57,157 nt of DNA, from positions 1-57,157 of IMG/VR virus record IMGVR_UViG_3300025133_000125. One strand, written 5' to 3'. The number at the start of each line of letters is the position of its first letter. Positions within the stretch are counted from its first letter, which is position 1. The notes below the pieces were generated by a model that did no database searches, was not told where the DNA came from, and saw only the letters and a program-made list of their open reading frames with translations. Origin of the DNA: a virus. The position numbers and the translations under genes are program-made. Of this stretch, positions 1 through 57,157 are shown one piece after another.

Positions 1-3000
1 AAAGCACCAGTATCAATCCCAATATCATCACCAGCTAAATTTGTTGGGTGTGTATATCTTGTAGCCCCACTATTATAAGCACTTACTACAGTAGTATTAT
101 TAGAGACTTCAGTATCAAAATCACTAACAGCTGATGCGGCTATTTGTCCTCCAGTTGTAGAACCTGCGTGTGTATGATTTGCATTTACCCAACCAGCTGC
201 AGCAATAGTTGGTGTTGTTAAAATAAGGCCTGCAAGTGTTAAATCACCACTACCTCTATTGTGTGCAATTGAAGTGGTTCCAATATAAAATGTATCTGCC
301 GGTTGAACTGCTGAATCAGCTGTTGATTGGGCTGCTGCGGCATTGGTTATACCAGTTGATCCTCTATCGTAAGCCGCTTTAACTCCTGTCGCGCTTGCTC
401 TCGTTGTACTTGAAGTTGTGCTGGTTGAATCTGTTATTGAAGTATCACCAGTATTTGTACCACTCTGTCCAACTAAATATGTTTGATTGATTGCAGTACC
501 TTGCCAAGTACCTGTTCCTATTGTACCAACAGTTGTAATATTTGCCTGAGTAAAGTGTTCATTAGCTGCGAAATTTGTTGTTGCATCATGATCAATCTGT
601 GCTGAACCACTGAAGATACCTTGACTATTAATAAATACTAATGTATCGCTATCAGTATATGAGGTTACACCAGTTAAACTACTACCATCACCAAATACTT
701 TACCAAACGAGCCAGTTGAAGTTGATGAACCGCTTACGTTTCCACCGTAATTAGAGCCACTTATAGTTCCATCAACTCTTAATTCAGAACCACCTATATG
801 AAAAGCAACTGCTGGTGTACCTAAACCATGTGTTCCTATTCTATTTGCAGATGCATCGGTTTTAAATAGAGGATTATTAGAACTACCTTTAATGGTTACA
901 TCTACATTATTACCACCATCATTGAATGTAATATCGTGTGGAGCACCAGAAGAATCGTTTAAATCTATGTATGATATTCCACCAATATTAAATCTAAGTC
1001 TATCAGGTGTAAAATTAAGATAAGTGTTATCATCACCTTTATGATAGATGTATTGTGAAACTTCAATATTACCATCTGCTATTACGTGACCAAACGAACC
1101 AGTTGAAGTTAATGAGCCACTAACTCCGCCACCAATATAAGTTATTGCGCTTGATGATAATTCACCTTGCCAAGATCCACTAATAGTAGCTGAACTTAGA
1201 CCCGGCTGTAGTGCATCTAATTTATCAAACATTTCATCAGACATTACACCCCAGTTACTAGAATCAGCTAATGGTAAAACTGCATTGGTTCCATCAGACG
1301 ACACTATGTCTAATTTTGTACTATCGCGACTTACACTGAGGTTTGTGGATACATTTGTAACTTTCGCAGTATTAGCTGCCACTGCTGTATTATTAGCTAC
1401 TTCAGTATCGAAATCACTAATTGTTGAAGCTGCTTGAGTTCCTGTATGATTACCTCTATCAATATAATAAGAACCATGTTGTCCATCGAGCAAATCCGCA
1501 TCTAGGGCACTTAAAGCACCATCAACTGTTTTGATTGCTGTTAATATTTCTGCAGCACTTTGATCTGCGGTTGCGCCAGATTCAACAGAATCCAATAAAG
1601 TTTCTTGAGCATCTGTCATTAATCTTTTGTTTGATGCATCTGTAAAATTAGCAGTACCGAATGTGGGTGAAGCACCACTAATTACTGATTGGTCTAATGC
1701 TTTTACATCTGCAATAGATGTTAACTCACTATCCATTAACGCGCCAGCATTAGATCCAAGACCAGAATTCCAAGTGCCATTTGTTATTGTTTGACCACTC
1801 AATACTGAGTTTATTGTGGCAAATGGTAAAATATGTCTATGATTTCCTTTTGCATATTCTGCAACATTACCGTCAGATGATACTGTACCTATTCCTTCAG
1901 GATCAGCAATATATGCCTGCAAAGCAGGTGCGCCTAGTGATCCTGCAATTTGACTATCATTTGTAAATTGTTCTCTTGAGATAGAAGATCCAAATGTAGC
2001 TAAACCACTGCCGCCTCTAAATTCTATACCTGCTCCTGACATCTTAAAGAAACTATCTTCTGAATTATAAATTAATAATCCTTCTTGGGTCAATTCAACT
2101 TTTCGTGTATTGCTTCTTATTGAAAAATTATCAAATGTTATTTCTGTTTCAGGATATTCTGCTGTTGAACTACCTACTACAGTTTTTGTAAATGTTCTTC
2201 CATGCAAATCTGAATTTACGGATCCTTTATCACCTACAAATAGTGGTTTTTCAATTTGGAATCCTGTATCATCATTTATAGATCCCGTCAATACTAATTT
2301 TAAATGTGTTGCTGTTGCTGGTATTTCAGCAGAGGCACCAAAACTACTATATTGACCGCTTCCTAAGAAATACTCACCATAACCATTAGATGCAGTAAAT
2401 TTAGCTTCAGGTAAAAATGGTACCCAACCTGCTGATGATGAATATTCAACTCTAAAATATTGCGGTCCTAGTGCTCTATCTTTGCCTTTTCCACCAAATG
2501 ATGAACTATATCTTGCAACTGAGGCAAATGACAATGTATCACCTGCAGCTATTGCCACAGATGACGTTACAACTTGGACTAATTCATAAGTATTGTTTCC
2601 TGAATAGTTTCCTGAGCCTTCTGGTACAACTACATCAAGTGTCACATCACCGCTTACAGCCATATCTTCAGAAGGATAAGCAGATCTTTTTGTTAAGCTT
2701 ATATTAACACCCCCACCTTCAGCAAATGACCAACTATTAATTGTACTAACAAAATTTCTACCTGCTGAAAGATCTCCTAATTGTTCTTCAAAGCTCTTAT
2801 TACCACAATATTGAGTGCCTCCTCCAAGTGTTGACAATGATCCTGACTTAATTTCAACTCTGCTTACACCACCGTCATCTTTAATTTTTAATCCTGGTAA
2901 TATGCTACTTAATTCTACAGTATTATCTGTGTCTCTAAGATATGATGTTCCTATATCAAACCCACCTATACGACCACCGCTAAATAAAACATTTGAACCT

Positions 3001-6000
3001 GTTATTTCACCTTCAGGTGTTACTTGAAATTTTGAAGATGAAATAAAGTACTGACTACTTGCATTACCCTCTAAATAAAACGAAGATCCTTGTTGTAATT
3101 TTGTACCATTAATATCAAAGCCTGCAATTTGTCCACTTGTTGCTGTAATATTACCTGTGATCTTAGCAGCTGAAGCAGTAATTTGTCCAGTAGAACCCTT
3201 TAACTTTAATACACCCACCTGGGAATCTATAGTGTTAGATATGTTAAATCCACCAATTGTTCCTGTACTTATATCTACATCATCAAAAGTACCAGTTGTT
3301 GCAGTAATATCACCTGTGATCTTAGCTGCTGATGCTGTTATTTGTCCTGATGCCTTTAATCGTAATCCCGTGTTTCCACTAGCACCACTTGAAGAGATCT
3401 CAGTTGATGTAATTCCAAAACCACCAATGGTTCCTGCTGTATTTGCAGTTATTGTATTAGCTATAATGTCACCAGTAATTGTTGCATCAGTAGCTGTTAT
3501 TGCACCTGCATGTGTAACCCTAAATGCCGGCGTTCCACCTGTCCCTGCTGTAAAGGCATAAGTTTGTCCTGAAGGGTGTATTCCTATACCTGTCGAAGTC
3601 AAACCTGTATTTGCTAAGGTAAAATTGGCTATATTGCCTGCTGTTGTTGCAGTAATTGTATTTGCTATAATGTCGCCTTGAATATTTGCTGAGGATGCAG
3701 TAAGTTGTCCAGATGCCTTAATATTAAATGGTGCACTACTACTTGCAGCAAGTGATGTTGCACCAGCAAAAAATCTTGAATCACCAGCTGAAGATAATCC
3801 TGTGTATGTAGGATCTGTAAAGTAATGTATTGTATCTGACTGAATATTCCAATTTGCGATATTACCTTCTGATGACGTTAATACACCTTCAATTTTTGCA
3901 CCACTTGCTATTAATTGTCCTGATGAAGATACTGCAAAATTAGATCCAAATCTTACATAATATGGATTTGAATTTGAGGGTGTGAAATCTAGATAATAGC
4001 CATCAGTTGGATTCGTGTCAGGGCCTGCATCTGACTTATATAATGCTGCTCCTTCTGCATCAAGAGTTGCATTAGAGCCGGATAATTTATTACCAAGTAT
4101 TTTCCACCCTGCTATTTGTCCTGAAGTTGCTGAAACAGCACCCGACATACTTACAGCAGATGCTGTAATTTGGCCTGTACTTTTTAAAATTAAATTATTA
4201 TTTGTAGAATTTATTTGTGAATCTGAAACACTAAAACCAGCAATTGTTGAAGCACCTTGTATTAGCGCGGCAGATGCTGTAATCTGTCCACTATCTTTTA
4301 AAATTAAGTTATCGTTTGTAGAATTTATTTGTGAATCTGAAACTTCAAATCCACCAATGGACGCGGATTTAAAACTTGCGAATCCTTGTGGATCAATAGA
4401 TGCTGATGCATTAGAAACTGTAGAAGGTGAGCCACCGATAGAAGCTGGCGTTCTAATATTATTTGCAGTTATGTCTCCTTGAACAGTTAATGTGTTCCCA
4501 ACATATTGAAGATAATGACCTGCAGATTTATTTCCTAATAATATTGAAGATCCTGTCATCTGACCTGATGATCTCAAAAATAATGAAGAATCTGATGATA
4601 TGATTGAGGTTGGATCTACAGTAAATCCTGCTATTGATGCTGACTTAAAACTTGCGAATCCTTGTGTATCAATAGATGCTGATGCATTTGCGTCAGTAGA
4701 AGGTTGGCCACCAATTGTTGCTGGCGTTCTAATATTATTTGCAGTTATGTCTCCTTGAACAGTTAATGTGTTCCCAACATATTGTAAATATTGACCATCA
4801 CCTTTGCTTCCAAGTATCATGTTACTAGCTGTTACATTACCCTTTGGTGTTAGATGAAAGTCAGATGAACTAATTTCTATATTACCACTACTACCACTTA
4901 TAAATTGTGATGTTGTAGTACCAACGAAAAAAGCATCTGCAATAACTTCAAATCTTGAAGGTATAGTACTAAATCTTAAACTTCCAGATTCACCTGCTAG
5001 CTCTAGACCAACACCGGCATAATCATCTCCTGAATCTGGTAAAACAGATCCGCTATAAATCATCCAACCAGTATTATTGTTACTTAAACTTGAACTTTTA
5101 AAACCTTGATACTGTACTGACCTTATAAATCCGGATCCGTCTGCTCCGGAGCCACCAGTCTCTGGTAATGTTGATGATACACCGCCCATCTGTATACCAC
5201 TTGATGTTGCGTCTCCGCCAATGAATAAAGACCCACCAATAGAATTATCATTTCCTAAAATATTAAGATTTTCACCTTCAAATTTTACACCGTCTGGGTT
5301 TGAGGGTAATGTTGTTACTACTGTGCTGGATTTATTATTATTTATATCATAAAATTCAAATGCAAAATCTAAATAATCTGGTCTAGTCTGAAGAGGAGGT
5401 ATTGGCGCAATTAATCTAACATATTCAGGGGAGAAATTTGTATCTGAGTTTGGTTTAACTGAAATTTCTGATACTGACCAATGACCACCTGTAAATCTCA
5501 TTTGCAATACAGCAGCTCCATCAGAATCAGGTGTAAATATAGTTTCATATTGTGGGCTTGATGCTCCTACTACACGCCCAGCTGAATCATTAAATTCAAC
5601 TTTACCAATTGCCCTTCCATAGCCTTTATCAGCAAAAGTATTATTTTGTGACATACCAAATGCAGATCCTGACATATGCAGTACTGCTTTAATTTTATTT
5701 TGTAAACCTTCAGAATTATCAGCAATTAATTTTGCACGGAAACTATATTCTGTTCCTGCTATAAAATCCATCTTAAAATCATCTTTTAATTGAAGCTTAA
5801 TCCACTCTTTATCATCATCTATCAATAAATCAGCATTTGATCCGGAGATGTAGATTGAATCTGTTAAGTATTCATTAGGAGAGTACGTCTGTATTGTTGT
5901 TGCTGACTCAGTACCATATTGACCACCTGTTGCAGTCCAGTATGATGTTAATACAGCATCAGAACTAAAAAATCCCATTCTAGATGTGCCAGATGTTGAT

Positions 6001-7126
6001 GTAGGATCAACTAATAGCTCGGGTGTTTCGATAGGCGTATCTATTATCTTTGACCAATTACCAAATGGACCATTATTTTTTACATAACCTGCTACTCTGT
6101 AAACATCGCCAGAAAATAATCGTAATTTTGAAAGCCTTACATCAGCAAATGATTTAAAATTTATACTGCTAGTATCATATTCACTTAATTTTGGCCAATT
6201 AATCTTATAGCTAGATGTTCCAAGCTCTGCCACTCTGTAAAATCCGCTTCCAGAATCGTAAACACCGAAAGGTTTTTGTACCTCTATTGTTTTCTTATTA
6301 ATAACATTTGATATTCTAGATGAATATCCTGGAATTATAGTGTTGCTCCCTGTAGAAAATGATATATTAGGGTTTGGTGCATCAATTGTGATTGTACCGC
6401 CAACCATAGATGATGAAAAATCAGCATCAGCTATTGTTATTGAGTATCGCGGATCTGTTGAATCATACTCTTCATAATTTCCCATAGGATTAAAGCCGTA
6501 AACTTGCTCAGAATAGTTTTGCACCTCTTGGTAGTTATCACCATCGATTGAAAAATTTGTTCCTTCTGTGCCTTGTACAGGTGTACCAACAATAGTACCA
6601 ACTGTTTGTTCATTTGATCCTGTTGTTGATGATTGTTGTGTAACTTGTCCCTTAATAATCTCATAGACATTCAATACTGGCCGCTTATAAAATCTTACGG
6701 GTCTATCATTCGGAATTGTCTTATTTACAGTAATTGTTCTTGTATATTTTACATTATACGTACCTTGCCATTGTTCAGGTATGTCAACATAATCCGGATC
6801 GAGCTCTCCTAATATTGTAAGTGTTGCTGCACCTGCTGGTGTATCTTTGAATACTTCTATTCCTACTCTTACTCCATTACTTTCTGAATAATCATAAACT
6901 GGCTCTATATAAATTGGGTTCCCTAAACTATCTACTAATTCGATTTTTAATACAACATCATTTAATAATTCAGGCGATCCCATTATTAGCATTGAAGACT
7001 TGCCCATAGGCAGTTCAAGTGGGAGATCTGTTATATTGAAGTACTTAGATAACAGCCCTTCTTCAATTTCATAGGCTTGTATTGTATCTAAGTCTTGCAG
7101 GAACGCTGTTTTTTGCTTTTTTGCCA
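1..7126 (-). CDS. Giant tail-fibre/appendage protein, N-terminal part (3' end outside window)
   Basis: The frame is open from an ATG at 7126 (N-terminus MAKKQKTAFLQDLDTIQAYE) to the left edge, giving 2375 codons without a stop in the stretches I translated. Residues 1-250 form a conserved-looking head. Around residues 380-600 there are beta-rich, carbohydrate-binding-like stretches. From about residue 750 to 1360 there are tandem repeats built around GQITAS/NITATSGQIAGF/DI motifs. The later part contains repeated STGSFG-type segments and Ser/Thr/Gly-rich sequence. This composition is typical of very long phage fibres or adhesins that contact the host surface. The gene begins a transcription unit with an ATATTTAT box 17 nt upstream and faces away from the lone plus-strand gene. 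The exact virion position (side fibre, baseplate appendage) cannot be told. The C-terminal tip, which would bear receptor specificity, is missing here. Confidence 0.85.
4369..4508. repeat. Direct repeat copy 1 inside the giant fibre gene
   Basis: About 140 nt nearly identical to 4645-4784, with a period of 276 nt (92 codons). The two copies share the 5' stretch around TTAAAACTTGCGAATCCTTG and a 3' block ending CCCAACATATTG. Divergence is concentrated in the middle. The repeat is in frame and reflects a duplicated protein module. A shorter repeat with a 111-nt offset is seen at about 4188-4230 and 4299-4342. Confidence 0.85.
4645..4784. repeat. Direct repeat copy 2 inside the giant fibre gene
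   Basis: This is the partner of the copy at 4369-4508, offset by exactly 276 nt. The last part, from about 4724, is identical to copy 1. The stronger conservation of this block than of neighbouring repeat units suggests a recent duplication or gene conversion within the fibre gene. Confidence 0.85.
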
Positions 7127-7143
7127 TAATTTACTTTGTGTAG

Positions 7144-7152
7144 ATAAATATT
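7144..7152 (-). promoter_or_regulatory. Candidate late-promoter box (AATATTTAT) of the giant fibre gene
   Basis: On the sense (minus) strand the sequence reads AATATTTAT, ending 17 nt before the fibre ATG. The same ATATTTAT core occurs at the same kind of position before genes starting at 16470, 23657, 24737, 26622 and 42007. It is the reverse complement of the T4-type ATAAATA element, so orientation is unresolved. Confidence 0.4.
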
Positions 7153-7179
7153 TCTCAGCGTAGATTGTATCACAAATAT

Positions 7180-7208
7180 TTGTTAAAGTTATATAAAAAT
7201 TATACCAT
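7180..7208 (+). promoter_or_regulatory. Possible sigma70-like promoter of the plus-strand gene
   Basis: TTGTTA (7180-7185) and TACCAT (7203-7208) are separated by 17 nt and lie about 30 nt upstream of the ATG at 7237. The match to consensus is moderate in very AT-rich DNA, so this is only a candidate. Confidence 0.25.
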
Positions 7209-7236
7209 TCTTATACTTATTAAGAAAGGTAGTAAT

Positions 7237-7416
7237 ATGAAAAGAGCTAGAATGTGTGTTTACTTAGATGTTGAACTATCTAAGTGGATTAAAGATAACG
7301 CAATAGTCAACTATAGAAGTTTTTCCTCGTTTCTTAATAAACTAATGTTAGATTATAAGGACGGAATGGAAATAAACAATAATGTAAAAACTTTAAAGAG
7401 CGAAATTAAAAGATAA
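7237..7416 (+). CDS. Small ribbon-helix-helix-like (Arc/MetJ type) putative DNA-binding protein
   Basis: A 59-residue protein beginning MKRARMCVYLDVELSKWI. The pattern is a basic N-terminus, a short beta-like stretch (RMCVYLDVE), then two helices (SKWIKDNAI and SFSSFLNKLMLDYKDGM), which fits a ribbon-helix-helix repressor. The frame is open further upstream to an ATG at 7165, but the start at 7237 is preceded by AAGG at good spacing and gives the right domain boundary. This is the only plus-strand gene in the window. It converges on the recombination nuclease gene, overlapping its 3' end by 11 nt, and diverges from the fibre gene. It could be a transcription regulator acting on the fibre/replication junction. 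The fold is inferred from pattern alone. Confidence 0.6.
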   Translation: MKRARMCVYLDVELSKWIKDNAIVNYRSFSSFLNKLMLDYKDGMEINNNVKTLKSEIKR

Positions 7417-10400
7417 TCTTACTATAGCCTTGTTCTTGCTTTATTTCAAGAAGAATATCCGTAAAATCTCGCATTGTGTCTATATGTGATATTATAAGAG
7501 AGAATTGATAAATATTTTTTAAATATTGGAACAGTTGGTATAATGAATTAAGATTGTCCGAGTCCATTGTTCCCCATCCTTCATCAATAGCTATAAAGTT
7601 AGGTCTTGGAAGATTTGATATATTTGTTAGGGCAATTCTGATAGCTAATCCTGAAATAAACTTTTCCATGCCTGATGCCATTTCTAATGCCCACGATTTA
7701 TCATTATCGTAAGCAATATAATTGTTTATATTCTTTCCGTCCATGTCAAAGATAATTTGGAAATCTACAATTTGTGATAGTATATTGTTGACCTCTAATT
7801 CAACCTTAGTTAAAACCTTAGATATTAAATCATAGCTTACACCATTTTTATCTACAGCCATTAAATAGTATTTATACGCTTCATATTTCTCTTCAAGATC
7901 TCTGACTCTATTAATAATCTGTACAATCTCTTGCTTTTTTGTTTCTAATGCTGATTTTTTACCGACATACTGGTGAATATCATTTACTACTGCTTTTATT
8001 TCTGTCTCAATAATTGACTCAGATGATTTTTGATCATTTATCTTTAATTGTACCCTATCATTATGCTTAATATCTTTTTGATAGCCTTTGCTTCTTTTAA
8101 TCTCATTTTTTATAGAGGAAATGTATGACTCAGTACTCTTAATAGCATCATTAATATCTGTTATTCTAACTTCATACTGCTCAAAGTATTTTTTGTTATT
8201 TTTTAGTTCCTTCGTCAAGTCTAAAAATTCACTATAAGACTTAGGTACATCCTCATTAATTTGTATTTTATTCTCTAGTGTCTTTAATTTTGCAACTGTT
8301 GATGTTGCCCTTGTCTTATCCTGTTCTAAATCTTCTTTTGTCTTTATTGCATCTTTAACAAATACATTATTCATGCAATACGAACACCCAGGATCGTAAT
8401 CCAAGTTTCCTAGCTTATCTATCTTATCTAATTTATTTCTTACTTCAACCTTTAAATTATCTATTTCGTTTTTTGCCTCATTCCTTTGTGATACTATTAA
8501 CTCATACTCAACAACCCTATTTTCAATATCCTTATATTTTTCAGATTTAATTCTGTTAGCTAAAATTTCATCATTTCTTTTAGTTTCACTTGATTCATCT
8601 TTTGTACTATTGAGCCTTTTTAATAATTCTACTTTTTTACCTTCCTCTAGTTGTTGGCTGTCTTCTAATTCTTTCAAGTCCTTAATTGTAGCATCAATTG
8701 GCCTCATTGTACCCATTAAATCTAAAATTTTATTCTTATATTTGTCTCGATCAATTTCTTTTTTGCTTTGAGAATCTTCAAGCTTTGTTATAACCCCTTT
8801 TACTAGATTTAGCTCAGTTTCAATATCACTTATTTGCTGATCATAATCTACATCTAAAAAATTCTTTAACATCGACTGTAATCCGCTAGATTCCTCTTTT
8901 GCCAGCTTATATAATTGATCAAAAATAGATAAGCCTAAAAACTTACCTAAAATTTCTTTCTTTTCAGTCTGATTTTGTTCTAAAAATATAGAAGAATTTC
9001 CTTGTGCTGAAAAACTTGTCATTATAAAGTCATCATACGTTCCTATCAGCTTTCTAATATTCTTATTTGTTGAATTTCTTTGATCACCATTTAATGATAC
9101 CTTCTTACCATCTTCTAGTCTGTAAAAATCAACATCAACACGAGTAGCACCGTGCCTTAAAACTTTTCCAACGCGTTTAATAACGTATGATTCGTTGCCA
9201 ACATCAAATTCTAACTCACAACTAAAGTTTGATTTAGAATGGTTCATGACATTTTCTGCCTTATATGCTCTTGTTGACTTATCAAATAGGCAAAATGCTA
9301 ATGCATCCAAAATACTTGATTTCCCACTTGCATTCGGGCTAAATAAACCAGCAATCCCATTACATCTTTCAAAATTAATTACATTATCTTCACCATAAGA
9401 AAACATATTGCTAAATGTAAACTTTTTTGGTTTCCAGCTAATATTTCTAGAAATCTCCTCACCTACTAAAGAGCTACTGAGCTCTTTATTAATTTTCTTT
9501 ACCTTTTCAATAATTTCTTCATTAGCTGTTGTATTATTTTTCAAGTATTGTTCTATTAAACCATTCTGCACATCTGGATCAAATACATCCCCAAAATCGA
9601 CTATAGATGAATTTCCTGTATCAACTCTATATTCATCTTCTCTTATTATTGAGACTTCTTTAATATTATGCCTGTGTTTGATTATTGTGAGTGCTTTTTT
9701 TAAATCAGAGCTTGATGTATTTTTAACTTTTATTCTTAATCTAGCTTTGGGTGGTAAGTCATCTACTTTTGGTACAAGACCATCTTCTATATGAAGAGTA
9801 TAATAACCAAATTCATTTTCTATTTCTTTATGAATAAATTTTCTCTTCTTGACATCCCAAACTGATATGCCGTGTCCTTTTAATGTTTCACCATGATTCT
9901 GTTGAACTAATGAACCGCAGTATCTTACAATAGGTTTTTTAATTTTACCAGGTTTATATTCTTGCATTGTTTGCATTTTATGAATATCACCTAACATCAC
10001 CATGTCATAACCATCAAAATCTTTTAATTTAACAGCACTTGGAAGATAGAAACCTAAGTCAGTTTGTGACTTATCAACTGTTCCGTGATATAATAATATT
10101 TTTGTTTTTGCATTGATTGTTGCTGGATCTGGTAAATTTGATTCACTATCTCTAACTTCTAATACAGCAAATCCAACATCACCTACATAATAAATCCCTG
10201 ACTCATTTAGATAATGTAAATTTTCATTTTTAATGTTCTCTACAATCGGCTGAAGTACATCTAATCTGGATCTGTTATTTAAATTACAATCATGATTTCC
10301 TGCAATTAATAATGTAGGACATAATTCAGATAAACGTTTAAACAATCTAGAAAGTTGATCAACTAATTCGGGTGACATATCAGTCTTACTATGAGCAATG

Positions 10401-10564
10401 TCACCGCCAATATAAACTACAGCATTTTCTGTATCTTTCTTTATAAACTCATATAAGTTTTCAAATACTTGCTCATATTCTTTATGGCGTTGTAAATTTC
10501 TAATTTGTATATCTGAAATATGATATATCTTTTTTAAGGTTCTAAATTTTGTTTTAATTTTCAT
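7406..10564 (-). CDS. Fused Mre11-Rad50-type recombination nuclease (T4 gp47 + gp46 / SbcD + SbcC in one chain)
   Basis: A 1052-residue protein joining two enzymes that are separate in T4 and in bacteria. Residues 1-350 are a calcineurin-like phosphoesterase with the Mre11 motifs HISDIQ (15-20), GGDIAH (53-58), GNHD (89-92), a later YHG and LGDIH. From about 390 an SMC/Rad50 ATPase begins: Walker A SPNASGKSS at about 410-418, a long coiled coil, a zinc hook CSYC at about 727, the return coil, an ABC signature (ASGMEKF, about 964) and Walker B FIAIDEGWG at about 990. The complex resects DNA ends for recombination-dependent replication. The gene overlaps the primase gene by 4 nt (ATGA). I see no internal stop or frameshift, so the fusion is real in this sequence. 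The fusion is the odd point; the family assignment is firm. Confidence 0.93.
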   Translation of the reverse strand: MKIKTKFRTLKKIYHISDIQIRNLQRHKEYEQVFENLYEFIKKDTENAVVYIGGDIAHSKTDMSPELVDQLSRLFKRLSELCPTLLIAGNHDCNLNNRSRLDVLQPIVENIKNENLHYLNESGIYYVGDVGFAVLEVRDSESNLPDPATINAKTKILLYHGTVDKSQTDLGFYLPSAVKLKDFDGYDMVMLGDIHKMQTMQEYKPGKIKKPIVRYCGSLVQQNHGETLKGHGISVWDVKKRKFIHKEIENEFGYYTLHIEDGLVPKVDDLPPKARLRIKVKNTSSSDLKKALTIIKHRHNIKEVSIIREDEYRVDTGNSSIVDFGDVFDPDVQNGLIEQYLKNNTTANEEIIEKVKKINKELSSSLVGEEISRNISWKPKKFTFSNMFSYGEDNVINFERCNGIAGLFSPNASGKSSILDALAFCLFDKSTRAYKAENVMNHSKSNFSCELEFDVGNESYVIKRVGKVLRHGATRVDVDFYRLEDGKKVSLNGDQRNSTNKNIRKLIGTYDDFIMTSFSAQGNSSIFLEQNQTEKKEILGKFLGLSIFDQLYKLAKEESSGLQSMLKNFLDVDYDQQISDIETELNLVKGVITKLEDSQSKKEIDRDKYKNKILDLMGTMRPIDATIKDLKELEDSQQLEEGKKVELLKRLNSTKDESSETKRNDEILANRIKSEKYKDIENRVVEYELIVSQRNEAKNEIDNLKVEVRNKLDKIDKLGNLDYDPGCSYCMNNVFVKDAIKTKEDLEQDKTRATSTVAKLKTLENKIQINEDVPKSYSEFLDLTKELKNNKKYFEQYEVRITDINDAIKSTESYISSIKNEIKRSKGYQKDIKHNDRVQLKINDQKSSESIIETEIKAVVNDIHQYVGKKSALETKKQEIVQIINRVRDLEEKYEAYKYYLMAVDKNGVSYDLISKVLTKVELEVNNILSQIVDFQIIFDMDGKNINNYIAYDNDKSWALEMASGMEKFISGLAIRIALTNISNLPRPNFIAIDEGWGTMDSDNLNSLYQLFQYLKNIYQFSLIISHIDTMRDFTDILLEIKQEQGYSKIIF

Positions 10565-11481
10565 ATATTAATTCTCTGAAGTATAAGATCATAATCAGTA
10601 ACATCAACTCTTTTATTAATTGTATATTGCATACCTTTGAATCCCACATCTGATGGGTCACTATCACTTAGTTCAACTCTTGATACTTTTAAATTCCATT
10701 TTTTCAATTTTTTTGATATCACGCTTATCATTTTCTTTGCATCAGAGTCCAATGCTATAATAACTTCAGAAACTTTACTTGATACTAACCTTGATAGTAA
10801 AGAATCCTGTATAGTTTTACCTAAAAGTGGTATTGCGTTTCTTTTAATAGCAATTGCATCAAAAACACCTTCGCATAATATAACTGGCATGTTCCAGTTA
10901 ATGTAAAGATCAAATATAACTGTATTCTTTGGTACAGGTGGATTCTTGTATTTTAACTTTGAGTTATAAAAAGATCTTGCAATAAAATAATTTAATACAC
11001 CATTAGAATCATATGATGGGATTATTATTCGTCCTCCATACACACCGTCTGTACAGTAGCCTATATTATAACGAATGATGTCATGTTCTTCTATATTACG
11101 TTTTTTCAAGTATGATTTTGCTTGATTAAATGAAAGTGCTTCATTTTTTCCTTTCAATGTAAGAAATTCCTCCGGTAAACGAATTATTTGCTGTTTTTCT
11201 TCATTACTAAATGTAAACTTCTTTGAATTTTTAAAAATTTGCTCTAATTCTGTGTATATTGCTTTTGATGCCTTTAGCTTTTTAGCTAATGTAAATATAG
11301 ATTTTCCCTTAGCATCACAAACCCAACAATGCCATTGCTGTGTGACTACATTTACTTGTAATTTTTTCTTATGATGATTACAGAATGGACAAAAATAAAC
11401 TATCTCATCTTGACCACCGTCAGATCCTAGACTATCAAATGCTGTATTAAGTATGCTAAGTAGTCTTTGCTTTATTTCCAT
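10561..11481 (-). CDS. DNA primase, CHC2 zinc finger plus TOPRIM (gp61/DnaG-like)
   Basis: A 306-residue protein. Residues 28-60 hold a zinc ribbon with cysteines C30, C33, C51 and C54 (CPFC...CWVC), as in CHC2 primases. The TOPRIM core has the catalytic glutamate in LCEGVFDAIAI (about 202-212) and the acidic triad in IIALDSDAKK (about 241-250). It makes RNA primers for lagging-strand synthesis, probably together with a phage helicase encoded elsewhere. The length is close to that of T4 gp61. It overlaps the nuclease gene upstream and the recombination nuclease gene downstream, indicating one translationally coupled replication/recombination operon. Confidence 0.88.
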   Translation of the reverse strand: MEIKQRLLSILNTAFDSLGSDGGQDEIVYFCPFCNHHKKKLQVNVVTQQWHCWVCDAKGKSIFTLAKKLKASKAIYTELEQIFKNSKKFTFSNEEKQQIIRLPEEFLTLKGKNEALSFNQAKSYLKKRNIEEHDIIRYNIGYCTDGVYGGRIIIPSYDSNGVLNYFIARSFYNSKLKYKNPPVPKNTVIFDLYINWNMPVILCEGVFDAIAIKRNAIPLLGKTIQDSLLSRLVSSKVSEVIIALDSDAKKMISVISKKLKKWNLKVSRVELSDSDPSDVGFKGMQYTINKRVDVTDYDLILQRINI

Positions 11482-11812
11482 CTAGTAAATTTAAAAAATC
11501 TGTAATCTCTAATGTTGCGTAGATCTTTGATTTGTTTCTTTTGAATATTAATAATGGTACTAAGCCTTCACAATTATTTTCAGCTTGTTCTAGACTTTTC
11601 CAGATATTTAATGCTTCTTGATTTTTACATTCAATAGCAAAAGGAAAAACCTTTCTAGCAGCAGGAGAAAGTTGAACATCCATTCCATGTTCTCCCATTG
11701 TTGTTGACTTAAAGTCGCCTTCTTCTAAGTCTGAAGAATATTTTTCTTGTAAAAGTTTTGTAACTTTATTTTGTAACCTTTTACCTTTAGCTTTAGCGCT
11801 TCTTGGTCTCAT
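11456..11812 (-). CDS. PD-(D/E)XK nuclease, Holliday-junction-resolvase/VRR-NUC-like
   Basis: A 118-residue protein with a basic N-terminal helix (RPRSAKAKGKRLQNKV), then GMDV (D45) and FAIECKNQ (E61, K63), the D-x(n)-E-x-K signature of PD-(D/E)XK endonucleases. This is followed by a helix rich in polar residues (IWKSLEQAE) and a terminal strand (PLLIFKRN). The size and layout resemble small phage resolvase-like nucleases. It starts the operon with primase and the Mre11-Rad50 fusion and overlaps the primase start by 26 nt, which supports a role in recombination or branched-DNA processing. The substrate is unknown. Confidence 0.7.
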   Translation of the reverse strand: MRPRSAKAKGKRLQNKVTKLLQEKYSSDLEEGDFKSTTMGEHGMDVQLSPAARKVFPFAIECKNQEALNIWKSLEQAENNCEGLVPLLIFKRNKSKIYATLEITDFLNLLDGNKAKTT

Positions 11813-11858
11813 TTTGTTTTAAACCTAAGTTTAAGTTGTTTTAAGAAAGTTTTAATTT

Positions 11859-11993
11859 TTAATTATTTTTTATTAGCTTTAGCTTTATAGCTTTAGCTTT
11901 ATTGGAAGTTTTAGAGTCAACATTGGCGAAAAGAAGGAACATTAATCCCGTCAATACTACAGTAAATCCTAGAATAGCTAAAACCTCGTACAT
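11859..11993 (-). CDS. Short single-pass membrane protein, 44 residues
   Basis: An ATG at 11993 opens MYEVLAILGFTVVLTGLMFL, one hydrophobic helix (about residues 4-24), followed by a basic tail (KAKAIKLKLIKNN). It fills most of the gap between the nuclease and metalloprotease-like genes. No good Shine-Dalgarno sequence is visible, so the call is moderate. Function unknown. Confidence 0.45.
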   Translation of the reverse strand: MYEVLAILGFTVVLTGLMFLLFANVDSKTSNKAKAIKLKLIKNN

Positions 11994-12014
11994 GTACAGT
12001 TATATATATACTGA

Positions 12015-12869
12015 TTAGTTTGGAAAAGCTTGAATTTTTTTCATATATTTTTTAGCATTTTTCTTAGCATACTCTTCTGCTTGCTTTTCAAACGGATTAT
12101 CCCAATAAAAATCTTTACCTTTATCAACTTGTTTTTGTCCCGCTATAGTATATGCTGTTTCATAACCTTCAGAACCTAATTTTTTTCTCATCATCGCATG
12201 ATCACATTCATGTAAAATAGATTCTACAAAATCTTCTATAGAATCCTGTCGTGGATCTATCGATATTGTATCAGAGACCCACTCATAATCTGCTTTATTA
12301 TTTGATTGATCAATTTTTATTTTAGATCTCAATCCATGCATTTTAACTATTTCTTTTGCTATGTCTATCATATCGCTTCTATTCATTTTAAAACCCTCTG
12401 TAACAAATGTTTCTTTGTAATCTTTAATCTTGACAGGAATATTAAATCCTAATGCAAGTCCCATAATCATTCTAGAATTTCCAGCCATCAGATACAAGTC
12501 ATTATTTTTATCACGAATCATAAGCGGAGGTGGCAACTTGCTACGATTAATAAAACCATCTAGTAATCTTTTCCAGTCTCTTCCGTAATGCTTCATTAGT
12601 TTAATACACGCAGATAACCTTAATCCTTTGTTGCTGTAACCTAATATTTCTCCAATATCAGAATTTTTTATGTTAGCTAATTTATCAGGATTCAATAATT
12701 CAATATTAGCACCCTTGATAAAAGTTGCCATATCATCTTCATTAGAAAATAATTTTGGAATTGTTTTTGAAGTATAATCGTTATTAAAATATTCTGCATA
12801 TTCTGATTTTATTTCTTCAGAAGAATATTCTCTATAGTATTTGTACGGTTTTAAGCTACCATCCACCAT
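12015..12869 (-). CDS. ParB-like domain plus HExxH metallopeptidase-like protein
   Basis: A 284-residue protein with two visible parts. The first (about 45-160) ends in LYLMAGNSRMIMGLALGF, resembling the ParB/sulfiredoxin nuclease-like fold motif around GxxR. The second (about 165-284) has the zinc-binding motif HECDH in ESILHECDHAMMRKK and a downstream ENPFE-type acidic helix (NPFEKQAEEYA) that could supply the third ligand. The two parts are joined by FVTEGF, which fits the T4 prohead-protease consensus (hydrophobic-x-Glu before Gly). The gene overlaps the upstream membrane-protein gene by 19 nt. Possible roles are a packaged protease or a host-modifying effector. The peptidase motif is clear, the rest is inference. 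Confidence 0.55.
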   Translation of the reverse strand: MVDGSLKPYKYYREYSSEEIKSEYAEYFNNDYTSKTIPKLFSNEDDMATFIKGANIELLNPDKLANIKNSDIGEILGYSNKGLRLSACIKLMKHYGRDWKRLLDGFINRSKLPPPLMIRDKNNDLYLMAGNSRMIMGLALGFNIPVKIKDYKETFVTEGFKMNRSDMIDIAKEIVKMHGLRSKIKIDQSNNKADYEWVSDTISIDPRQDSIEDFVESILHECDHAMMRKKLGSEGYETAYTIAGQKQVDKGKDFYWDNPFEKQAEEYAKKNAKKYMKKIQAFPN

Positions 12870-13144
12870 GCTGCCCCTATTTCGACTAGTAAGTCAGCAC
12901 CTGTATTGTACGCCCATTTCTTTTTGGTCCCGTACGTTTCCTCAGTACCTTCAACATACACTTCGAAGATTTCCCAAGCAACACCAATTATTGCAACCCA
13001 TAAGACAGCCCATAAATCAGAGCACCCTAACCACTGGGCGATTTTAGCAATAAACAGACCTGCTGCTATATGATAAGACGTCCAGTGATCAAGTTGTCCA
13101 GTTGAAAGCTGCCAATTAACAAATCCTTGAATCGGATTGTTCAT
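12851..13144 (-). CDS. Small integral membrane protein
   Basis: A 97-residue protein with three hydrophobic stretches: YHIAAGLFIAKIAQWLG, LWAVLWVAIIGVAWEIFEVYV and the C-terminal GADLLVEIGAAWWMV. The conserved-looking H, WEIFE and NTGADLL residues in or next to helices resemble DUF2238/VanZ-like small membrane proteins, but the match is only by eye. The start codon touches the stop of the signal-peptide gene upstream, so the two are coupled. Function unknown. Confidence 0.6.
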   Translation of the reverse strand: MNNPIQGFVNWQLSTGQLDHWTSYHIAAGLFIAKIAQWLGCSDLWAVLWVAIIGVAWEIFEVYVEGTEETYGTKKKWAYNTGADLLVEIGAAWWMVA

Positions 13145-13338
13145 TATTTGCTCCCAAATACCTTAGAAAAGAAACCTTTCTTCTTTTTGCCTTTGCCTTT
13201 AGAAATCTTCTTTCCTTTTTTCTTTTTCTTCTTCTTAATTTCTTCCATGCCTGCCATGTTCATATCAGCTGCATTAACTGTTGGTACAGCAGCAAATAAT
13301 ATTACAGCAGAAAGAAGCAATTTGATTATGTTTTTCAT
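13144..13338 (-). CDS. Exported lysine-rich small protein
   Basis: A 64-residue protein with a typical Sec signal peptide (MKNIIKLLLSAVILFAAVPTVNA, cleavage expected after NA). The mature part is only about 41 residues and is extremely basic: a run of seven lysines at about 35-41, then KGKKISKGKGKKKKGFF. Its size and charge suggest a cationic peptide acting in the periplasm or at the envelope. The A-rich codons make it a candidate slippage site. It is preceded by GGAGG at good spacing and by a TATAAATA box. No family recognised. Confidence 0.65.
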   Translation of the reverse strand: MKNIIKLLLSAVILFAAVPTVNAADMNMAGMEEIKKKKKKKGKKISKGKGKKKKGFFSKVFGSK

Positions 13339-13553
13339 AGGACTTCCTCCATTTTCTTATTTATAGCACCAATTATGCTATTAAAATCTTTATATGCTTT
13401 TTTTATTACGCCAGGCTTCTTGCGCTTGATACCACCTAATAATCTTTTAAAATTTGTAACCATATTACTTCCATATAACTGTAGTAATACATAAGCGCGT
13501 TCATCATCATCCATTTCACGAAGACGCTTGATTAGTACTTCCGTCTTAGACAT
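13335..13553 (-). CDS. Small hypothetical protein, 72 residues
   Basis: Basic, helical protein beginning MSKTEVLIKRLREMDDDERA, with GGIKRKKPGVIKKAYKDF in the middle. The start codon is one base from the end of the preceding gene's stop, indicating coupling. No family recognised; the size and charge fit a small accessory or DNA-contacting protein. Confidence 0.6.
   Translation of the reverse strand: MSKTEVLIKRLREMDDDERAYVLLQLYGSNMVTNFKRLLGGIKRKKPGVIKKAYKDFNSIIGAINKKMEEVL
13358..13365 (-). promoter_or_regulatory. Canonical T4-type late-promoter box TATAAATA
   Basis: The sense strand reads GCTATAAATAAGAAAATGG, 20 nt upstream of the ATG at 13338 and inside the 3' end of the preceding gene. TATAAATA is the T4 late consensus recognised by gp55. 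It would give a separate late transcript starting at the lysine-rich exported protein. Confidence 0.4.
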
Positions 13554-14167
13554 TATCTATCTTTGTAATAGTCTTCGAAATCTTTCATTGCAGACCGCAT
13601 ATCAAATTTTTGAGTTTGTGTATTGATATTCTTTTTAATTGCGTAAAGAAAAGCAACTCTTAATCCAGGTGCATTAAAATTCGACATCATTTGGTTTATC
13701 TTATCAACAGAATTTGAAACACCCTCAATAGCATTTTTCAATGGCTTCTTAAGTTTAACAGCTGTTTTCATATCTTCATCTGCTACTGACCCTTCTTCTT
13801 TGATGAGCGCTTTTCTGATAACTTCTCTTAACTGTGATTTGAATTTACTTTCCTTCATTTTATTATCCTCTGTCTGATTTGTCCATCGATATCTTTCCAT
13901 ATCACTAACAACTTCGTCGGGAGATACACCTAAATCGTCAGCTATTGATTTAACAATATCATATCCCTTAGCACCAGATTTTTTAGCCATCTTGATCATT
14001 TTTTGCAGTTGAGCCTTATTGACTTCATTTACGGATTCATTCGCTTTTTGCATAAGCTTTGCAATTTTTACTAATGTCTCTTTGTCTTTTTTAGAAATCA
14101 TATCAAGCTGTCTATCTTTTGCAATTGCTTTTAGTGCTTTTTCATAAGCTGCTGTTGACTCTATCAT
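13553..14167 (-). CDS. Accessory-block protein with ESVNE site, 204 residues
   Basis: Mostly helical and charged. It carries NESVNEVNKA (about residue 44) and LREVIRKALIKEEG (about 110-125), both resembling the Glu-terminated processing sites found in its neighbours. Unlike them it starts MIESTAAYEKAL. It lies in a run of genes with 1-3 nt spacing, all on the same strand. I propose it belongs to the packaged internal-protein set, with less support than those with the MIKL start. No catalytic motif seen. Confidence 0.6.
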   Translation of the reverse strand: MIESTAAYEKALKAIAKDRQLDMISKKDKETLVKIAKLMQKANESVNEVNKAQLQKMIKMAKKSGAKGYDIVKSIADDLGVSPDEVVSDMERYRWTNQTEDNKMKESKFKSQLREVIRKALIKEEGSVADEDMKTAVKLKKPLKNAIEGVSNSVDKINQMMSNFNAPGLRVAFLYAIKKNINTQTQKFDMRSAMKDFEDYYKDR

Positions 14168-14168
14168 T

Positions 14169-14777
14169 TTATCTCACCTTCTTTAATAATTTTTCTACTG
14201 CCATGAGTAACTTTTTTGATTGTTTAGGATTATCAAATGCATCATTTGCTTCTTCAGAATAAACTGCGTCTATTAAATAATCTACATCTTCTATTGCGTG
14301 CTCAAGATGATTTATAAGAGGAGAGGCAATTTCCTTTACTGATTCAGAAGCGCCATCTGGATAAAATCTATCTAATTGATCCCACCATTTTTGAAACTTT
14401 GAATATTCAGCTTTATAGCCACCTTTCTGAAGTGCGTACTTCATATTAACTATTGCATCATGTACTTCATCGTATGCTTGATCAATATTTAAATTTTGCT
14501 TTGGTGCTTCATTTACAGATTCGTCTATATGAGGATTATTTTGGTGTCCTTTTGACCAACTACTCATTAAACCTACAAATGGAATAACATGTTTTTTAAA
14601 ATTCTTTAAAATAATTCTTTCATCCGTACTACCGGTTGTGCCTACCTTAGTAGTACTTTTGGCTAAATTCATAGTTTCTCTTGCAAAAGCTTCATATGTT
14701 TTATACCACTTCGTATATAAATCCCAATATTTTTTCTTATCACCTTCAGTTATCAATAGATCTGTTAATTTTATCAT
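14169..14777 (-). CDS. Putative capsid-targeted internal protein (MIKLTDLLITEG start), 202 residues
   Basis: The N-terminus MIKLTDLLITE-G matches the layout of T4 capsid-targeting sequences (short basic/hydrophobic helix ending hydrophobic-x-Glu at residue 10-11, then Gly/Ala/Ser). A second site, ESVNE-A, lies near residue 118. Between and after them the protein is helical and charged (KKYWDLYTKWYKTYEAF at the start of the body). In T4 such leaders direct internal proteins into the prohead and are removed by the gp21 protease. The body has no recognised domain. Gene spacing to both neighbours is 1-2 nt. Confidence 0.6.
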   Translation of the reverse strand: MIKLTDLLITEGDKKKYWDLYTKWYKTYEAFARETMNLAKSTTKVGTTGSTDERIILKNFKKHVIPFVGLMSSWSKGHQNNPHIDESVNEAPKQNLNIDQAYDEVHDAIVNMKYALQKGGYKAEYSKFQKWWDQLDRFYPDGASESVKEIASPLINHLEHAIEDVDYLIDAVYSEEANDAFDNPKQSKKLLMAVEKLLKKVR

Positions 14778-14779
14778 TA

Positions 14780-15148
14780 TTATTTCCAGGCCTTTACATA
14801 ATCTTTCATAAGACCATCTAATGCTTTTTTAACTTTCTTTTCCCAAGCAGTCAATTGTTTATATCTCTTTTCATATAGATTATCATCTCCACCTTCAAAA
14901 CCATGATACTCACCTGAATCACCATCAAATGAGCCGACTCGTAGATAATTCATATCTTTTGAAAATTGTTCAAAATGACCTTTTACATCCTTTATAGGAT
15001 CATGTAAATCAATATACTCATTGATTTGTTCTCCGTTTTTCTCTTGATGTTTTTTTGCTATATCTTCTAATGTAGGAAGTGGATCACCAAATTGTCTATT
15101 TTCAAATCCTGGAGAACTTTCTTTTAATAAGTCTTTTAATTTAATCAT
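14780..15148 (-). CDS. Putative capsid-targeted internal protein (MIKLKDLLKES start), 122 residues
   Basis: Starts MIKLKDLLKE-SSPGFENRQ, with the leader ending at Glu10 before Ser, like the neighbouring gene. The body is hydrophilic (HDPIKDVKGHFEQFSKDM, then a Gly/Asp-rich turn GDSGEYHGFEGGDD) and ends in a basic helix. It overlaps the upstream gene by 4 nt. No catalytic motif or known family seen; the packaging idea rests on the leader pattern. Confidence 0.6.
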   Translation of the reverse strand: MIKLKDLLKESSPGFENRQFGDPLPTLEDIAKKHQEKNGEQINEYIDLHDPIKDVKGHFEQFSKDMNYLRVGSFDGDSGEYHGFEGGDDNLYEKRYKQLTAWEKKVKKALDGLMKDYVKAWK

Positions 15149-15837
15149 CTGTAGTGCCTCTCAATCCAGTTATAAATTTCTTTTGCCTCTTTGTCAGATA
15201 ATGCTCTGAATACTTCGTCTAAAACCTTTTTCTCAGAGCCTAGCATATCAATTAGATCATCCATCAAACCCAATCTTTTATTAACACCTTCACTTATATT
15301 TTCATCTGCACCAAAACCAGATTTAATTTTTTGCACCATTTGAATTAATTTTTGTGGCTCAATATCTAATGCATCTATTATACCTGCCAAAACATGAATT
15401 TTTCTTTTTCTACTTAATCCTGTATCATCTAGTGCATCGACAAATTTTGCCATAAATCTTTTAACATTACCAGGCAATGCAACATCTGCTTCATTTACTG
15501 ATTCATCTAAGTCTGACTTTTTAAAATCTTTTAAGTTTTTTACAACCTTTCTCATGTCACCATACTTGCCAACAATAAAATCATTACTTGAAACGCCTAA
15601 ATCAATTTCACCATTTTTGTGAACATAAAATGGAAGTACATCTTTACCGTTTGTTTGTGCATTAGATTCAACAGTATAAAAACAACCATAAATAGCATTT
15701 GTAAAGCCACGTTTCATTTCCTGATGTTTAAGAACTTTGATTCCTGCTTTTCTTAATGCATCATCTAAAAATTTCTTAATGGCTAGCTTAGCCTGTGAAG
15801 GTTCTTCGGGCTTTGGTGCTTCTTTTAATTTAGACAT
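15145..15837 (-). CDS. Accessory-block protein with three candidate processing sites, 230 residues
   Basis: The N-terminus is MSKLKE-APKPEEP. Two more Glu sites divide the chain: ESVNE-ADVALPG (about residue 117) and ENISE-GVNKR (about 181), giving three segments. The first segment (about 20-100: LRKAGIKVLKHQEMKRGF ... LPFYVHKNGEIDLG) is paralogous to the N-terminal part of the protein at 17618-18229. The middle segment (VKRFMAKFVDALDDTGLSRK) and the last (LMDDLIDMLGSEKKVLDE) are helical. This layout suggests a polyprotein cut during head maturation. Strong Shine-Dalgarno AGGAG before the ATG. Confidence 0.6.
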   Translation of the reverse strand: MSKLKEAPKPEEPSQAKLAIKKFLDDALRKAGIKVLKHQEMKRGFTNAIYGCFYTVESNAQTNGKDVLPFYVHKNGEIDLGVSSNDFIVGKYGDMRKVVKNLKDFKKSDLDESVNEADVALPGNVKRFMAKFVDALDDTGLSRKRKIHVLAGIIDALDIEPQKLIQMVQKIKSGFGADENISEGVNKRLGLMDDLIDMLGSEKKVLDEVFRALSDKEAKEIYNWIERHYR

Positions 15838-15840
15838 TTA

Positions 15841-16470
15841 TTAACTCCTAAACAATGTATCATATTCTTTACGATCATATTTAACACCAGCAAATTTTGC
15901 TGCCTCCCATAGTGTCATATAATGAGAGTCCGTTGAGATATGGAATTTTGGCTTAAACTCAGCTATGTGTATATCCATATCTGACACTTCCCATGCCTTT
16001 TTAATAGTCATGGCATCTTTCCTTGTCATAGTCTGACCCCAAATATTTGTCATGCTCCCGTCAGTTTTACCATATTTATAAATTATAATTTCACATTGTG
16101 GTTGGAAAGACATATACATTTTTTTAATTTTGAATTTTCCCTTTTTAGCAGCTGCATTAAAAATTGGTTTTGCAAATTTCATTTGATCAGCACTAAATTC
16201 GTCTGCTTCATTAAGCCTTTGTACTTCTTCTTTGGTTATACCTTTTATAACGCCCCTAAGCTTATCAAGCTTTGATTCCTTAGCATCATCTGTATAGTTT
16301 TTTTCAATGTAATTAAAAAAATCTTTTTTCTTATCACCCTTTAAATCAGCAGGAGATTTTACATCAAATTTCTTTAATGCAGAGTTAAAAAAATTCTTGT
16401 ACTCCTCTTTACTACCTTCTGCAACATTAGTGACAATGTGTTTTATGATCGCTTCACTATAATAAGACAT
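15841..16470 (-). CDS. Accessory-block protein with candidate processing sites, 209 residues
   Basis: Starts MSYYSE-AIIKHIVTNVAE-GSKEEY, with two possible Glu sites in the first 18 residues, and contains RLNE-ADEFSADQM at about residue 89. The part after that site (FAKPIFNAAAKKGKFKIKKM ... CEIIIYKYG) looks like a compact alpha/beta domain of about 115 residues. The gene is preceded by a GGAGATAG ribosome-binding region and an ATATTTAT box, so it may head the transcript for the accessory block to its left. Function unknown. Confidence 0.6.
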   Translation of the reverse strand: MSYYSEAIIKHIVTNVAEGSKEEYKNFFNSALKKFDVKSPADLKGDKKKDFFNYIEKNYTDDAKESKLDKLRGVIKGITKEEVQRLNEADEFSADQMKFAKPIFNAAAKKGKFKIKKMYMSFQPQCEIIIYKYGKTDGSMTNIWGQTMTRKDAMTIKKAWEVSDMDIHIAEFKPKFHISTDSHYMTLWEAAKFAGVKYDRKEYDTLFRS

Positions 16471-16490
16471 GCTACTATCTCCATTTTCTT

Positions 16491-16498
16491 ATAAATAT
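16491..16498 (-). promoter_or_regulatory. Candidate late-promoter box (ATATTTAT)
   Basis: The sense strand reads CGATATTTATAAG about 20 nt before the ATG at 16470, in the 49-nt gap between genes. It has the same core as five other gene-start sites. On the plus strand the same bases give a perfect TATAAATA, so direction is ambiguous. Confidence 0.4.
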
Positions 16499-16519
16499 CG
16501 TGTTAATGTAAATATATGT

Positions 16520-16846
16520 TTAATCATCAGCGTGTTCTAGCAATTTAACATCATCCTCAGCATTATTAAACCAAAAATCAATTACCTTTGCGAATGAACC
16601 AACAAACCCACCTAACATTAGTAGTAAAATCTCTTTCCAGCCACCAACAACATCAACACCGTTACTCATAAAGTAAATCATTAATGCAAGAATTGTTGCA
16701 AACAATGAAACAACAACTATGCTGATTAACCATTTTTTAGCCTGTCTGAATTTTATAATACCGATCAATTCTTGATTAATAGAATGTTTTTGATCTTGTG
16801 TGTATCTTTCATCAGATAGAACAGCTGTCTTTTTTAAATCTGCCAT
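16520..16846 (-). CDS. Two-helix membrane protein, 108 residues
   Basis: A charged N-terminus of about 40 residues, then two transmembrane helices (KWLISIVVVSLFATILALMIYFM and EILLLMLGGFVGSFAKVIDFWF), and a short acidic C-terminus. The topology fits a small phage holin-like or envelope protein, but no family signature is seen. It has a perfect AGGAGG Shine-Dalgarno and lies 9 nt from the end of the histone-like gene upstream. Confidence 0.6.
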   Translation of the reverse strand: MADLKKTAVLSDERYTQDQKHSINQELIGIIKFRQAKKWLISIVVVSLFATILALMIYFMSNGVDVVGGWKEILLLMLGGFVGSFAKVIDFWFNNAEDDVKLLEHADD

Positions 16847-16855
16847 AATAGCCTC

Positions 16856-17029
16856 CTATTTGTCTTTTGAAACCGAAGCTTTTCTATACTCAGTAACAAG
16901 TTTTTTTATTTCGCCAATTGCTTTGCGTGCTCTTCCACCAGCAGACTTATTTCCTTTTACAGAATGTGCCTGATGATTCTCTTCAAATGCGTCCCAAAGT
17001 TCTTTTAATTGATTGTAAATATTATTCAT
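16856..17029 (-). CDS. Hc1-type histone-like protein, 57 residues
   Basis: An ATG at 17029 opens MNNIYNQLKELWDAFEENHQ, followed by KGNKSAGGRARKAIGEIKKL. The acidic N-terminal helix and the KGNKxAGxRARKAxxEIKKL core are the hallmarks of the Hc1 histone H1-like family of small nucleoid proteins, which bind and compact DNA. The lysine-rich C-terminal tail of bacterial Hc1 is short here. It sits within the accessory block, between a membrane protein and a MKLSKFLEISEA-leader protein, and may coat phage DNA in the head or act on the host nucleoid. It has no overlap with its neighbours. Confidence 0.75.
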   Translation of the reverse strand: MNNIYNQLKELWDAFEENHQAHSVKGNKSAGGRARKAIGEIKKLVTEYRKASVSKDK

Positions 17030-17040
17030 CTTTTAATTTC

Positions 17041-17322
17041 CTATTTTATATAATCGTCATCATGATCTAAATAACCAAACCATCCTTCATATGCAACTTC
17101 TGCATTTTGTTTGGCATCTTTCCACCTTCTATGTGTATTGTACAAAACATCGTGGCTTGATGGTGCGCCTCCATGTATTTTTTTATATTGCTCTGCTGCT
17201 TTTTCCATCATTTGAACTATTTTTTTACATTGTGCCCTAAGCTTAACAACATCACGCTTAGCTGCAGCATATTCTTTAGGATCATAAGCTTCTGATATTT
17301 CTAAAAATTTACTTAGCTTCAT
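17041..17322 (-). CDS. Putative capsid-targeted internal protein (MKLSKFLEISEA start), 93 residues
   Basis: Starts MKLSKFLEISE-AYDPKEY, very close in layout to the T4 internal-protein leader (Met-Lys-...-Phe-Ile-x-Glu before Ala). The body is one long charged helix (AAAKRDVVKLRAQCKKIVQM), then HGGAPSSHDVLYNTHRRW and an acidic end. It overlaps the upstream gene by 4 nt. No enzyme motif seen. The leader match is the best in the block. Confidence 0.65.
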   Translation of the reverse strand: MKLSKFLEISEAYDPKEYAAAKRDVVKLRAQCKKIVQMMEKAAEQYKKIHGGAPSSHDVLYNTHRRWKDAKQNAEVAYEGWFGYLDHDDDYIK

Positions 17323-17618
17323 TTTAATTCTCTTTCAGCATAAGGTATTGCACTTGGTTGCCAAATATACTCATTCTTTTTTTCTGACCAAGCAATCATC
17401 TCTCCTGTCATGCCGTTAATTATATCAAAGTCCGGTACTTTTCCAGATAATATTATTTTCATAGCCTTTGCTATAGCAGCCTTAAGTTCTTTTTTAGTTT
17501 TCGCATGAATATTACCTTGTTTATCAACATCTTCAATTACAGATCCAAAAGCTTTTGCTGGATGATGATCAGAAATATGTCCCTTTTGATTTTTTAATAA
17601 ATCTGTTAGTTTGATCAT
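17319..17618 (-). CDS. Accessory-block protein with MIKLTDLL start, 99 residues
   Basis: Starts MIKLTDLLKNQKGHISDHHP. It shares the MIKLTDLL leader with neighbours but lacks a Glu-Ala/Gly site at residues 10-11, so the leader may not be cut there. The body contains KELKAAIAKAMKIILSGKVPD followed by a small beta-rich end (DIINGMTGEMIAWSEKKNEY). The start touches the stop of the gene upstream. Function unknown. Confidence 0.6.
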   Translation of the reverse strand: MIKLTDLLKNQKGHISDHHPAKAFGSVIEDVDKQGNIHAKTKKELKAAIAKAMKIILSGKVPDFDIINGMTGEMIAWSEKKNEYIWQPSAIPYAERELK

Positions 17619-18229
17619 TATGTAAACCTCACTTTTTCTATGTCCCTGTCAGGGAATTTTCTTTTTATATAATCAACAGCCCACTTAGCAGCTAACTTTA
17701 ACTTATGCGTATTCGAGTCTACAACGTATCTTGCACCTATTCCATCTACTACAATATAGTAATCATGCTTTTTAATTCCATACTTCTTTCCCATAGAATA
17801 TTTATCTGCTTCATTACTACGATATATAGAAACTTTTCTATACTTTGATAATCTTGCTGTTCCAACATACACATCGCCAACATCCATTCTTTCATTTATA
17901 GGTCTTAACAAATGAAGATCTTTGTATTTAGATTCAACCCATTTATTATTTCGTTTTATTGATTTCATCCAGTCTATTATTTTGTTTGACTTATCAATTC
18001 TACCAATATTTTTATCTTGATAAAATACATCGCCATATTTGCTAACACTCATTGGAAGTATAGCATTTTTAGTTTTAAACTCCCCGGACCATATTTCATT
18101 ATACCCTTTTTTTGTAGCCTTAAAACTTTTTACTTGAAAGCCTGCCCGCTTTAGCATGCTTACTAAAGCACCATTTATTTTTAAATCCTGATTAGGGCTT
18201 AATTCTTTTGCTTCGTGAGTATTACTCAT
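17618..18229 (-). CDS. Accessory-block protein, paralogue of the 15145-15837 product, about 203 residues
   Basis: The start at 18229 (MSNTHE-AKELSPNQ) is chosen because it forms an ATGA overlap with the stop of the gene upstream; the longer frame to 18280 would overlap that gene by 55 nt. Residues 20-95 (MLKRAGFQVKSFKATKKGY ... LPMSVSKYGDVFYQDKNIG) align by eye with the first segment of the protein at 15145-15837. The C-terminal part (VYVGTARLSKYRKVSIYR ... YYIVVDGIGARYVVD) is a different alpha/beta domain. Candidate cleavage sites are THE-A, INE-R and SNE-A. It looks modular like its paralogue. Function unknown. Confidence 0.6.
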   Translation of the reverse strand: MSNTHEAKELSPNQDLKINGALVSMLKRAGFQVKSFKATKKGYNEIWSGEFKTKNAILPMSVSKYGDVFYQDKNIGRIDKSNKIIDWMKSIKRNNKWVESKYKDLHLLRPINERMDVGDVYVGTARLSKYRKVSIYRSNEADKYSMGKKYGIKKHDYYIVVDGIGARYVVDSNTHKLKLAAKWAVDYIKRKFPDRDIEKVRFT

Positions 18230-18573
18230 TTTAATTTTATTCCAAACTTTTTTAGTTTCGCGTGTAATCCTAACATCCAAGAATAAACTGCCTTCTCAAT
18301 ATCTGCTTTGCCTTCATACTTTACTAATACTCTAAAGATGTCATTATTAATGTATTTTAAAGCTCTGGCCAAATCATAATCAGGAGCTTCTTCATTTACA
18401 GATTCTTTTTCTACTTTTTTAATTAGTTTTGCGCCGTCTTTTAATCCACTAGCAACTTTTTCAGCAGCTTCCTTTTCATTCTTTGCGCTAACAGTTTTGG
18501 ACATTAGGCCAGCAGAGCCAACATCAAAGTAAACTGTATACTTATCTTCTAATAAAGATTTTAATTTGATCAT
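18226..18573 (-). CDS. Putative capsid-targeted internal protein (MIKLKSLLED start), 115 residues
   Basis: Starts MIKLKSLLEDKYTVYFDVGS. Residues 10-50 look like a small beta-alpha domain with an alternating pattern (KYTVYFDVG ... TVSAKNEKEAAEKVA). KESVNE-EAPDYD at about residue 58 separates it from a helical C-terminal half (LARALKYINNDIFRVLVKYE ... LHAKLKKFGIKLK). It is coupled by overlaps to the holin-like gene upstream and to the paralogue gene downstream. No catalytic motif seen. Confidence 0.6.
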   Translation of the reverse strand: MIKLKSLLEDKYTVYFDVGSAGLMSKTVSAKNEKEAAEKVASGLKDGAKLIKKVEKESVNEEAPDYDLARALKYINNDIFRVLVKYEGKADIEKAVYSWMLGLHAKLKKFGIKLK

Positions 18574-18995
18574 TTTGTCACCTTCTTAACTTTTTCAATT
18601 GAACGACCTGCGAAGTATGCTGCGTATACAGTCATTAATAGTGTTTGATAAACTGGCACATATGCAGCACCAATTGTAAAATCTTCACCTGCAATTTGCA
18701 AGTTCCCATCAAATACACTTAATACAGTAAAGACAGCAGTTAAAAATATCAATGTTAATGGTCTAATATTTTTTGATAACCAACTTCCGTGTTTCATATC
18801 AGCTTCCCATCTTGCTGATACTTGTGCTTGAGCTGCTTGTTCTGCTTTGGCTAAAATTTCAGTAATTCTTTCTTTTGCAGCGGCTTTCTCTTCACCTGAA
18901 GTATGTAAATTATCTATAATCCCACCTACATCTTTTAATGTATCACCACCTAATAGTGATCCAGCTGCCTTTCCTAGTGTTGCTAATAAACTCAT
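18570..18995 (-). CDS. Holin candidate of the GTA three-helix type
   Basis: A 141-residue protein. The N-terminal region is Gly/Ala-rich (LATLGKAAGSLLGGDTLKDV). An amphipathic helix follows (EEKAAAKERITEILAKAEQA), then ARWEADMKHGSWLSKNIRPL and two or three hydrophobic helices (TLIFLTAVFTVLSVF, VPVYQTLLMTVYAAYFAG), with a basic tail. The WxADxxxxSWLSKNIRPLTL pattern is characteristic of the GTA holin 3TM family. A holin would permeabilise the inner membrane at lysis. No endolysin is seen beside it. Confidence 0.7.
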   Translation of the reverse strand: MSLLATLGKAAGSLLGGDTLKDVGGIIDNLHTSGEEKAAAKERITEILAKAEQAAQAQVSARWEADMKHGSWLSKNIRPLTLIFLTAVFTVLSVFDGNLQIAGEDFTIGAAYVPVYQTLLMTVYAAYFAGRSIEKVKKVTK

Positions 18996-19006
18996 AACTA
19001 TTCTCC

Positions 19007-19342
19007 TTAGTATTCAAAACCCCAGGGTTCAGAATTATTTCCGCCCTTTATTGCATACCATATATCTTTAACTCTAAAATACCAAAATTTATTTGTCTCT
19101 AAAACATAAAATTCACCTTTAGGTGTTTTAAAACTTTTATTTGGTCCAAACTTAACTGTCATAGGTGCACCGTCATCCCACATCTTATCAGTCGTTTGAC
19201 CTTTTACCATCGTCCCATCACCAACAGCTTTATAAATTCTAGATCCTGGGTAATCTCCTTTTAGAGACGCCAAACCCTCAGGCATTCCTTCATTTAAAAT
19301 ACCTTCACATAGCATATCAATATTATCTTTTAACTTAATCAT
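19007..19342 (-). CDS. Putative capsid-targeted internal protein with three leader sites, 111 residues
   Basis: Starts MIKLKDNIDMLCE-GILNE-GMPE-GLAS, so three Glu-Gly sites follow one another at residues 13, 18 and 22. The body (about 24-111) is beta-rich (SRIYKAVGDGTMVKGQTTD, TPKGEFYVLETNKFWYFRVK) and ends GGNNSEPWGFEY, suggesting a small SH3-like barrel. The start overlaps the stop of the thioredoxin-like gene by 1 nt. Function unknown. Confidence 0.6.
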   Translation of the reverse strand: MIKLKDNIDMLCEGILNEGMPEGLASLKGDYPGSRIYKAVGDGTMVKGQTTDKMWDDGAPMTVKFGPNKSFKTPKGEFYVLETNKFWYFRVKDIWYAIKGGNNSEPWGFEY

Positions 19343-19713
19343 TAATAATCCTCACCAGCTATTGCTTCTTCAATTGCATCTTTAATATCTCCAGGCTCTA
19401 CATCAATCATACCATCCATATCGCCTTTCCATGTATCTATTTTATCACCGTTTATAAATAGCGCAATTGAAGGAAAATTTCTCAATCTTAATTTTTTACA
19501 ATATTTTTTTGTGTCTTCTGACATAGCTTTAATGATAATCGCATTTTCATGTCCCTTCACACCCTCAACGTATTTCATGCCATCACTTTCAGCCCACTTA
19601 GATGTAAATACAACTACAACTACTTTATCATTTATTCTTTCTTTAAAATTCTTATCAGTAACTTGTCCAAGCAAGGTAGATAAGAAAAATATTAATCCAA
19701 TTAAATATCTCAT
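19342..19713 (-). CDS. Exported thioredoxin-fold protein lacking the CxxC active site
   Basis: A 123-residue protein with a signal peptide (MRYLIGLIFFLSTLLGQ). It has the thioredoxin order: VVVVVFTSKWAESDG (strand and active-site region, about 32-45), AIIIKAMSEDTKKYCKKLRL, then the cis-proline motif RNFPSIALFINGDKIDTWKG. Where thioredoxins have WCGPC, this protein has WAESDG, so it cannot do thiol-disulfide exchange. It may be a periplasmic scaffold, chaperone or substrate-binding protein. It sits between a MIKL-leader gene and a MshEN-like gene. The fold call is good; the role is open. Confidence 0.65.
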   Translation of the reverse strand: MRYLIGLIFFLSTLLGQVTDKNFKERINDKVVVVVFTSKWAESDGMKYVEGVKGHENAIIIKAMSEDTKKYCKKLRLRNFPSIALFINGDKIDTWKGDMDGMIDVEPGDIKDAIEEAIAGEDY

Positions 19714-19722
19714 ATCTTACTC

Positions 19723-20319
19723 CTATTTCTTATCCTTTTTTCTTCGTTCAAGATCTTTAACATCTTTTTGTAATTCTTTCATTAAATCTTTTAACTCATC
19801 TAATGCACCAAATACATCATCTACATCATCTTGTAAACCGCCAACTTGAGACTTATATTGCTCAAAAGATCTTGGCCAATTATGGCCCCCTGGCTTTGAT
19901 GGATATTCCGCCTCATATAAACTTTCTAAACTCGGTAATTCTTTTGCTTCTTCAATCTCACTTTGTAATGCATACCACATACCAATCAATGAAGCAAGGC
20001 CTGTCCCAGCTGCTATCATAGTTTGAATTGATAATGTAAACTTAGTATCTAATACTTTATCTTCACTTATTTCGATTGGTTCTTTTTTCTTAGGTTCTAT
20101 TTTTTCAGCAATCACTTCTTGATGTTCTTCATGACCATTACCATTTTTTAATATAGTATCTGTTATATCCTCTAAAGAACAAAAACCTTTGTCAACAAGT
20201 ATTTCTCCAAGAGATCTTTTATCACCTTTAACTTGTGCCTGTAATGCTTGATTTAATTGTCTTCTTGTGATAATATCTTCATCACATAACAATTTACCTA
20301 TTTTAATATCTCCGTTCAT
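19723..20319 (-). CDS. MshEN/GspE-N-like domain, one membrane helix and coiled coil
   Basis: A 198-residue protein. Residues 5-60 read IGKLLCDEDIITRRQLNQAL ... LGEILVDKGFCSLEDITDTI, the repeated (I/L)GxLLxxxxxIxxxQLxxAL pattern of the GspE/PilB N-terminal (MshEN) domain, which in bacteria binds c-di-GMP or other secretion proteins. A hydrophobic helix (TMIAAGTGLASLIGMWYAL, about 105-125) follows. The C-terminus is a coiled coil (DDVDDVFGALDELKDLMKEL) ending in basic residues. The domain without the ATPase is unusual and could act as a membrane-tethered interfering protein. The overlap at 20316 shows coupling to the gene upstream. Confidence 0.6.
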   Translation of the reverse strand: MNGDIKIGKLLCDEDIITRRQLNQALQAQVKGDKRSLGEILVDKGFCSLEDITDTILKNGNGHEEHQEVIAEKIEPKKKEPIEISEDKVLDTKFTLSIQTMIAAGTGLASLIGMWYALQSEIEEAKELPSLESLYEAEYPSKPGGHNWPRSFEQYKSQVGGLQDDVDDVFGALDELKDLMKELQKDVKDLERRKKDKK

Positions 20320-20546
20320 AATATTTCTTTTAATACTTTCCTAAGCTTATTTGTGTCTCTATATTTTAATGCTTCTGCTAACTCTGTTTTTTGCTTAGCC
20401 CAAACAATTTTATCACTAAGCGATTCTAAAATAAATGATGCCCAATCAACTATAGCTTGATCGCTTTCATCTACTATATAATTAATTCTCTCACCAACTT
20501 TGCCGTCATCTTTGATGTAACTAGTTTTTTCTACACCTTTTTTCAA
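20316..20546 (-). CDS. Small hypothetical protein with TTG start, 76 residues
   Basis: The start codon is TTG at 20546, in a TTGA overlap with the stop of the small basic gene upstream. The product is helical (DESDQAIVDWASFILESLSD) with a basic end (KYRDTNKLRKVLKEIL). No family recognised. Coupling to both neighbours supports that it is expressed. Confidence 0.55.
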   Translation of the reverse strand: MKKGVEKTSYIKDDGKVGERINYIVDESDQAIVDWASFILESLSDKIVWAKQKTELAEALKYRDTNKLRKVLKEIL

Positions 20547-20695
20547 CGTATTCTCCCATAAGGATTATTTTTAATTTTATTATCACCCTTAGCTAACCAT
20601 TTTTTATGTTGAACTGCAGTCCTACCTTCTGTTTTTAGCTTTTTATTTAATGCTGCTCTTTTACGCTTTCTATCTTTTGCTTTTTTATTTGGCAT
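20543..20695 (-). CDS. Small very basic protein, 50 residues
   Basis: An ATG at 20695 opens MPNKKAKDRKRKRAALNKKL, with an all-basic helix and a C-terminus ending IKNNPYGRIR. The start shares one base with the stop of the lipoprotein gene (TAATG) and the stop forms TTGA with the next gene. The charge suggests nucleic-acid binding. Function unknown. Confidence 0.6.
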   Translation of the reverse strand: MPNKKAKDRKRKRAALNKKLKTEGRTAVQHKKWLAKGDNKIKNNPYGRIR

Positions 20696-21279
20696 TAGTA
20701 ATACTCCGAGTAGAATGTAGCTGATGTATCTGTTCCTATAGCAACATTCTCAAATAATAGTAATCCGTTTTGTAATGTTTCGTTGTATGGATTCCAAAAA
20801 GTTCCCTCTACAACTCCATCAACTACATTATTTTCATTTCTAAGTATTGCTCCTTGAGCATTTGATGTGTAGTCTGACAAACCTACTATCTCTAATGTGA
20901 CACCCTTTGTAGATTGAGATGCTGGATTAACATAAGAACCCTCGTCAATTAAATCATCATTATTTATAGCATCAATGTCATATAAGATTAAAGCATAATG
21001 TTCTTTCTCAGGAGTTACTCTGCCGCCATCTTTTTGAAAGTGGATTACAAATACCTTTTTAACATCACCGCTATCTGTAAGCGTTCCCACACCGTAGGTA
21101 GTTACACTTTCATAATAATCATATACAGGTATTTCATCACCATTTAACCACATTTGAATTAACGCTTGTGGTTCTTCTTCATCCTTTCGGTCATCACAGC
21201 TTGACATCATAAATAATGATACCATCAATAACGAACCACAAATTACTCTTACTATATTATATACTTCTTCATGCTTCAT
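20695..21279 (-). CDS. Putative lipoprotein, 194 residues
   Basis: The N-terminus has a hydrophobic stretch ending in a lipobox (SLLMVSLFMMSSC), with Cys28 followed by DDRKDEEEP, typical of a lipoprotein with an acidic linker. The mature part is beta-rich (IQMWLNGDEIPVYDYYESVT ... VVEGTFWNPYNETLQNGLL) without a recognised domain. It lies directly downstream of the outer-membrane-type gene at 21281-22567, so the two may form an envelope pair. Lipoproteins are rare in phages and often serve superinfection exclusion or host-envelope change. Confidence 0.6.
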   Translation of the reverse strand: MKHEEVYNIVRVICGSLLMVSLFMMSSCDDRKDEEEPQALIQMWLNGDEIPVYDYYESVTTYGVGTLTDSGDVKKVFVIHFQKDGGRVTPEKEHYALILYDIDAINNDDLIDEGSYVNPASQSTKGVTLEIVGLSDYTSNAQGAILRNENNVVDGVVEGTFWNPYNETLQNGLLLFENVAIGTDTSATFYSEYY

Positions 21280-21280
21280 T

Positions 21281-22567
21281 CTAGAATCCCATAAATTGGT
21301 AGTTTAATCCAAACTTAAAGTCATAAGCTGGACGTTCCCAATAATATAAATATTTACCTTCGGCAAAGACTCCAAGATTGTCTTTTATTTTAACACCGAA
21401 TATCGCACCGTAATCATAATCATTCCATGTCATCCACATTGGATCCATATACATAAATTTATGTGGATCTTTGCCATCTTCTAAATGCGTAGCATAGTCT
21501 GCTGCATTATGATATGAATATTTGTCATGACCAAAATGATAAGGTAACCAATTACCCCAAGCATGAATCCACCAATTATCTGAATGATGATAATAATCCA
21601 TACCCAATACGATTGACGTTTCTTTTTGAAAACCAAGTCCTCGTTTAACTCCATCTATATATTCTTCTAACATACCTGGAAAATGATACACAAAATATTC
21701 TCTGTCTGTATAAGCAAATATTCTACCATCAGCATCTCTCCATAACCAATCGTGACCCCAATACTCTCCACCTTCATTCCAAAATGGACCAGAACCTTCA
21801 ATTGGTACCCATTCACCATTTACGTATTCTAATAGTTCGGATTCAATCCAATTACCATCTTCATCAATTGCATTTCCATCGGCCCACATATTATCGTCAA
21901 TACCAAAAGCATCTTCTGCAAAATCCCACCATGAACCACGATACCAAGTTGTGTCCAATACCATAGCATCAAATCCGTATACAGGATGTTGTCTATGTTT
22001 TGCACCAACACTTACTGTAAAGCCATTATCTAATACCGGTAACGTCCACTTTACTCTTAAATCACCTTGACTATATACAATATCTTCCAAGCCCAATTCT
22101 GACCAACCGACTTTGGCCATATACCAATCACCAGTATATCGTAACCAATATTCTTGATTAATGTATTCTTCGCCCCATTGACGACCTTCTGACCATTTAA
22201 ATAAGAATTCCCATCCTTTAACTGGTGCTATTGTTGCACTTTCATTAGCATTCTTTTCAGAACCATCGTACCAAGTACCACCTTTACCTGCGTTTTTAAC
22301 ACCTCGTTTTGGTTCATACTTAAATCTACCAATTTTTCTTAATCCAAATGATTTTTGAAAATCTGGCTGGAATTCTCTTTCATCCCTGGCGACTTCCAAT
22401 TGTCCAGTACTTAATCCACCAATTATACTGAATCTATCATCTTGATGCCGCGGAGCATTTAAGCTGAAACTTGCGTAAGCTGTAGAATATTTAAAAAATT
22501 TCCAAAGCTCTGTTTCAGCAAACAAAGATGAGGTTAACAGTAACCCAATTATAATGTTCTTTAACAT
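21281..22567 (-). CDS. Exported Trp/Tyr-rich beta protein, outer-membrane type
   Basis: The start at 22567 (MLKNIIIGLLLTSSLFAETE) is chosen because AGGAG lies about 8 nt before it and it gives a proper signal peptide; a longer frame begins 10 codons upstream. The mature protein (about 410 residues) is rich in Trp, Tyr and Gly with repeated short strands (GWEFLFKWSEGRQWGEEYIN, KVGWSELGLEDIVYSQGD, DNWWIHAWGNWLPYHFG) and ends in LNYQFMGF, an aromatic C-terminus as in outer-membrane beta-barrels. It may remodel the host outer membrane or come from a host barrel gene. It is coupled to the lipoprotein gene downstream. Confidence 0.6.
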   Translation of the reverse strand: MLKNIIIGLLLTSSLFAETELWKFFKYSTAYASFSLNAPRHQDDRFSIIGGLSTGQLEVARDEREFQPDFQKSFGLRKIGRFKYEPKRGVKNAGKGGTWYDGSEKNANESATIAPVKGWEFLFKWSEGRQWGEEYINQEYWLRYTGDWYMAKVGWSELGLEDIVYSQGDLRVKWTLPVLDNGFTVSVGAKHRQHPVYGFDAMVLDTTWYRGSWWDFAEDAFGIDDNMWADGNAIDEDGNWIESELLEYVNGEWVPIEGSGPFWNEGGEYWGHDWLWRDADGRIFAYTDREYFVYHFPGMLEEYIDGVKRGLGFQKETSIVLGMDYYHHSDNWWIHAWGNWLPYHFGHDKYSYHNAADYATHLEDGKDPHKFMYMDPMWMTWNDYDYGAIFGVKIKDNLGVFAEGKYLYYWERPAYDFKFGLNYQFMGF

Positions 22568-22586
22568 CTGTTTTTCTCCTATTATA

Positions 22587-23657
22587 TTAAATATCAAATC
22601 TTATCACAAAAGATAAAGCTAACTCAGGATCATTTCGTATTGGTCGTGAAGTTTTAGCAATAGCCAGTAAATCACCAAAGTCGTTATACAACCCAACTGT
22701 TGTAATATATGGTGCAAAAAATGAATGCGTTACCATATTATCAGCAGCAGGTGCAGCATTATATCCGCTTGCTTTATATGCAAACTCACCAGGTGCCAAT
22801 ATTTGTCGTAATGCATCTGTGTCAGCAGCCACAGAAGCAGGAATTGTTAAACTACCGCTTCTTTCTTTTGTTGCACTTATATTCATTGTACCATTATATT
22901 TTTCCATTGGAATCATACATGTGTATTCATGTTCGTAAACTGTTCTTGTTGCATCAAAATCTAATTTCCAACCAGTTGCATTTGATCCACCTGCTACATT
23001 TTCGTAATAACTTCCTGTTGATGAAATCATAATTAGGCCGTGATCATATGAAATAACTCCAAGTGACGACCCGGATCCTTCTGCTGTAGGTGTACCAGCT
23101 TTGAATTCTGATTCATATGCTGAATCATATAAATTTCCGCAACCGTCATCTTTAACTATTACAGCCGATCCGTTAGAATAATCTGTAAGCTCTATTGATC
23201 CTGATTTTATTCCTTCACCAAAAATTTTCTGTGGTATACTGATAACATTAACATCATTATAGATTCTTCTTAGCCCAAGCTCTTCATAAAGCACAGATCC
23301 GGAAGATGCTGGATGCCCAAATGGCATATGATATGAATCTAAAACATGTTGTGGTTGTGGTGATTGATATAGTCTATTATCTGAATGCGCAAATTCAAAG
23401 AAATTTAATTTAAGTTGTCTATATAGGGGCTCTTTATAAATTTTTATAACTTCACCTTTAGAATTTGAAACTGTATTAACTGCTGATGTACTTGTTTGAA
23501 ACCCAGGATTTCCTATTAAGCTACCTGTAATTGCATGTAAAGCCATAATATCATAATCAGTAGCAGTATCGACACCACCATAATACTGTACTGAAAATGT
23601 TTTATTAATTTCGTATGGAGTTACTCTTTTATCTTCTTTTCTAATTGGTGTGAACAT
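22587..23657 (-). CDS. Tail/baseplate structural protein, paralogue of 23715-24737 product
   Basis: A 356-residue protein. Its C-terminal 45 residues (YITTVGLYNDFGDLLAIAK, SRPIRNDPELALSFVIRFDI) closely match those of the next upstream gene and the C-terminal signature of structural proteins in marine T4-like phages. The middle is Gly/Ser-rich beta sequence. It lies just left of the main tail block and has its own ATATTTAT box. The precise virion position is unknown. Confidence 0.7.
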   Translation of the reverse strand: MFTPIRKEDKRVTPYEINKTFSVQYYGGVDTATDYDIMALHAITGSLIGNPGFQTSTSAVNTVSNSKGEVIKIYKEPLYRQLKLNFFEFAHSDNRLYQSPQPQHVLDSYHMPFGHPASSGSVLYEELGLRRIYNDVNVISIPQKIFGEGIKSGSIELTDYSNGSAVIVKDDGCGNLYDSAYESEFKAGTPTAEGSGSSLGVISYDHGLIMISSTGSYYENVAGGSNATGWKLDFDATRTVYEHEYTCMIPMEKYNGTMNISATKERSGSLTIPASVAADTDALRQILAPGEFAYKASGYNAAPAADNMVTHSFFAPYITTVGLYNDFGDLLAIAKTSRPIRNDPELALSFVIRFDI

Positions 23658-23675
23658 ATGTATCCCATGTTTACA

Positions 23676-23684
23676 ATAAATATT
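23676..23684 (-). promoter_or_regulatory. Candidate late-promoter box (AATATTTAT)
   Basis: The sense strand reads GAATATTTATTG, about 18 nt before the ATG at 23657, in a 57-nt intergenic gap. It shares the ATATTTAT core with five other sites. Confidence 0.4.
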
Positions 23685-23714
23685 CTACAACAATTAAAAT
23701 GACAACCTTTGAAT

Positions 23715-24737
23715 TTAGAAGTCTAATCTTACTTTTATCAATGCCTCTCTGCTAGATGATTTAAGTACTGGCCTAGAAAGTTTAGCAACAGCTAATAGTT
23801 CATTAGCATTATTATAAAGCCCTACCGTAGTAATATAAGATTGTGGATCTGTTCTAAATGAAGGAACTGCCAATTCATTTGTTGACGATGTAAAATATGT
23901 AGGATTCTGACTATGATTGTACATATTATGCTTAACTCTACAGAAATAATGTGTAGATCTTATTGATTCTTCTCTTCTAGATGAAAAGTAAGCGCCTTCT
24001 TGTATAGCTCGAACAAACCTTGCTGAATTACCGGCATCATCATCAGTAGATGTAACATAGCCTGCAAGAAAAGTTCCTGCACCTAATGCAGCTGCATCAA
24101 GTATTAATACACCTGATTCTGGATAAAATTTACCGAACGTGTCATCACCTGCTGGTGATACAGCAGTTCCAGAAGCAATAGAACCAGAAATTATATTAAA
24201 CTCTCTTGTTGTACTTTTAACTGTAGGGTCTTGTGTTGCGCCGCTATTATCAATAAGTTTTAAAAACCCTACACCTGATCCTGATAAGTGTAGTTCCCAA
24301 TTACCTGGATCCATCTTTTCTTTAAGGCGTCCACGATTTATAGAAATTGCAAATATTGCTTGTGATGATGTTGTATTTGTGCCTGCAGTGCCATCAAATT
24401 GAAAATACTCTGTATTTTGTGGCAATAATAAATTTCTAAACTGTCTATAAATTGCTTTTGATGCTGCATAATCTGCGTCACCAGTTTTAGAACCAGATCC
24501 TGCGTAGTGACCGTAAGCGGTAGAAAATTGTACAGAAGAAGTAGCATCAGTGCCAACCGGCCCCTGATATACATCTGAATAAAATTGTCCTGTGCTTCCA
24601 CTTTGCACAGAGGATGTATGAAAACTAGTTAGTGTTCCGACTCCGCCTGACCACATCCCTGAAGACACAATGCTTATCTGACTTGTGACCTTGTCATTTT
24701 CTTCTATTGTTGTGAATATACCTTGTTGTTGTGCCAT
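23715..24737 (-). CDS. Tail/baseplate structural protein, paralogue of 22587-23657 product
   Basis: A 340-residue protein, Gly/Ser/Thr-rich, ending SYITTVGLYNNANELLAVAK and SRPVLKSSSREALIKVRLDF. The shared ending with the neighbour indicates tandem duplication, with divergence of the N-terminal part (MAQQQGIFTTIEENDKVTSQ). The motif set is typical of virion proteins in this phage group. It is preceded by a Shine-Dalgarno AGGAGAG and by an ATATTTAT box. Confidence 0.7.
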   Translation of the reverse strand: MAQQQGIFTTIEENDKVTSQISIVSSGMWSGGVGTLTSFHTSSVQSGSTGQFYSDVYQGPVGTDATSSVQFSTAYGHYAGSGSKTGDADYAASKAIYRQFRNLLLPQNTEYFQFDGTAGTNTTSSQAIFAISINRGRLKEKMDPGNWELHLSGSGVGFLKLIDNSGATQDPTVKSTTREFNIISGSIASGTAVSPAGDDTFGKFYPESGVLILDAAALGAGTFLAGYVTSTDDDAGNSARFVRAIQEGAYFSSRREESIRSTHYFCRVKHNMYNHSQNPTYFTSSTNELAVPSFRTDPQSYITTVGLYNNANELLAVAKLSRPVLKSSSREALIKVRLDF

Positions 24738-24758
24738 TCTAAGCTCTCCTATTCGCTA

Positions 24759-24767
24759 ATAAATATT
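24759..24767 (-). promoter_or_regulatory. Candidate late-promoter box (AATATTTAT)
   Basis: The sense strand reads TAATATTTATTAGC, about 21 nt before the ATG at 24737, in a 55-nt gap. It has the shared ATATTTAT core. Confidence 0.4.
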
Positions 24768-24792
24768 AAGCAATTGAGTTTTTATTTTTATC

Positions 24793-25131
24793 TTATTTCG
24801 GATTTACAGTAATCTTAATTTCTTTTGTTACACCTGAATTAATGCCGGTAACTTTTAATGTCACCTCTTGTGCTGTCTTAACATACTTTGATACCAAAGT
24901 AACAGCATTGCCTGTAATTACTTGAGGTCCGCCTTTTGGTTTCCCTATTGAAGGCGGCTTTGGTTTTTTAATATAAGGAACATTAGGTCTTTTTCTTGTT
25001 GCGCTTGGGGTTCTTCTTGCTTTTCTTTTAGTTTGTGCTACCTTAGTATCATTTATTCTTGATGCTGTTCTTCCTTGAGATTTAGAAGAAGCATTTCCCC
25101 TTGTCATTGTTTTATTTGTATTTTTTGGCAT
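24793..25131 (-). CDS. Basic structural-region protein with beta domain, 112 residues
   Basis: The first 65 residues are highly basic and disordered (MTRGNASSKSQGRTASR, KRKARRTPSATRKRPNVPY). The last 45 form a beta-type domain (VITGNAVTLVSKYVKTAQEV, TLKVTGINSGVTKEIKITVN) resembling a small Ig-like or big-like fold. It lies 2 nt from the structural gene upstream and may be a minor virion protein. No family recognised. Confidence 0.55.
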   Translation of the reverse strand: MPKNTNKTMTRGNASSKSQGRTASRINDTKVAQTKRKARRTPSATRKRPNVPYIKKPKPPSIGKPKGGPQVITGNAVTLVSKYVKTAQEVTLKVTGINSGVTKEIKITVNPK

Positions 25132-25133
25132 TT

Positions 25134-25928
25134 CTATTTCTTTTTGCCCTTATCCATGCCTTTATCTTCAGGATCAAAACCTTTCGGTATCTGCCCTCTA
25201 AAAATAGAGTAATTAAAATTTTTGTATTGTTTGTTTGCCCATGATCCAAATACTACAACAGAGTAGCCTTTGCCACCTGCTTGAATTTTTTCAATTAAGT
25301 ATTCACCATTGTTTTGCGGCCAATAATTACCTTGTACTCTTATTACATCATTAGGAAGTGCATCAAATACTGTATCTAATTGAAATACACTTCTTTCATT
25401 TGGTAGAATTGCCCCAAATGAACCTTTTGTTCCTTCTGGAACTATTAAATTAGGATCATCAGCTGGCGCATCAGTTGTATCATCAGAAGATGATGCCTTA
25501 TAAGAGCCAACAAATAATTCTACAATTGTATCATCTGAAATTTCAAATATGTAATCTTCAATTTCATCTCCCATACCTGTAGTATTTGGTGCTATGTAAA
25601 TAGATGCATTTTCACCAGTTAGTGTTGCTGTATTTGGTATGCCCGCATCCATAACAGGTGTTTCCTTAGTGCCGGGTGGAAGTGTTATAAGTTTGTATTG
25701 TAATGCAATATCAGCTTTTGGCGATGCTTCTAAGATAGGCATATTTTCTATTTGAACACCATAATAGTTAGGGCCATTAGAATTAGATTCATTATACAGT
25801 GAGTAGTCAATCTCATCATCGCCTAATGCAAACTTTTCAATTTCAAATGAATTTGAGGATAACTTCTCTCTTCCCTTATTTGTTAGGATCGCATCGACAA
25901 TCAAAGTAGATCTATCTAAAAATGCCAT
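25134..25928 (-). CDS. Structural protein, paralogue of 25948-26622 product
   Basis: A 264-residue protein. The N-terminus (LDRSTLIVDAILTNKGREKL, then FEIEKFALGDDEIDYSLYN and YYGVQIENMPILEA) is a strongly recurrent module in T4-like phage tail regions. The C-terminal half differs from the paralogue and ends GQIPKGFDPEDKGMDKGKKK. It is encoded directly before the 112-residue gene. Its location in the virion is unknown but context says tail. Confidence 0.75.
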   Translation of the reverse strand: MAFLDRSTLIVDAILTNKGREKLSSNSFEIEKFALGDDEIDYSLYNESNSNGPNYYGVQIENMPILEASPKADIALQYKLITLPPGTKETPVMDAGIPNTATLTGENASIYIAPNTTGMGDEIEDYIFEISDDTIVELFVGSYKASSSDDTTDAPADDPNLIVPEGTKGSFGAILPNERSVFQLDTVFDALPNDVIRVQGNYWPQNNGEYLIEKIQAGGKGYSVVVFGSWANKQYKNFNYSIFRGQIPKGFDPEDKGMDKGKKK

Positions 25929-25947
25929 TGATTGGTTCCTTTAGTTT

Positions 25948-26622
25948 TTAATTCGACGAAGCAGATGAAGCTAGATAATTTATTGTTACCGTACATGCTC
26001 TTGTTGCACCATACGTTAACCCTGTAATAATTATCGATGTCGTCGCATCATCTTGTGCTTGTAGTATTTCTTTTGCGTGAACAGTACATTCTGTGCCATA
26101 AACAGTTTGACTCATACTTTGTTTGCTTGTAGAATAATTAATATTACTAGGAGCAACAGTGGATGATGCTGTTGATAAATAAGCAATTGAAGAATTCAAA
26201 ATTGTAAATGAATATCCATCCTCATCTGTATCACCATTACCAGGCAAATCTTTTGTATTGGGAGTAATAGTTTTACCGCCCCCTGCTGTACCATCTCCAG
26301 CATTCCAATCTACAGTATATCCATTTTCAACATTATAAATACTGGACATTTTATTTGTGCCTGTTTCTCTTGTTACAAGCTTATATCTCATTGTAGTATT
26401 TGCGTTTGATGTGGGCTCTAATAGTGGTAATGATTCTATTACATTACCATAATAGTCAGTCCCAAGTGGATTTGTTTCATTCCAGAGGGAATAATCTACT
26501 TCATCATCTGCAAGAGCAAACTTTGTTATTTGGAATTCATTTTGACCACGTGCTAACAATTCACGACCTTTTTTTGTTAGAACTGCATCCAAAATTGTTG
26601 TTGCATTATTTAGATATCCCAT
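25948..26622 (-). CDS. Structural protein, paralogue of 25134-25928 product
   Basis: A 224-residue protein starting MGYLNNATTILDAVLTKKGR, then ITKFALADDEVDYSLWNE and YYGNVIESLPLLEP. About 90 N-terminal residues align by eye with the neighbour. The C-terminal domain is Ser/Thr-rich (SSIIITG-like strands). The tandem arrangement indicates duplication. It has its own ATATTTAT box upstream, after the 2476-residue gene. Confidence 0.75.
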   Translation of the reverse strand: MGYLNNATTILDAVLTKKGRELLARGQNEFQITKFALADDEVDYSLWNETNPLGTDYYGNVIESLPLLEPTSNANTTMRYKLVTRETGTNKMSSIYNVENGYTVDWNAGDGTAGGGKTITPNTKDLPGNGDTDEDGYSFTILNSSIAYLSTASSTVAPSNINYSTSKQSMSQTVYGTECTVHAKEILQAQDDATTSIIITGLTYGATRACTVTINYLASSASSN

Positions 26623-26668
26623 TTTTCTATTCTCCGTATTTAAAGATATTTTTAGAACATTTCATTTA

Positions 26669-26677
26669 ATAAATATT
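26669..26677 (-). promoter_or_regulatory. Candidate late-promoter box (AATATTTAT)
   Basis: The sense strand reads CAATATTTATTAAATG in the 67-nt gap between the stop at 26690 and the ATG at 26622, about 46 nt before that ATG. It has the shared ATATTTAT core, with looser spacing than the others. Confidence 0.35.
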
Positions 26678-26689
26678 GTAAAATTAAGT

Positions 26690-29600
26690 TTATTCATTAC
26701 TGAAATCTACTGTTAAATTATTATTGTCCCCCTTCTTGTCAACCTTGACAGAATAGGGATTTGTTTCATAAATTTCCACTGCTTGTAGAACGCCGTCAGG
26801 TGATCTTGAGCCATCATTTTTACATCCTTCGTAAGCTAATCTAAAAAGCCCTGTATGACTGTTATAAACAGATTCGTACTCACTATACTGATATGATGAT
26901 GAGTATGCCAATCCTAACGATGCACTTAAAGATGATGAATAAAATGGTATCGTCTCTTTATTAAATGATGATTTTCTAGATGCGGTAATCATAGGTTGAA
27001 AATTTTCAAAAAATATATCAGATCCTCCAGCCATATAAACTTGAGAATCAGCATAGTCGCGAGCTTCTGACAAGGGTTCATCAAGTGGATCTTTACCAAA
27101 TCCTTTTAAAGTGGGCATATAGGTCATTGGCCCTTGCTCTGAATTAAATTTTTCTGTCTCAAATTCATCTCTACTTGATTTAATTGAACCAGTTTGACAT
27201 AATCCTATTGATACGTAATCATGTCTAGATCCTGTTGTTTTTCCTGTCAACACTGTATCAGAAATATTACCCGTTTTAAAATCATAAATACTTTCTGCAG
27301 GTATCGGTAAAACTGATGTTGATGCTGTGGAATATTTAAATAAACTGGTTGGCTCCGGATATGTTGCATCAATTTCTGCATTTTTAGCAATATCTTTGAA
27401 TATAGGTGGTGCTCCCATAACAACTTTTGGTCTTTCTAAAAGATGTGACTCTATTAATAAACCAATATTCTTTTTAGCACGAGCAGGAGCTAGTTTTCTT
27501 ATATGATCAAAAAGGCTAAGATCATAATACTTTATTAATTTGATATAATCCCAAAATCCTTGTCGTGTTGTCCATTTTTTCCAATATGTGTCTGTAATTC
27601 CATCTAAGTTACCATGTGTATATCGTTCCTCATACACGTCACGAGGATCCCCAATATATTTAGCAAAATCCAAGTCAGCAAGTGATAACATAATATCTTC
27701 ATTAATAACATCTGAAGGGGCAAAAAATACCCCCAATTTATTTGAGTCTAATCCAGCGTTATCAAATGAGCTTATCTCTACTCTTTCTGTAGGACTTAAA
27801 TTTGCTTTTCCTCCGTCTGGAGATTTGAGTGTAGCACTTTCAATTCTTATCTTATTAGCTTGTGAACCAAATCCTATTTTAGGAACAAAAGCCTTTTGTC
27901 TATCTGCTACATTGCTAAAATTAATTTCATCAGAGAATCCGGATCCAGTAACGTATACTTGACCATCTGTATGCGTGTAATCTTTTAACCCTTTGGGATT
28001 ATCATATAAGTTAATATAATCATCCATAGATAATCTAAAACTTAAATCATAGTATGATGAACTAGGATTGTTTCCATTAACTGCTTTGGGTGCACCAACA
28101 TGATTCCAAAATGCATTTGCATTAAGTGGTGTTGACCAATATCTAAACTCCATCATAGACCCACTAAATTGTGTACCTATACTACCATCAGCATTTCCAC
28201 CAAGATACCATCTATTAGCGGGAGTAGTACTACCTGTTGTGTACCATCCTGATAATGTACTTCCCGATACTGTCATGCTTCCTGATTCTTTTATTTTAAT
28301 TCGATCCATTCCTGCATCGTAATATCCAAGAAACATATCAAAACTTTGTGTAGTAGCAGTCAAATCATTATCAAAATATTGTTCAGTATAACTATCATCC
28401 ATAGAGCCTGTTCGTCTTCTAACCATTAATGACCAGTACTCGTTATTATAAATCCCATGATCAGTAATACTCATACTTTGCACACTGTCAGATCCGCTTA
28501 CAAAAAAGTTAATTTGCCCCTTGCCATCAATGGCCTGATCAGCAGGCCCAAGCACTGCTGTAGCAATTGCACCACTTCCCACAGAAGTATTCTGATGTAT
28601 TGTTATTGTGGGCGCGCTAGTGTAACCAAAACCACCATTTGTCACAGTAATTCCTGTAATTCTACCATTTGCAGGATTTACAGTCGGCGTTCCCGTGGCT
28701 CCGGAGCCTCCTCCACCAGAAAATGTTACCCAAGTTTCTAATGGCAAATAATCTGATCCTACCACGTCCATAGTCACACTACTTATAGGAGACCCAACTG
28801 TTGTCTTAAGATAAATTGCCGCCTCTGTTTTGCCATTACCATCGAGTTTATTTGCTAATATCTGATTTGCCTCATAAGGTGTTTTAAATCTCATTTCAAT
28901 AGTATCAGGTGCTTTTTCTTTTGATGTATGATACCACGGCACTTGAATAGATTGTCCTCCCTTAAAATCTAATGCCTTTGTAAATTTTTGTTTTATTTCA
29001 AAATCTGGTTCTCCTGTCGGTCTTGGGCCTCCGTATTCTTGTATTCTTAAAATAGAGGTTGGTATACCATAAGCAGAAAGTAATGCCTTTAAAGATTGTT
29101 TCGTACCTTTTGTTTTTAGCATATACGGCATTGTAGATAAAATTCTATTCCATATCTCCCTTGTTACATCTTTTTGTGATTTTTTTGTGTATCTGATATT
29201 ATAAATACCACTTTTAGAGCCAGATTCTGATAGACCTAAATGATATTGAGGAAGCGAAACAAGATCACGCCCTTCTATCATATCAAAACCAAGTGAGTTA
29301 GCTACTGGTTCTACTAATGCTTGTGAAATTCCTTTTGTTACATCTTCACTTCTATCATGAACATCTGATAATGCTTTTATATGCGTCCAAATAATATCGT
29401 AATGGTGTCCCATCATATCCATAAAATGTAAAAATTCTATATTTTCTCTATCAGTAGAAATATGCTCAGGTAAAAGATTAACTAATCTATTTCTATTATT
29501 TCTATCATAAAGACGTGCAGTGTCAGCTGCGCTACTATACCACTCTGTAAATTGAGAGCTGGTAACTGAATATAAAACATATGGACTAGTTAACGTTCCA

Positions 29601-32600
29601 TCTCCAGATATTTTTGGTGCACTGTTATCAAAAAATTCACCCAAAGAACTTGTTACATATGCTTCATGTTCAAAATACATATAATTTTCAAAATCATCAA
29701 AACCATTAATCACACTTCTAACAGAATTTTCCCATCTTCTTATTTCAGAAGCTGAGCCACTTACAGCTGATCCAGCTGTATTGAGTAAATAACCAGCAGA
29801 GTCACCTGTTCCACTCAATGATGCACTGTTTGCTTTATATGTTTCGATATTTGTTAATTTTATTTTAAAATTATTTATTCTCTTTTCTGCAGAACTAAAA
29901 TGAACAAAATTTTCATATTGCCTATAGTCTATATTAATATTAACATTTTCTAAGCTTCCACTTAAAATTCTATCTTCTAATTGATCCTTAACGCTTTGTT
30001 CATTGCCAATTAAATCAGTATGTGTTTTATATTCTGTTGCTCTATCTCTTATGGGTATTTCTACATCTGACCAGTTAGGTTGTCTTAAGACGGTTTCAGG
30101 TAATTTTTCTTCAATGAAAGGATTAAGATCAATTGTTTCTCTAAGTGTAGGTGTAACTTCTTCAGCAATAAAAACTGTATCAAGAGGTTCAATTCCAACT
30201 TCAAGTGGTTTTATTAATTTGTATGCTATGCTTCCTGGATATGTTTCAGAACTTATTGGCTTGAAATTTGTTATTAGTGATTTTGAATCATCATTCGGAA
30301 TAATATATGTATAAAGATTATCTGCATCTTTTGAGCGAAAACGAACAAAGTAATCATCAAGTGTAGTTGTTGATAAATTTACTGCGTCAGGTCCCGTCAT
30401 TACAGCATTAATTTCATTTCCATATTCTTCATATGATTTGTTTAGTATTAATTTTTTTTGTGTTTCTAAATCATTTTGAACATCTAAAATTTTTCCTTCA
30501 TATCTTGCATAAATATTTTCTGATCCACTTGGTTGTGATATATAGCCTACTGAAAACCCTGAATCAAATGATGAGTACTTATTGACGCCATAGCTTGATA
30601 CTATTCCACCTTGTTCTTCTGATGCTTCAGTATATGTTTTATCAACTTCAATTTGATTTTCATTGAATATATTTGTTATTGTAAATTCTAAAGGACCTAA
30701 TACAGCATTTTCCTGTACTTCAGGTCGATCTAGTGAACTCTTAATAATTGAAAGATCAAATTTATCTCCCCACACTGTACCAAAAGCCCCATAATGCCCT
30801 CTTACTTCTATAAAAATAGGCATGTCTAGTGCAAAAAAATCTGTAATTTCAAATTCTAAAGTTGCTTTTTCCCATTGATTATATTCCTGGCAAGGAGAAT
30901 GACTAATAGCACTTGGCCCTGAATTAAGTGCTTCTGTTCTATATGTTCTTCGATATAATGTTACATTTTCACCTTCAACCTCATATCTAGTAGACCAACT
31001 AATAGAGCCGCCTCCTTCATATCGTGTAGTCCAATCACCGTAATTGGTGCCACCAATATTTCTATTCCATACAAAGACACCGTCACTAGAAATATTTACA
31101 TTTGTTGGATAGTCTTCATAAGAAGGGTAATAGAGTTCAGCGGCTAAATACTTTGATCCGAGTTGACCCCCGGGCAAGGCGGTGTATGCAAACTTTCTAA
31201 AAGCATTTGGACTCATCTCATCTTCACCCGGCCATACTGCTGCATCTAATCTTGCCATTGTCCAATATCCAAAGTAATCATCAGTATAATTACTATCCGC
31301 ATTATATGAAAAGTCCCATTCATTTGTTGTTACCCAATACCACTTGAATGCTTCTGATTGTTCAATCTCGCCTGCATCAGTTATATAATCACCGCCAGCT
31401 CCTGATGCAGTAGGATTGTCTACGCCATATTGATCCAAAAAGGAAGAGACTTGATCTCCATCTGTATTCGCCCAATTGGGTTCTAAATCTACTGGTGCGT
31501 GATTATCACTATACGCAGCAAAATTATCTGGACCTCCATAGTGTAAATGAAATGCTCTATCCTCTGCCCAGACATCGTCATCTGTTACCATTAACGGTTC
31601 AGGTGGCGCTATGTCTGTTGCAGTCCAATGATTTATTCCTACCCATAATCCTTTTCTACCACCTTGTTCAAAATCAATAGGATCGGATTTTTGCATCCAT
31701 GTAACCAGAACTTTATCACCAGCCCTTACTCCATAAGCAGATAATGCGCCAATTCCTTTATAGTTTTTATTATTTATATTATCACCCTGATATGAGTAAA
31801 TTTGTAAATGTCTATGTGCATAATCATTTTTACTAGCAAGCACATCTTCACTTGGTACTACTTTTCCAAATGCATCTCCTGCGTCTCTTCTTGCTTGCAC
31901 CATTTGATCAAAAATATAATCTTGATAGTTTAAATCTGGAAAACACATTGCAACACCGCCGTCTACACCTTTACCTGCTTTCCAATGAGCATGATAACCT
32001 ATGTCTGCTGTGCCAACATAATATTGTGACCAAGCTAAACTAGATAATCCGTTACTCCATCGTCTAACATCCTTGTCAGTTGTCACCCTTATTGCTTGAC
32101 CATTTAATGCAGCATCTGGAAGATGATAATAATATGGAGATCCTCCTTCGTCTCTTTTTTCTTGATTATTTTGATGCACAACTGCGACTTCTCCACCCTG
32201 TGTTGGGTCTCCTACAGCACCATTTGCGGCCTGCATATCCCATTCATAAATTTTTTCACTTTCAATTTCAGATATTATAAAGTCAGATGATAAATCTAAA
32301 ATAGGATGTGCATCATTTATTATAAGTTTTCCACCAGCCATTATTGATTTAAATTCATCACCGTCTGCTAATTCACCAATTATAATTTTCCCATCAGGGT
32401 CATCAAATTTTAATATAGTATCTATTGGCTGTTCTTTAAATAATTCATCATTACTACCTTCTCTATGAAATGGTGTCAAGGTAACTCCAGGTTCTAATTG
32501 TGCTCCTGCAGTTAAAAAATATTTTGTGTTAATATTAGCTAAATTTGATGGGTCCCAATTATCTCTTGGTTCCCATATAATTCTTATTAACAGCTTATTA

Positions 32601-34120
32601 GATAGATTTGTATCTGATAATGTAAATGTAAAAGAGTGTCTTTGCCATTCACTCGTCAAAATAACCCACGAAGAGAATTGTGTTGATGATGTTACACCCC
32701 ATGGGTCAGCATGTGCCATGCATCTTAATTTATCTCCTGGTTCACCTTTTACATAACAACTAAATGTCATTGTATAATCTTCTACAATTATTCCTGGTGG
32801 TAATGGGAAAACTGGTGTAGTTTGAAATTGTAAATTACCATATATTGCAGATGATATTGCCAATGGCTCATTTTCACTTTTAGCACCACCGCCCTCTGTT
32901 CTTGGTAAATTTAGGTATGATGAGTCTAAATTCAAAGTATTCTGAAATATTGCCTTAATAGCAAATTGACCAGCTGGATTAGGATCTATAACATTTTCAA
33001 GTCTAAGTGCTTTTTTATCATCAAATTCTACAGCATCACCACTAAAATTGATCACACCATCATTTGGCCAATTACCCCCACTTCTCCAGCCAAATGTCGT
33101 TTCCATCGTCCTACCCTTTAATAAGTTAGGGGTTACTTCAAAAATATCTGTTGAGGGTTCAAATGATTCTTCTTCTCTAATTTCATCAATTATTCTTTTG
33201 CCCATAAAATATGCATTATTAATTCTAATAGTGCCGTTCATAAATGTCATTGGCATATTATTATTAGTATTAAATGATAAAATATTAGAAGAAGGATTTC
33301 CAAATGATGCAGCTGGTGTAGGATCTTCATCAGAGAACCAATTAATACAATTGTATGCAGCAACTCTAAAACTTTCTAAATATTCTTCATCATTAATAAA
33401 TGAAGGGGAAAGCAAAACCTCAGTTCTATCTCCTGAAATTTTTTGAATGATATATTTATTTTCCCTGGGAAAAAGCTTGTCACCCTCTACAGTTTCTGAA
33501 TCTAGATCATCTTGACTAGCATAAAAATATTCATCTGGTTTTTTCTCATAGTTACCATTAAATATTTTATCATTTTCATTAACTAAAACTGGAAAAGGGC
33601 TTCCAGCTTGTAATCTTAAAAAATCAAACTTAACTTTAAATCTTCCTCTTTTAAATCCAAGCTTTCGTAATATTTCTCCAGCGTCAATTGCTGTAATAGC
33701 GGGTTTTCCTGGCATTTCTTGATTAACATATGAGTTAATTTTATCATTTGTAACATATTGAGATGAAATTAAACTACCGTTATTGCCGTAAACACATACT
33801 CTAATTAGGTCAGCTTTGTCTGCGCCAAATGCAAGATCAGGCCACTTTAAAGAACCATATTGTTCATTTTTTAATTGATCATAAAACTCAACATCTCTAA
33901 ATGACTTATAATCAAGTGTATCTGGGCGCCTAATTAAATCATAAATCTTTTTAGGTATATCAACATCTCTATTAAGTTTTTGATCTACCAGACTATAATG
34001 TAAATCTAAGTCTAGCTTATCATCTTTAACTGTGCGAACAGAAGGCAAGCTTCCTTGAGCACCAGGGTTGCGACCCGATGGTGTCCTAGATTTGCCACTA
34101 TATTTTTGTGTTTTTGCCAT
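26690..34120 (-). CDS. Very large tail structural protein with lectin/CBM-like domains (2476 residues)
   Basis: It starts MAKTQKYSGKSRTPSGRN. A beta jelly-roll-like region near residues 340-560 ends AGAQLEPGVTLTPFHR, typical of carbohydrate-binding modules. Near 1350-1700 there is a helical region (HFMDMMGHHYDIIWTHIKAL, MPYMLKTKGTKQSLKALLSA) common to baseplate/tail proteins of this phage group. A LamG/concanavalin-like region follows at about 1750-2020 (RWYLGGNADGSIGTQFSG, SMMEFRYWSTPLNANAFWNH). The C-terminus contains LIKYYDLSLFDHIRKLAPAR. The gene lies between baseplate-wedge genes and paralogous structural genes. It is probably a baseplate-attached receptor-contacting protein. No stop interrupts the 7.4 kb. 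Confidence 0.8.
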   Translation of the reverse strand: MAKTQKYSGKSRTPSGRNPGAQGSLPSVRTVKDDKLDLDLHYSLVDQKLNRDVDIPKKIYDLIRRPDTLDYKSFRDVEFYDQLKNEQYGSLKWPDLAFGADKADLIRVCVYGNNGSLISSQYVTNDKINSYVNQEMPGKPAITAIDAGEILRKLGFKRGRFKVKFDFLRLQAGSPFPVLVNENDKIFNGNYEKKPDEYFYASQDDLDSETVEGDKLFPRENKYIIQKISGDRTEVLLSPSFINDEEYLESFRVAAYNCINWFSDEDPTPAASFGNPSSNILSFNTNNNMPMTFMNGTIRINNAYFMGKRIIDEIREEESFEPSTDIFEVTPNLLKGRTMETTFGWRSGGNWPNDGVINFSGDAVEFDDKKALRLENVIDPNPAGQFAIKAIFQNTLNLDSSYLNLPRTEGGGAKSENEPLAISSAIYGNLQFQTTPVFPLPPGIIVEDYTMTFSCYVKGEPGDKLRCMAHADPWGVTSSTQFSSWVILTSEWQRHSFTFTLSDTNLSNKLLIRIIWEPRDNWDPSNLANINTKYFLTAGAQLEPGVTLTPFHREGSNDELFKEQPIDTILKFDDPDGKIIIGELADGDEFKSIMAGGKLIINDAHPILDLSSDFIISEIESEKIYEWDMQAANGAVGDPTQGGEVAVVHQNNQEKRDEGGSPYYYHLPDAALNGQAIRVTTDKDVRRWSNGLSSLAWSQYYVGTADIGYHAHWKAGKGVDGGVAMCFPDLNYQDYIFDQMVQARRDAGDAFGKVVPSEDVLASKNDYAHRHLQIYSYQGDNINNKNYKGIGALSAYGVRAGDKVLVTWMQKSDPIDFEQGGRKGLWVGINHWTATDIAPPEPLMVTDDDVWAEDRAFHLHYGGPDNFAAYSDNHAPVDLEPNWANTDGDQVSSFLDQYGVDNPTASGAGGDYITDAGEIEQSEAFKWYWVTTNEWDFSYNADSNYTDDYFGYWTMARLDAAVWPGEDEMSPNAFRKFAYTALPGGQLGSKYLAAELYYPSYEDYPTNVNISSDGVFVWNRNIGGTNYGDWTTRYEGGGSISWSTRYEVEGENVTLYRRTYRTEALNSGPSAISHSPCQEYNQWEKATLEFEITDFFALDMPIFIEVRGHYGAFGTVWGDKFDLSIIKSSLDRPEVQENAVLGPLEFTITNIFNENQIEVDKTYTEASEEQGGIVSSYGVNKYSSFDSGFSVGYISQPSGSENIYARYEGKILDVQNDLETQKKLILNKSYEEYGNEINAVMTGPDAVNLSTTTLDDYFVRFRSKDADNLYTYIIPNDDSKSLITNFKPISSETYPGSIAYKLIKPLEVGIEPLDTVFIAEEVTPTLRETIDLNPFIEEKLPETVLRQPNWSDVEIPIRDRATEYKTHTDLIGNEQSVKDQLEDRILSGSLENVNINIDYRQYENFVHFSSAEKRINNFKIKLTNIETYKANSASLSGTGDSAGYLLNTAGSAVSGSASEIRRWENSVRSVINGFDDFENYMYFEHEAYVTSSLGEFFDNSAPKISGDGTLTSPYVLYSVTSSQFTEWYSSAADTARLYDRNNRNRLVNLLPEHISTDRENIEFLHFMDMMGHHYDIIWTHIKALSDVHDRSEDVTKGISQALVEPVANSLGFDMIEGRDLVSLPQYHLGLSESGSKSGIYNIRYTKKSQKDVTREIWNRILSTMPYMLKTKGTKQSLKALLSAYGIPTSILRIQEYGGPRPTGEPDFEIKQKFTKALDFKGGQSIQVPWYHTSKEKAPDTIEMRFKTPYEANQILANKLDGNGKTEAAIYLKTTVGSPISSVTMDVVGSDYLPLETWVTFSGGGGSGATGTPTVNPANGRITGITVTNGGFGYTSAPTITIHQNTSVGSGAIATAVLGPADQAIDGKGQINFFVSGSDSVQSMSITDHGIYNNEYWSLMVRRRTGSMDDSYTEQYFDNDLTATTQSFDMFLGYYDAGMDRIKIKESGSMTVSGSTLSGWYTTGSTTPANRWYLGGNADGSIGTQFSGSMMEFRYWSTPLNANAFWNHVGAPKAVNGNNPSSSYYDLSFRLSMDDYINLYDNPKGLKDYTHTDGQVYVTGSGFSDEINFSNVADRQKAFVPKIGFGSQANKIRIESATLKSPDGGKANLSPTERVEISSFDNAGLDSNKLGVFFAPSDVINEDIMLSLADLDFAKYIGDPRDVYEERYTHGNLDGITDTYWKKWTTRQGFWDYIKLIKYYDLSLFDHIRKLAPARAKKNIGLLIESHLLERPKVVMGAPPIFKDIAKNAEIDATYPEPTSLFKYSTASTSVLPIPAESIYDFKTGNISDTVLTGKTTGSRHDYVSIGLCQTGSIKSSRDEFETEKFNSEQGPMTYMPTLKGFGKDPLDEPLSEARDYADSQVYMAGGSDIFFENFQPMITASRKSSFNKETIPFYSSSLSASLGLAYSSSYQYSEYESVYNSHTGLFRLAYEGCKNDGSRSPDGVLQAVEIYETNPYSVKVDKKGDNNNLTVDFSNE

Positions 34121-34122
34121 CC

Positions 34123-34422
34123 TTAAAACTCTTTAAATTCTCTATCAAAAATATCTTTTGCTTCTATTTTTGTACGATACCTCCTTCTGTACAATTCAAC
34201 ATACAATCTTTGATTTTTATTAGATTGTGAAGTACCATCAGAAATTTTTTCATATAATTGAATTATATTATTTGTGTCTCTAAGTGTATCCCAATAGTTA
34301 CCACCTCGTCGATCAAATGTTTTGCACACCTTGTCAAAGTTTGAGTTATACTTACCTTCATCTCTTGCTTTTAAAGATGTGTAATGTTCATTTTCTTGTA
34401 ATTCTTTTTCTGTGTATGGCAT
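34123..34422 (-). CDS. Small baseplate-region protein, 99 residues
   Basis: Hydrophilic, starts MPYTEKELQENEHYTSLKAR, with FDKVCKTFDRRGGNYWDTLR and a basic RRRYRTKIEAKDIF near the end. It is encoded 2 nt upstream of the giant structural gene and its start abuts the stop of the preceding gene. No domain recognised. The context suggests a small wedge or connector component. Confidence 0.6.
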   Translation of the reverse strand: MPYTEKELQENEHYTSLKARDEGKYNSNFDKVCKTFDRRGGNYWDTLRDTNNIIQLYEKISDGTSQSNKNQRLYVELYRRRYRTKIEAKDIFDREFKEF

Positions 34423-35519
34423 TATCTGACTACCTTAAATTGATGATGTCCGTCATAATATTGTACTGTTTTATTTATGCCCGATCCAGATTCAATTTTA
34501 AATTCTATTCTATAAAATCTTTCAGGCTGAATACCTGATGTTCTTAACTTAAAATAATTTCCGCTAGTATCACAACTTAACTTGGATCCGGGGCCATAAG
34601 GTACTATTATATCTTCTGTCTTATCATCAATTATAGAGTAGAATGCAGAGGCACTAGGTAATGTATTGACTGTTAAATATTCAGATGTGGTTGAAAATGT
34701 TTTTGAAGGATATTTTTCTCTTCCTTTAACTCTAATTTTTGTTAATGTACCAATCTTGTACTCATGATTAAAATTTTCTAAATTAATTTTAAGTTGATCA
34801 AGCTGAGTAGAAGTAAGTGCAGTCAGTGAGCCCGTTACCCATAATGAGTCATCCCAAACTGCTTCTAATTTTGGCGGAAATACAGTATGTGTATCAGAAG
34901 AAAAGAACTTATACATTCCATAGTCAGTACTACTTGTTTCTTCACTGCTGTCTCTTTTGACAAGAAATCCTTCATTACTAATACTGCCGCTTATCCAACT
35001 ATTAACAATTCCTGTTACATCAAATCTTGGGTCAAATGATTTATTTTTATCAAATACATATGAACTAGAGCTAGCTTCAAACCATGTGCCACCCAAACGT
35101 GAATTAACAGTTGCCCATACAGATGCTGTACTAGCATTTCTATATTTCCATGATGCACCATCTGTTGTTTGTGGTGTATGGAGTAATTTACCTGTACCTT
35201 CTGTCCAACTTTGTGATACAGCAACAGCATATATAGTTGTGTCATCTTTAACTTCGATTGCACCCGCATCATATAAATTTAAATAAAATTTTGCATCAGT
35301 ACCTATCTCTCCATTAGCAACAGATTTAGAAATTTCTGTTAATGGAAATTGTATTAATGCTCTGCATATTTGATTAAATTGTGTGGAGTTTTCCTTGAAT
35401 GTTTTACCAACTTGAAGAATTTCATCAAACCCTTGATTCTTTAAGCTACCAGTACCGTCAATATCATCACCTCTTAGTAGTGTTGCATCTTTGTCAGCAA
35501 AAACATAATAATGAGCCAT
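34422..35519 (-). CDS. Baseplate-region structural protein, DNRLRE-like, 365 residues
   Basis: It starts MAHYYVFADKDATLLRGDDI. Residues 60-200 (KFYLNLYDAGAIEVKDDTTI ... FDVTGIVNSWISGSISNEG) have the order of DNRLRE-type beta domains: YDAG, a W-containing strand, and the D(V)T..V..W motif before GFLVK. The C-terminal part is another beta region. It overlaps the gp6-like gene by 1 nt. It is likely a surface or accessory component of the baseplate. Confidence 0.65.
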   Translation of the reverse strand: MAHYYVFADKDATLLRGDDIDGTGSLKNQGFDEILQVGKTFKENSTQFNQICRALIQFPLTEISKSVANGEIGTDAKFYLNLYDAGAIEVKDDTTIYAVAVSQSWTEGTGKLLHTPQTTDGASWKYRNASTASVWATVNSRLGGTWFEASSSSYVFDKNKSFDPRFDVTGIVNSWISGSISNEGFLVKRDSSEETSSTDYGMYKFFSSDTHTVFPPKLEAVWDDSLWVTGSLTALTSTQLDQLKINLENFNHEYKIGTLTKIRVKGREKYPSKTFSTTSEYLTVNTLPSASAFYSIIDDKTEDIIVPYGPGSKLSCDTSGNYFKLRTSGIQPERFYRIEFKIESGSGINKTVQYYDGHHQFKVVR

Positions 35520-37516
35520 TAATAATCTCCTAGAACTTTACCAACAATATCAATATTTGGAAATTTTACTTCAAAAATTGAAGGATCTAGAGAAGGATAA
35601 AGAATATCTTTTGATGTTGCTTTTTTTACATTATAAATGTTACCCGAATAACCGTTTTCTTCTTTAAATTTATTTGTAACCACAATGGTATCCTTATCAG
35701 GATTTTGATCAGGAGGGGCAACGACATTATTAACACCATCTACTAGTGAAATTTCATATGAAATATCCTGTAAAATAATTGGTTGATTTACTTGCCATTT
35801 ATCTATATCAAAATATTTTTTTACTTTATCAATTGCCTTTAGTAATACTTCATTTTTATTATATCCTTTTTTTACATAAATTGCAAATCTAATTCCTATA
35901 TTAATAACATAAGCATCTTTAAGATTAACTGCGTCTGTTAAGATTCTGTAAGGTCCGAGATATGATTTGATATTTCTTTTTGTTGCTTCATTTACTTTGA
36001 CTAAATTTTTATTTTGGTCATACCCTAAGACATAAAAATTTAGTGCCATTGGATTTGTTACACGACCATTTTCACCTAAAAGCTCTGCTATAGAAACTTC
36101 ACCGCCTAATTTTTCCAATGTGGGCATATCAATTATTCCATCTTGAATTATACCTTGACCTGTTTCAATTTGGTCATCCTGTGTTATGTAAATTTTTTGA
36201 ATGTTTCCATACTTTGCAGGTAAATTATAAACTCTTGAAATATAATCTTCTTTTGAAACTGCTCTATTTTGTGCTTGAAAATATGCTCTTGTATTTTCTT
36301 TTATTTCAGTTAATGTTTCTTCACCTCGTCCTCCAGTTGCAGGAATAGGATTTGATACAGCAAGTGAAGCTTCAGTTTCTCCCAATAATGAAGGATCTAA
36401 TCCTGATACTGCTATTGATTTATTTATACCTCTCAAAGTTGTTATTGATTTTGCAGGTACATTTGCTTCAACACCCCCACCATAAGAATACTCTATTGTT
36501 AAGGTTGTATTAGCAGGTGCTTTACCATAGACAGCTGTATTTAAAAAATTTGCTGGATCTAAAGCAGAATCAGTATTTAAAAAATTTGTATTTGTAAAAC
36601 TATTGCCAACTTGTGATGGGTTTGGTATTATCTCTTCATCTGAACCGCGCGAAGTACCAGAGCCAAATTGTAATTGTGTTTTTCCTTCTATTGTTACTCT
36701 TGTTTTAAATCTATTGTTTGTTCTTTTTAATTTTAGTAGATACGGTGTTGTATCATTAAATCCTGCTAAATTAGGATCGTTCTCAGCAGTATTTGCTATT
36801 TCATCAAATATTAAATCTTGTGCTAATGAATCAACTTCATACCATTTATTGCCGTCTGAATCAATTACAGAAATAATTTCTAATACACCTTTTTGTTCTA
36901 ATGTAATTCTTTCATAGGCCTTTGCATCTGTAAATACAAATTTTTCTGTGGTGATTGTACCACTGACAGCCCTTACTGATTTTTTTAAAAGAAACTTTGT
37001 AGGCGAACTATCATTAACCTCATAAATTTCAACTGTTGTTGGATCTAGAGAGCTTGAAAAATTAAAAGTAATTTGATCTAGAGTTCTAAAAGTTTTAGCA
37101 AATTGTGCTGATTCTACAAGACTTCCTGCATTGATTGTGTATGCATAATCATAATTTGGTTTTGCATTATCACCTATACCAGTAGCAGGCACTGTTTGCC
37201 AAAATTCTAATTTTGCTGTTGACGGTGTGGAAATAGTAGGCTTATATCCATATGATTGTGCAATATCAAAGATTGTTTTCTTCTCTTCAGCATAAACAAG
37301 AAGTGATTCTCTAAATTGTTCATCAACATAAAAAGATAATACATCTCCAACGTAAGATGCCATTTCAATAAACATCATTCCCGGAGATGATTCATTAAAA
37401 TCAGCATATGAGTTTGGAAAATAATCCTTAGCATAATTTACTAAGTCTTCTTTAAAATTAACAAAATTTTTATTTAAGTAATTAACTTCCTTTGGCTGTA
37501 TTTTTGTGCTTGCCAT
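35519..37516 (-). CDS. 6: Baseplate wedge protein gp6-like
   Basis: A 665-residue protein close in length to T4 gp6. The N-terminus VNYLNKNFVNFKEDLVNYAK, DYFPNSYADFNESSPGMMFI and EMASYVGDVLSFYVDEQFRE is the typical gp6/baseplate-J opening. The middle contains TEIKENTRAYFQAQNRAVSK, EDYISRVYNLPAKYGNIQKI, the baseplate-J-like core. gp6 dimers form the continuous ring of the T4 baseplate wedge. Adjacency to the gp25-like gene supports the call. Confidence 0.9.
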   Translation of the reverse strand: MASTKIQPKEVNYLNKNFVNFKEDLVNYAKDYFPNSYADFNESSPGMMFIEMASYVGDVLSFYVDEQFRESLLVYAEEKKTIFDIAQSYGYKPTISTPSTAKLEFWQTVPATGIGDNAKPNYDYAYTINAGSLVESAQFAKTFRTLDQITFNFSSSLDPTTVEIYEVNDSSPTKFLLKKSVRAVSGTITTEKFVFTDAKAYERITLEQKGVLEIISVIDSDGNKWYEVDSLAQDLIFDEIANTAENDPNLAGFNDTTPYLLKLKRTNNRFKTRVTIEGKTQLQFGSGTSRGSDEEIIPNPSQVGNSFTNTNFLNTDSALDPANFLNTAVYGKAPANTTLTIEYSYGGGVEANVPAKSITTLRGINKSIAVSGLDPSLLGETEASLAVSNPIPATGGRGEETLTEIKENTRAYFQAQNRAVSKEDYISRVYNLPAKYGNIQKIYITQDDQIETGQGIIQDGIIDMPTLEKLGGEVSIAELLGENGRVTNPMALNFYVLGYDQNKNLVKVNEATKRNIKSYLGPYRILTDAVNLKDAYVINIGIRFAIYVKKGYNKNEVLLKAIDKVKKYFDIDKWQVNQPIILQDISYEISLVDGVNNVVAPPDQNPDKDTIVVTNKFKEENGYSGNIYNVKKATSKDILYPSLDPSIFEVKFPNIDIVGKVLGDY

Positions 37517-37517
37517 T

Positions 37518-37955
37518 TTATACTATGTTCCTTGCTAGTCTTAATGAAATTGAGTCTGTAGCATTATGACTACCTTCAATTTCATAAGATAATGATATAC
37601 TAAGATAATTTTTATCTTCCTGAGCATCAATAATTAAATTAATAATATGTACATGTGGTAGCCATTCTTCTATTGAATCTTTAATGCTAGCTTCTAATTT
37701 TTTCTCCAGGTCCGGATCAAAATTTTCAAATAATAAATTAAAAATCTCACTACCAAATTCTGGCTGTCCTAATCTTTCACCCTTAACAGTTAAAAGTAAA
37801 TTTTTTAAATTTGTCTTTGTTTGCTCAAGAATACTTGTTGATGACGCAAAAAATCCATCTTTAGAATTTCTTATAGGAAATATAATTCCAATTTTAGAAT
37901 CCGGATCATTATCTCTTTGTCTAACTGATGCAGTTCTTGGATTTTCTAGTGCCAT
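37518..37955 (-). CDS. 25: Baseplate wedge protein gp25-like (GPW/gp25 family)
   Basis: A 145-residue protein with the gp25/GpW lysozyme-like-family signature: TNLKNLLLTVKGERLGQPEF, GSEIFNLLFENFDPDLEKKL and the C-terminal strand region INLIIDAQEDKNYLSISLSY. In T4, gp25 sits in the wedge core with gp6 and gp53. The gene directly precedes gp6 in transcription order. It has no catalytic role. Confidence 0.88.
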   Translation of the reverse strand: MALENPRTASVRQRDNDPDSKIGIIFPIRNSKDGFFASSTSILEQTKTNLKNLLLTVKGERLGQPEFGSEIFNLLFENFDPDLEKKLEASIKDSIEEWLPHVHIINLIIDAQEDKNYLSISLSYEIEGSHNATDSISLRLARNIV

Positions 37956-38446
37956 TATTTAAGTTTACCTTTACCGCTATTACTACTTAATTGCGTAGCC
38001 ATTTCATTTGTAACTGGTAGAAATGAACCACCAAGCTGAGTCGCTCTTGCCCTTGTAGTTAAATATCTTTGACCTGAATTAGTAGTTACAATTCCAATTT
38101 GTAGGCTGTCCTCGATATTCTCTATTAGATTAAATCGTTCTTCAGGTGTCAACTCAGAATTTCCATAAGTATCTACACTAAATATTTCTTTTAAAGTTTC
38201 AACTAAGGGTGTAAAAGAATTTTGTTCCATCAATGGCACAGAAGATACTCCTCCGCCTCCGCCACCCATAACAACTTCAGCTCTTGATACATAATCATGA
38301 AAATCTTTAGCTTCTCTTTTAGCCTGATCAACATTCTGTTTCATTTCTTGAATCTTTGGCTTTGTCTTGAGAAACTTATTTTTAGCTGTGTGCTCGTTTT
38401 TTCTATTAGCTATGTTTCTTATGAGTCTATGAACTTCTAGTGCCAT
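37955..38446 (-). CDS. Baseplate-region protein, 163 residues
   Basis: Basic helical N-terminus (HRLIRNIANRKNEHTAKNKF), a coiled stretch (EMKQNVDQAKREAKDFHDYV), a GGGGGG linker near residue 60, then a helical domain (TPEERFNLIENIEDSLQIGI). It is coupled to gp25 (start at the stop) and overlaps the preceding gene by 20 nt. In T4 gp53 is a wedge partner of gp25 and gp6, but I see no motif to prove equivalence. Confidence 0.55.
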   Translation of the reverse strand: MALEVHRLIRNIANRKNEHTAKNKFLKTKPKIQEMKQNVDQAKREAKDFHDYVSRAEVVMGGGGGGVSSVPLMEQNSFTPLVETLKEIFSVDTYGNSELTPEERFNLIENIEDSLQIGIVTTNSGQRYLTTRARATQLGGSFLPVTNEMATQLSSNSGKGKLK

Positions 38447-38864
38447 GCTTCTTCTCTATTGCTTTTACTACTTTTGCTGAATGACCACTCATTGCTTTTA
38501 TCATAAAATCAGGCGTATTACCAGATGCTTGTGGTGTATTAGAAGTAGTGCTATCTAATACTGCTTGTTGTTCATAGAATTTCTCTGGTGAATCAATTGC
38601 ACCTCCGCCCATAGTAGGATACGTTTCAAACTCTTCACCTGACGATATTCCACCTTGCGTCTCATTTAAAATTTTATTTAAAACTGGATCTTGGGCAAGC
38701 TGACGATTATCTGGTTCTGGACCAGTATAATGATCAGCCACATCAGCCTCTGATATTGTTGGTTCTTTCATTTCTTTAATGACAATATTAATTTGCTTGG
38801 CAACTTCTTTCTCTACCATTTCTTTTACTATTTTTTTAAGTGCCATTATTACGTTTGCTTTCAT
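38427..38864 (-). CDS. Baseplate-region protein, 145 residues
   Basis: Starts MKANVIMALKKIVKEMVEKE, a basic amphipathic helix, with GAGG at good spacing. The central part is acidic and Gln/Asn-rich (DHYTGPEPDNRQLAQDPVLN), the end basic. The N-terminal helix KKIVKEMVEKEVAKQI resembles head or tail assembly peptides of other T4-like proteins. Function unknown. Confidence 0.55.
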   Translation of the reverse strand: MKANVIMALKKIVKEMVEKEVAKQINIVIKEMKEPTISEADVADHYTGPEPDNRQLAQDPVLNKILNETQGGISSGEEFETYPTMGGGAIDSPEKFYEQQAVLDSTTSNTPQASGNTPDFMIKAMSGHSAKVVKAIEKKHGTRSS

Positions 38865-38893
38865 TTTGTGACCTCTTTGTTCCTTTATTATAA

Positions 38894-40360
38894 TTAACTA
38901 AAATTTGAAGTTTTCATGTAATCATCTAACTCAGTCATACATTCACTTAAATCGAGAATTTGTGAGTCTAGCATTGCATCAATTTGATCTTCATTTAAGT
39001 CAGCATTATCGGATGTACCAATTCCACCTGATTCACCAACTGACCAATCTCCATCATTTGCATCTGAGGGTATTATTGCAGGTGCTGCTAGTAATGCTCC
39101 ACCTGGGCCTATTGCATTACCACTTCCAAGTTCATCACCTGCATTTAGATCCATTCCTGGCGGAAAATAATCCATTCCCATATCATCAAATCCAAGCCCT
39201 GCATCTAAACTACTATCTAAATTTGGTTTTCCACCACCAGCTCCTGCTGCACCAACATCACCTAAGTCTCCTAATCTTCTATCAACATATACACCACCTA
39301 ATTTTTCACATTCTTCCTCACTAAGGCCTGCAGCTTGACCTCTATTCATTGCACATTGTGCTATAATTTTTTGTAATAATGCAATTAATTGTGGCAATAT
39401 TTTAGATGCGTCTGTCATACTTTTAACAGCCATTTCAATTAATGTGGGAATTCCCATAATAACTTGAAGTGCTAATAACAAAACTTGAACTGCCTTTAAT
39501 GGAGCAAATAGCCACATTAAAAGTTTTATTGCCTTCTTTAATTTTTTAATTACCTTAGAAATTTTGGACATAATAGCATTAATTCTATTAATTGCTGCTA
39601 CAACTTTTTCCATTATCTCTATAAGTTTGCTAACATCAGGTAACAACTCACAAGCCTTATCAGGATCTATTTCTACTAATGAAACTAAATTTTGTGTCTT
39701 TGCAATAAACTTGCCTGTGAGCATCATAAGTTCATTTATCTTTTTTTGTATTTCTACCCACCACGTCATATCAAGCCCAGGTAAATCTAATTCTAAATCT
39801 AAATCATCTAACATGTCTTCTAATCTAGATTGATCTTCTGGCGGTTTACCTGCTAGTTCTTGTAAGCTACAATATTCATCATCATTATCAGCAGCACCAG
39901 GAGAAACAACAGCACCGTCACCTGATACTTTTGCTCCAGCTGTTGCTGTGTATGGCGCATATTGCTCTTTTCCATTACTATCTATAGCCTTGCCATTAAT
40001 AACAATGTCACCTTCTTTTAGCTCAGTTCCTGGAGCAAATACTCTAGCTTCTCCTCCAAAACCTTGATGAACAACATCAACCCCATCTTCATCTGCAGTA
40101 AATCCATCTTCTGTTACAAAATCACCGGGTCCTAATCTTGCACCCATAGGAAACATTTGATCCATACTTAAATCTATTCCGTATACCTGTGCTGCTACTT
40201 GATTTTTTGCTAATTCAGCATCTGATAAACCTGAAGAGTCTGATCCTACACCACCAGTTTTAGTTGCTGAACCCACAATGATTTGATCACCCATCAATAA
40301 ACTTGAATTACCCTGAAGGTGTCTTTTAATTGTTGTTATATTTTTACAATCTAGTGACAT
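38894..40360 (-). CDS. Large baseplate/spike-region protein with hydrophobic core helices, 488 residues
   Basis: The N-terminus is Gly/Asp-rich (GARLGPGDFVTEDGFTADED, PGTELKEGDIVINGKAID). The middle (about 180-330) is a long helical, strongly hydrophobic region (KLLMWLFAPLKAVQVLLLAL, PQLIALLQKIIAQCAMNRGQ) and may be membrane-active or a coiled core. The C-terminus is Gly/Asp-rich again. It lies just after the OB-fold spike gene in transcription order, coupled by overlap. A hub or tape-like role can be imagined, but no family is recognised. Confidence 0.55.
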   Translation of the reverse strand: MSLDCKNITTIKRHLQGNSSLLMGDQIIVGSATKTGGVGSDSSGLSDAELAKNQVAAQVYGIDLSMDQMFPMGARLGPGDFVTEDGFTADEDGVDVVHQGFGGEARVFAPGTELKEGDIVINGKAIDSNGKEQYAPYTATAGAKVSGDGAVVSPGAADNDDEYCSLQELAGKPPEDQSRLEDMLDDLDLELDLPGLDMTWWVEIQKKINELMMLTGKFIAKTQNLVSLVEIDPDKACELLPDVSKLIEIMEKVVAAINRINAIMSKISKVIKKLKKAIKLLMWLFAPLKAVQVLLLALQVIMGIPTLIEMAVKSMTDASKILPQLIALLQKIIAQCAMNRGQAAGLSEEECEKLGGVYVDRRLGDLGDVGAAGAGGGKPNLDSSLDAGLGFDDMGMDYFPPGMDLNAGDELGSGNAIGPGGALLAAPAIIPSDANDGDWSVGESGGIGTSDNADLNEDQIDAMLDSQILDLSECMTELDDYMKTSNFS

Positions 40361-41613
40361 TATAAACCACTTCTCGATTTTTTAGATACCTTAACATTTT
40401 TACTTAATATTCTATTTGCAATTTGTGGCTTTGCTGTTGATGCAGTCCATCCTTGTAATTGCGCACCTGCTGCCATCCCTTCGGGAATCGGAACTAAAGT
40501 ACCAATATTTCCAAGTCCTTTTATTCCTGCAATTTTTGCTGCAAAACTATCTAATGTAGCAACTAACTCTCCAAGAAAGTTTACTAAATTTTCTCCTAAT
40601 ACTGCTGATTGCAAGTTACCTTCATCAACATCACCTAGTAATACTTTTTCACCAACAATATTTGTATTCAATTTCGAAACAATATTTGTTGTATTACCCG
40701 AGAACATATTGATCTGACCTGTATTTGTATTTTCTTTTGTATTAAAAACTAATCTATCAGAGTCTAAAATAATTGCAGGTGCACCAGCTGTCTTGACATC
40801 AGTAACTCCTTCAACTTTAGGTGAAACTGTGTATTTAATATCTTCACTTCGTGTTAAATAAAGTGATGCTTTATCAGTATCAATATCTTCTGTTCTTGGA
40901 GTTCCTGCTGCAGCTTCCGAAGCTTCAGATTCGTCAGAAATTCTCATTTTAATTACAGCATTGGCAGAATTTAATTCACTATCACCATTCGTTGTGTAGT
41001 CAGTACCAATTCTTATTGATTGGTCATTTCTTCCATTTAACGCCCAATCTCCCGGATATTGCTTAACAGGTCTTGGATTTTTATTATACACAAAGCCTTG
41101 CAAATAGGCATCTATATTATCTGGTACCAATGGCTTCACCGGTGCACTAAGACTTCCTTTGTTGGAAGCGTCTTTATCAATACCTAATACAATGTTATGT
41201 GTAGCTGAATTTCGTAAATTTAGTGGCTGAAAATAATATGTTTGTGCGCCGTAGTTGATAATAACAACTGTCTCTCCCACAATAGGATATGATCGAACTT
41301 GTGCGTCTAAAGGTTTTATCCACGCACCGGCAGCGGGTAAAATTGGAAAATCCTTTATAGATGCTTCAACCTTTATACAACCAATATGATTAACTGTTAG
41401 GCCTTTTTTATCTACAAGATCATCTTCATTATAAATTACCCTTTTAACAGAACCAACAATTGATTGCAATGATACTATTGCATTTTCGTCTATAAGCCAC
41501 TGAGCAATTTCATTTATTCTACGCTCATCAGCTGTATTTCTATTTAATTCTAGCTGCTTTTGTTTATTTGCACCAAGCTTATCAGCGTAAACTAGATCGT
41601 GATTAATCGGCAC
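40360..41613 (-). CDS. Baseplate hub spike protein, gp5-like OB fold (GTG start)
   Basis: A 417-residue protein. The start is GTG at 41613 (MPINHDLVYADKLG), with AGGAG about 8 nt before. Residues 45-140 (IVSLQSIVGSVKRVIYNEDD, KVEASIKDFPILPAAG, AWIKPLDAQVRSYPIVGETV, VIINYGAQTYYFQPLN) look like the OB-fold domain of T4 gp5 and relatives at the tip of the tail tube. The C-terminus contains a beta-rich part ending in a basic tail. There is no lysozyme catalytic motif in view, so the spike may lack the muramidase of T4. Context (gp25, gp6 downstream) supports the call. Confidence 0.65.
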   Translation of the reverse strand: MPINHDLVYADKLGANKQKQLELNRNTADERRINEIAQWLIDENAIVSLQSIVGSVKRVIYNEDDLVDKKGLTVNHIGCIKVEASIKDFPILPAAGAWIKPLDAQVRSYPIVGETVVIINYGAQTYYFQPLNLRNSATHNIVLGIDKDASNKGSLSAPVKPLVPDNIDAYLQGFVYNKNPRPVKQYPGDWALNGRNDQSIRIGTDYTTNGDSELNSANAVIKMRISDESEASEAAAGTPRTEDIDTDKASLYLTRSEDIKYTVSPKVEGVTDVKTAGAPAIILDSDRLVFNTKENTNTGQINMFSGNTTNIVSKLNTNIVGEKVLLGDVDEGNLQSAVLGENLVNFLGELVATLDSFAAKIAGIKGLGNIGTLVPIPEGMAAGAQLQGWTASTAKPQIANRILSKNVKVSKKSRSGL

Positions 41614-41632
41614 CAGCTAACTCCTTCTAGTA

Positions 41633-42007
41633 CTATGTTATGTTTAAATTTATATCGTCTACTTCTTTTTGTAAATCTTTTGTGGCATCTTCTAATTTAC
41701 CAATAATTTGTTCCTTTTCAATATCAGACAAGCCAAACTCACCATCTGCAGACTTAGACTCTGTTTGAATAACCCTTTGTACAACAGCTGATAGCTTTAC
41801 TAATACTTCATCATTTCTTATATTCGCTTCCATATAATCACTAATCATAGGAAATAATTGAATAGCAGAATTTGCATCTTTTATATAAACCATCAACTCC
41901 TGTATTAAAGATTCTATTTGAATCTTATTGCGGTCAGAGTTGTGATTGATCTTTTTGAAAAGATCAGATAGAGAAGTTCCCTTAAATAATTCATAATCAG
42001 CAGACAT
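41633..42007 (-). CDS. Small helical protein, 124 residues
   Basis: Starts MSADYELFKGTSLSDLFKKI. Helical throughout, with SLIQELMVYIKDANSAIQLF and a coiled-coil-like C-terminus (DIEKEQIIGKLEDATKDLQK). It is the first gene after the late sigma factor and has its own ATATTTAT box, so it probably heads the baseplate operon. No family recognised. Confidence 0.6.
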   Translation of the reverse strand: MSADYELFKGTSLSDLFKKINHNSDRNKIQIESLIQELMVYIKDANSAIQLFPMISDYMEANIRNDEVLVKLSAVVQRVIQTESKSADGEFGLSDIEKEQIIGKLEDATKDLQKEVDDINLNIT

Positions 42008-42024
42008 AAAAACATCCTTTGATT

Positions 42025-42032
42025 ATAAATAT
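42025..42032 (-). promoter_or_regulatory. Candidate late-promoter box (ATATTTAT) before the baseplate operon
   Basis: The sense strand reads CTATATTTATAATC in the 31-nt gap, 17 nt before the ATG at 42007. It has the same core as five other gene-start sites. A further ATATTTAT lies inside the sigma-factor gene at 42067-42074. Confidence 0.4.
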
Positions 42033-42038
42033 AGAGAA

Positions 42039-42758
42039 CTATGAATTTAATCGTTTAGAATCGGCAATAAATATATCACCCTCAGATTCCCATTTACCAT
42101 ATAAATTTTTGTAATGACCCCTCATAACATTTAGTACCCTTGTTATGTGTTGAGTCTGGTAACCTGAAATTTCTCTAAGTAAAATATATAATGCTTTTTT
42201 ATTAAAAATCTCAATTGATCCTACACGATCCATCAATTCTATAATAGAAAAGGCAATTGTGACATCACGCTCCTTTTTAAATACTAGATTAATATTCTCT
42301 TCCCAATAAGAAACAACAGCATTAAAAAACGCCCTATGTTCATCATTCTCTAAAAAAGATTCGTTATAAGATGTATTTTTTACATCCTTATGTTTAAGAT
42401 CTAAAACATCATTATGTGTTTTCATTTTTTTATAGTTGTTGTTATTATGACATATCAACCAATTCTTAACGACAACGCTAAAATAGCTAAATGCTTTTCC
42501 TTTGCCTTGTTGATATTTTCCTAATCTTGTTATCATAAAAGAAATTACTTCATGCTTTACATCCTCTAGTGGAATATCAAAATAATAAAATTTAAATGTA
42601 TGAATTATATTCTCAACTAATTTTTCAAATGGTTTTCTCAAAGATGCATTATAAATTTGATTTTTAATACGATAATCATCTGTGTTGTTATAAGCAATAA
42701 TTGCTTCTTCAGTTTCTCCAGTAAAGTACATTCTTGTTTTTGACGGTTTACGCGGCAT
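42039..42758 (-). CDS. 55: Late-transcription sigma factor, gp55-like
   Basis: A 239-residue protein starting MPRKPSKTRMYFTGETEEAI. The region IEDVKHEVISFMITRLGKYQ-like (DVKHEVISFMITRLGKYQQG, about 66-85) followed by GKAFSYFSVVVKNWLICHNN matches sigma region 2 as in T4 gp55 and its cyanophage relatives, where it reads late promoters. The C-terminal helical part (ALYILLREISGYQTQHITRV) may contain the DNA/clamp contacts. gp55 replaces the host sigma on RNA polymerase and works with the sliding clamp. It is longer than T4 gp55 (185). Confidence 0.85.
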   Translation of the reverse strand: MPRKPSKTRMYFTGETEEAIIAYNNTDDYRIKNQIYNASLRKPFEKLVENIIHTFKFYYFDIPLEDVKHEVISFMITRLGKYQQGKGKAFSYFSVVVKNWLICHNNNNYKKMKTHNDVLDLKHKDVKNTSYNESFLENDEHRAFFNAVVSYWEENINLVFKKERDVTIAFSIIELMDRVGSIEIFNKKALYILLREISGYQTQHITRVLNVMRGHYKNLYGKWESEGDIFIADSKRLNS

Positions 42759-43017
42759 CTTGTTGTTCCTCTGTTATGTTTTCTAATTTGTTTAAAGACT
42801 CTTCTAATGCTTTGAATATTGATCCAACCTCATCATCTGATTCAAATGCACCTATTGTATCTAAGTCTTTCATTTCTTGTAATGTATTTTGTATTTGTAC
42901 ATACGTCGCATCAATCCATTGTTCAAGTCTATCACACTTAGTGTATAGGTTCACTATGATGTATAACTGAACAATAGAAATTACACAAAATACTATTGCT
43001 GCTATTTCAATTATCAT
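42748..43017 (-). CDS. Single-pass membrane protein with coiled coil, 89 residues
   Basis: The N-terminus MIIEIAAIVFCVISIVQLYI is a membrane helix. The rest is a charged helix (CDRLEQWIDATYVQIQNTLQ, FKALEESLNKLENITEEQQD) likely to form a coiled coil in the cytoplasm. It overlaps the sigma-factor gene by 11 nt and the HD-domain gene by 4 nt. Function unknown. Confidence 0.6.
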   Translation of the reverse strand: MIIEIAAIVFCVISIVQLYIIVNLYTKCDRLEQWIDATYVQIQNTLQEMKDLDTIGAFESDDEVGSIFKALEESLNKLENITEEQQDAA

Positions 43018-43760
43018 GAGAATAAATCCTTTAACTTATCTGTATCTAAATCTTTTACCAGTTCCTCTTCCTTAGATTCACCTTTCATATATTTTGGGAA
43101 ATCAATTCTAGAATCCCCTGACAACATAAACTTTTCCTTTTCCTGTCGTGCTGCTGATGCGTCTGCATAATGAATGATGTGTGGCAAGTTTGTTTTCATT
43201 GCCTTCCATTCTGCACCCTCCATATAATAGGACTTATTTGCTTCTTCATATAACCCGTCAGCTAATCTAAGTCCTAAGTATTCTGATTCTGACATATCAA
43301 TTTTAAATTTATTAAGAATCCAAATTGCCCTATCAGTTACTGTCATATAATGAATTGCAGGATTATGCACATAATATTGTTGCAACTTTTTTGCTCGCCA
43401 TTCATCAGTATTAGTTAGATAATAATCTTCATCCATATCACCTACCTTACCCAAGTCATGAAACAATGCAGCAAATACTACTGATTCTTCTGTAATGTCA
43501 TCAACAAACATATCCTGTGACTTGAACAATTCATAATAAGATTTTGACCATCCTATAATATTGAGTACATGAGCAACATAACCACCTGGAAAAGCATTAT
43601 GAAACCAGCCTGTACCTGAAGCAGGTGCTAGAATCATTCTCTCTTTAAAATGATCATGTAACTCTTTTATTTTTTCTAATCTCTCACCATCAAATGTTTC
43701 ATCGATAATCTCTTGTAACTTATCCCAGTTCTCACTGATTTGTTCTGCAGTTAATCTCAT
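43014..43760 (-). CDS. HD-domain phosphohydrolase, 248 residues
   Basis: The start at 43760 (MRLTAEQISENWDKLQEIID) is chosen because AGGAG precedes it and it forms an ATGA overlap with the upstream stop; a longer frame would add 13 codons. The HD motif set is present: H in GGYVAHVLN, HD in AALFHDLGKVGD, and a distal D in HIIHYADASAARQ. HD proteins hydrolyse phosphate esters, often (deoxy)nucleotides or cyclic nucleotides. In a phage this could feed nucleotide metabolism or degrade a defence signal. Substrate not deducible. Confidence 0.75.
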   Translation of the reverse strand: MRLTAEQISENWDKLQEIIDETFDGERLEKIKELHDHFKERMILAPASGTGWFHNAFPGGYVAHVLNIIGWSKSYYELFKSQDMFVDDITEESVVFAALFHDLGKVGDMDEDYYLTNTDEWRAKKLQQYYVHNPAIHYMTVTDRAIWILNKFKIDMSESEYLGLRLADGLYEEANKSYYMEGAEWKAMKTNLPHIIHYADASAARQEKEKFMLSGDSRIDFPKYMKGESKEEELVKDLDTDKLKDLFS

Positions 43761-44272
43761 GCATTCTCCTGTGCCCATGGCATTTTTATAATATAACAAC
43801 CTTCAAACTTATAAGGTTGAACATGTTTTGACTCTAAAATATCTACTACATTTACCCACTTAGGATTCATAGTATCTCGAACCTGATAAATTCCATCCTT
43901 TTCATCAGCCCCTTTAAGTAAAATATAATCACCATAATCAAATGGGCCTCCCCATCTTTTCAATAAATTTCTAGAAAGTGCAACAAACTTATAATTTGAT
44001 GCCTTATCTATTCTAATTTTTGTACCATCTGCTGTGATGTCGGGCGTCTTATCTGTTTGTGGAAAGATTGGTTGATACATAGTTACATCTACTTCAATTC
44101 CATATTGATAAAATTCATCCAGTTGATATTGTAGATTCTGTTTTTCACTTACCAGTGTCTCATAATGAGTGTGATAAATTTCTCTATGCTTTTTCATAAA
44201 ATAAGTAGATACGTAACCATTCATTACAGTGATAAAGATAATTAACAATATGTACTTTTGTTGATTTAGCAT
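43757..44272 (-). CDS. Membrane-anchored 3D/double-psi-beta-barrel-like protein, 171 residues
   Basis: The start at 44272 (MLNQQKYILLIIFITVMNGY) is chosen because AAAGGAG lies at ideal distance; a longer frame starts at 44338, inside a repeated promoter-like element. A membrane helix is followed by a coiled stretch (HYETLVSEKQNLQYQLDEFY) and a domain with KFVALSRNLLKRWGGPFDYG and KDGIYQVRDTMNPKWVNVVD, which resembles 3D/RlpA-type double-psi barrels (often glycan-active), with acidic residues in Asp/Asn positions. It could cut or bind peptidoglycan. Confidence 0.55.
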   Translation of the reverse strand: MLNQQKYILLIIFITVMNGYVSTYFMKKHREIYHTHYETLVSEKQNLQYQLDEFYQYGIEVDVTMYQPIFPQTDKTPDITADGTKIRIDKASNYKFVALSRNLLKRWGGPFDYGDYILLKGADEKDGIYQVRDTMNPKWVNVVDILESKHVQPYKFEGCYIIKMPWAQENA

Positions 44273-44303
44273 GGCGTGCTCCTTTTGATTAATAGAATCT
44301 AAT

Positions 44304-44335
44304 AACATTTTGGTATACGCGTAAAGGCTTTTTTT
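44304..44335 (-). promoter_or_regulatory. Repeated promoter-like element, copy 1 (between tmRNA and 44272 gene)
   Basis: A 32-nt stretch identical at 29 positions to 49493-49524, with core TATACGCGTAAAGG (plus strand) flanked by T-runs. On the sense strand it reads CCTTTACGCGTATA. It lies 31 nt before the next gene's ATG (26 nt in copy 2) and 8-13 nt after the previous gene's end in both cases. TTTACG could be a -35 element. See findings. Confidence 0.5.
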
Positions 44336-44348
44336 CATTTATTTTTTG

Positions 44349-44766
44349 TGGACCCGGGGAGATTCGAACTCCCGTCCGGCCTGCTATTAACAATGAGTCG
44401 TTACAGCTTAGACGGTTTCCATTGGTAGAAACTGCCAAACAACCATGCGAATTCCTTTTGCTCAGAACATATTCCTTAACTGGCTTTTAGTTATACTCCA
44501 AATCACCAACGAGTTTGTGTTCAACTTATTTTATGCTCGGGTGTTGAACAACCCAAGAACTTAAGCAGCGTATGCGTAAGTTGGCTGGTGAGCCAGCTCA
44601 GCGCCAATATATGGTGCTGAATCAGTATCGGCCAAATGCCAATCTATCACCAACCCGTCTAGCGAATTATCGCCATATTGGTTTTGTGAGTCTTTTTTCA
44701 CGAGACCTACTCAATCTCTGCTGCACTCATTTGTCAAAAAACACCCGTCGATTTCCATACGGGCCC
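44349..44766 (-). ncRNA. ssrA: tmRNA (one-piece), complete
   Basis: The RNA starts GGGCCCG and ends CGGGTCC plus discriminator A. These pair as a 7-bp acceptor stem with G at position 3 opposite U, the G-U pair that marks alanine charging. The 5' part contains AUCGACGGGUG, matching the conserved tmRNA segment UCGACGGG. The T arm is GGGAG-TTCGAAT-CTCCC. In the middle a short reading frame (44632 to stop at 44561) encodes a tag of 23 codons beginning ADTDSAPYIG and ending YAYAA, Ala-rich at the end as usual for proteolysis tags; the exact resume codon is not certain. The CCA is not fully encoded. It rescues stalled ribosomes and tags the nascent protein. The order of parts is unpermuted. Confidence 0.93.
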
Positions 44767-44780
44767 ATATCTTTTAATTT

Positions 44781-45029
44781 TTAATTATCCCAGCCTTCTG
44801 ACCACTGGCTAATATCTTCATCTGTAACTCTTAAATCTTCTAATAGTAACTCAACTGCTGCCCAATCTTTGTCCGATATTGCAGCTTCTAAACGCATAAT
44901 TATTTCTTCAACTGAAAGCATATGACTTACTCCTCTCTTAGTTGAAGCTAAATATGGATAATCTACTAAATTTAAACTAGTTGCTGACGTATTTTTAGGG
45001 TCAGCAGCCCACGGTAATATAACTTTCAT
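44781..45029 (-). CDS. Small hypothetical protein with possible nested second start
   Basis: 82 residues beginning MKVILPWAADPKNTSATSLN, with GGAGG before the ATG. Inside, at 44921, a second ATG (MLSVEEIIMRLEAAISDKDW) is preceded by AGAGGAG at good distance, so a 46-residue form may be made as well. The C-terminal part is a helical pair (AISDKDWAAVELLLEDLRVT). Its stop lies 15 nt upstream of the tmRNA 5' end. Function unknown. Confidence 0.55.
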   Translation of the reverse strand: MKVILPWAADPKNTSATSLNLVDYPYLASTKRGVSHMLSVEEIIMRLEAAISDKDWAAVELLLEDLRVTDEDISQWSEGWDN

Positions 45030-45030
45030 T

Positions 45031-45282
45031 TTAAGCCTCCGCTAATTGGTAACTTAATTTTACTTTATCATTTGGTATTGATTTTGACATTGCATAATCA
45101 TATATCAATGCAACAAAAACCTCATGTGCAGTCTCATCAACAGACAACTCTTTACCATCTGTCAATGCATTGAACATTTCTTTATTTGTTCTATAAAAAT
45201 AATTTATCTCAAAACATAGTGATTCGAAATCTAATATTCCTGGTTCACCTTGAAGATTATTTTCTAGTATAGATTGCTTCAT
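45031..45282 (-). CDS. Small hypothetical protein, 83 residues
   Basis: Helical acidic protein (LDFESLCFEINYFYRTNKEM, then VDETAHEVFVALIYDYAMSK). Its stop is adjacent to the next gene's start. No family recognised. Confidence 0.55.
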   Translation of the reverse strand: MKQSILENNLQGEPGILDFESLCFEINYFYRTNKEMFNALTDGKELSVDETAHEVFVALIYDYAMSKSIPNDKVKLSYQLAEA

Positions 45283-45285
45283 GTT

Positions 45286-45498
45286 CTACTTATTTTCCAT
45301 TTTATTTAAAATATTTTGTCTAGCAATTCTATTAGTTTCTGATTGTTTAACTTTTGCTTTTCTAATTTTTGTAATTCCTTTTCCGTTTATCGTTGGCATA
45401 CCGTGATCATCAACACCAATATCCTTTACGACAATTTTTTTATTTTTCCACTTACCGGTGAGTATCTCATCACCAATATCAATATCTATTTTAATCAT
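45286..45498 (-). CDS. Small beta-barrel-like phage protein, 70 residues
   Basis: Starts MIKIDIDIGDEILTGKWKNK, then KKIVVKDIGVDDHGMPTING, an alternating strand pattern with a basic end. This kind of short protein is widespread in T4-like phages. The start overlaps the preceding stop by one base. Its role is unknown; the leader is not like the capsid-targeting set. Confidence 0.6.
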   Translation of the reverse strand: MIKIDIDIGDEILTGKWKNKKIVVKDIGVDDHGMPTINGKGITKIRKAKVKQSETNRIARQNILNKMENK

Positions 45499-45824
45499 TA
45501 TACTTCCCTATACATTGATTCAGTATTCTTTTTTAATTCTTCAATTTCCACATCCATCCTCTTGAGTGTATCCTTAAGATTACTAACTGGAATTCGCTTT
45601 GAGACAAGCGCAACATGTTTTCTATCTTCTTTTCTAGATCCAAAAATAAATGAAGCTACAGGAAAATCTACTTGCTCAAAGTCTAATTGAGCATACCACG
45701 GTTCTGCTTTTCCTGACTCAAACCCAAGCGTTCTTGCTTCTCCGCCAGGTAACCATCCAGTGTCTGGCTCACCACCATCTGCACCATAGCCTGCATTATT
45801 AGATACTTCAAAAAGTTTCTTCAT
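45498..45824 (-). CDS. Small hypothetical protein, 108 residues
   Basis: Gly/Asp-rich N-terminus (NNAGYGADGGEPDTGWLPGG), a WYAQLDFEQVDFPVASFIFG strand region, then a coiled helix (NLKDTLKRMDVEIEELKKNT). It is coupled to the next gene. No family recognised. Confidence 0.55.
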   Translation of the reverse strand: MKKLFEVSNNAGYGADGGEPDTGWLPGGEARTLGFESGKAEPWYAQLDFEQVDFPVASFIFGSRKEDRKHVALVSKRIPVSNLKDTLKRMDVEIEELKKNTESMYREV

Positions 45825-45828
45825 ATTA

Positions 45829-46068
45829 TTAAATATCTTTTTCTTTACTTTCTAGCTCTTCAAGTGATATATCAGACATTTTCATAATTTTTAATTTTTC
45901 TTCTTCTAACTTTGCTATCCACTCTGCTAATAGATCTATGATTTTATTCTTTGTTACATCATGATCATCATTATCTAAAATTCTATCAACCCATTTTTTA
46001 TACATAGACAAGTAACCTGACAACCACATTGCTATTTCTTGCCTTTCTTCTGGCCATGATTTTCTCAT
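45829..46068 (-). CDS. Small helical protein, 79 residues
   Basis: Starts MRKSWPEERQEIAMWLSGYL, a helical bundle-like protein with acidic C-terminus (LEEEKLKIMKMSDISLEELE). It is separated from its neighbours by 4 and 13 nt. No family recognised. Confidence 0.55.
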   Translation of the reverse strand: MRKSWPEERQEIAMWLSGYLSMYKKWVDRILDNDDHDVTKNKIIDLLAEWIAKLEEEKLKIMKMSDISLEELESKEKDI

Positions 46069-46081
46069 TTAATACTCCATT

Positions 46082-46516
46082 TTATTTATTAAATATGAAA
46101 AATAATTTATACTTCAATGCTCTTATCTTAAACAGTATAGTAATAAATACACTTAAAACTTTATCTAAAACAACATTTTTTGTTGTGTACTCTATTGTGT
46201 TAGTAATGTTACAGCCCTTATTTGATTTAACAATGCTGTATCTGTTTGTCCAAAGCTTTATGCCAAAAGGTAAATTATTTTCATTAATTATGTGGAAGTA
46301 ATATAAAGATTCAGTTGAGTTGCACATTGCAACTTTAAAATGATATGTTTGAAAGAACCATGTATAAATACTAATTTTTGCTCTTCGTCTTATGCCCTTA
46401 AACTTCATAACACCGCACCCAAAAGGCAAAAGTCTATTCATAAGCTTAGAGTCAGGATCAGTAAAAGCATCTCTAACAGCTTGTAATGGTACACTAACTG
46501 TAGAATTAAATTCCAT
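46082..46516 (-). CDS. SRPBCC/START-like ligand-binding protein, 144 residues
   Basis: MEFNSTVSVPLQAVRDAFTD at the start and NNLPFGIKLWTNRYSIVKSN followed by CNITNTIEYTTKNVVLDKVL fit the strand-helix order of SRPBCC (START-like) proteins, which bind hydrophobic ligands. The C-terminal helix is FITILFKIRALKYKLFFIF. It overlaps the next gene upstream by 11 nt. The call is by eye; ligand unknown. Confidence 0.5.
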   Translation of the reverse strand: MEFNSTVSVPLQAVRDAFTDPDSKLMNRLLPFGCGVMKFKGIRRRAKISIYTWFFQTYHFKVAMCNSTESLYYFHIINENNLPFGIKLWTNRYSIVKSNKGCNITNTIEYTTKNVVLDKVLSVFITILFKIRALKYKLFFIFNK

Positions 46517-46694
46517 CTATCTCAGTTTCTCGTTCACTTGCAACTTCAATTTCATCATCATATTCAGTATAGCAACCTTTAGATTTTAATGAAATAACAA
46601 TAAGGTTTGTTATAGTTTCTCTTGCTGCCTTAGATGCTAAATTTATCTGTGAATCTTTGCAATCATCTAAGACTCCCATTATAATATTTTTCAT
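46506..46694 (-). CDS. Small hypothetical protein, 62 residues
   Basis: Helix-rich protein starting MKNIIMGVLDDCKDSQINLA, with NLIVISLKSKGCYTEYDDEI and an acidic end. It overlaps by ATGA the stop of the small basic gene upstream. No family recognised. Confidence 0.5.
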   Translation of the reverse strand: MKNIIMGVLDDCKDSQINLASKAARETITNLIVISLKSKGCYTEYDDEIEVASERETEIDGI

Positions 46695-46831
46695 TTTCCT
46701 TGACCTCTATTTCTTTTTTTAAATCGCTTACTACCGACCCTTGTACTAAATTTTGTTCCTCTACCTTGTCCTTGTCTAGTTCTCTTTCTAGCGCTAGTTG
46801 GCCCTATTGTTCCTCCTACTGCTTTTGCCAT
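46691..46831 (-). CDS. Small basic Gly/Arg-rich protein, 46 residues
   Basis: An ATG at 46831 opens MAKAVGGTIGPTSARKRTRQ, and it ends RFKKRNRGQGK. Short basic Gly/Arg/Lys-rich proteins ending RGQGK occur widely in T4-like marine phages. The start overlaps the stop of the 144-residue gene by 1 nt; ATGA couples it to the next. Likely nucleic-acid binding; role unknown. Confidence 0.65.
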   Translation of the reverse strand: MAKAVGGTIGPTSARKRTRQGQGRGTKFSTRVGSKRFKKRNRGQGK

Positions 46832-47265
46832 TACATTACCTTATCCCATGTTAACTTTTTGTTTTTTATATAAGCTTCTTTTGTTAACTTATCCTCGTCT
46901 GTATTCCATATTGCCTTAACTAACAAATCGTTTAGTGGTTTATTTTCATTACCAAATCTTGCATCCATCTCCCACAATACATACAATGTTGTATTAAGAG
47001 TTTGTGCAACTTCTTTCAATATCAAATAATCTTCTGATAAATTAATATCACCATAGAAAACCTTGCCTACATTTGGCATTAAAACATTTGCATTATATAC
47101 TACTAAATCATCAACATGATTATTGCTGTAATCTAATTTTGATCCCAACATTCTTCCATCATACCAATCATACGCAGCAAAATGCTTTTGTATTTCAATA
47201 ACGTCTGTAGAAGGTGCAAAATCACTTGGATACTTTCCTTCTAGTTCGATACTCTTAAATGTCAT
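46831..47265 (-). CDS. Hypothetical protein, 144 residues
   Basis: Starts MTFKSIELEGKYPSDFAPST. Alpha/beta composition with EIQKHFAAYDWYDGRMLGSK, TLYVLWEMDARFGNENKPLN and a basic end. No catalytic motif or family recognised. Good ribosome-binding GGAGAAAG before the ATG. Confidence 0.55.
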   Translation of the reverse strand: MTFKSIELEGKYPSDFAPSTDVIEIQKHFAAYDWYDGRMLGSKLDYSNNHVDDLVVYNANVLMPNVGKVFYGDINLSEDYLILKEVAQTLNTTLYVLWEMDARFGNENKPLNDLLVKAIWNTDEDKLTKEAYIKNKKLTWDKVM

Positions 47266-47277
47266 TTTCTTTCTCCT

Positions 47278-47394
47278 TTATAATAACCATTGTGCAAATT
47301 TATAAATTCCATACCAAAACCCAACGCATATTGTGGGTATTAAAATTAACCAAACAAAAACGTTTGACCAATCTGGTTTTACTTTATTTTTCAT
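47278..47394 (-). CDS. Single-pass membrane protein, 38 residues
   Basis: The start at 47394 ([20 protein letters not shown]) is preferred because GAGG lies 10 nt before; a longer frame would lie inside the gene upstream. One transmembrane helix (VFVWLILIPTICVGFWYGIY). It overlaps the end of the upstream gene by 11 nt. Function unknown. Confidence 0.5.
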   Translation of the reverse strand: MKNKVKPDWSNVFVWLILIPTICVGFWYGIYKFAQWLL

Positions 47395-47545
47395 TTTTCT
47401 TGTTCCTCTCGGCTCCAAAAATCTTTTCCCAATTTTCAGCATACTTTGATTGACTTCCGCGTCTTTTATCACCCTTACCAGCATCAGAATATTTTTTTGT
47501 TACCTTTGGTTCCTCTTTTTTTTGTGAAGATTTTTTATCACTCAT
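47384..47545 (-). CDS. Small basic phage protein, 53 residues
   Basis: An ATG at 47545 opens [20 protein letters not shown], then [20 protein letters not shown] and [10 protein letters not shown]. The GKGDKRR...Y..NW..IFG pattern is a recurrent small-protein family in phages. It is coupled by ATGA to the deformylase gene stop. Function unknown. Confidence 0.65.
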
Positions 47546-48150
47546 AGACAACACTTTTTATATTTCTTACCACTACCACAATGACAAGGTTCGTTACGAC
47601 CAGTTTTCTTTTTACTTACTATTGGTTCTGGTTTATTTTCTCTGTCCATAATAGTTTTACCGTTTAGGTGATCAATCTCATGTTGAATGCAAACTGCTTC
47701 TAATATTCTTTGTTCTTGATCTTGCTTGTGTCTATCTTTTTCCCACGATCCTTTACCTTCTTCACCACTTTCTTCTCCGCTAAAATACCAACCACTTTCT
47801 TCTTGTTCAGTTTTTATTATTACATTTTTATATCGTTTAGTGTGAACACCTTTTTTTGGAAATGATAAACAACCTTCATAATAATCTATCTCATCCCATT
47901 GTTCTTCAATGACAGGATTAATTAAAATAATCGGCTCCCGAACATTAACCACAGCAACAGAAGCATCAATCCCAACTTGATTAGCAGCAAGACCAATGCC
48001 ATCCTTCCGCTCTGCGAGGATAGTGAATAAATCTTTCGCAATATGTAGTCCTTCATCTACTGATACCTTTCGTAGTTTTTTGTTAATGACTGGATTGTCA
48101 TTCTTAAAACAATCTATTACTTCATGTTGATGATATGAAAATCTAGTCAA
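47542..48150 (-). CDS. def: Peptide deformylase with C-terminal SEC-C zinc motif
   Basis: A 202-residue protein with TTG start at 48150 (no ATG is available near the N-terminus). All three deformylase motifs are present: [10 protein letters not shown] (51-60), EGCLSFP (92-98) and HEIDH (157-161, metal ligands with the Cys of motif 2). It removes the formyl group from nascent proteins. An acidic insertion (about 117-148) follows the EGCLSFP region. The last 19 residues ([19 protein letters not shown]) are a complete SEC-C zinc motif, as at the C-terminus of SecA, where it contacts SecB and ribosomes. Deformylases are known in cyanophages; the SEC-C tail is unusual. Neighbours are coupled. Confidence 0.9.
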
Positions 48151-48153
48151 GTG

Positions 48154-48309
48154 CTATAATACCTCTTGTAAGCTTCCTAAAGATAAGTCAGCCTTTTCAA
48201 TATACAGCTTTGCGTCTTCTTTATCTTTAGCCATGAAGGTGTATCCTTCAGTGGTTGTCCATTTCTTGTAGTTATCAAACTGACCTACTTTCTTTTTTGT
48301 CTTAGACAA
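48154..48309 (-). CDS. Small hypothetical protein with TTG start, 51 residues
   Basis: The TTG at 48309 is preceded by AAGGAG at ideal spacing (7 nt), which decides the start. The product (MSKTKKKVGQFDNYKKWTTT) is basic at the N-terminus and helical at the C-terminus (KDKEDAKLYIEKADLSLG). It overlaps the stop of the SLOG-like gene by 8 nt and leads into the deformylase gene. Function unknown. Confidence 0.5.
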   Translation of the reverse strand: MSKTKKKVGQFDNYKKWTTTEGYTFMAKDKEDAKLYIEKADLSLGSLQEVL

Positions 48310-48658
48310 TGTGAATCTCCTTACCAAGTTTTTCTGCGTACCCTATTGTATTTTCAGTTCCACCTTTTCTATCAGGTGCCACGAATGCGTAAAGTACATC
48401 CACATTCTCTGCAATTTTTTTATTTCTAGCGTAATAAGCTTTTGTAAATTCATATCGTGGACTACCACTCGGTGGTAATTCAGGAAGATATTCAACTATC
48501 TTTAATCCTTTTAATTTGGCATGTTCTGTTGCCCATTTATCTGGGCCTTTGCAACCACCTGATATGACAACAGTATTCTCTGAGAACGTTTCTACAAGTT
48601 CCCAAATATTCCAGTAGTCTCGTCTACGACGACTTCCTACTATCCCTATGGACTTCAT
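48302..48658 (-). CDS. SLOG-like nucleotide-binding protein, about 118 residues
   Basis: The start at 48658 (MKSIGIVGSRRRRDYWNIWE) has AAAGG at the right spacing; a second ATG lies 6 nt upstream. GIVGSR at the N-terminus, TVVISGGCKGPDKWATEHAK and YARNKKIAENVDVLYAFVAP, then RKGGTENTIGYAE match the Rossmann-type SLOG/DprA/YpsA set, which bind nucleotide-like ligands (often NAD- or nucleoside-derived). Such proteins can sense or produce signals in defence and anti-defence. The fold call is good, function unproved. Confidence 0.65.
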   Translation of the reverse strand: MKSIGIVGSRRRRDYWNIWELVETFSENTVVISGGCKGPDKWATEHAKLKGLKIVEYLPELPPSGSPRYEFTKAYYARNKKIAENVDVLYAFVAPDRKGGTENTIGYAEKLGKEIHIV

Positions 48659-48839
48659 GAGCATAACCTTTTTTAATTAATTTTTCCATACCTTGTAACT
48701 TAGGTTCTACCCCATAGATAACACCATAACAATCTAAACATAATTGTCCAGCACCTTCTACATAACCAAGTCTAAAATCTATATGAGTTTCTTTATCATA
48801 TAGAGAATTTTGTTTACAATTAACACACTTGTCTTTCAT
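48624..48839 (-). CDS. Zinc-ribbon protein, 71 residues
   Basis: Starts MKDKCVNCKQNSLYDKETHI. Two CxxC pairs (CVNC, CLDC) form a treble-clef or ribbon zinc site, with an RLGYVEGAGQ loop between. The C-terminus is basic. It overlaps the SLOG-like gene by 35 nt. Possibly a nucleic-acid or protein-binding adaptor. Confidence 0.6.
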   Translation of the reverse strand: MKDKCVNCKQNSLYDKETHIDFRLGYVEGAGQLCLDCYGVIYGVEPKLQGMEKLIKKGYAHEVHRDSRKSS

Positions 48840-49324
48840 TACTTGACCTTATGATCTAAAAAATCTTTTTGTTTTTTAATTGCTTTTTTCATTTCTTTCT
48901 TTTCTGCAGCAATCTTTAATAGCTTCTTTTTTTCTGCTAATAGTCTTTTTTCTTTATTAACTTTTTGTTTTTCCTTAATAGCAGCAACATCTGTAATTGG
49001 TCTACTACCTTTTAATTCTGGCTGCTCCACACCTTTGTGGTAGACGTTTTGTTCTTTATCCACAAATTCACTCATCCATCTCCACCCACGAGGTTTTCCA
49101 GTTGATGTATATGTTCCACCTGTAACCCCAAATAATTTTAATTTTTCTTTTTCACTTAGTAAATTTATGCACTTACACATAACACATCTAGAACAAGTTA
49201 CGCCTGTTGCAGAATCATCAACACGCTCTTCATGACCACACCCTGGTGTGATACACAGTGTCATTATTAATGTTGTATCAGGATCGAAATCCCTTTTTGA
49301 TTTAACTGATCTTTTTCTTCCCAT
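48839..49324 (-). CDS. Zinc-finger protein with basic tail, 161 residues
   Basis: The N-terminal part (TLCITPGCGHEERVDDSATG, then VTCSRCVMCKCINLLSEKEK) has several cysteines and a histidine for one or two zinc sites. The middle reads PRGWRWMSEFVDKEQNVYHK. The C-terminal 50 residues are a basic Lys-rich helix (EKQKVNKEKRLLAEKKKLLK). It overlaps the small membrane gene upstream. It looks like a DNA- or RNA-binding accessory protein. Function unknown. Confidence 0.6.
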   Translation of the reverse strand: MGRKRSVKSKRDFDPDTTLIMTLCITPGCGHEERVDDSATGVTCSRCVMCKCINLLSEKEKLKLFGVTGGTYTSTGKPRGWRWMSEFVDKEQNVYHKGVEQPELKGSRPITDVAAIKEKQKVNKEKRLLAEKKKLLKIAAEKKEMKKAIKKQKDFLDHKVK

Positions 49325-49466
49325 AAAATATTAGTTGTAAATTTTTATTAAGTATTGCTAAGGCAATTGCTATAACACAATCCTCGTAAGGTAGCGCATC
49401 TGGATAATAGAAGTTCCATAAAACTATTAGTAAAAACCAAATTACCCAAGATAAGTATTGTCTCAT
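49302..49466 (-). CDS. Small membrane protein, 54 residues
   Basis: An ATG at 49466 opens MRQYLSWVIWFLLIVLWNFY, then YPDALPYEDCVIAIALAILN and a basic end. Two hydrophobic helices. Its 3' end overlaps the next gene by 23 nt. It is the gene directly after the repeated element at 49493-49524. Function unknown. Confidence 0.45.
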   Translation of the reverse strand: MRQYLSWVIWFLLIVLWNFYYPDALPYEDCVIAIALAILNKNLQLIFYGKKKIS

Positions 49467-49492
49467 AATGATTTTCCATATTAGAACTTAAC

Positions 49493-49524
49493 AACGTTTT
49501 GCTATACGCGTAAAGGTTTTTTTT
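49493..49524 (-). promoter_or_regulatory. Repeated promoter-like element, copy 2
   Basis: 29 of 32 positions are identical to 44304-44335; the shared core is TATACGCGTAAAGG and T-run. It follows the stop of the 293-residue membrane-protein gene by 8 nt and lies 26 nt before the ATG at 49466. The equal context of the two copies favours a promoter over a chance repeat. Confidence 0.5.
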
Positions 49525-49532
49525 TAATTATT

Positions 49533-50414
49533 TTAATCCAGACCAATTCCGCCCTTTTCTAGTTCATTTAAACTATCATCTATTTCTTTAGATTCGTCTG
49601 TTTGTAGATTCTTGTCTTTGTAAAACTCCCACCATTTTTGTGAAGATTCTTTATCTAAATCAGAAATATTCGCTTCAGTCCAATCTCCACTTTCTTCTTC
49701 TTTCTTTCCTGATGCTAATTCAAATGCCATATTAGCCGCAATGACAAGGGATACAGCTAATGGGTCAAATACAAATATTAGTATGAATATAAACCACTTA
49801 ACAACATTATCTATTTCAGTATTAAATACTCTAGCTAAATAAATAGCTGGACCAACATCTACGCCTGTTTCAACTAATGCTGTTTTTAAATCACCAATCT
49901 CTTGTTTAGTGTCCAATGTTGCCTGATTAATATCGTTAATCTGCGGTTGATATTCATCTCTTAACTTACTTTTTGCAGTTCTATAATTTTCAGGTAGTTC
50001 TGATATTGCTCTTTTTAATTCATCTTTTAAAAATTGCTTATCCTCTGCTAATTGCTTAAGTTTATCTTCTTTGAACATTAGTATAGTAGATTGTTTTTCA
50101 AATACCGTTGTTGCGCCCTGGTAGGCATTAGATAGATAACCAAATATCCCAGCTGACGTTATTAGAATTAGAATAATTGTGCCGACGAGCAAATAGTTCT
50201 TCAGAAACGTGGGCACTTTGTCCCAGTATCTATAAAGAAAAGACGCTGTTACTAACTTTGCAAACTCAAGGCTTCCTGCCATGATTACTACAGACGACTG
50301 TGCGCCGGCAAATAATTTTGATAGACCAAATACAGAAAAGAAGGCTGCACTAAATGCTACTAATCCAGCACTTAAAGCAACAATATATGGAAATAATTTC
50401 GAAGTTTTATTCAT
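49533..50414 (-). CDS. Multi-pass membrane protein with coiled-coil loop, 293 residues
   Basis: Hydrophobic helices at about 8-35, 40-60, 70-95 (YLLVGTIILILITSAGIFGY) and 210-235 (WFIFILIFVFDPLAVSLVIA) surround a long charged coiled coil (about 110-190, KEDKLKQLAEDKQFLKDELK). The C-terminus is acidic. Such phage membrane proteins may line the envelope or modify it; no family is recognised. It is encoded 4 nt from the 60-residue gene upstream. Confidence 0.6.
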   Translation of the reverse strand: MNKTSKLFPYIVALSAGLVAFSAAFFSVFGLSKLFAGAQSSVVIMAGSLEFAKLVTASFLYRYWDKVPTFLKNYLLVGTIILILITSAGIFGYLSNAYQGATTVFEKQSTILMFKEDKLKQLAEDKQFLKDELKRAISELPENYRTAKSKLRDEYQPQINDINQATLDTKQEIGDLKTALVETGVDVGPAIYLARVFNTEIDNVVKWFIFILIFVFDPLAVSLVIAANMAFELASGKKEEESGDWTEANISDLDKESSQKWWEFYKDKNLQTDESKEIDDSLNELEKGGIGLD

Positions 50415-50418
50415 GATA

Positions 50419-50601
50419 TTAAATATCTGTATATTCTGCAGTGATTACCTTATTACAAAAGTAATACTCGTCACCATTTCTCAATACATTATCAGCATTC
50501 CACCGTTGTTTCCACACTTCTATCCCTTCTTTACTAACTGAGGAGACTTTCATTTTTCCTCTTAGAGTATACCTGTCATCTCCGACACTAATTATTTTCA
50601 C
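50419..50601 (-). CDS. Small hypothetical protein, 60 residues
   Basis: MKIISVGDDRYTLRGKMKVS followed by VSKEGIEVWKQRWNADNVLR and YYFCNKVI. Beta-rich small domain. It overlaps the upstream gene by 14 nt. No family recognised. Confidence 0.5.
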   Translation of the reverse strand: MKIISVGDDRYTLRGKMKVSSVSKEGIEVWKQRWNADNVLRNGDEYYFCNKVITAEYTDI

Positions 50602-50776
50602 TTAAATATTTTTTATATAAAGTGTCAATATCTTTTTTTGTATGTTGCGAATCTTGTTTTTTAAAAGCCTTATCACGTGACATGTAAGTTAATGGAACAT
50701 CAGCTAATGATGGTGGTCTTCCCCACTCATCACACATTACAGTTTGATTTAACCACTGTTTTTTTGTTAACGGCAC
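50588..50776 (-). CDS. Small hypothetical protein with GTG start, 62 residues
   Basis: The start is GTG at 50776 (MPLTKKQWLNQTVMCDEWGR), with AGGAGG 5-6 nt before, which decides it. The product is hydrophilic (PPSLADVPLTYMSRDKAFKK) with a helical end. It lies directly downstream of the structured RNA at 50800-50880. No family recognised. Confidence 0.55.
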   Translation of the reverse strand: MPLTKKQWLNQTVMCDEWGRPPSLADVPLTYMSRDKAFKKQDSQHTKKDIDTLYKKYLSENN

Positions 50777-50799
50777 ATTTGCCTCCTATTAAAATTTAT

Positions 50800-50880
50800 A
50801 AAATAGGGCTCTGTCGTTTTTTAAGTCGTTATATAGTGGAGACTAAAAATCGGTTGAGCCTTAGCTCCGAACCCTATTTT
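50800..50880 (-). ncRNA. Possible structured RNA between Hsp20 and the 62-residue gene
   Basis: Outer arms of 12 nt pair: AAAATAGGGTTC (50880-50869 on the minus strand) with GAGCCCTATTTT (50811-50800), with one G-U pair. Inside are a GAGC/GCTC hairpin with a 4-nt loop (50856-50867) and a TAGT/ACTA hairpin with loop CTCC (50834-50845), whose CTCC could pair with GGAG next to the first hairpin. No U-run follows, so it is not a standard terminator. The AGGAGG of the next gene follows closely. Class unknown; no tRNA arms fit. Confidence 0.4.
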
Positions 50881-50898
50881 ATTTATTCTGTAACTAAC

Positions 50899-51381
50899 CT
50901 ATGATATTTTCACAAAGGTTCTTTTTGGTTTTTCAGGTTCTATCTTTGGTATATCAATAGACAAAATACCATCTTTAAACCTGGCTTTGATATTGTCACC
51001 GTCTAAAGATTCACCTAGCGTAAACCTACGCTCGAAAGCTGAGTGCTTGAGTTCCTTACGAATTACAGTCGCACCTTCTTCCATAGCTCTTCCTATAGCA
51101 CCGTGTTTTGTACCCTTTATTGTCAATACTCCGTCTTCAACATCAACTGTAAGATCTTCTTTTGCAATACCTGGGATTTCAGCAACTACGCCAACTAAAT
51201 CATCTTTCTCGTATACGTTGACTTTTGGATATGCAGAACCTTCAAAAGGTTTTACACCAACTTCGCTCATAAAATCTGGGAAGTTGTTTTCAAATAACCT
51301 ATCAAATAGGTGATCGAAAGGGGTTAAAAAGTTTTCTCTTGAAATTGTTGGAAAACCTTGTTTTCTGACTACTAAGCTCAT
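50899..51381 (-). CDS. Small heat-shock protein, Hsp20/alpha-crystallin family
   Basis: A 160-residue protein. The alpha-crystallin domain is clear: YPKVNVYEKDDLVGVVAEIP, GIAKEDLTVDVEDGVLTIKG, then ELKHSAFERRFTLGESLDGD, NIKARFKDGILSIDIPKIEP. The N-terminus contains FDHLFDRLFENNFPDF. Hsp20 holds unfolding proteins and is carried by many T4-like marine phages. It begins with a good ribosome-binding site (AAAGGAG). The upstream region has three TGTCATA repeats and the downstream one a structured RNA. Confidence 0.92.
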   Translation of the reverse strand: MSLVVRKQGFPTISRENFLTPFDHLFDRLFENNFPDFMSEVGVKPFEGSAYPKVNVYEKDDLVGVVAEIPGIAKEDLTVDVEDGVLTIKGTKHGAIGRAMEEGATVIRKELKHSAFERRFTLGESLDGDNIKARFKDGILSIDIPKIEPEKPKRTFVKIS

Positions 51382-51483
51382 TTTATTTCTCCTTTATTGT
51401 TATTCTATGAACTAACTTATGAGTACCCAACCAATATGGCGTACTCTAGTACTATACTGAAAAAACTGTGCCAAAGCTCTTTT

Positions 51484-51519
51484 TATGACAAATTGACACC
51501 GCCGTATGACAGTATGACA
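51484..51519 (-). promoter_or_regulatory. Three TGTCATA repeats upstream of Hsp20
   Basis: TATGACA (plus strand) occurs at 51484-51490, 51505-51511 and 51513-51519; on the sense strand these are TGTCATA. Two of them are in direct tandem with 8-nt spacing. They lie 100-140 nt before the Hsp20 ATG in the largest gap nearby, which otherwise holds no gene. They could be operator or activator sites. A weak TTGGCA (about 51471-51476) lies downstream of them. Confidence 0.35.
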
Positions 51520-51522
51520 TAA

Positions 51523-51807
51523 CTATCTAAGTTCTATATTAAAACAATGGGCTACTTTTCTTACTAGTGGATCCCATTTATTATTATTAATTTTATCTAA
51601 AAGTCTAGCTGCTTCTGCTCTATTAACAGGTTTAGACACTACACCACTCTTCCACACTATAGATGGGGTATCACTTTTACTACATTCTTCTAGTATTTTT
51701 AAAACATCTTTAAATCCTAGATATGCTTGTAAATTAGGTGCTAAACCATTTGTCTGTTCTGCTAAAAGAAGAAATCTAGCGTAGCCTGATAATTGATTGT
51801 ACTTCAT
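51523..51807 (-). CDS. Hypothetical protein, 94 residues
   Basis: MKYNQLSGYARFLLLAEQTN with YLGFKDVLKILEECSKSDTP, then ARLLDKINNNKWDPLVRKVA. Helical, with tight spacing to the upstream gene. No family recognised. Confidence 0.5.
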   Translation of the reverse strand: MKYNQLSGYARFLLLAEQTNGLAPNLQAYLGFKDVLKILEECSKSDTPSIVWKSGVVSKPVNRAEAARLLDKINNNKWDPLVRKVAHCFNIELR

Positions 51808-52085
51808 CTATTATTCCTCAATGAGTCAAGTTGCATTTTATATTTCAACTCTTCTATTTCCTGATCTCTTTTCATTAATTCTATTTCAGCTGATATTGCT
51901 GTAATGTTTGTTTGCTTTTTCATTGCTTCTTCAAGATTTGTTATTCTATTTTCCATTGTAATCCAGCCGTAAATTCCTGCTCCAAGCAGAGAAAGCATAT
52001 TAACAATAAATTTTATATTAGACATTAGCCCAATTTTTTTAACCTTCTGATTACTAATTACATCGTATATGTCTTGATATTCCAT
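51804..52085 (-). CDS. Single-pass membrane protein with coiled coil, 93 residues
   Basis: A short cytoplasmic part, a membrane helix (KFIVNMLSLLGAGIYGWITM), then a long charged helix (EEAMKKQTNITAISAEIELM, KRDQEIEELKYKMQ) ending in a basic tail. The topology resembles i-spanin-like or other small phage envelope proteins. Overlaps with both neighbours. Function unknown. Confidence 0.55.
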   Translation of the reverse strand: MEYQDIYDVISNQKVKKIGLMSNIKFIVNMLSLLGAGIYGWITMENRITNLEEAMKKQTNITAISAEIELMKRDQEIEELKYKMQLDSLRNNR

Positions 52086-52444
52086 TATTTAACTGGTAAG
52101 TTTGCAAATTGTAGCATAATAATTGCTATAGCTAAAACTACTGATATAATTGTGTGCCACCCTGGTAATTCACCTAATATTGCCCACGTCATTATTCCAA
52201 AGATTACTGTCCCAAAGCCAAAACCAATCATTCTAATATTCCATACTGCACCACCAAAATAATGATATGATAGTAATGCTGCCTTCCATAACATCCATCC
52301 AATTGGTATACCTAGCACAATTATAACCCAATCTTTCGATAGCCAATTATGCCAGCTACCAACCATAAACTGTCCTTGTATTTGAAACCACGCTATAACA
52401 TTAGCAAAAAATAATAATGTAAATAATTCTACTAATGTATTCAT
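52085..52444 (-). CDS. Four-helix membrane protein, SMR/DMT-like, 119 residues
   Basis: Four hydrophobic helices (LVELFTLLFFANVIAWFQIQ, WVIIVLGIPIGWMLWKAALL, GFGFGTVIFGIMTWAILGEL, IISVVLAIAIIMLQFANLPV). The size and the ILGELPGW motif before the last helix resemble small multidrug-resistance/EamA-type transporters, so it may be a small transporter or membrane modifier. The ATG touches the preceding stop. Confidence 0.55.
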   Translation of the reverse strand: MNTLVELFTLLFFANVIAWFQIQGQFMVGSWHNWLSKDWVIIVLGIPIGWMLWKAALLSYHYFGGAVWNIRMIGFGFGTVIFGIMTWAILGELPGWHTIISVVLAIAIIMLQFANLPVK

Positions 52445-52779
52445 ATGCCCAGATAGTCCTCTGGATCATGATCACTTTCTTTATTAATTTTTTCCTCTCT
52501 ATCTCTATTAGCTAAGTCAATTTTTTCCATTTCTTCATGTGTAAGACCATCACCAAATTCTGTATTATACGGATAATCTGGTTCATCATCCCAATTCATA
52601 GGCTTATCTTTGTCTGATTCATCTATGTCTTGTGCGATATCATCCCATTCAATAACATTACCTGTTATACTATAAGATACGTAATTAATAACTGATTTTA
52701 ATAATTCTGCTAGATGATAAATTAAAGGTTTACGTTTAATGTCCTTACCTATAATTAAGGGTTTGCGCTTTTGAGACAC
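52441..52779 (-). CDS. Acidic hypothetical protein with GTG start, 112 residues
   Basis: The start is GTG at 52779, in TAGTG overlap with the upstream stop. The N-terminus is basic (MSQKRKPLIIGKDIKRKPLI), the C-terminal two thirds very acidic (DEPDYPYNTEFGDGLTHEEM, NKESDHDPEDYLGI). No family recognised. Confidence 0.5.
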   Translation of the reverse strand: MSQKRKPLIIGKDIKRKPLIYHLAELLKSVINYVSYSITGNVIEWDDIAQDIDESDKDKPMNWDDEPDYPYNTEFGDGLTHEEMEKIDLANRDREEKINKESDHDPEDYLGI

Positions 52780-53372
52780 TATAGCTTTACCTCTATGCCT
52801 ATTTTACCTTTGTAAAATTCTTTACCTTGAAGCCTAGACACTTCACCTAAATTGTATAACCTAATTTTATCAGTTATTTTCCAACTGATTTTAAACTTAT
52901 CTTCATATTCAAATGTAGTATTTTCTCCACTCTCGTCTGGTGGCATATAACCATCGAATGTAACTTCAATATCTACTTTTTCCCAGTATGTTTTCTTTTT
53001 AGATATACCAATAGATGCGAATGTTTCAAAGTTCTGACTAAATACATTTTCATCATCGTTACGACTAGTAAATCCGTAAGTAATATTTTTCCATTGTCTT
53101 CTCCAGTCCATCTTAAAGTATCGTACTTCTTGACTTTCTTTATTCATATACTCTGGTTTGAAATATACCTTACCGCCTTCTAACTTAGCCCAAAACAAAT
53201 CATCTATGTAAAACTCCCCAAGTTCTCTTTCCCATTGACGATTAAAATAATAGTTGTTATGACTTATACCAACACTAACTTCATAGTCATCTGGGTTTGG
53301 TTGAACATTTGGTGTTCTTAACGCAAATGAACTAAATAACATTGCTCCCGCTAATAAACTATCTAATACCAT
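52779..53372 (-). CDS. Exported beta protein, outer-membrane-like, about 197 residues
   Basis: The start at 53372 (MVLDSLLAGAMLFSSFALRT) is chosen because AAGGTG lies 5 nt before it and it gives a signal peptide; a longer frame would overlap the lipase by 80 nt. The mature part is made of alternating strands (YEVSVGISHNNYYFNRQWER, VRYFKMDWRRQWKNITYGFT, KIRLYNLGEVSRLQGKEFYK) and ends GKIGIEVKL, fitting a small beta-barrel. It overlaps the lipase stop by 14 nt and so may act with it at the host outer membrane. Confidence 0.55.
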   Translation of the reverse strand: MVLDSLLAGAMLFSSFALRTPNVQPNPDDYEVSVGISHNNYYFNRQWERELGEFYIDDLFWAKLEGGKVYFKPEYMNKESQEVRYFKMDWRRQWKNITYGFTSRNDDENVFSQNFETFASIGISKKKTYWEKVDIEVTFDGYMPPDESGENTTFEYEDKFKISWKITDKIRLYNLGEVSRLQGKEFYKGKIGIEVKL

Positions 53373-54135
53373 TTTCACCTTCTGTATACTCAAGTAAGTT
53401 GTCTGCGTACCCTGTAATACTGTGATCTGATAGACCATCGAAGTAATCCTTATTCTTAAAGCCGCTCCATCTACCAGCTAGTCTGTCTAATGTTCTACGC
53501 CATATATTTGTGCCAAGCTCAACAGTACCTTTAGAGTTAATATAACGCAGCTCACCGTGGTGCCTATAGCCCCAATGGTAGAACGGCATCTTGGTTACAT
53601 CATCAGAGTTATTAACAAACCTGTAGTGTGGTACGTCTAAGCTCTTCTTGAACGATTCGTTGCCTACTCGAGGTGAACCATACGTGTATAGTCCGTTAAC
53701 ATTCCATCCAGCCGTTTTCAATCTAGCCGCAACTATAGTAGCCATCGATGCTCCAAGTGAGTGACCAGTAACGATTAACTTTCTATCCTTACATTGCTTT
53801 AATACATAGTCTCGTATATGTGACCAAAGCTTATCAACTTCCTTTTCAAACCCCTTGTGCACTTTACCATAAGAATACTTAGCCTCTACAGAATCAACAT
53901 TCAAATCGGCTTTAATATCGGACCATGATTTAACTTCCGTACCTCTGAATGATAATACGAACCATTCATTATCATATGCTGCATGAGCTTGTGCTCCACT
54001 CTTATCAAAGTACTTGTGTCTATTGAACCCTAAACCCTTATACAGTGGCTTAGCCTCCTTACCATTCATATAGGCAGCTTCCGAACACTTTGCCATTATC
54101 CAACCAAACGATTCTCTTTTTATTCCTTTATCCAT
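53359..54135 (-). CDS. Class-3 lipase-like serine hydrolase, 258 residues
   Basis: Catalytic serine in LIVTGHSLGAS (S126), the class-3 FxG-type region FVLSFRGTEVKSW (about 59-71), aspartate in FVNNSDDVTKMPF (D178 or D179) and histidine in GYRHHGELRY (H192 or H193). This is a complete triad of lipase class 3 (alpha/beta hydrolase, acts on acyl esters such as membrane or storage lipids). It lacks a signal peptide, so action inside the cell or delivery with lysis is likely. GGAG precedes the ATG. Neighbours are a basic small protein and a barrel-like exported protein. Confidence 0.85.
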   Translation of the reverse strand: MDKGIKRESFGWIMAKCSEAAYMNGKEAKPLYKGLGFNRHKYFDKSGAQAHAAYDNEWFVLSFRGTEVKSWSDIKADLNVDSVEAKYSYGKVHKGFEKEVDKLWSHIRDYVLKQCKDRKLIVTGHSLGASMATIVAARLKTAGWNVNGLYTYGSPRVGNESFKKSLDVPHYRFVNNSDDVTKMPFYHWGYRHHGELRYINSKGTVELGTNIWRRTLDRLAGRWSGFKNKDYFDGLSDHSITGYADNLLEYTEGENGIR

Positions 54136-54321
54136 TTACTTTCTCCGTGCTGTGGATTTTCTTTTTGCTTTGACATTTTTTGGTACTTTTTTTATTTGTT
54201 CTCTGCGTTCATTGCCTGATCTTTTGTCAACGACCATTGTTATAGTTCCCCAATGATCATTGTTATAGCCTATGAAAGATGTAACATCTTCAATTGCCTT
54301 CATGAACTTATCTATGCTCAT
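54136..54321 (-). CDS. Small basic protein, 61 residues
   Basis: MSIDKFMKAIEDVTSFIGYN followed by a strand (HWGTITMVVDKRSG) and an Arg/Lys-rich tail (NVKAKRKSTARRK). It has AAAGGAG before the ATG. The tail suggests nucleic-acid binding. Function unknown. Confidence 0.55.
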   Translation of the reverse strand: MSIDKFMKAIEDVTSFIGYNNDHWGTITMVVDKRSGNERREQIKKVPKNVKAKRKSTARRK

Positions 54322-54390
54322 TTTATTATCTCCTTTAAATATTGTATATATTATATATATCTTGTAAAAGTGCCTTATTTATGATTTTTA

Positions 54391-55707
54391 TTAAGTCACT
54401 CTGATACCTTCTTCATAAACTGTTTTACAAACAGGAAACCTAAGTGAGTACTTGCCTGTCTTATCCTGCGACTCTTCAAAGTACTGTACAGTAATTTCCT
54501 TACCTATAATTAATTCAGGAAACATAAAGTATTTTTGTCTTTGACCTATTGTAAATCCTGAGCCAACTGATACTGGATTTCCCTTATGCTCAATAATGAC
54601 ATTAGTCATTGTCTCAATAGTTGCTTCTAATCCTGTGCCAGGATCTATAATACGAAATGGTCCGTACTCTACGTCCTGTACAACGTATTCCTCATCATGC
54701 ATCTTCTTCACCTTGAGTAAATCGTTAGTTCTTTTACCCTTATACGGTGCATCTTTACGAATCATGATTCCTTCCCAACCGTTCTTAGTAGCAGATTCTA
54801 ACAGTGCGTATACGTGATCTTCATCAATAACGGGTTGCATTGTTAATCCTACAATTCCTACGCTTGGAATATTCCATTCACATATATTAGCTAATCTGTC
54901 TTTGAAAGTAATGGTACTTTCGCCACTATCAAATGCTTCAATTGTTAGCATATCAAATATCTTTAATACAGGGCTATCAATTGTGTGATCTTTACGACGA
55001 ACCTCTTTGATGATCGATTGAAAATCTTCATCACCGTTTTCATCAACAATACATAGTTCACCGTCCAAGACAACATTGTCATAGACCATATTCTCTTTAA
55101 GCGCAGTTTTTAAATTATCTAATGTGTGGAATTCTTTACCTGATCTAGAGAAGAACTTTATATCACCATCTTCAATACGAACAATAACACGAACACCATC
55201 AAGCTTACGTGACCAGAACCATTCATCATTCCAATCAATTCTATGCGCAACATCTTCAAATTTAGAAGCAAGTGCAACATTGAATGATGGAATCAAATCA
55301 GGCATAACACGATTAATTAATCTGGTATCAACGCGTGCCTTAAGGCTACGTTCGAATATAAGCTCTACTAGCCAGTGATACTCTAGAGGAAGCTGTGCTA
55401 AATAACCATTAACAGTACCGATTGCATCGTGTCCTGTAATACTTCTTTCTTTAAGCATATCTAATAATGTAAAAATATCACCAGTGTATTCTTGTACAAG
55501 ATCAGATCTTTTCTTAATATTTTTCCAAGACACAAAATACTGAAAATATGGGTTGTACATATAATGAAGCAAAGACTTAAGTTCAGAATTATTTCTAACA
55601 GGTTCTAAACATTCCATCTTGTCATTAGTAGAATTTGATGTCTGCAAGTTAATAACCAACTCCATCATATCTTCATAGAAGGGTGAATCTGAATGTTTAT
55701 ACTTCAT
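54391..55707 (-). CDS. ATP-dependent DNA ligase
   Basis: A 438-residue protein. Motif I is SRKLDGVRVIV with the adenylated lysine K168. Motifs III/IV are near 215-225 (VVLDGELCIV), motif IV-like WEGIMIRKDAPYKG at about 312-325, and motif V LLKVKKMHD at about 330-340. The N-terminal 150 residues are helical, as in T4 gp30, and the OB-fold lies at the C-terminus (ITVQYFEESQDKTGKYSLRF). It seals nicks in phage DNA replication and repair. The 70-nt gap before the next gene to the left holds nothing clear. Confidence 0.9.
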   Translation of the reverse strand: MKYKHSDSPFYEDMMELVINLQTSNSTNDKMECLEPVRNNSELKSLLHYMYNPYFQYFVSWKNIKKRSDLVQEYTGDIFTLLDMLKERSITGHDAIGTVNGYLAQLPLEYHWLVELIFERSLKARVDTRLINRVMPDLIPSFNVALASKFEDVAHRIDWNDEWFWSRKLDGVRVIVRIEDGDIKFFSRSGKEFHTLDNLKTALKENMVYDNVVLDGELCIVDENGDEDFQSIIKEVRRKDHTIDSPVLKIFDMLTIEAFDSGESTITFKDRLANICEWNIPSVGIVGLTMQPVIDEDHVYALLESATKNGWEGIMIRKDAPYKGKRTNDLLKVKKMHDEEYVVQDVEYGPFRIIDPGTGLEATIETMTNVIIEHKGNPVSVGSGFTIGQRQKYFMFPELIIGKEITVQYFEESQDKTGKYSLRFPVCKTVYEEGIRVT

Positions 55708-56029
55708 TTAATTTTCCCCACATAAGTAAATCTGTTACTAATTTATCATCCATATCTGTCCACTCTAGGGTATCTTTTTGCCACCAGTAAAGCTCACCTG
55801 ACATTGTATCATAAATTTCTACTATGTTTAGCTCATCATCTTCATCTTCAAATCGAATAGTAAAATTAGTAGGATACTCATCATTCTTAATTCTCCAATC
55901 TACTTCATCTATGAAGCCACAATTTTTAATTAAGTCACCAAGCTTGACATCCCTAATTCTTTCTTTACTATCATTGTCAGAATAGCTTTCTCCAACAATG
56001 TAGTCATGTGATAAAATTACTTCTTTCAT
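55697..56029 (-). CDS. Acidic hypothetical protein, 110 residues
   Basis: MKEVILSHDYIVGESYSDND, VDWRIKNDEYPTNFTIRFED, EDDELNIVEIYDTMSGELYW. Acidic beta-rich protein. It overlaps the ligase start by 11 nt. No family recognised. Confidence 0.55.
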   Translation of the reverse strand: MKEVILSHDYIVGESYSDNDSKERIRDVKLGDLIKNCGFIDEVDWRIKNDEYPTNFTIRFEDEDDELNIVEIYDTMSGELYWWQKDTLEWTDMDDKLVTDLLMWGKLNEV

Positions 56030-56030
56030 A

Positions 56031-56267
56031 CTAATCTAAAAACATATCCCCTACTTCAATATCATCATAATCAGAAATCTCATCTAAGCCATCTGAAGTA
56101 TTCTCAATATCACCTACTAAGTATGCAAGATAGTTGTCATCAGGACCGGTATTCACCCAATTAGTTTTTCTATCATCCTCGCCAACAGTAATTTTAACTG
56201 TTGTGCCATCGTTCTGCATATCAAGCAATGCTTGCATAGCAGCACTATTTTTCTTACCCTTAGTCAT
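56031..56267 (-). CDS. Acidic hypothetical protein, 78 residues
   Basis: Starts MTKGKKNSAAMQALLDMQND and ends in an Asp-rich stretch (ENTSDGLDEISDYDDIEVGD). The start overlaps the upstream stop. No family recognised. Confidence 0.5.
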   Translation of the reverse strand: MTKGKKNSAAMQALLDMQNDGTTVKITVGEDDRKTNWVNTGPDDNYLAYLVGDIENTSDGLDEISDYDDIEVGDMFLD

Positions 56268-56527
56268 TAAGATAACCTCAACATTGTTGCAGGAACATTA
56301 TATCTCATTGACCCATCAAGAATATCAACTTCGATATATTTTCTTTTTACTTTAAAAACCACACCCGGCTCTGTACGACCATTATTTTCAAAAGTGACAT
56401 TGTCACCTTTAACAAATGATTTGGCAGCAGCTGCACCTAAAGCTTGTCTACGTCTTTTGATAACACCGATTAATGTGTTAATCTCATCAGTGTTCATAGA
56501 GTTGATTTTTTTAATTATGTTATTCAT
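56267..56527 (-). CDS. KOW/SH3-like small protein, 86 residues
   Basis: A helical N-terminus (INSMNTDEINTLIGVIKRRR) then a beta barrel (KGDNVTFENNGRTEPGVVFK, VKRKYIEVDILDGSMRYNVP). The pattern KGDxVxFxxxG......GVVxKVxRKYIEV is typical of small KOW-like phage proteins, which may bind nucleic acid or ribosomes. Function unknown. Confidence 0.6.
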   Translation of the reverse strand: MNNIIKKINSMNTDEINTLIGVIKRRRQALGAAAAKSFVKGDNVTFENNGRTEPGVVFKVKRKYIEVDILDGSMRYNVPATMLRLS

Positions 56528-56606
56528 TTATGTAACCTCTTGTTGTATTTGTTATTAGAATATAGGCATTCTGCGCTTAAGATGAAAGGACTATTTTCAC
56601 TTTTTT

Positions 56607-56765
56607 TCACTTTTTTTCATATAATGCTAAGTAACTTTTAAAACGTTTAACTATAGATTTAGCTATTATATTGCGCGCTTTATCGTCTTCCCACTTGGCA
56701 CGTTGATGTGCTTGTAGGGATGTCTCTATTATATCTTGTAGTTTAGCTAAATGCTCTTGTTTCAT
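56607..56765 (-). CDS. Small helical basic protein, 52 residues
   Basis: The start at 56765 (MKQEHLAKLQDIIETSLQAH) forms an ATGA overlap with the upstream stop, so it is preferred to a longer frame. The sequence continues QRAKWEDDKARNIIAKSIVK and is mostly one helix pair. A short T-rich/GTGA repeat follows the stop (56596-56610). Function unknown. Confidence 0.5.
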   Translation of the reverse strand: MKQEHLAKLQDIIETSLQAHQRAKWEDDKARNIIAKSIVKRFKSYLALYEKK

Positions 56766-56974
56766 AATACTATTCCGGCGGATATTACTAATCCTATCGC
56801 TAGCCAAACTATAATTGACCACCATTTAGGCATTAAATCTTTATAGTTCTTTTGTTGTGATTTAAGCAAACGTTTCTTTTCTAATTCTAATGACATTCCA
56901 TGAATCCAATTCATTGGTCGTTGTGCAGGTGTCACAAAACCTTTTGTTCTTCCTTTATCTTTATGTCTCTTCAT
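56762..56974 (-). CDS. Basic protein with C-terminal membrane helix, 70 residues
   Basis: Starts MKRHKDKGRTKGFVTPAQRP, continues NWIHGMSLELEKKRLLKSQQ, and ends in a membrane helix (WWSIIVWLAIGLVISAGIVL). A tail-anchored layout. It is coupled to the next gene. Function unknown. Confidence 0.55.
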   Translation of the reverse strand: MKRHKDKGRTKGFVTPAQRPMNWIHGMSLELEKKRLLKSQQKNYKDLMPKWWSIIVWLAIGLVISAGIVL

Positions 56975-56986
56975 TGCATTTCTCCT

Positions 56987-57157
56987 TTACCACGTCCATC
57001 CCATTACTATAAAATGAAAGAAGACGTATCCTAATAGTGCGATTAAAAACATCTTAAAATACTCCCCTCTTTCATCAGCAGCTGTAAATGAAATCTTACC
57101 CCTCGTATACTTGTCCTCTCTTGTTACTCTCTTTTTCCCATACCAGTTTCTAGCCAT
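56987..57157 (-). CDS. Small membrane protein at the right edge, 56 residues
   Basis: An ATG at 57155-57157, the last three bases of the window, opens MARNWYGKKRVTREDKYTRG, then a membrane helix (FKMFLIALLGYVFFHFIVMG) and ends WTW. An upstream extension outside the window cannot be excluded. Function unknown. Confidence 0.5.
   Translation of the reverse strand: MARNWYGKKRVTREDKYTRGKISFTAADERGEYFKMFLIALLGYVFFHFIVMGWTW

Follow-up and report, generated by a model that had tools for sequence, protein, structure and literature searches.

Phage tmRNAs have mostly been proposed to be spare copies of the host gene, and the locus analysed here raises the question whether a tmRNA gene carried by a phage can be more than that. 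It lies in a stretch of 57,157 nucleotides of viral DNA (IMG/VR record IMGVR_UViG_3300025133_000125, hereafter called the window), for which a complete phage tmRNA had been predicted at 44349-44766 from inspection of the letters. The location was correct; the start was off by 3 nt (44346), and the strand, which had not been given, is minus. The covariance model of the tmRNA family (Rfam RF00023) matches the minus strand at 44346-44766 over its full length with 74.5 bits (cut-off 47), and the match is collinear over the whole model (positions 1-374), which identifies the gene as a complete one-piece tmRNA and not a two-piece (permuted) one. This agrees with the earlier view that the unpermuted form speaks against an origin from alphaproteobacteria or marine picocyanobacteria. 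The tRNA-like domain is complete (7-bp acceptor stem, G3-U70, T arm, UCGAC), and the signature UCGACGGG, the G3-U pair, the canonical T arm and the frame ending in YAYAA, on all of which the original prediction was based, can each be found in the window. Since the 3' end reads ACAA, CCA is not encoded. The RNA folds better than every shuffled sequence (MFE z-score -4.0). ARAGORN did not report a tmRNA at 44346-44766 of the window, and a promoter scan around the gene detected sites no more numerous than in shuffles. The gene and its conserved RNA elements are as follows:

44346..44766, minus strand: one-piece tmRNA (ssrA) gene (full-length RF00023 match, 74.5 bits)
44760..44766, minus strand: 5' strand of the acceptor stem, GGGCCCG, whose G3 pairs with U70 (kept in relatives)
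44744..44751, minus strand: D-loop-like signature UCGACGGG (seen in the window sequence)
44720..44738, minus strand: 5' strand of the long P2 helix, with the 3' strand at 44387-44407 (covariation)
44686..44718, minus strand: pseudoknot PK1, S1 GAGAU/GUCUC and S2 UGAGU/ACUCA (model alignment; conserved; covariation in S1)
44519..44557, minus strand: pseudoknot PK2, S1 CUUGGGU/ACCCGAG and S2 GUUCAAC/GUUGAAC (covariation in S1, compensatory changes in S2)
44357..44373, minus strand: T arm GGGAG-UUCGAAU-CUCCC, 5 bp (window sequence and alignment)
44350..44356, minus strand: 3' strand of the acceptor stem, followed by ACAA (window sequence and relatives)

Related phage contigs in IMG/VR were reached via neighbouring proteins, then with a DNA pattern, and then by an independent search at the peptide level. 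Fifteen of the 50 contigs derived from neighbouring proteins contain a tmRNA above the cut-off, and 14 of these 15 encode a long tag. Together with the DNA pattern, this source yielded at least 76 distinct long-tag phage tmRNAs, 46 of which are below 90% similarity; the peptide-level search resulted in 63 distinct tags, and the two sets overlap. Loss of pairing in the acceptor stem or the pseudoknots of close relatives had been named as evidence that would count against a tmRNA. The pairing is retained: all seven acceptor pairs are present in 70 of 76 relatives and the G3-U70 pair in 69 of 76, and compensatory changes preserve PK1, PK2, the P2 helix and the tag hairpins. PK2 is clear, with compensatory changes; PK3 and PK4 align poorly to the RF00023 model.

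The tag is the only part of a tmRNA that marks proteins. In this gene it is at least threefold longer, and selection maintains it in dozens of marine phages:

44564..44674, minus strand: tag frame of 37 codons, GDNSLDGLVIDWHLADTDSAPYIGAELAHQPTYAYAA, with the resume codon GGC at 44674-44672 (purifying selection)
44561..44563, minus strand: tag stop codon TAA, within the H5 hairpin (window sequence)

This frame ends in YAYAA and lies outside the usual range of short tags (about 8-15 residues), the commonest length in the current tmRNA database being 10 (PMC11915505). Its resume codon is at gene position 93, and two bacterial controls with the tags GENNYALAA and GESNYALAA start at position 96 according to ARAGORN. 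PK1 ends at 44686 and GGC starts at 44674, so that the resume codon falls within the downstream spacing of about 10-12 nt seen in tmRNAs. Long tags of the relatives comprise 34-43 codons, always in frame, with a core SLxGLxIDWHLA and an end QP(T/S)YAYA(A); about half end in YAYA rather than YAYAA, and YAFA also occurs. The single exception in length is L150, in which CAA stands in place of the stop codon and the frame continues for about 10 more codons (QPTYAYAQVSELSNTRT). Matches to the peptide motif in IMG/VR were confirmed as relatives in 123 of 128 cases, and both the tmRNA 5' and T-arm signatures accompany 59 of the 63 distinct tags from the peptide search. Contig G032 (L096), a relative, has an ordinary short tag, DNYTQYAYAA, which indicates that long and short forms coexist in these phages.

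A phage-specific tag had been proposed, and the long form with its conserved insert bears this out; the 37 conserved codons, the RNA helix within them and the adjoining gene for a small acidic protein are additional to what had been noticed before. The IDWHLA tag peptide has no match in 50,697 named phage records, and named phages searched at the DNA level, with the entire tmRNA as query, likewise gave no match. A weak match of the tag to Vibrio phage GR28A (E = 6), which comes without demonstrated tmRNA context, was set aside. Among the other proteins of the fetched loci the motif has one unrelated chance match only. The tag has no significant match in Pfam or PDB, and AlphaFold predicts no confident fold for it (pLDDT 62); it is thus conservation, and not a stable structure, that suggests a binding role of the tag.

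All of the 46 non-redundant tags have lengths that are multiples of 3 and differ by in-frame indels only. Their tag frame is open in 46 of 46, and stops interrupt the other two frames in 44 and 46 of 46, respectively. Across 29 independent pairs, the tag frame has a pN/pS of 0.32 and the other two frames have 1.30 and 1.53 (Fisher p about 7e-27). As the DNA pattern behind most tags fixes parts of codons 7-13, the unbiased test is provided by the codons from 16 to the end, where pN/pS is 0.33 (Fisher p about 2e-17). For codons 1-15 it is 0.31, with values of up to 1.59 in other frames, and for the variable middle 0.45 versus 1.02-1.04 (Fisher p 7e-6). Low values confined to the tag frame indicate that the tag peptide is under purifying selection. 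We conclude that translation begins at GGC and not inside the insert, where ARAGORN starts. When 19 long-tag phage genes were run through this program, 9 were missed and the other 10 were given a shortened tag; tag databases derived from such tools would therefore miss the long form. The shortened tags (L097, L102, L107, L155, L159, L237, L238, L240, L243, L249) start at least about 14 codons late, inside the insert, and the gene is missed altogether in the window and nine relatives.

The coding region of the tag is itself structured at the RNA level:

44662..44673, minus strand: helix A, hairpin GCGA-UAAU-UCGC over the first tag codons (alignment of relatives)
44646..44655, minus strand: 5' strand of helix B (codons G-L-V-I), pairing with 44583-44592 (covariation)
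44583..44592, minus strand: 3' strand of helix B (codons ...H-Q-P) (covariation)
44628..44642, minus strand: helix C, small hairpin UUGGC-AUUUG-GCCGA inside the insert (alignment of relatives)
44558..44582, minus strand: H5 hairpin with the final codons of the tag and its stop codon (alignment of relatives)

Helix B (GGUUGG.NAU with AUN.CCAACC) closes the insert and contains compensatory changes. Of the 46 tags, 42 can form its pair 26:12, by A-U, C-G, G-C or U-A, compared with a mean of 23.5 and a maximum of 33 in shuffles. In the Gly-Leu of the peptide-search tags, Gly is encoded by GGG in 62 of 63 and Leu by TTG in 59 of 63, whereas the codons for Ile, His, Leu and Ala show synonymous variation. 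This difference indicates that RNA pairing accounts for at least part of the conservation of Gly-Leu (GL) and Gln-Pro (QP), and that IDWHLA is conserved mainly through the peptide. The coding loop between PK1 and H5 is threefold longer, and helix B probably keeps it compact. These observations are all computational: the fold of the RNA, the helix within the tag, and selection of the translation type over the entire tag.

The tmRNA gene is flanked by two small genes:

44781..45029, minus strand: gene of a candidate partner, a small acidic protein with probably two helices (predicted fold); the gene ends 14 nt upstream of the tmRNA
43757..44338, minus strand: gene for a 193-aa protein (phrog_21574), directly downstream (neighbour conservation)

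Homologues of the small acidic protein adjoin the tmRNA in 47 of 71 long-tag loci with enough upstream sequence and are nearby in six more. In a comparison of 257 loci, 116 with the tag motif have such a homologue, and the only two loci that have one without the motif are the same contig, with a short-tag tmRNA. Members of the family share the core ..LxxAxxxxDWxxVxExIExL.. and an acidic tail and are tightly linked to the phage tmRNA; searches of PHROGs, Pfam and PDB gave no significant match for the small acidic protein. The small acidic protein may be a partner of the tmRNA. Cold-shock protein genes are located between the two genes in three loci. SmpB was found in 0 of 20 phage contigs, mostly incomplete, and we therefore assume that SmpB of the host is used; among 20 contigs, again mostly incomplete, ClpP was found in one and Lon in none. 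A ClpP-type protease gene is present at G053:C1:79453-79947 (L256), in a contig with a long-tag tmRNA. Other protein-quality genes, for peptide deformylase and Hsp20 (47542-48150 and 50899-51381, minus strand), are located a few kb upstream of the tmRNA in the window.

Comparison of the tag with bacterial tags had been suggested as a way to the host. A search of 84,980 species genomes from bacteria and archaea yielded one match to the IDWHLA motif, on a short contig in the bin bacterium TMED198; this contig is probably phage, because the same small acidic gene lies upstream. The tmRNA of the bin itself has a short tag, ADYGYAAAA (ARAGORN). Tags in the phylum of TMED198 include GENNYALAA, GESNYALAA, ADNYAYAA and ANNYAYAA, the first two of which we take to be Bacteroidota tags. 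The ends of the phage tags match short tags of one bacterial phylum, probably the Bacteroidota, and together with the 3' end lacking CCA they suggest a Bacteroidota-like host. Comparison of baseplate, HD-domain and primase proteins places Flavobacterium phage immuto and Microcystis phage Mel-JY01 nearest among named phages, with 48% identity or less, and an uncultured megaphage is also among the nearest. Tag ends and nearest phages taken together make a Bacteroidota host likely for the phage of the window. The description of the genome as T4-like is apt only in a loose sense, with baseplate wedge proteins, a primase, an SbcC-like protein and an ATP-dependent ligase in its favour. The window also contains two giant genes. 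One, at 3-7127 (minus strand), extends beyond the contig end and encodes more than 2375 aa; the other, at 26690-34120 (minus strand), encodes a protein of 2476 aa that matches nothing in Pfam.

The reading that we prefer, with a probability of roughly 0.6, is a functional phage tmRNA which rescues ribosomes with SmpB of the host and in which a degron of the host type is extended by a phage-specific recognition insert. What we infer in this reading is that the RNA is charged, that SmpB comes from the host, that tagged proteins are degraded and that the insert has a recognition role. During infection, the phage tmRNA would borrow alanyl-tRNA synthetase, EF-Tu and SmpB from the host; once charged, it would enter ribosomes stalled on broken mRNAs, translation would resume at GGC, and the ribosome would be released at UAA in H5 after addition of the 37-residue tag. 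This tag would consist of three parts, namely a host-type start (GDN/GEN), a peptide-selected insert of about 25-30 residues around SLxGLxIDWHLA that is closed off by helix B, and a host-type C-terminal degron (YAYA/YAYAA). The insert would most likely be an extra recognition element passing tagged chains to a particular protease or adaptor. The YAYA end in about half of the tags implies that the classic ClpX signal is not strictly kept. Ribosome rescue and rerouting of tagged proteins, the two roles envisaged in the original prediction, are both plausible. A lengthened and selected tag predicts a specific receptor and, more tentatively, the bipartite tag might belong to a phage-specific trans-translation pathway, with the insert serving as the handle by which a dedicated receptor of the phage or the host, perhaps the small acidic protein from the upstream gene, takes hold of tagged proteins. 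Truncated proteins arising during mRNA degradation would then be sorted apart from host-tagged ones, and might for example be spared, recycled quickly or sent to a chosen protease.

Rather unlikely is a switch of protease, in which the long tag would take proteins away from ClpXP and deliver them to a different AAA+ protease. The tags of Mycoplasma have AFA at their end and are substrates of Lon, and by analogy the unusual, YAFA-ending tag of Mesoplasma shows that tags can change protease (PMC3985003, PMC8138137). Many phage tags end in YAYA or YAFA; half, however, keep an AYAA end, which is also seen in the presumed host phylum, and a phage Lon was not found in the 20 contigs. We consider it improbable that the phage tmRNA mainly titrates SmpB, AlaRS or ribosomes of the host and thereby blocks host trans-translation. 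There is a precedent in the TLD-only tmRNA of phage DS6A, which inhibits the endogenous tmRNA according to the passages citing it in PMC4131195 and PMC11915505, and the 20 contigs without SmpB would fit; a decoy, however, needs neither a selected frame of 37 codons nor a stop codon nor pseudoknots.

Two further explanations deny that the insert is part of the working tag, and the frame and codon evidence led us to reject both. An insert that is an RNA-level element (a structured insertion or mobile palindrome), open by chance and followed by a short working tag at the end, could account for three RNA helices in the tag region, one of which (helix B) covaries, and for the ARAGORN tag starts inside the insert of ten relatives. 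It is very improbable in view of the exclusively in-frame indels and of pN/pS, which lies at 1.02-1.59 in other frames but at 0.31 in codons 1-15, upstream of the ARAGORN starts, and at 0.45 in the middle; moreover, GGC has the usual spacing to PK1 and the ARAGORN positions 136-171 do not. Hardly credible is translational bypassing, in which the ribosome would skip the insert closed by the hairpin, in the manner of T4 gene 60, and produce a short tag resembling GDNSLD-TYAYAA. A helix does bracket the insert at both ends, and the tag minus the insert resembles bacterial short tags, yet a bypassed gap could lose its frame, and 46 of 46 lengths are multiples of 3; in addition, the insert is under codon selection, and matching take-off and landing codons are not seen at the helix ends.

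A functional tmRNA with an extended tag can be compared with several known systems. Bacteroidota-type tmRNAs (tags GENNYALAA, GESNYALAA, ANNYAYAA) share with the phage genes the one-piece form, a G-E/D-N start, a YA(L/Y)AA end and a resume codon at nearly the same gene position, but their tags are parsed as about 8-10 residues, in contrast to the phage tags, which have 34-43 residues and include a conserved insert together with an additional RNA helix. Phage tmRNAs had been called rare; they are indeed uncommon (about 2.3% of 18,146 phages; PMC9004378) and yet well known, tailed phages with tmRNA genes including the mycobacteriophages Bxz1 and Wildcat, Bacillus phage G, methylophage Melnitz and Maribacter phage Panino. 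The tmRNA of Melnitz is two-piece, as are 53 of 133 unique phage forms (PMC9004378), unlike the one-piece form of the window, and the 50,697 named phage records lack the long IDWHLA tag. In open-access full texts we found no earlier description of a widespread long-tag phage tmRNA family with peptide selection and a helix within the tag, which is weak evidence of absence. The tag of Mesoplasma florum is of unusual length; its C-terminus AFA is close to the YAYA/YAFA of the phage tags, but it is otherwise unrelated in sequence, encoded by a cellular gene and read by Lon. The megaphage LR756508, an uncultured, related phage, also has a long tag of 36 residues, GVNNADYESAGFTAEDFAQMDGESLYHGSERKPAAV, which has no sequence similarity to the IDWHLA tag. 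The same 484-kb genome (L234, L236) encodes a second tmRNA-like RNA of 112 nt, which comprises little beyond the tRNA-like domain and resembles the DS6A form.
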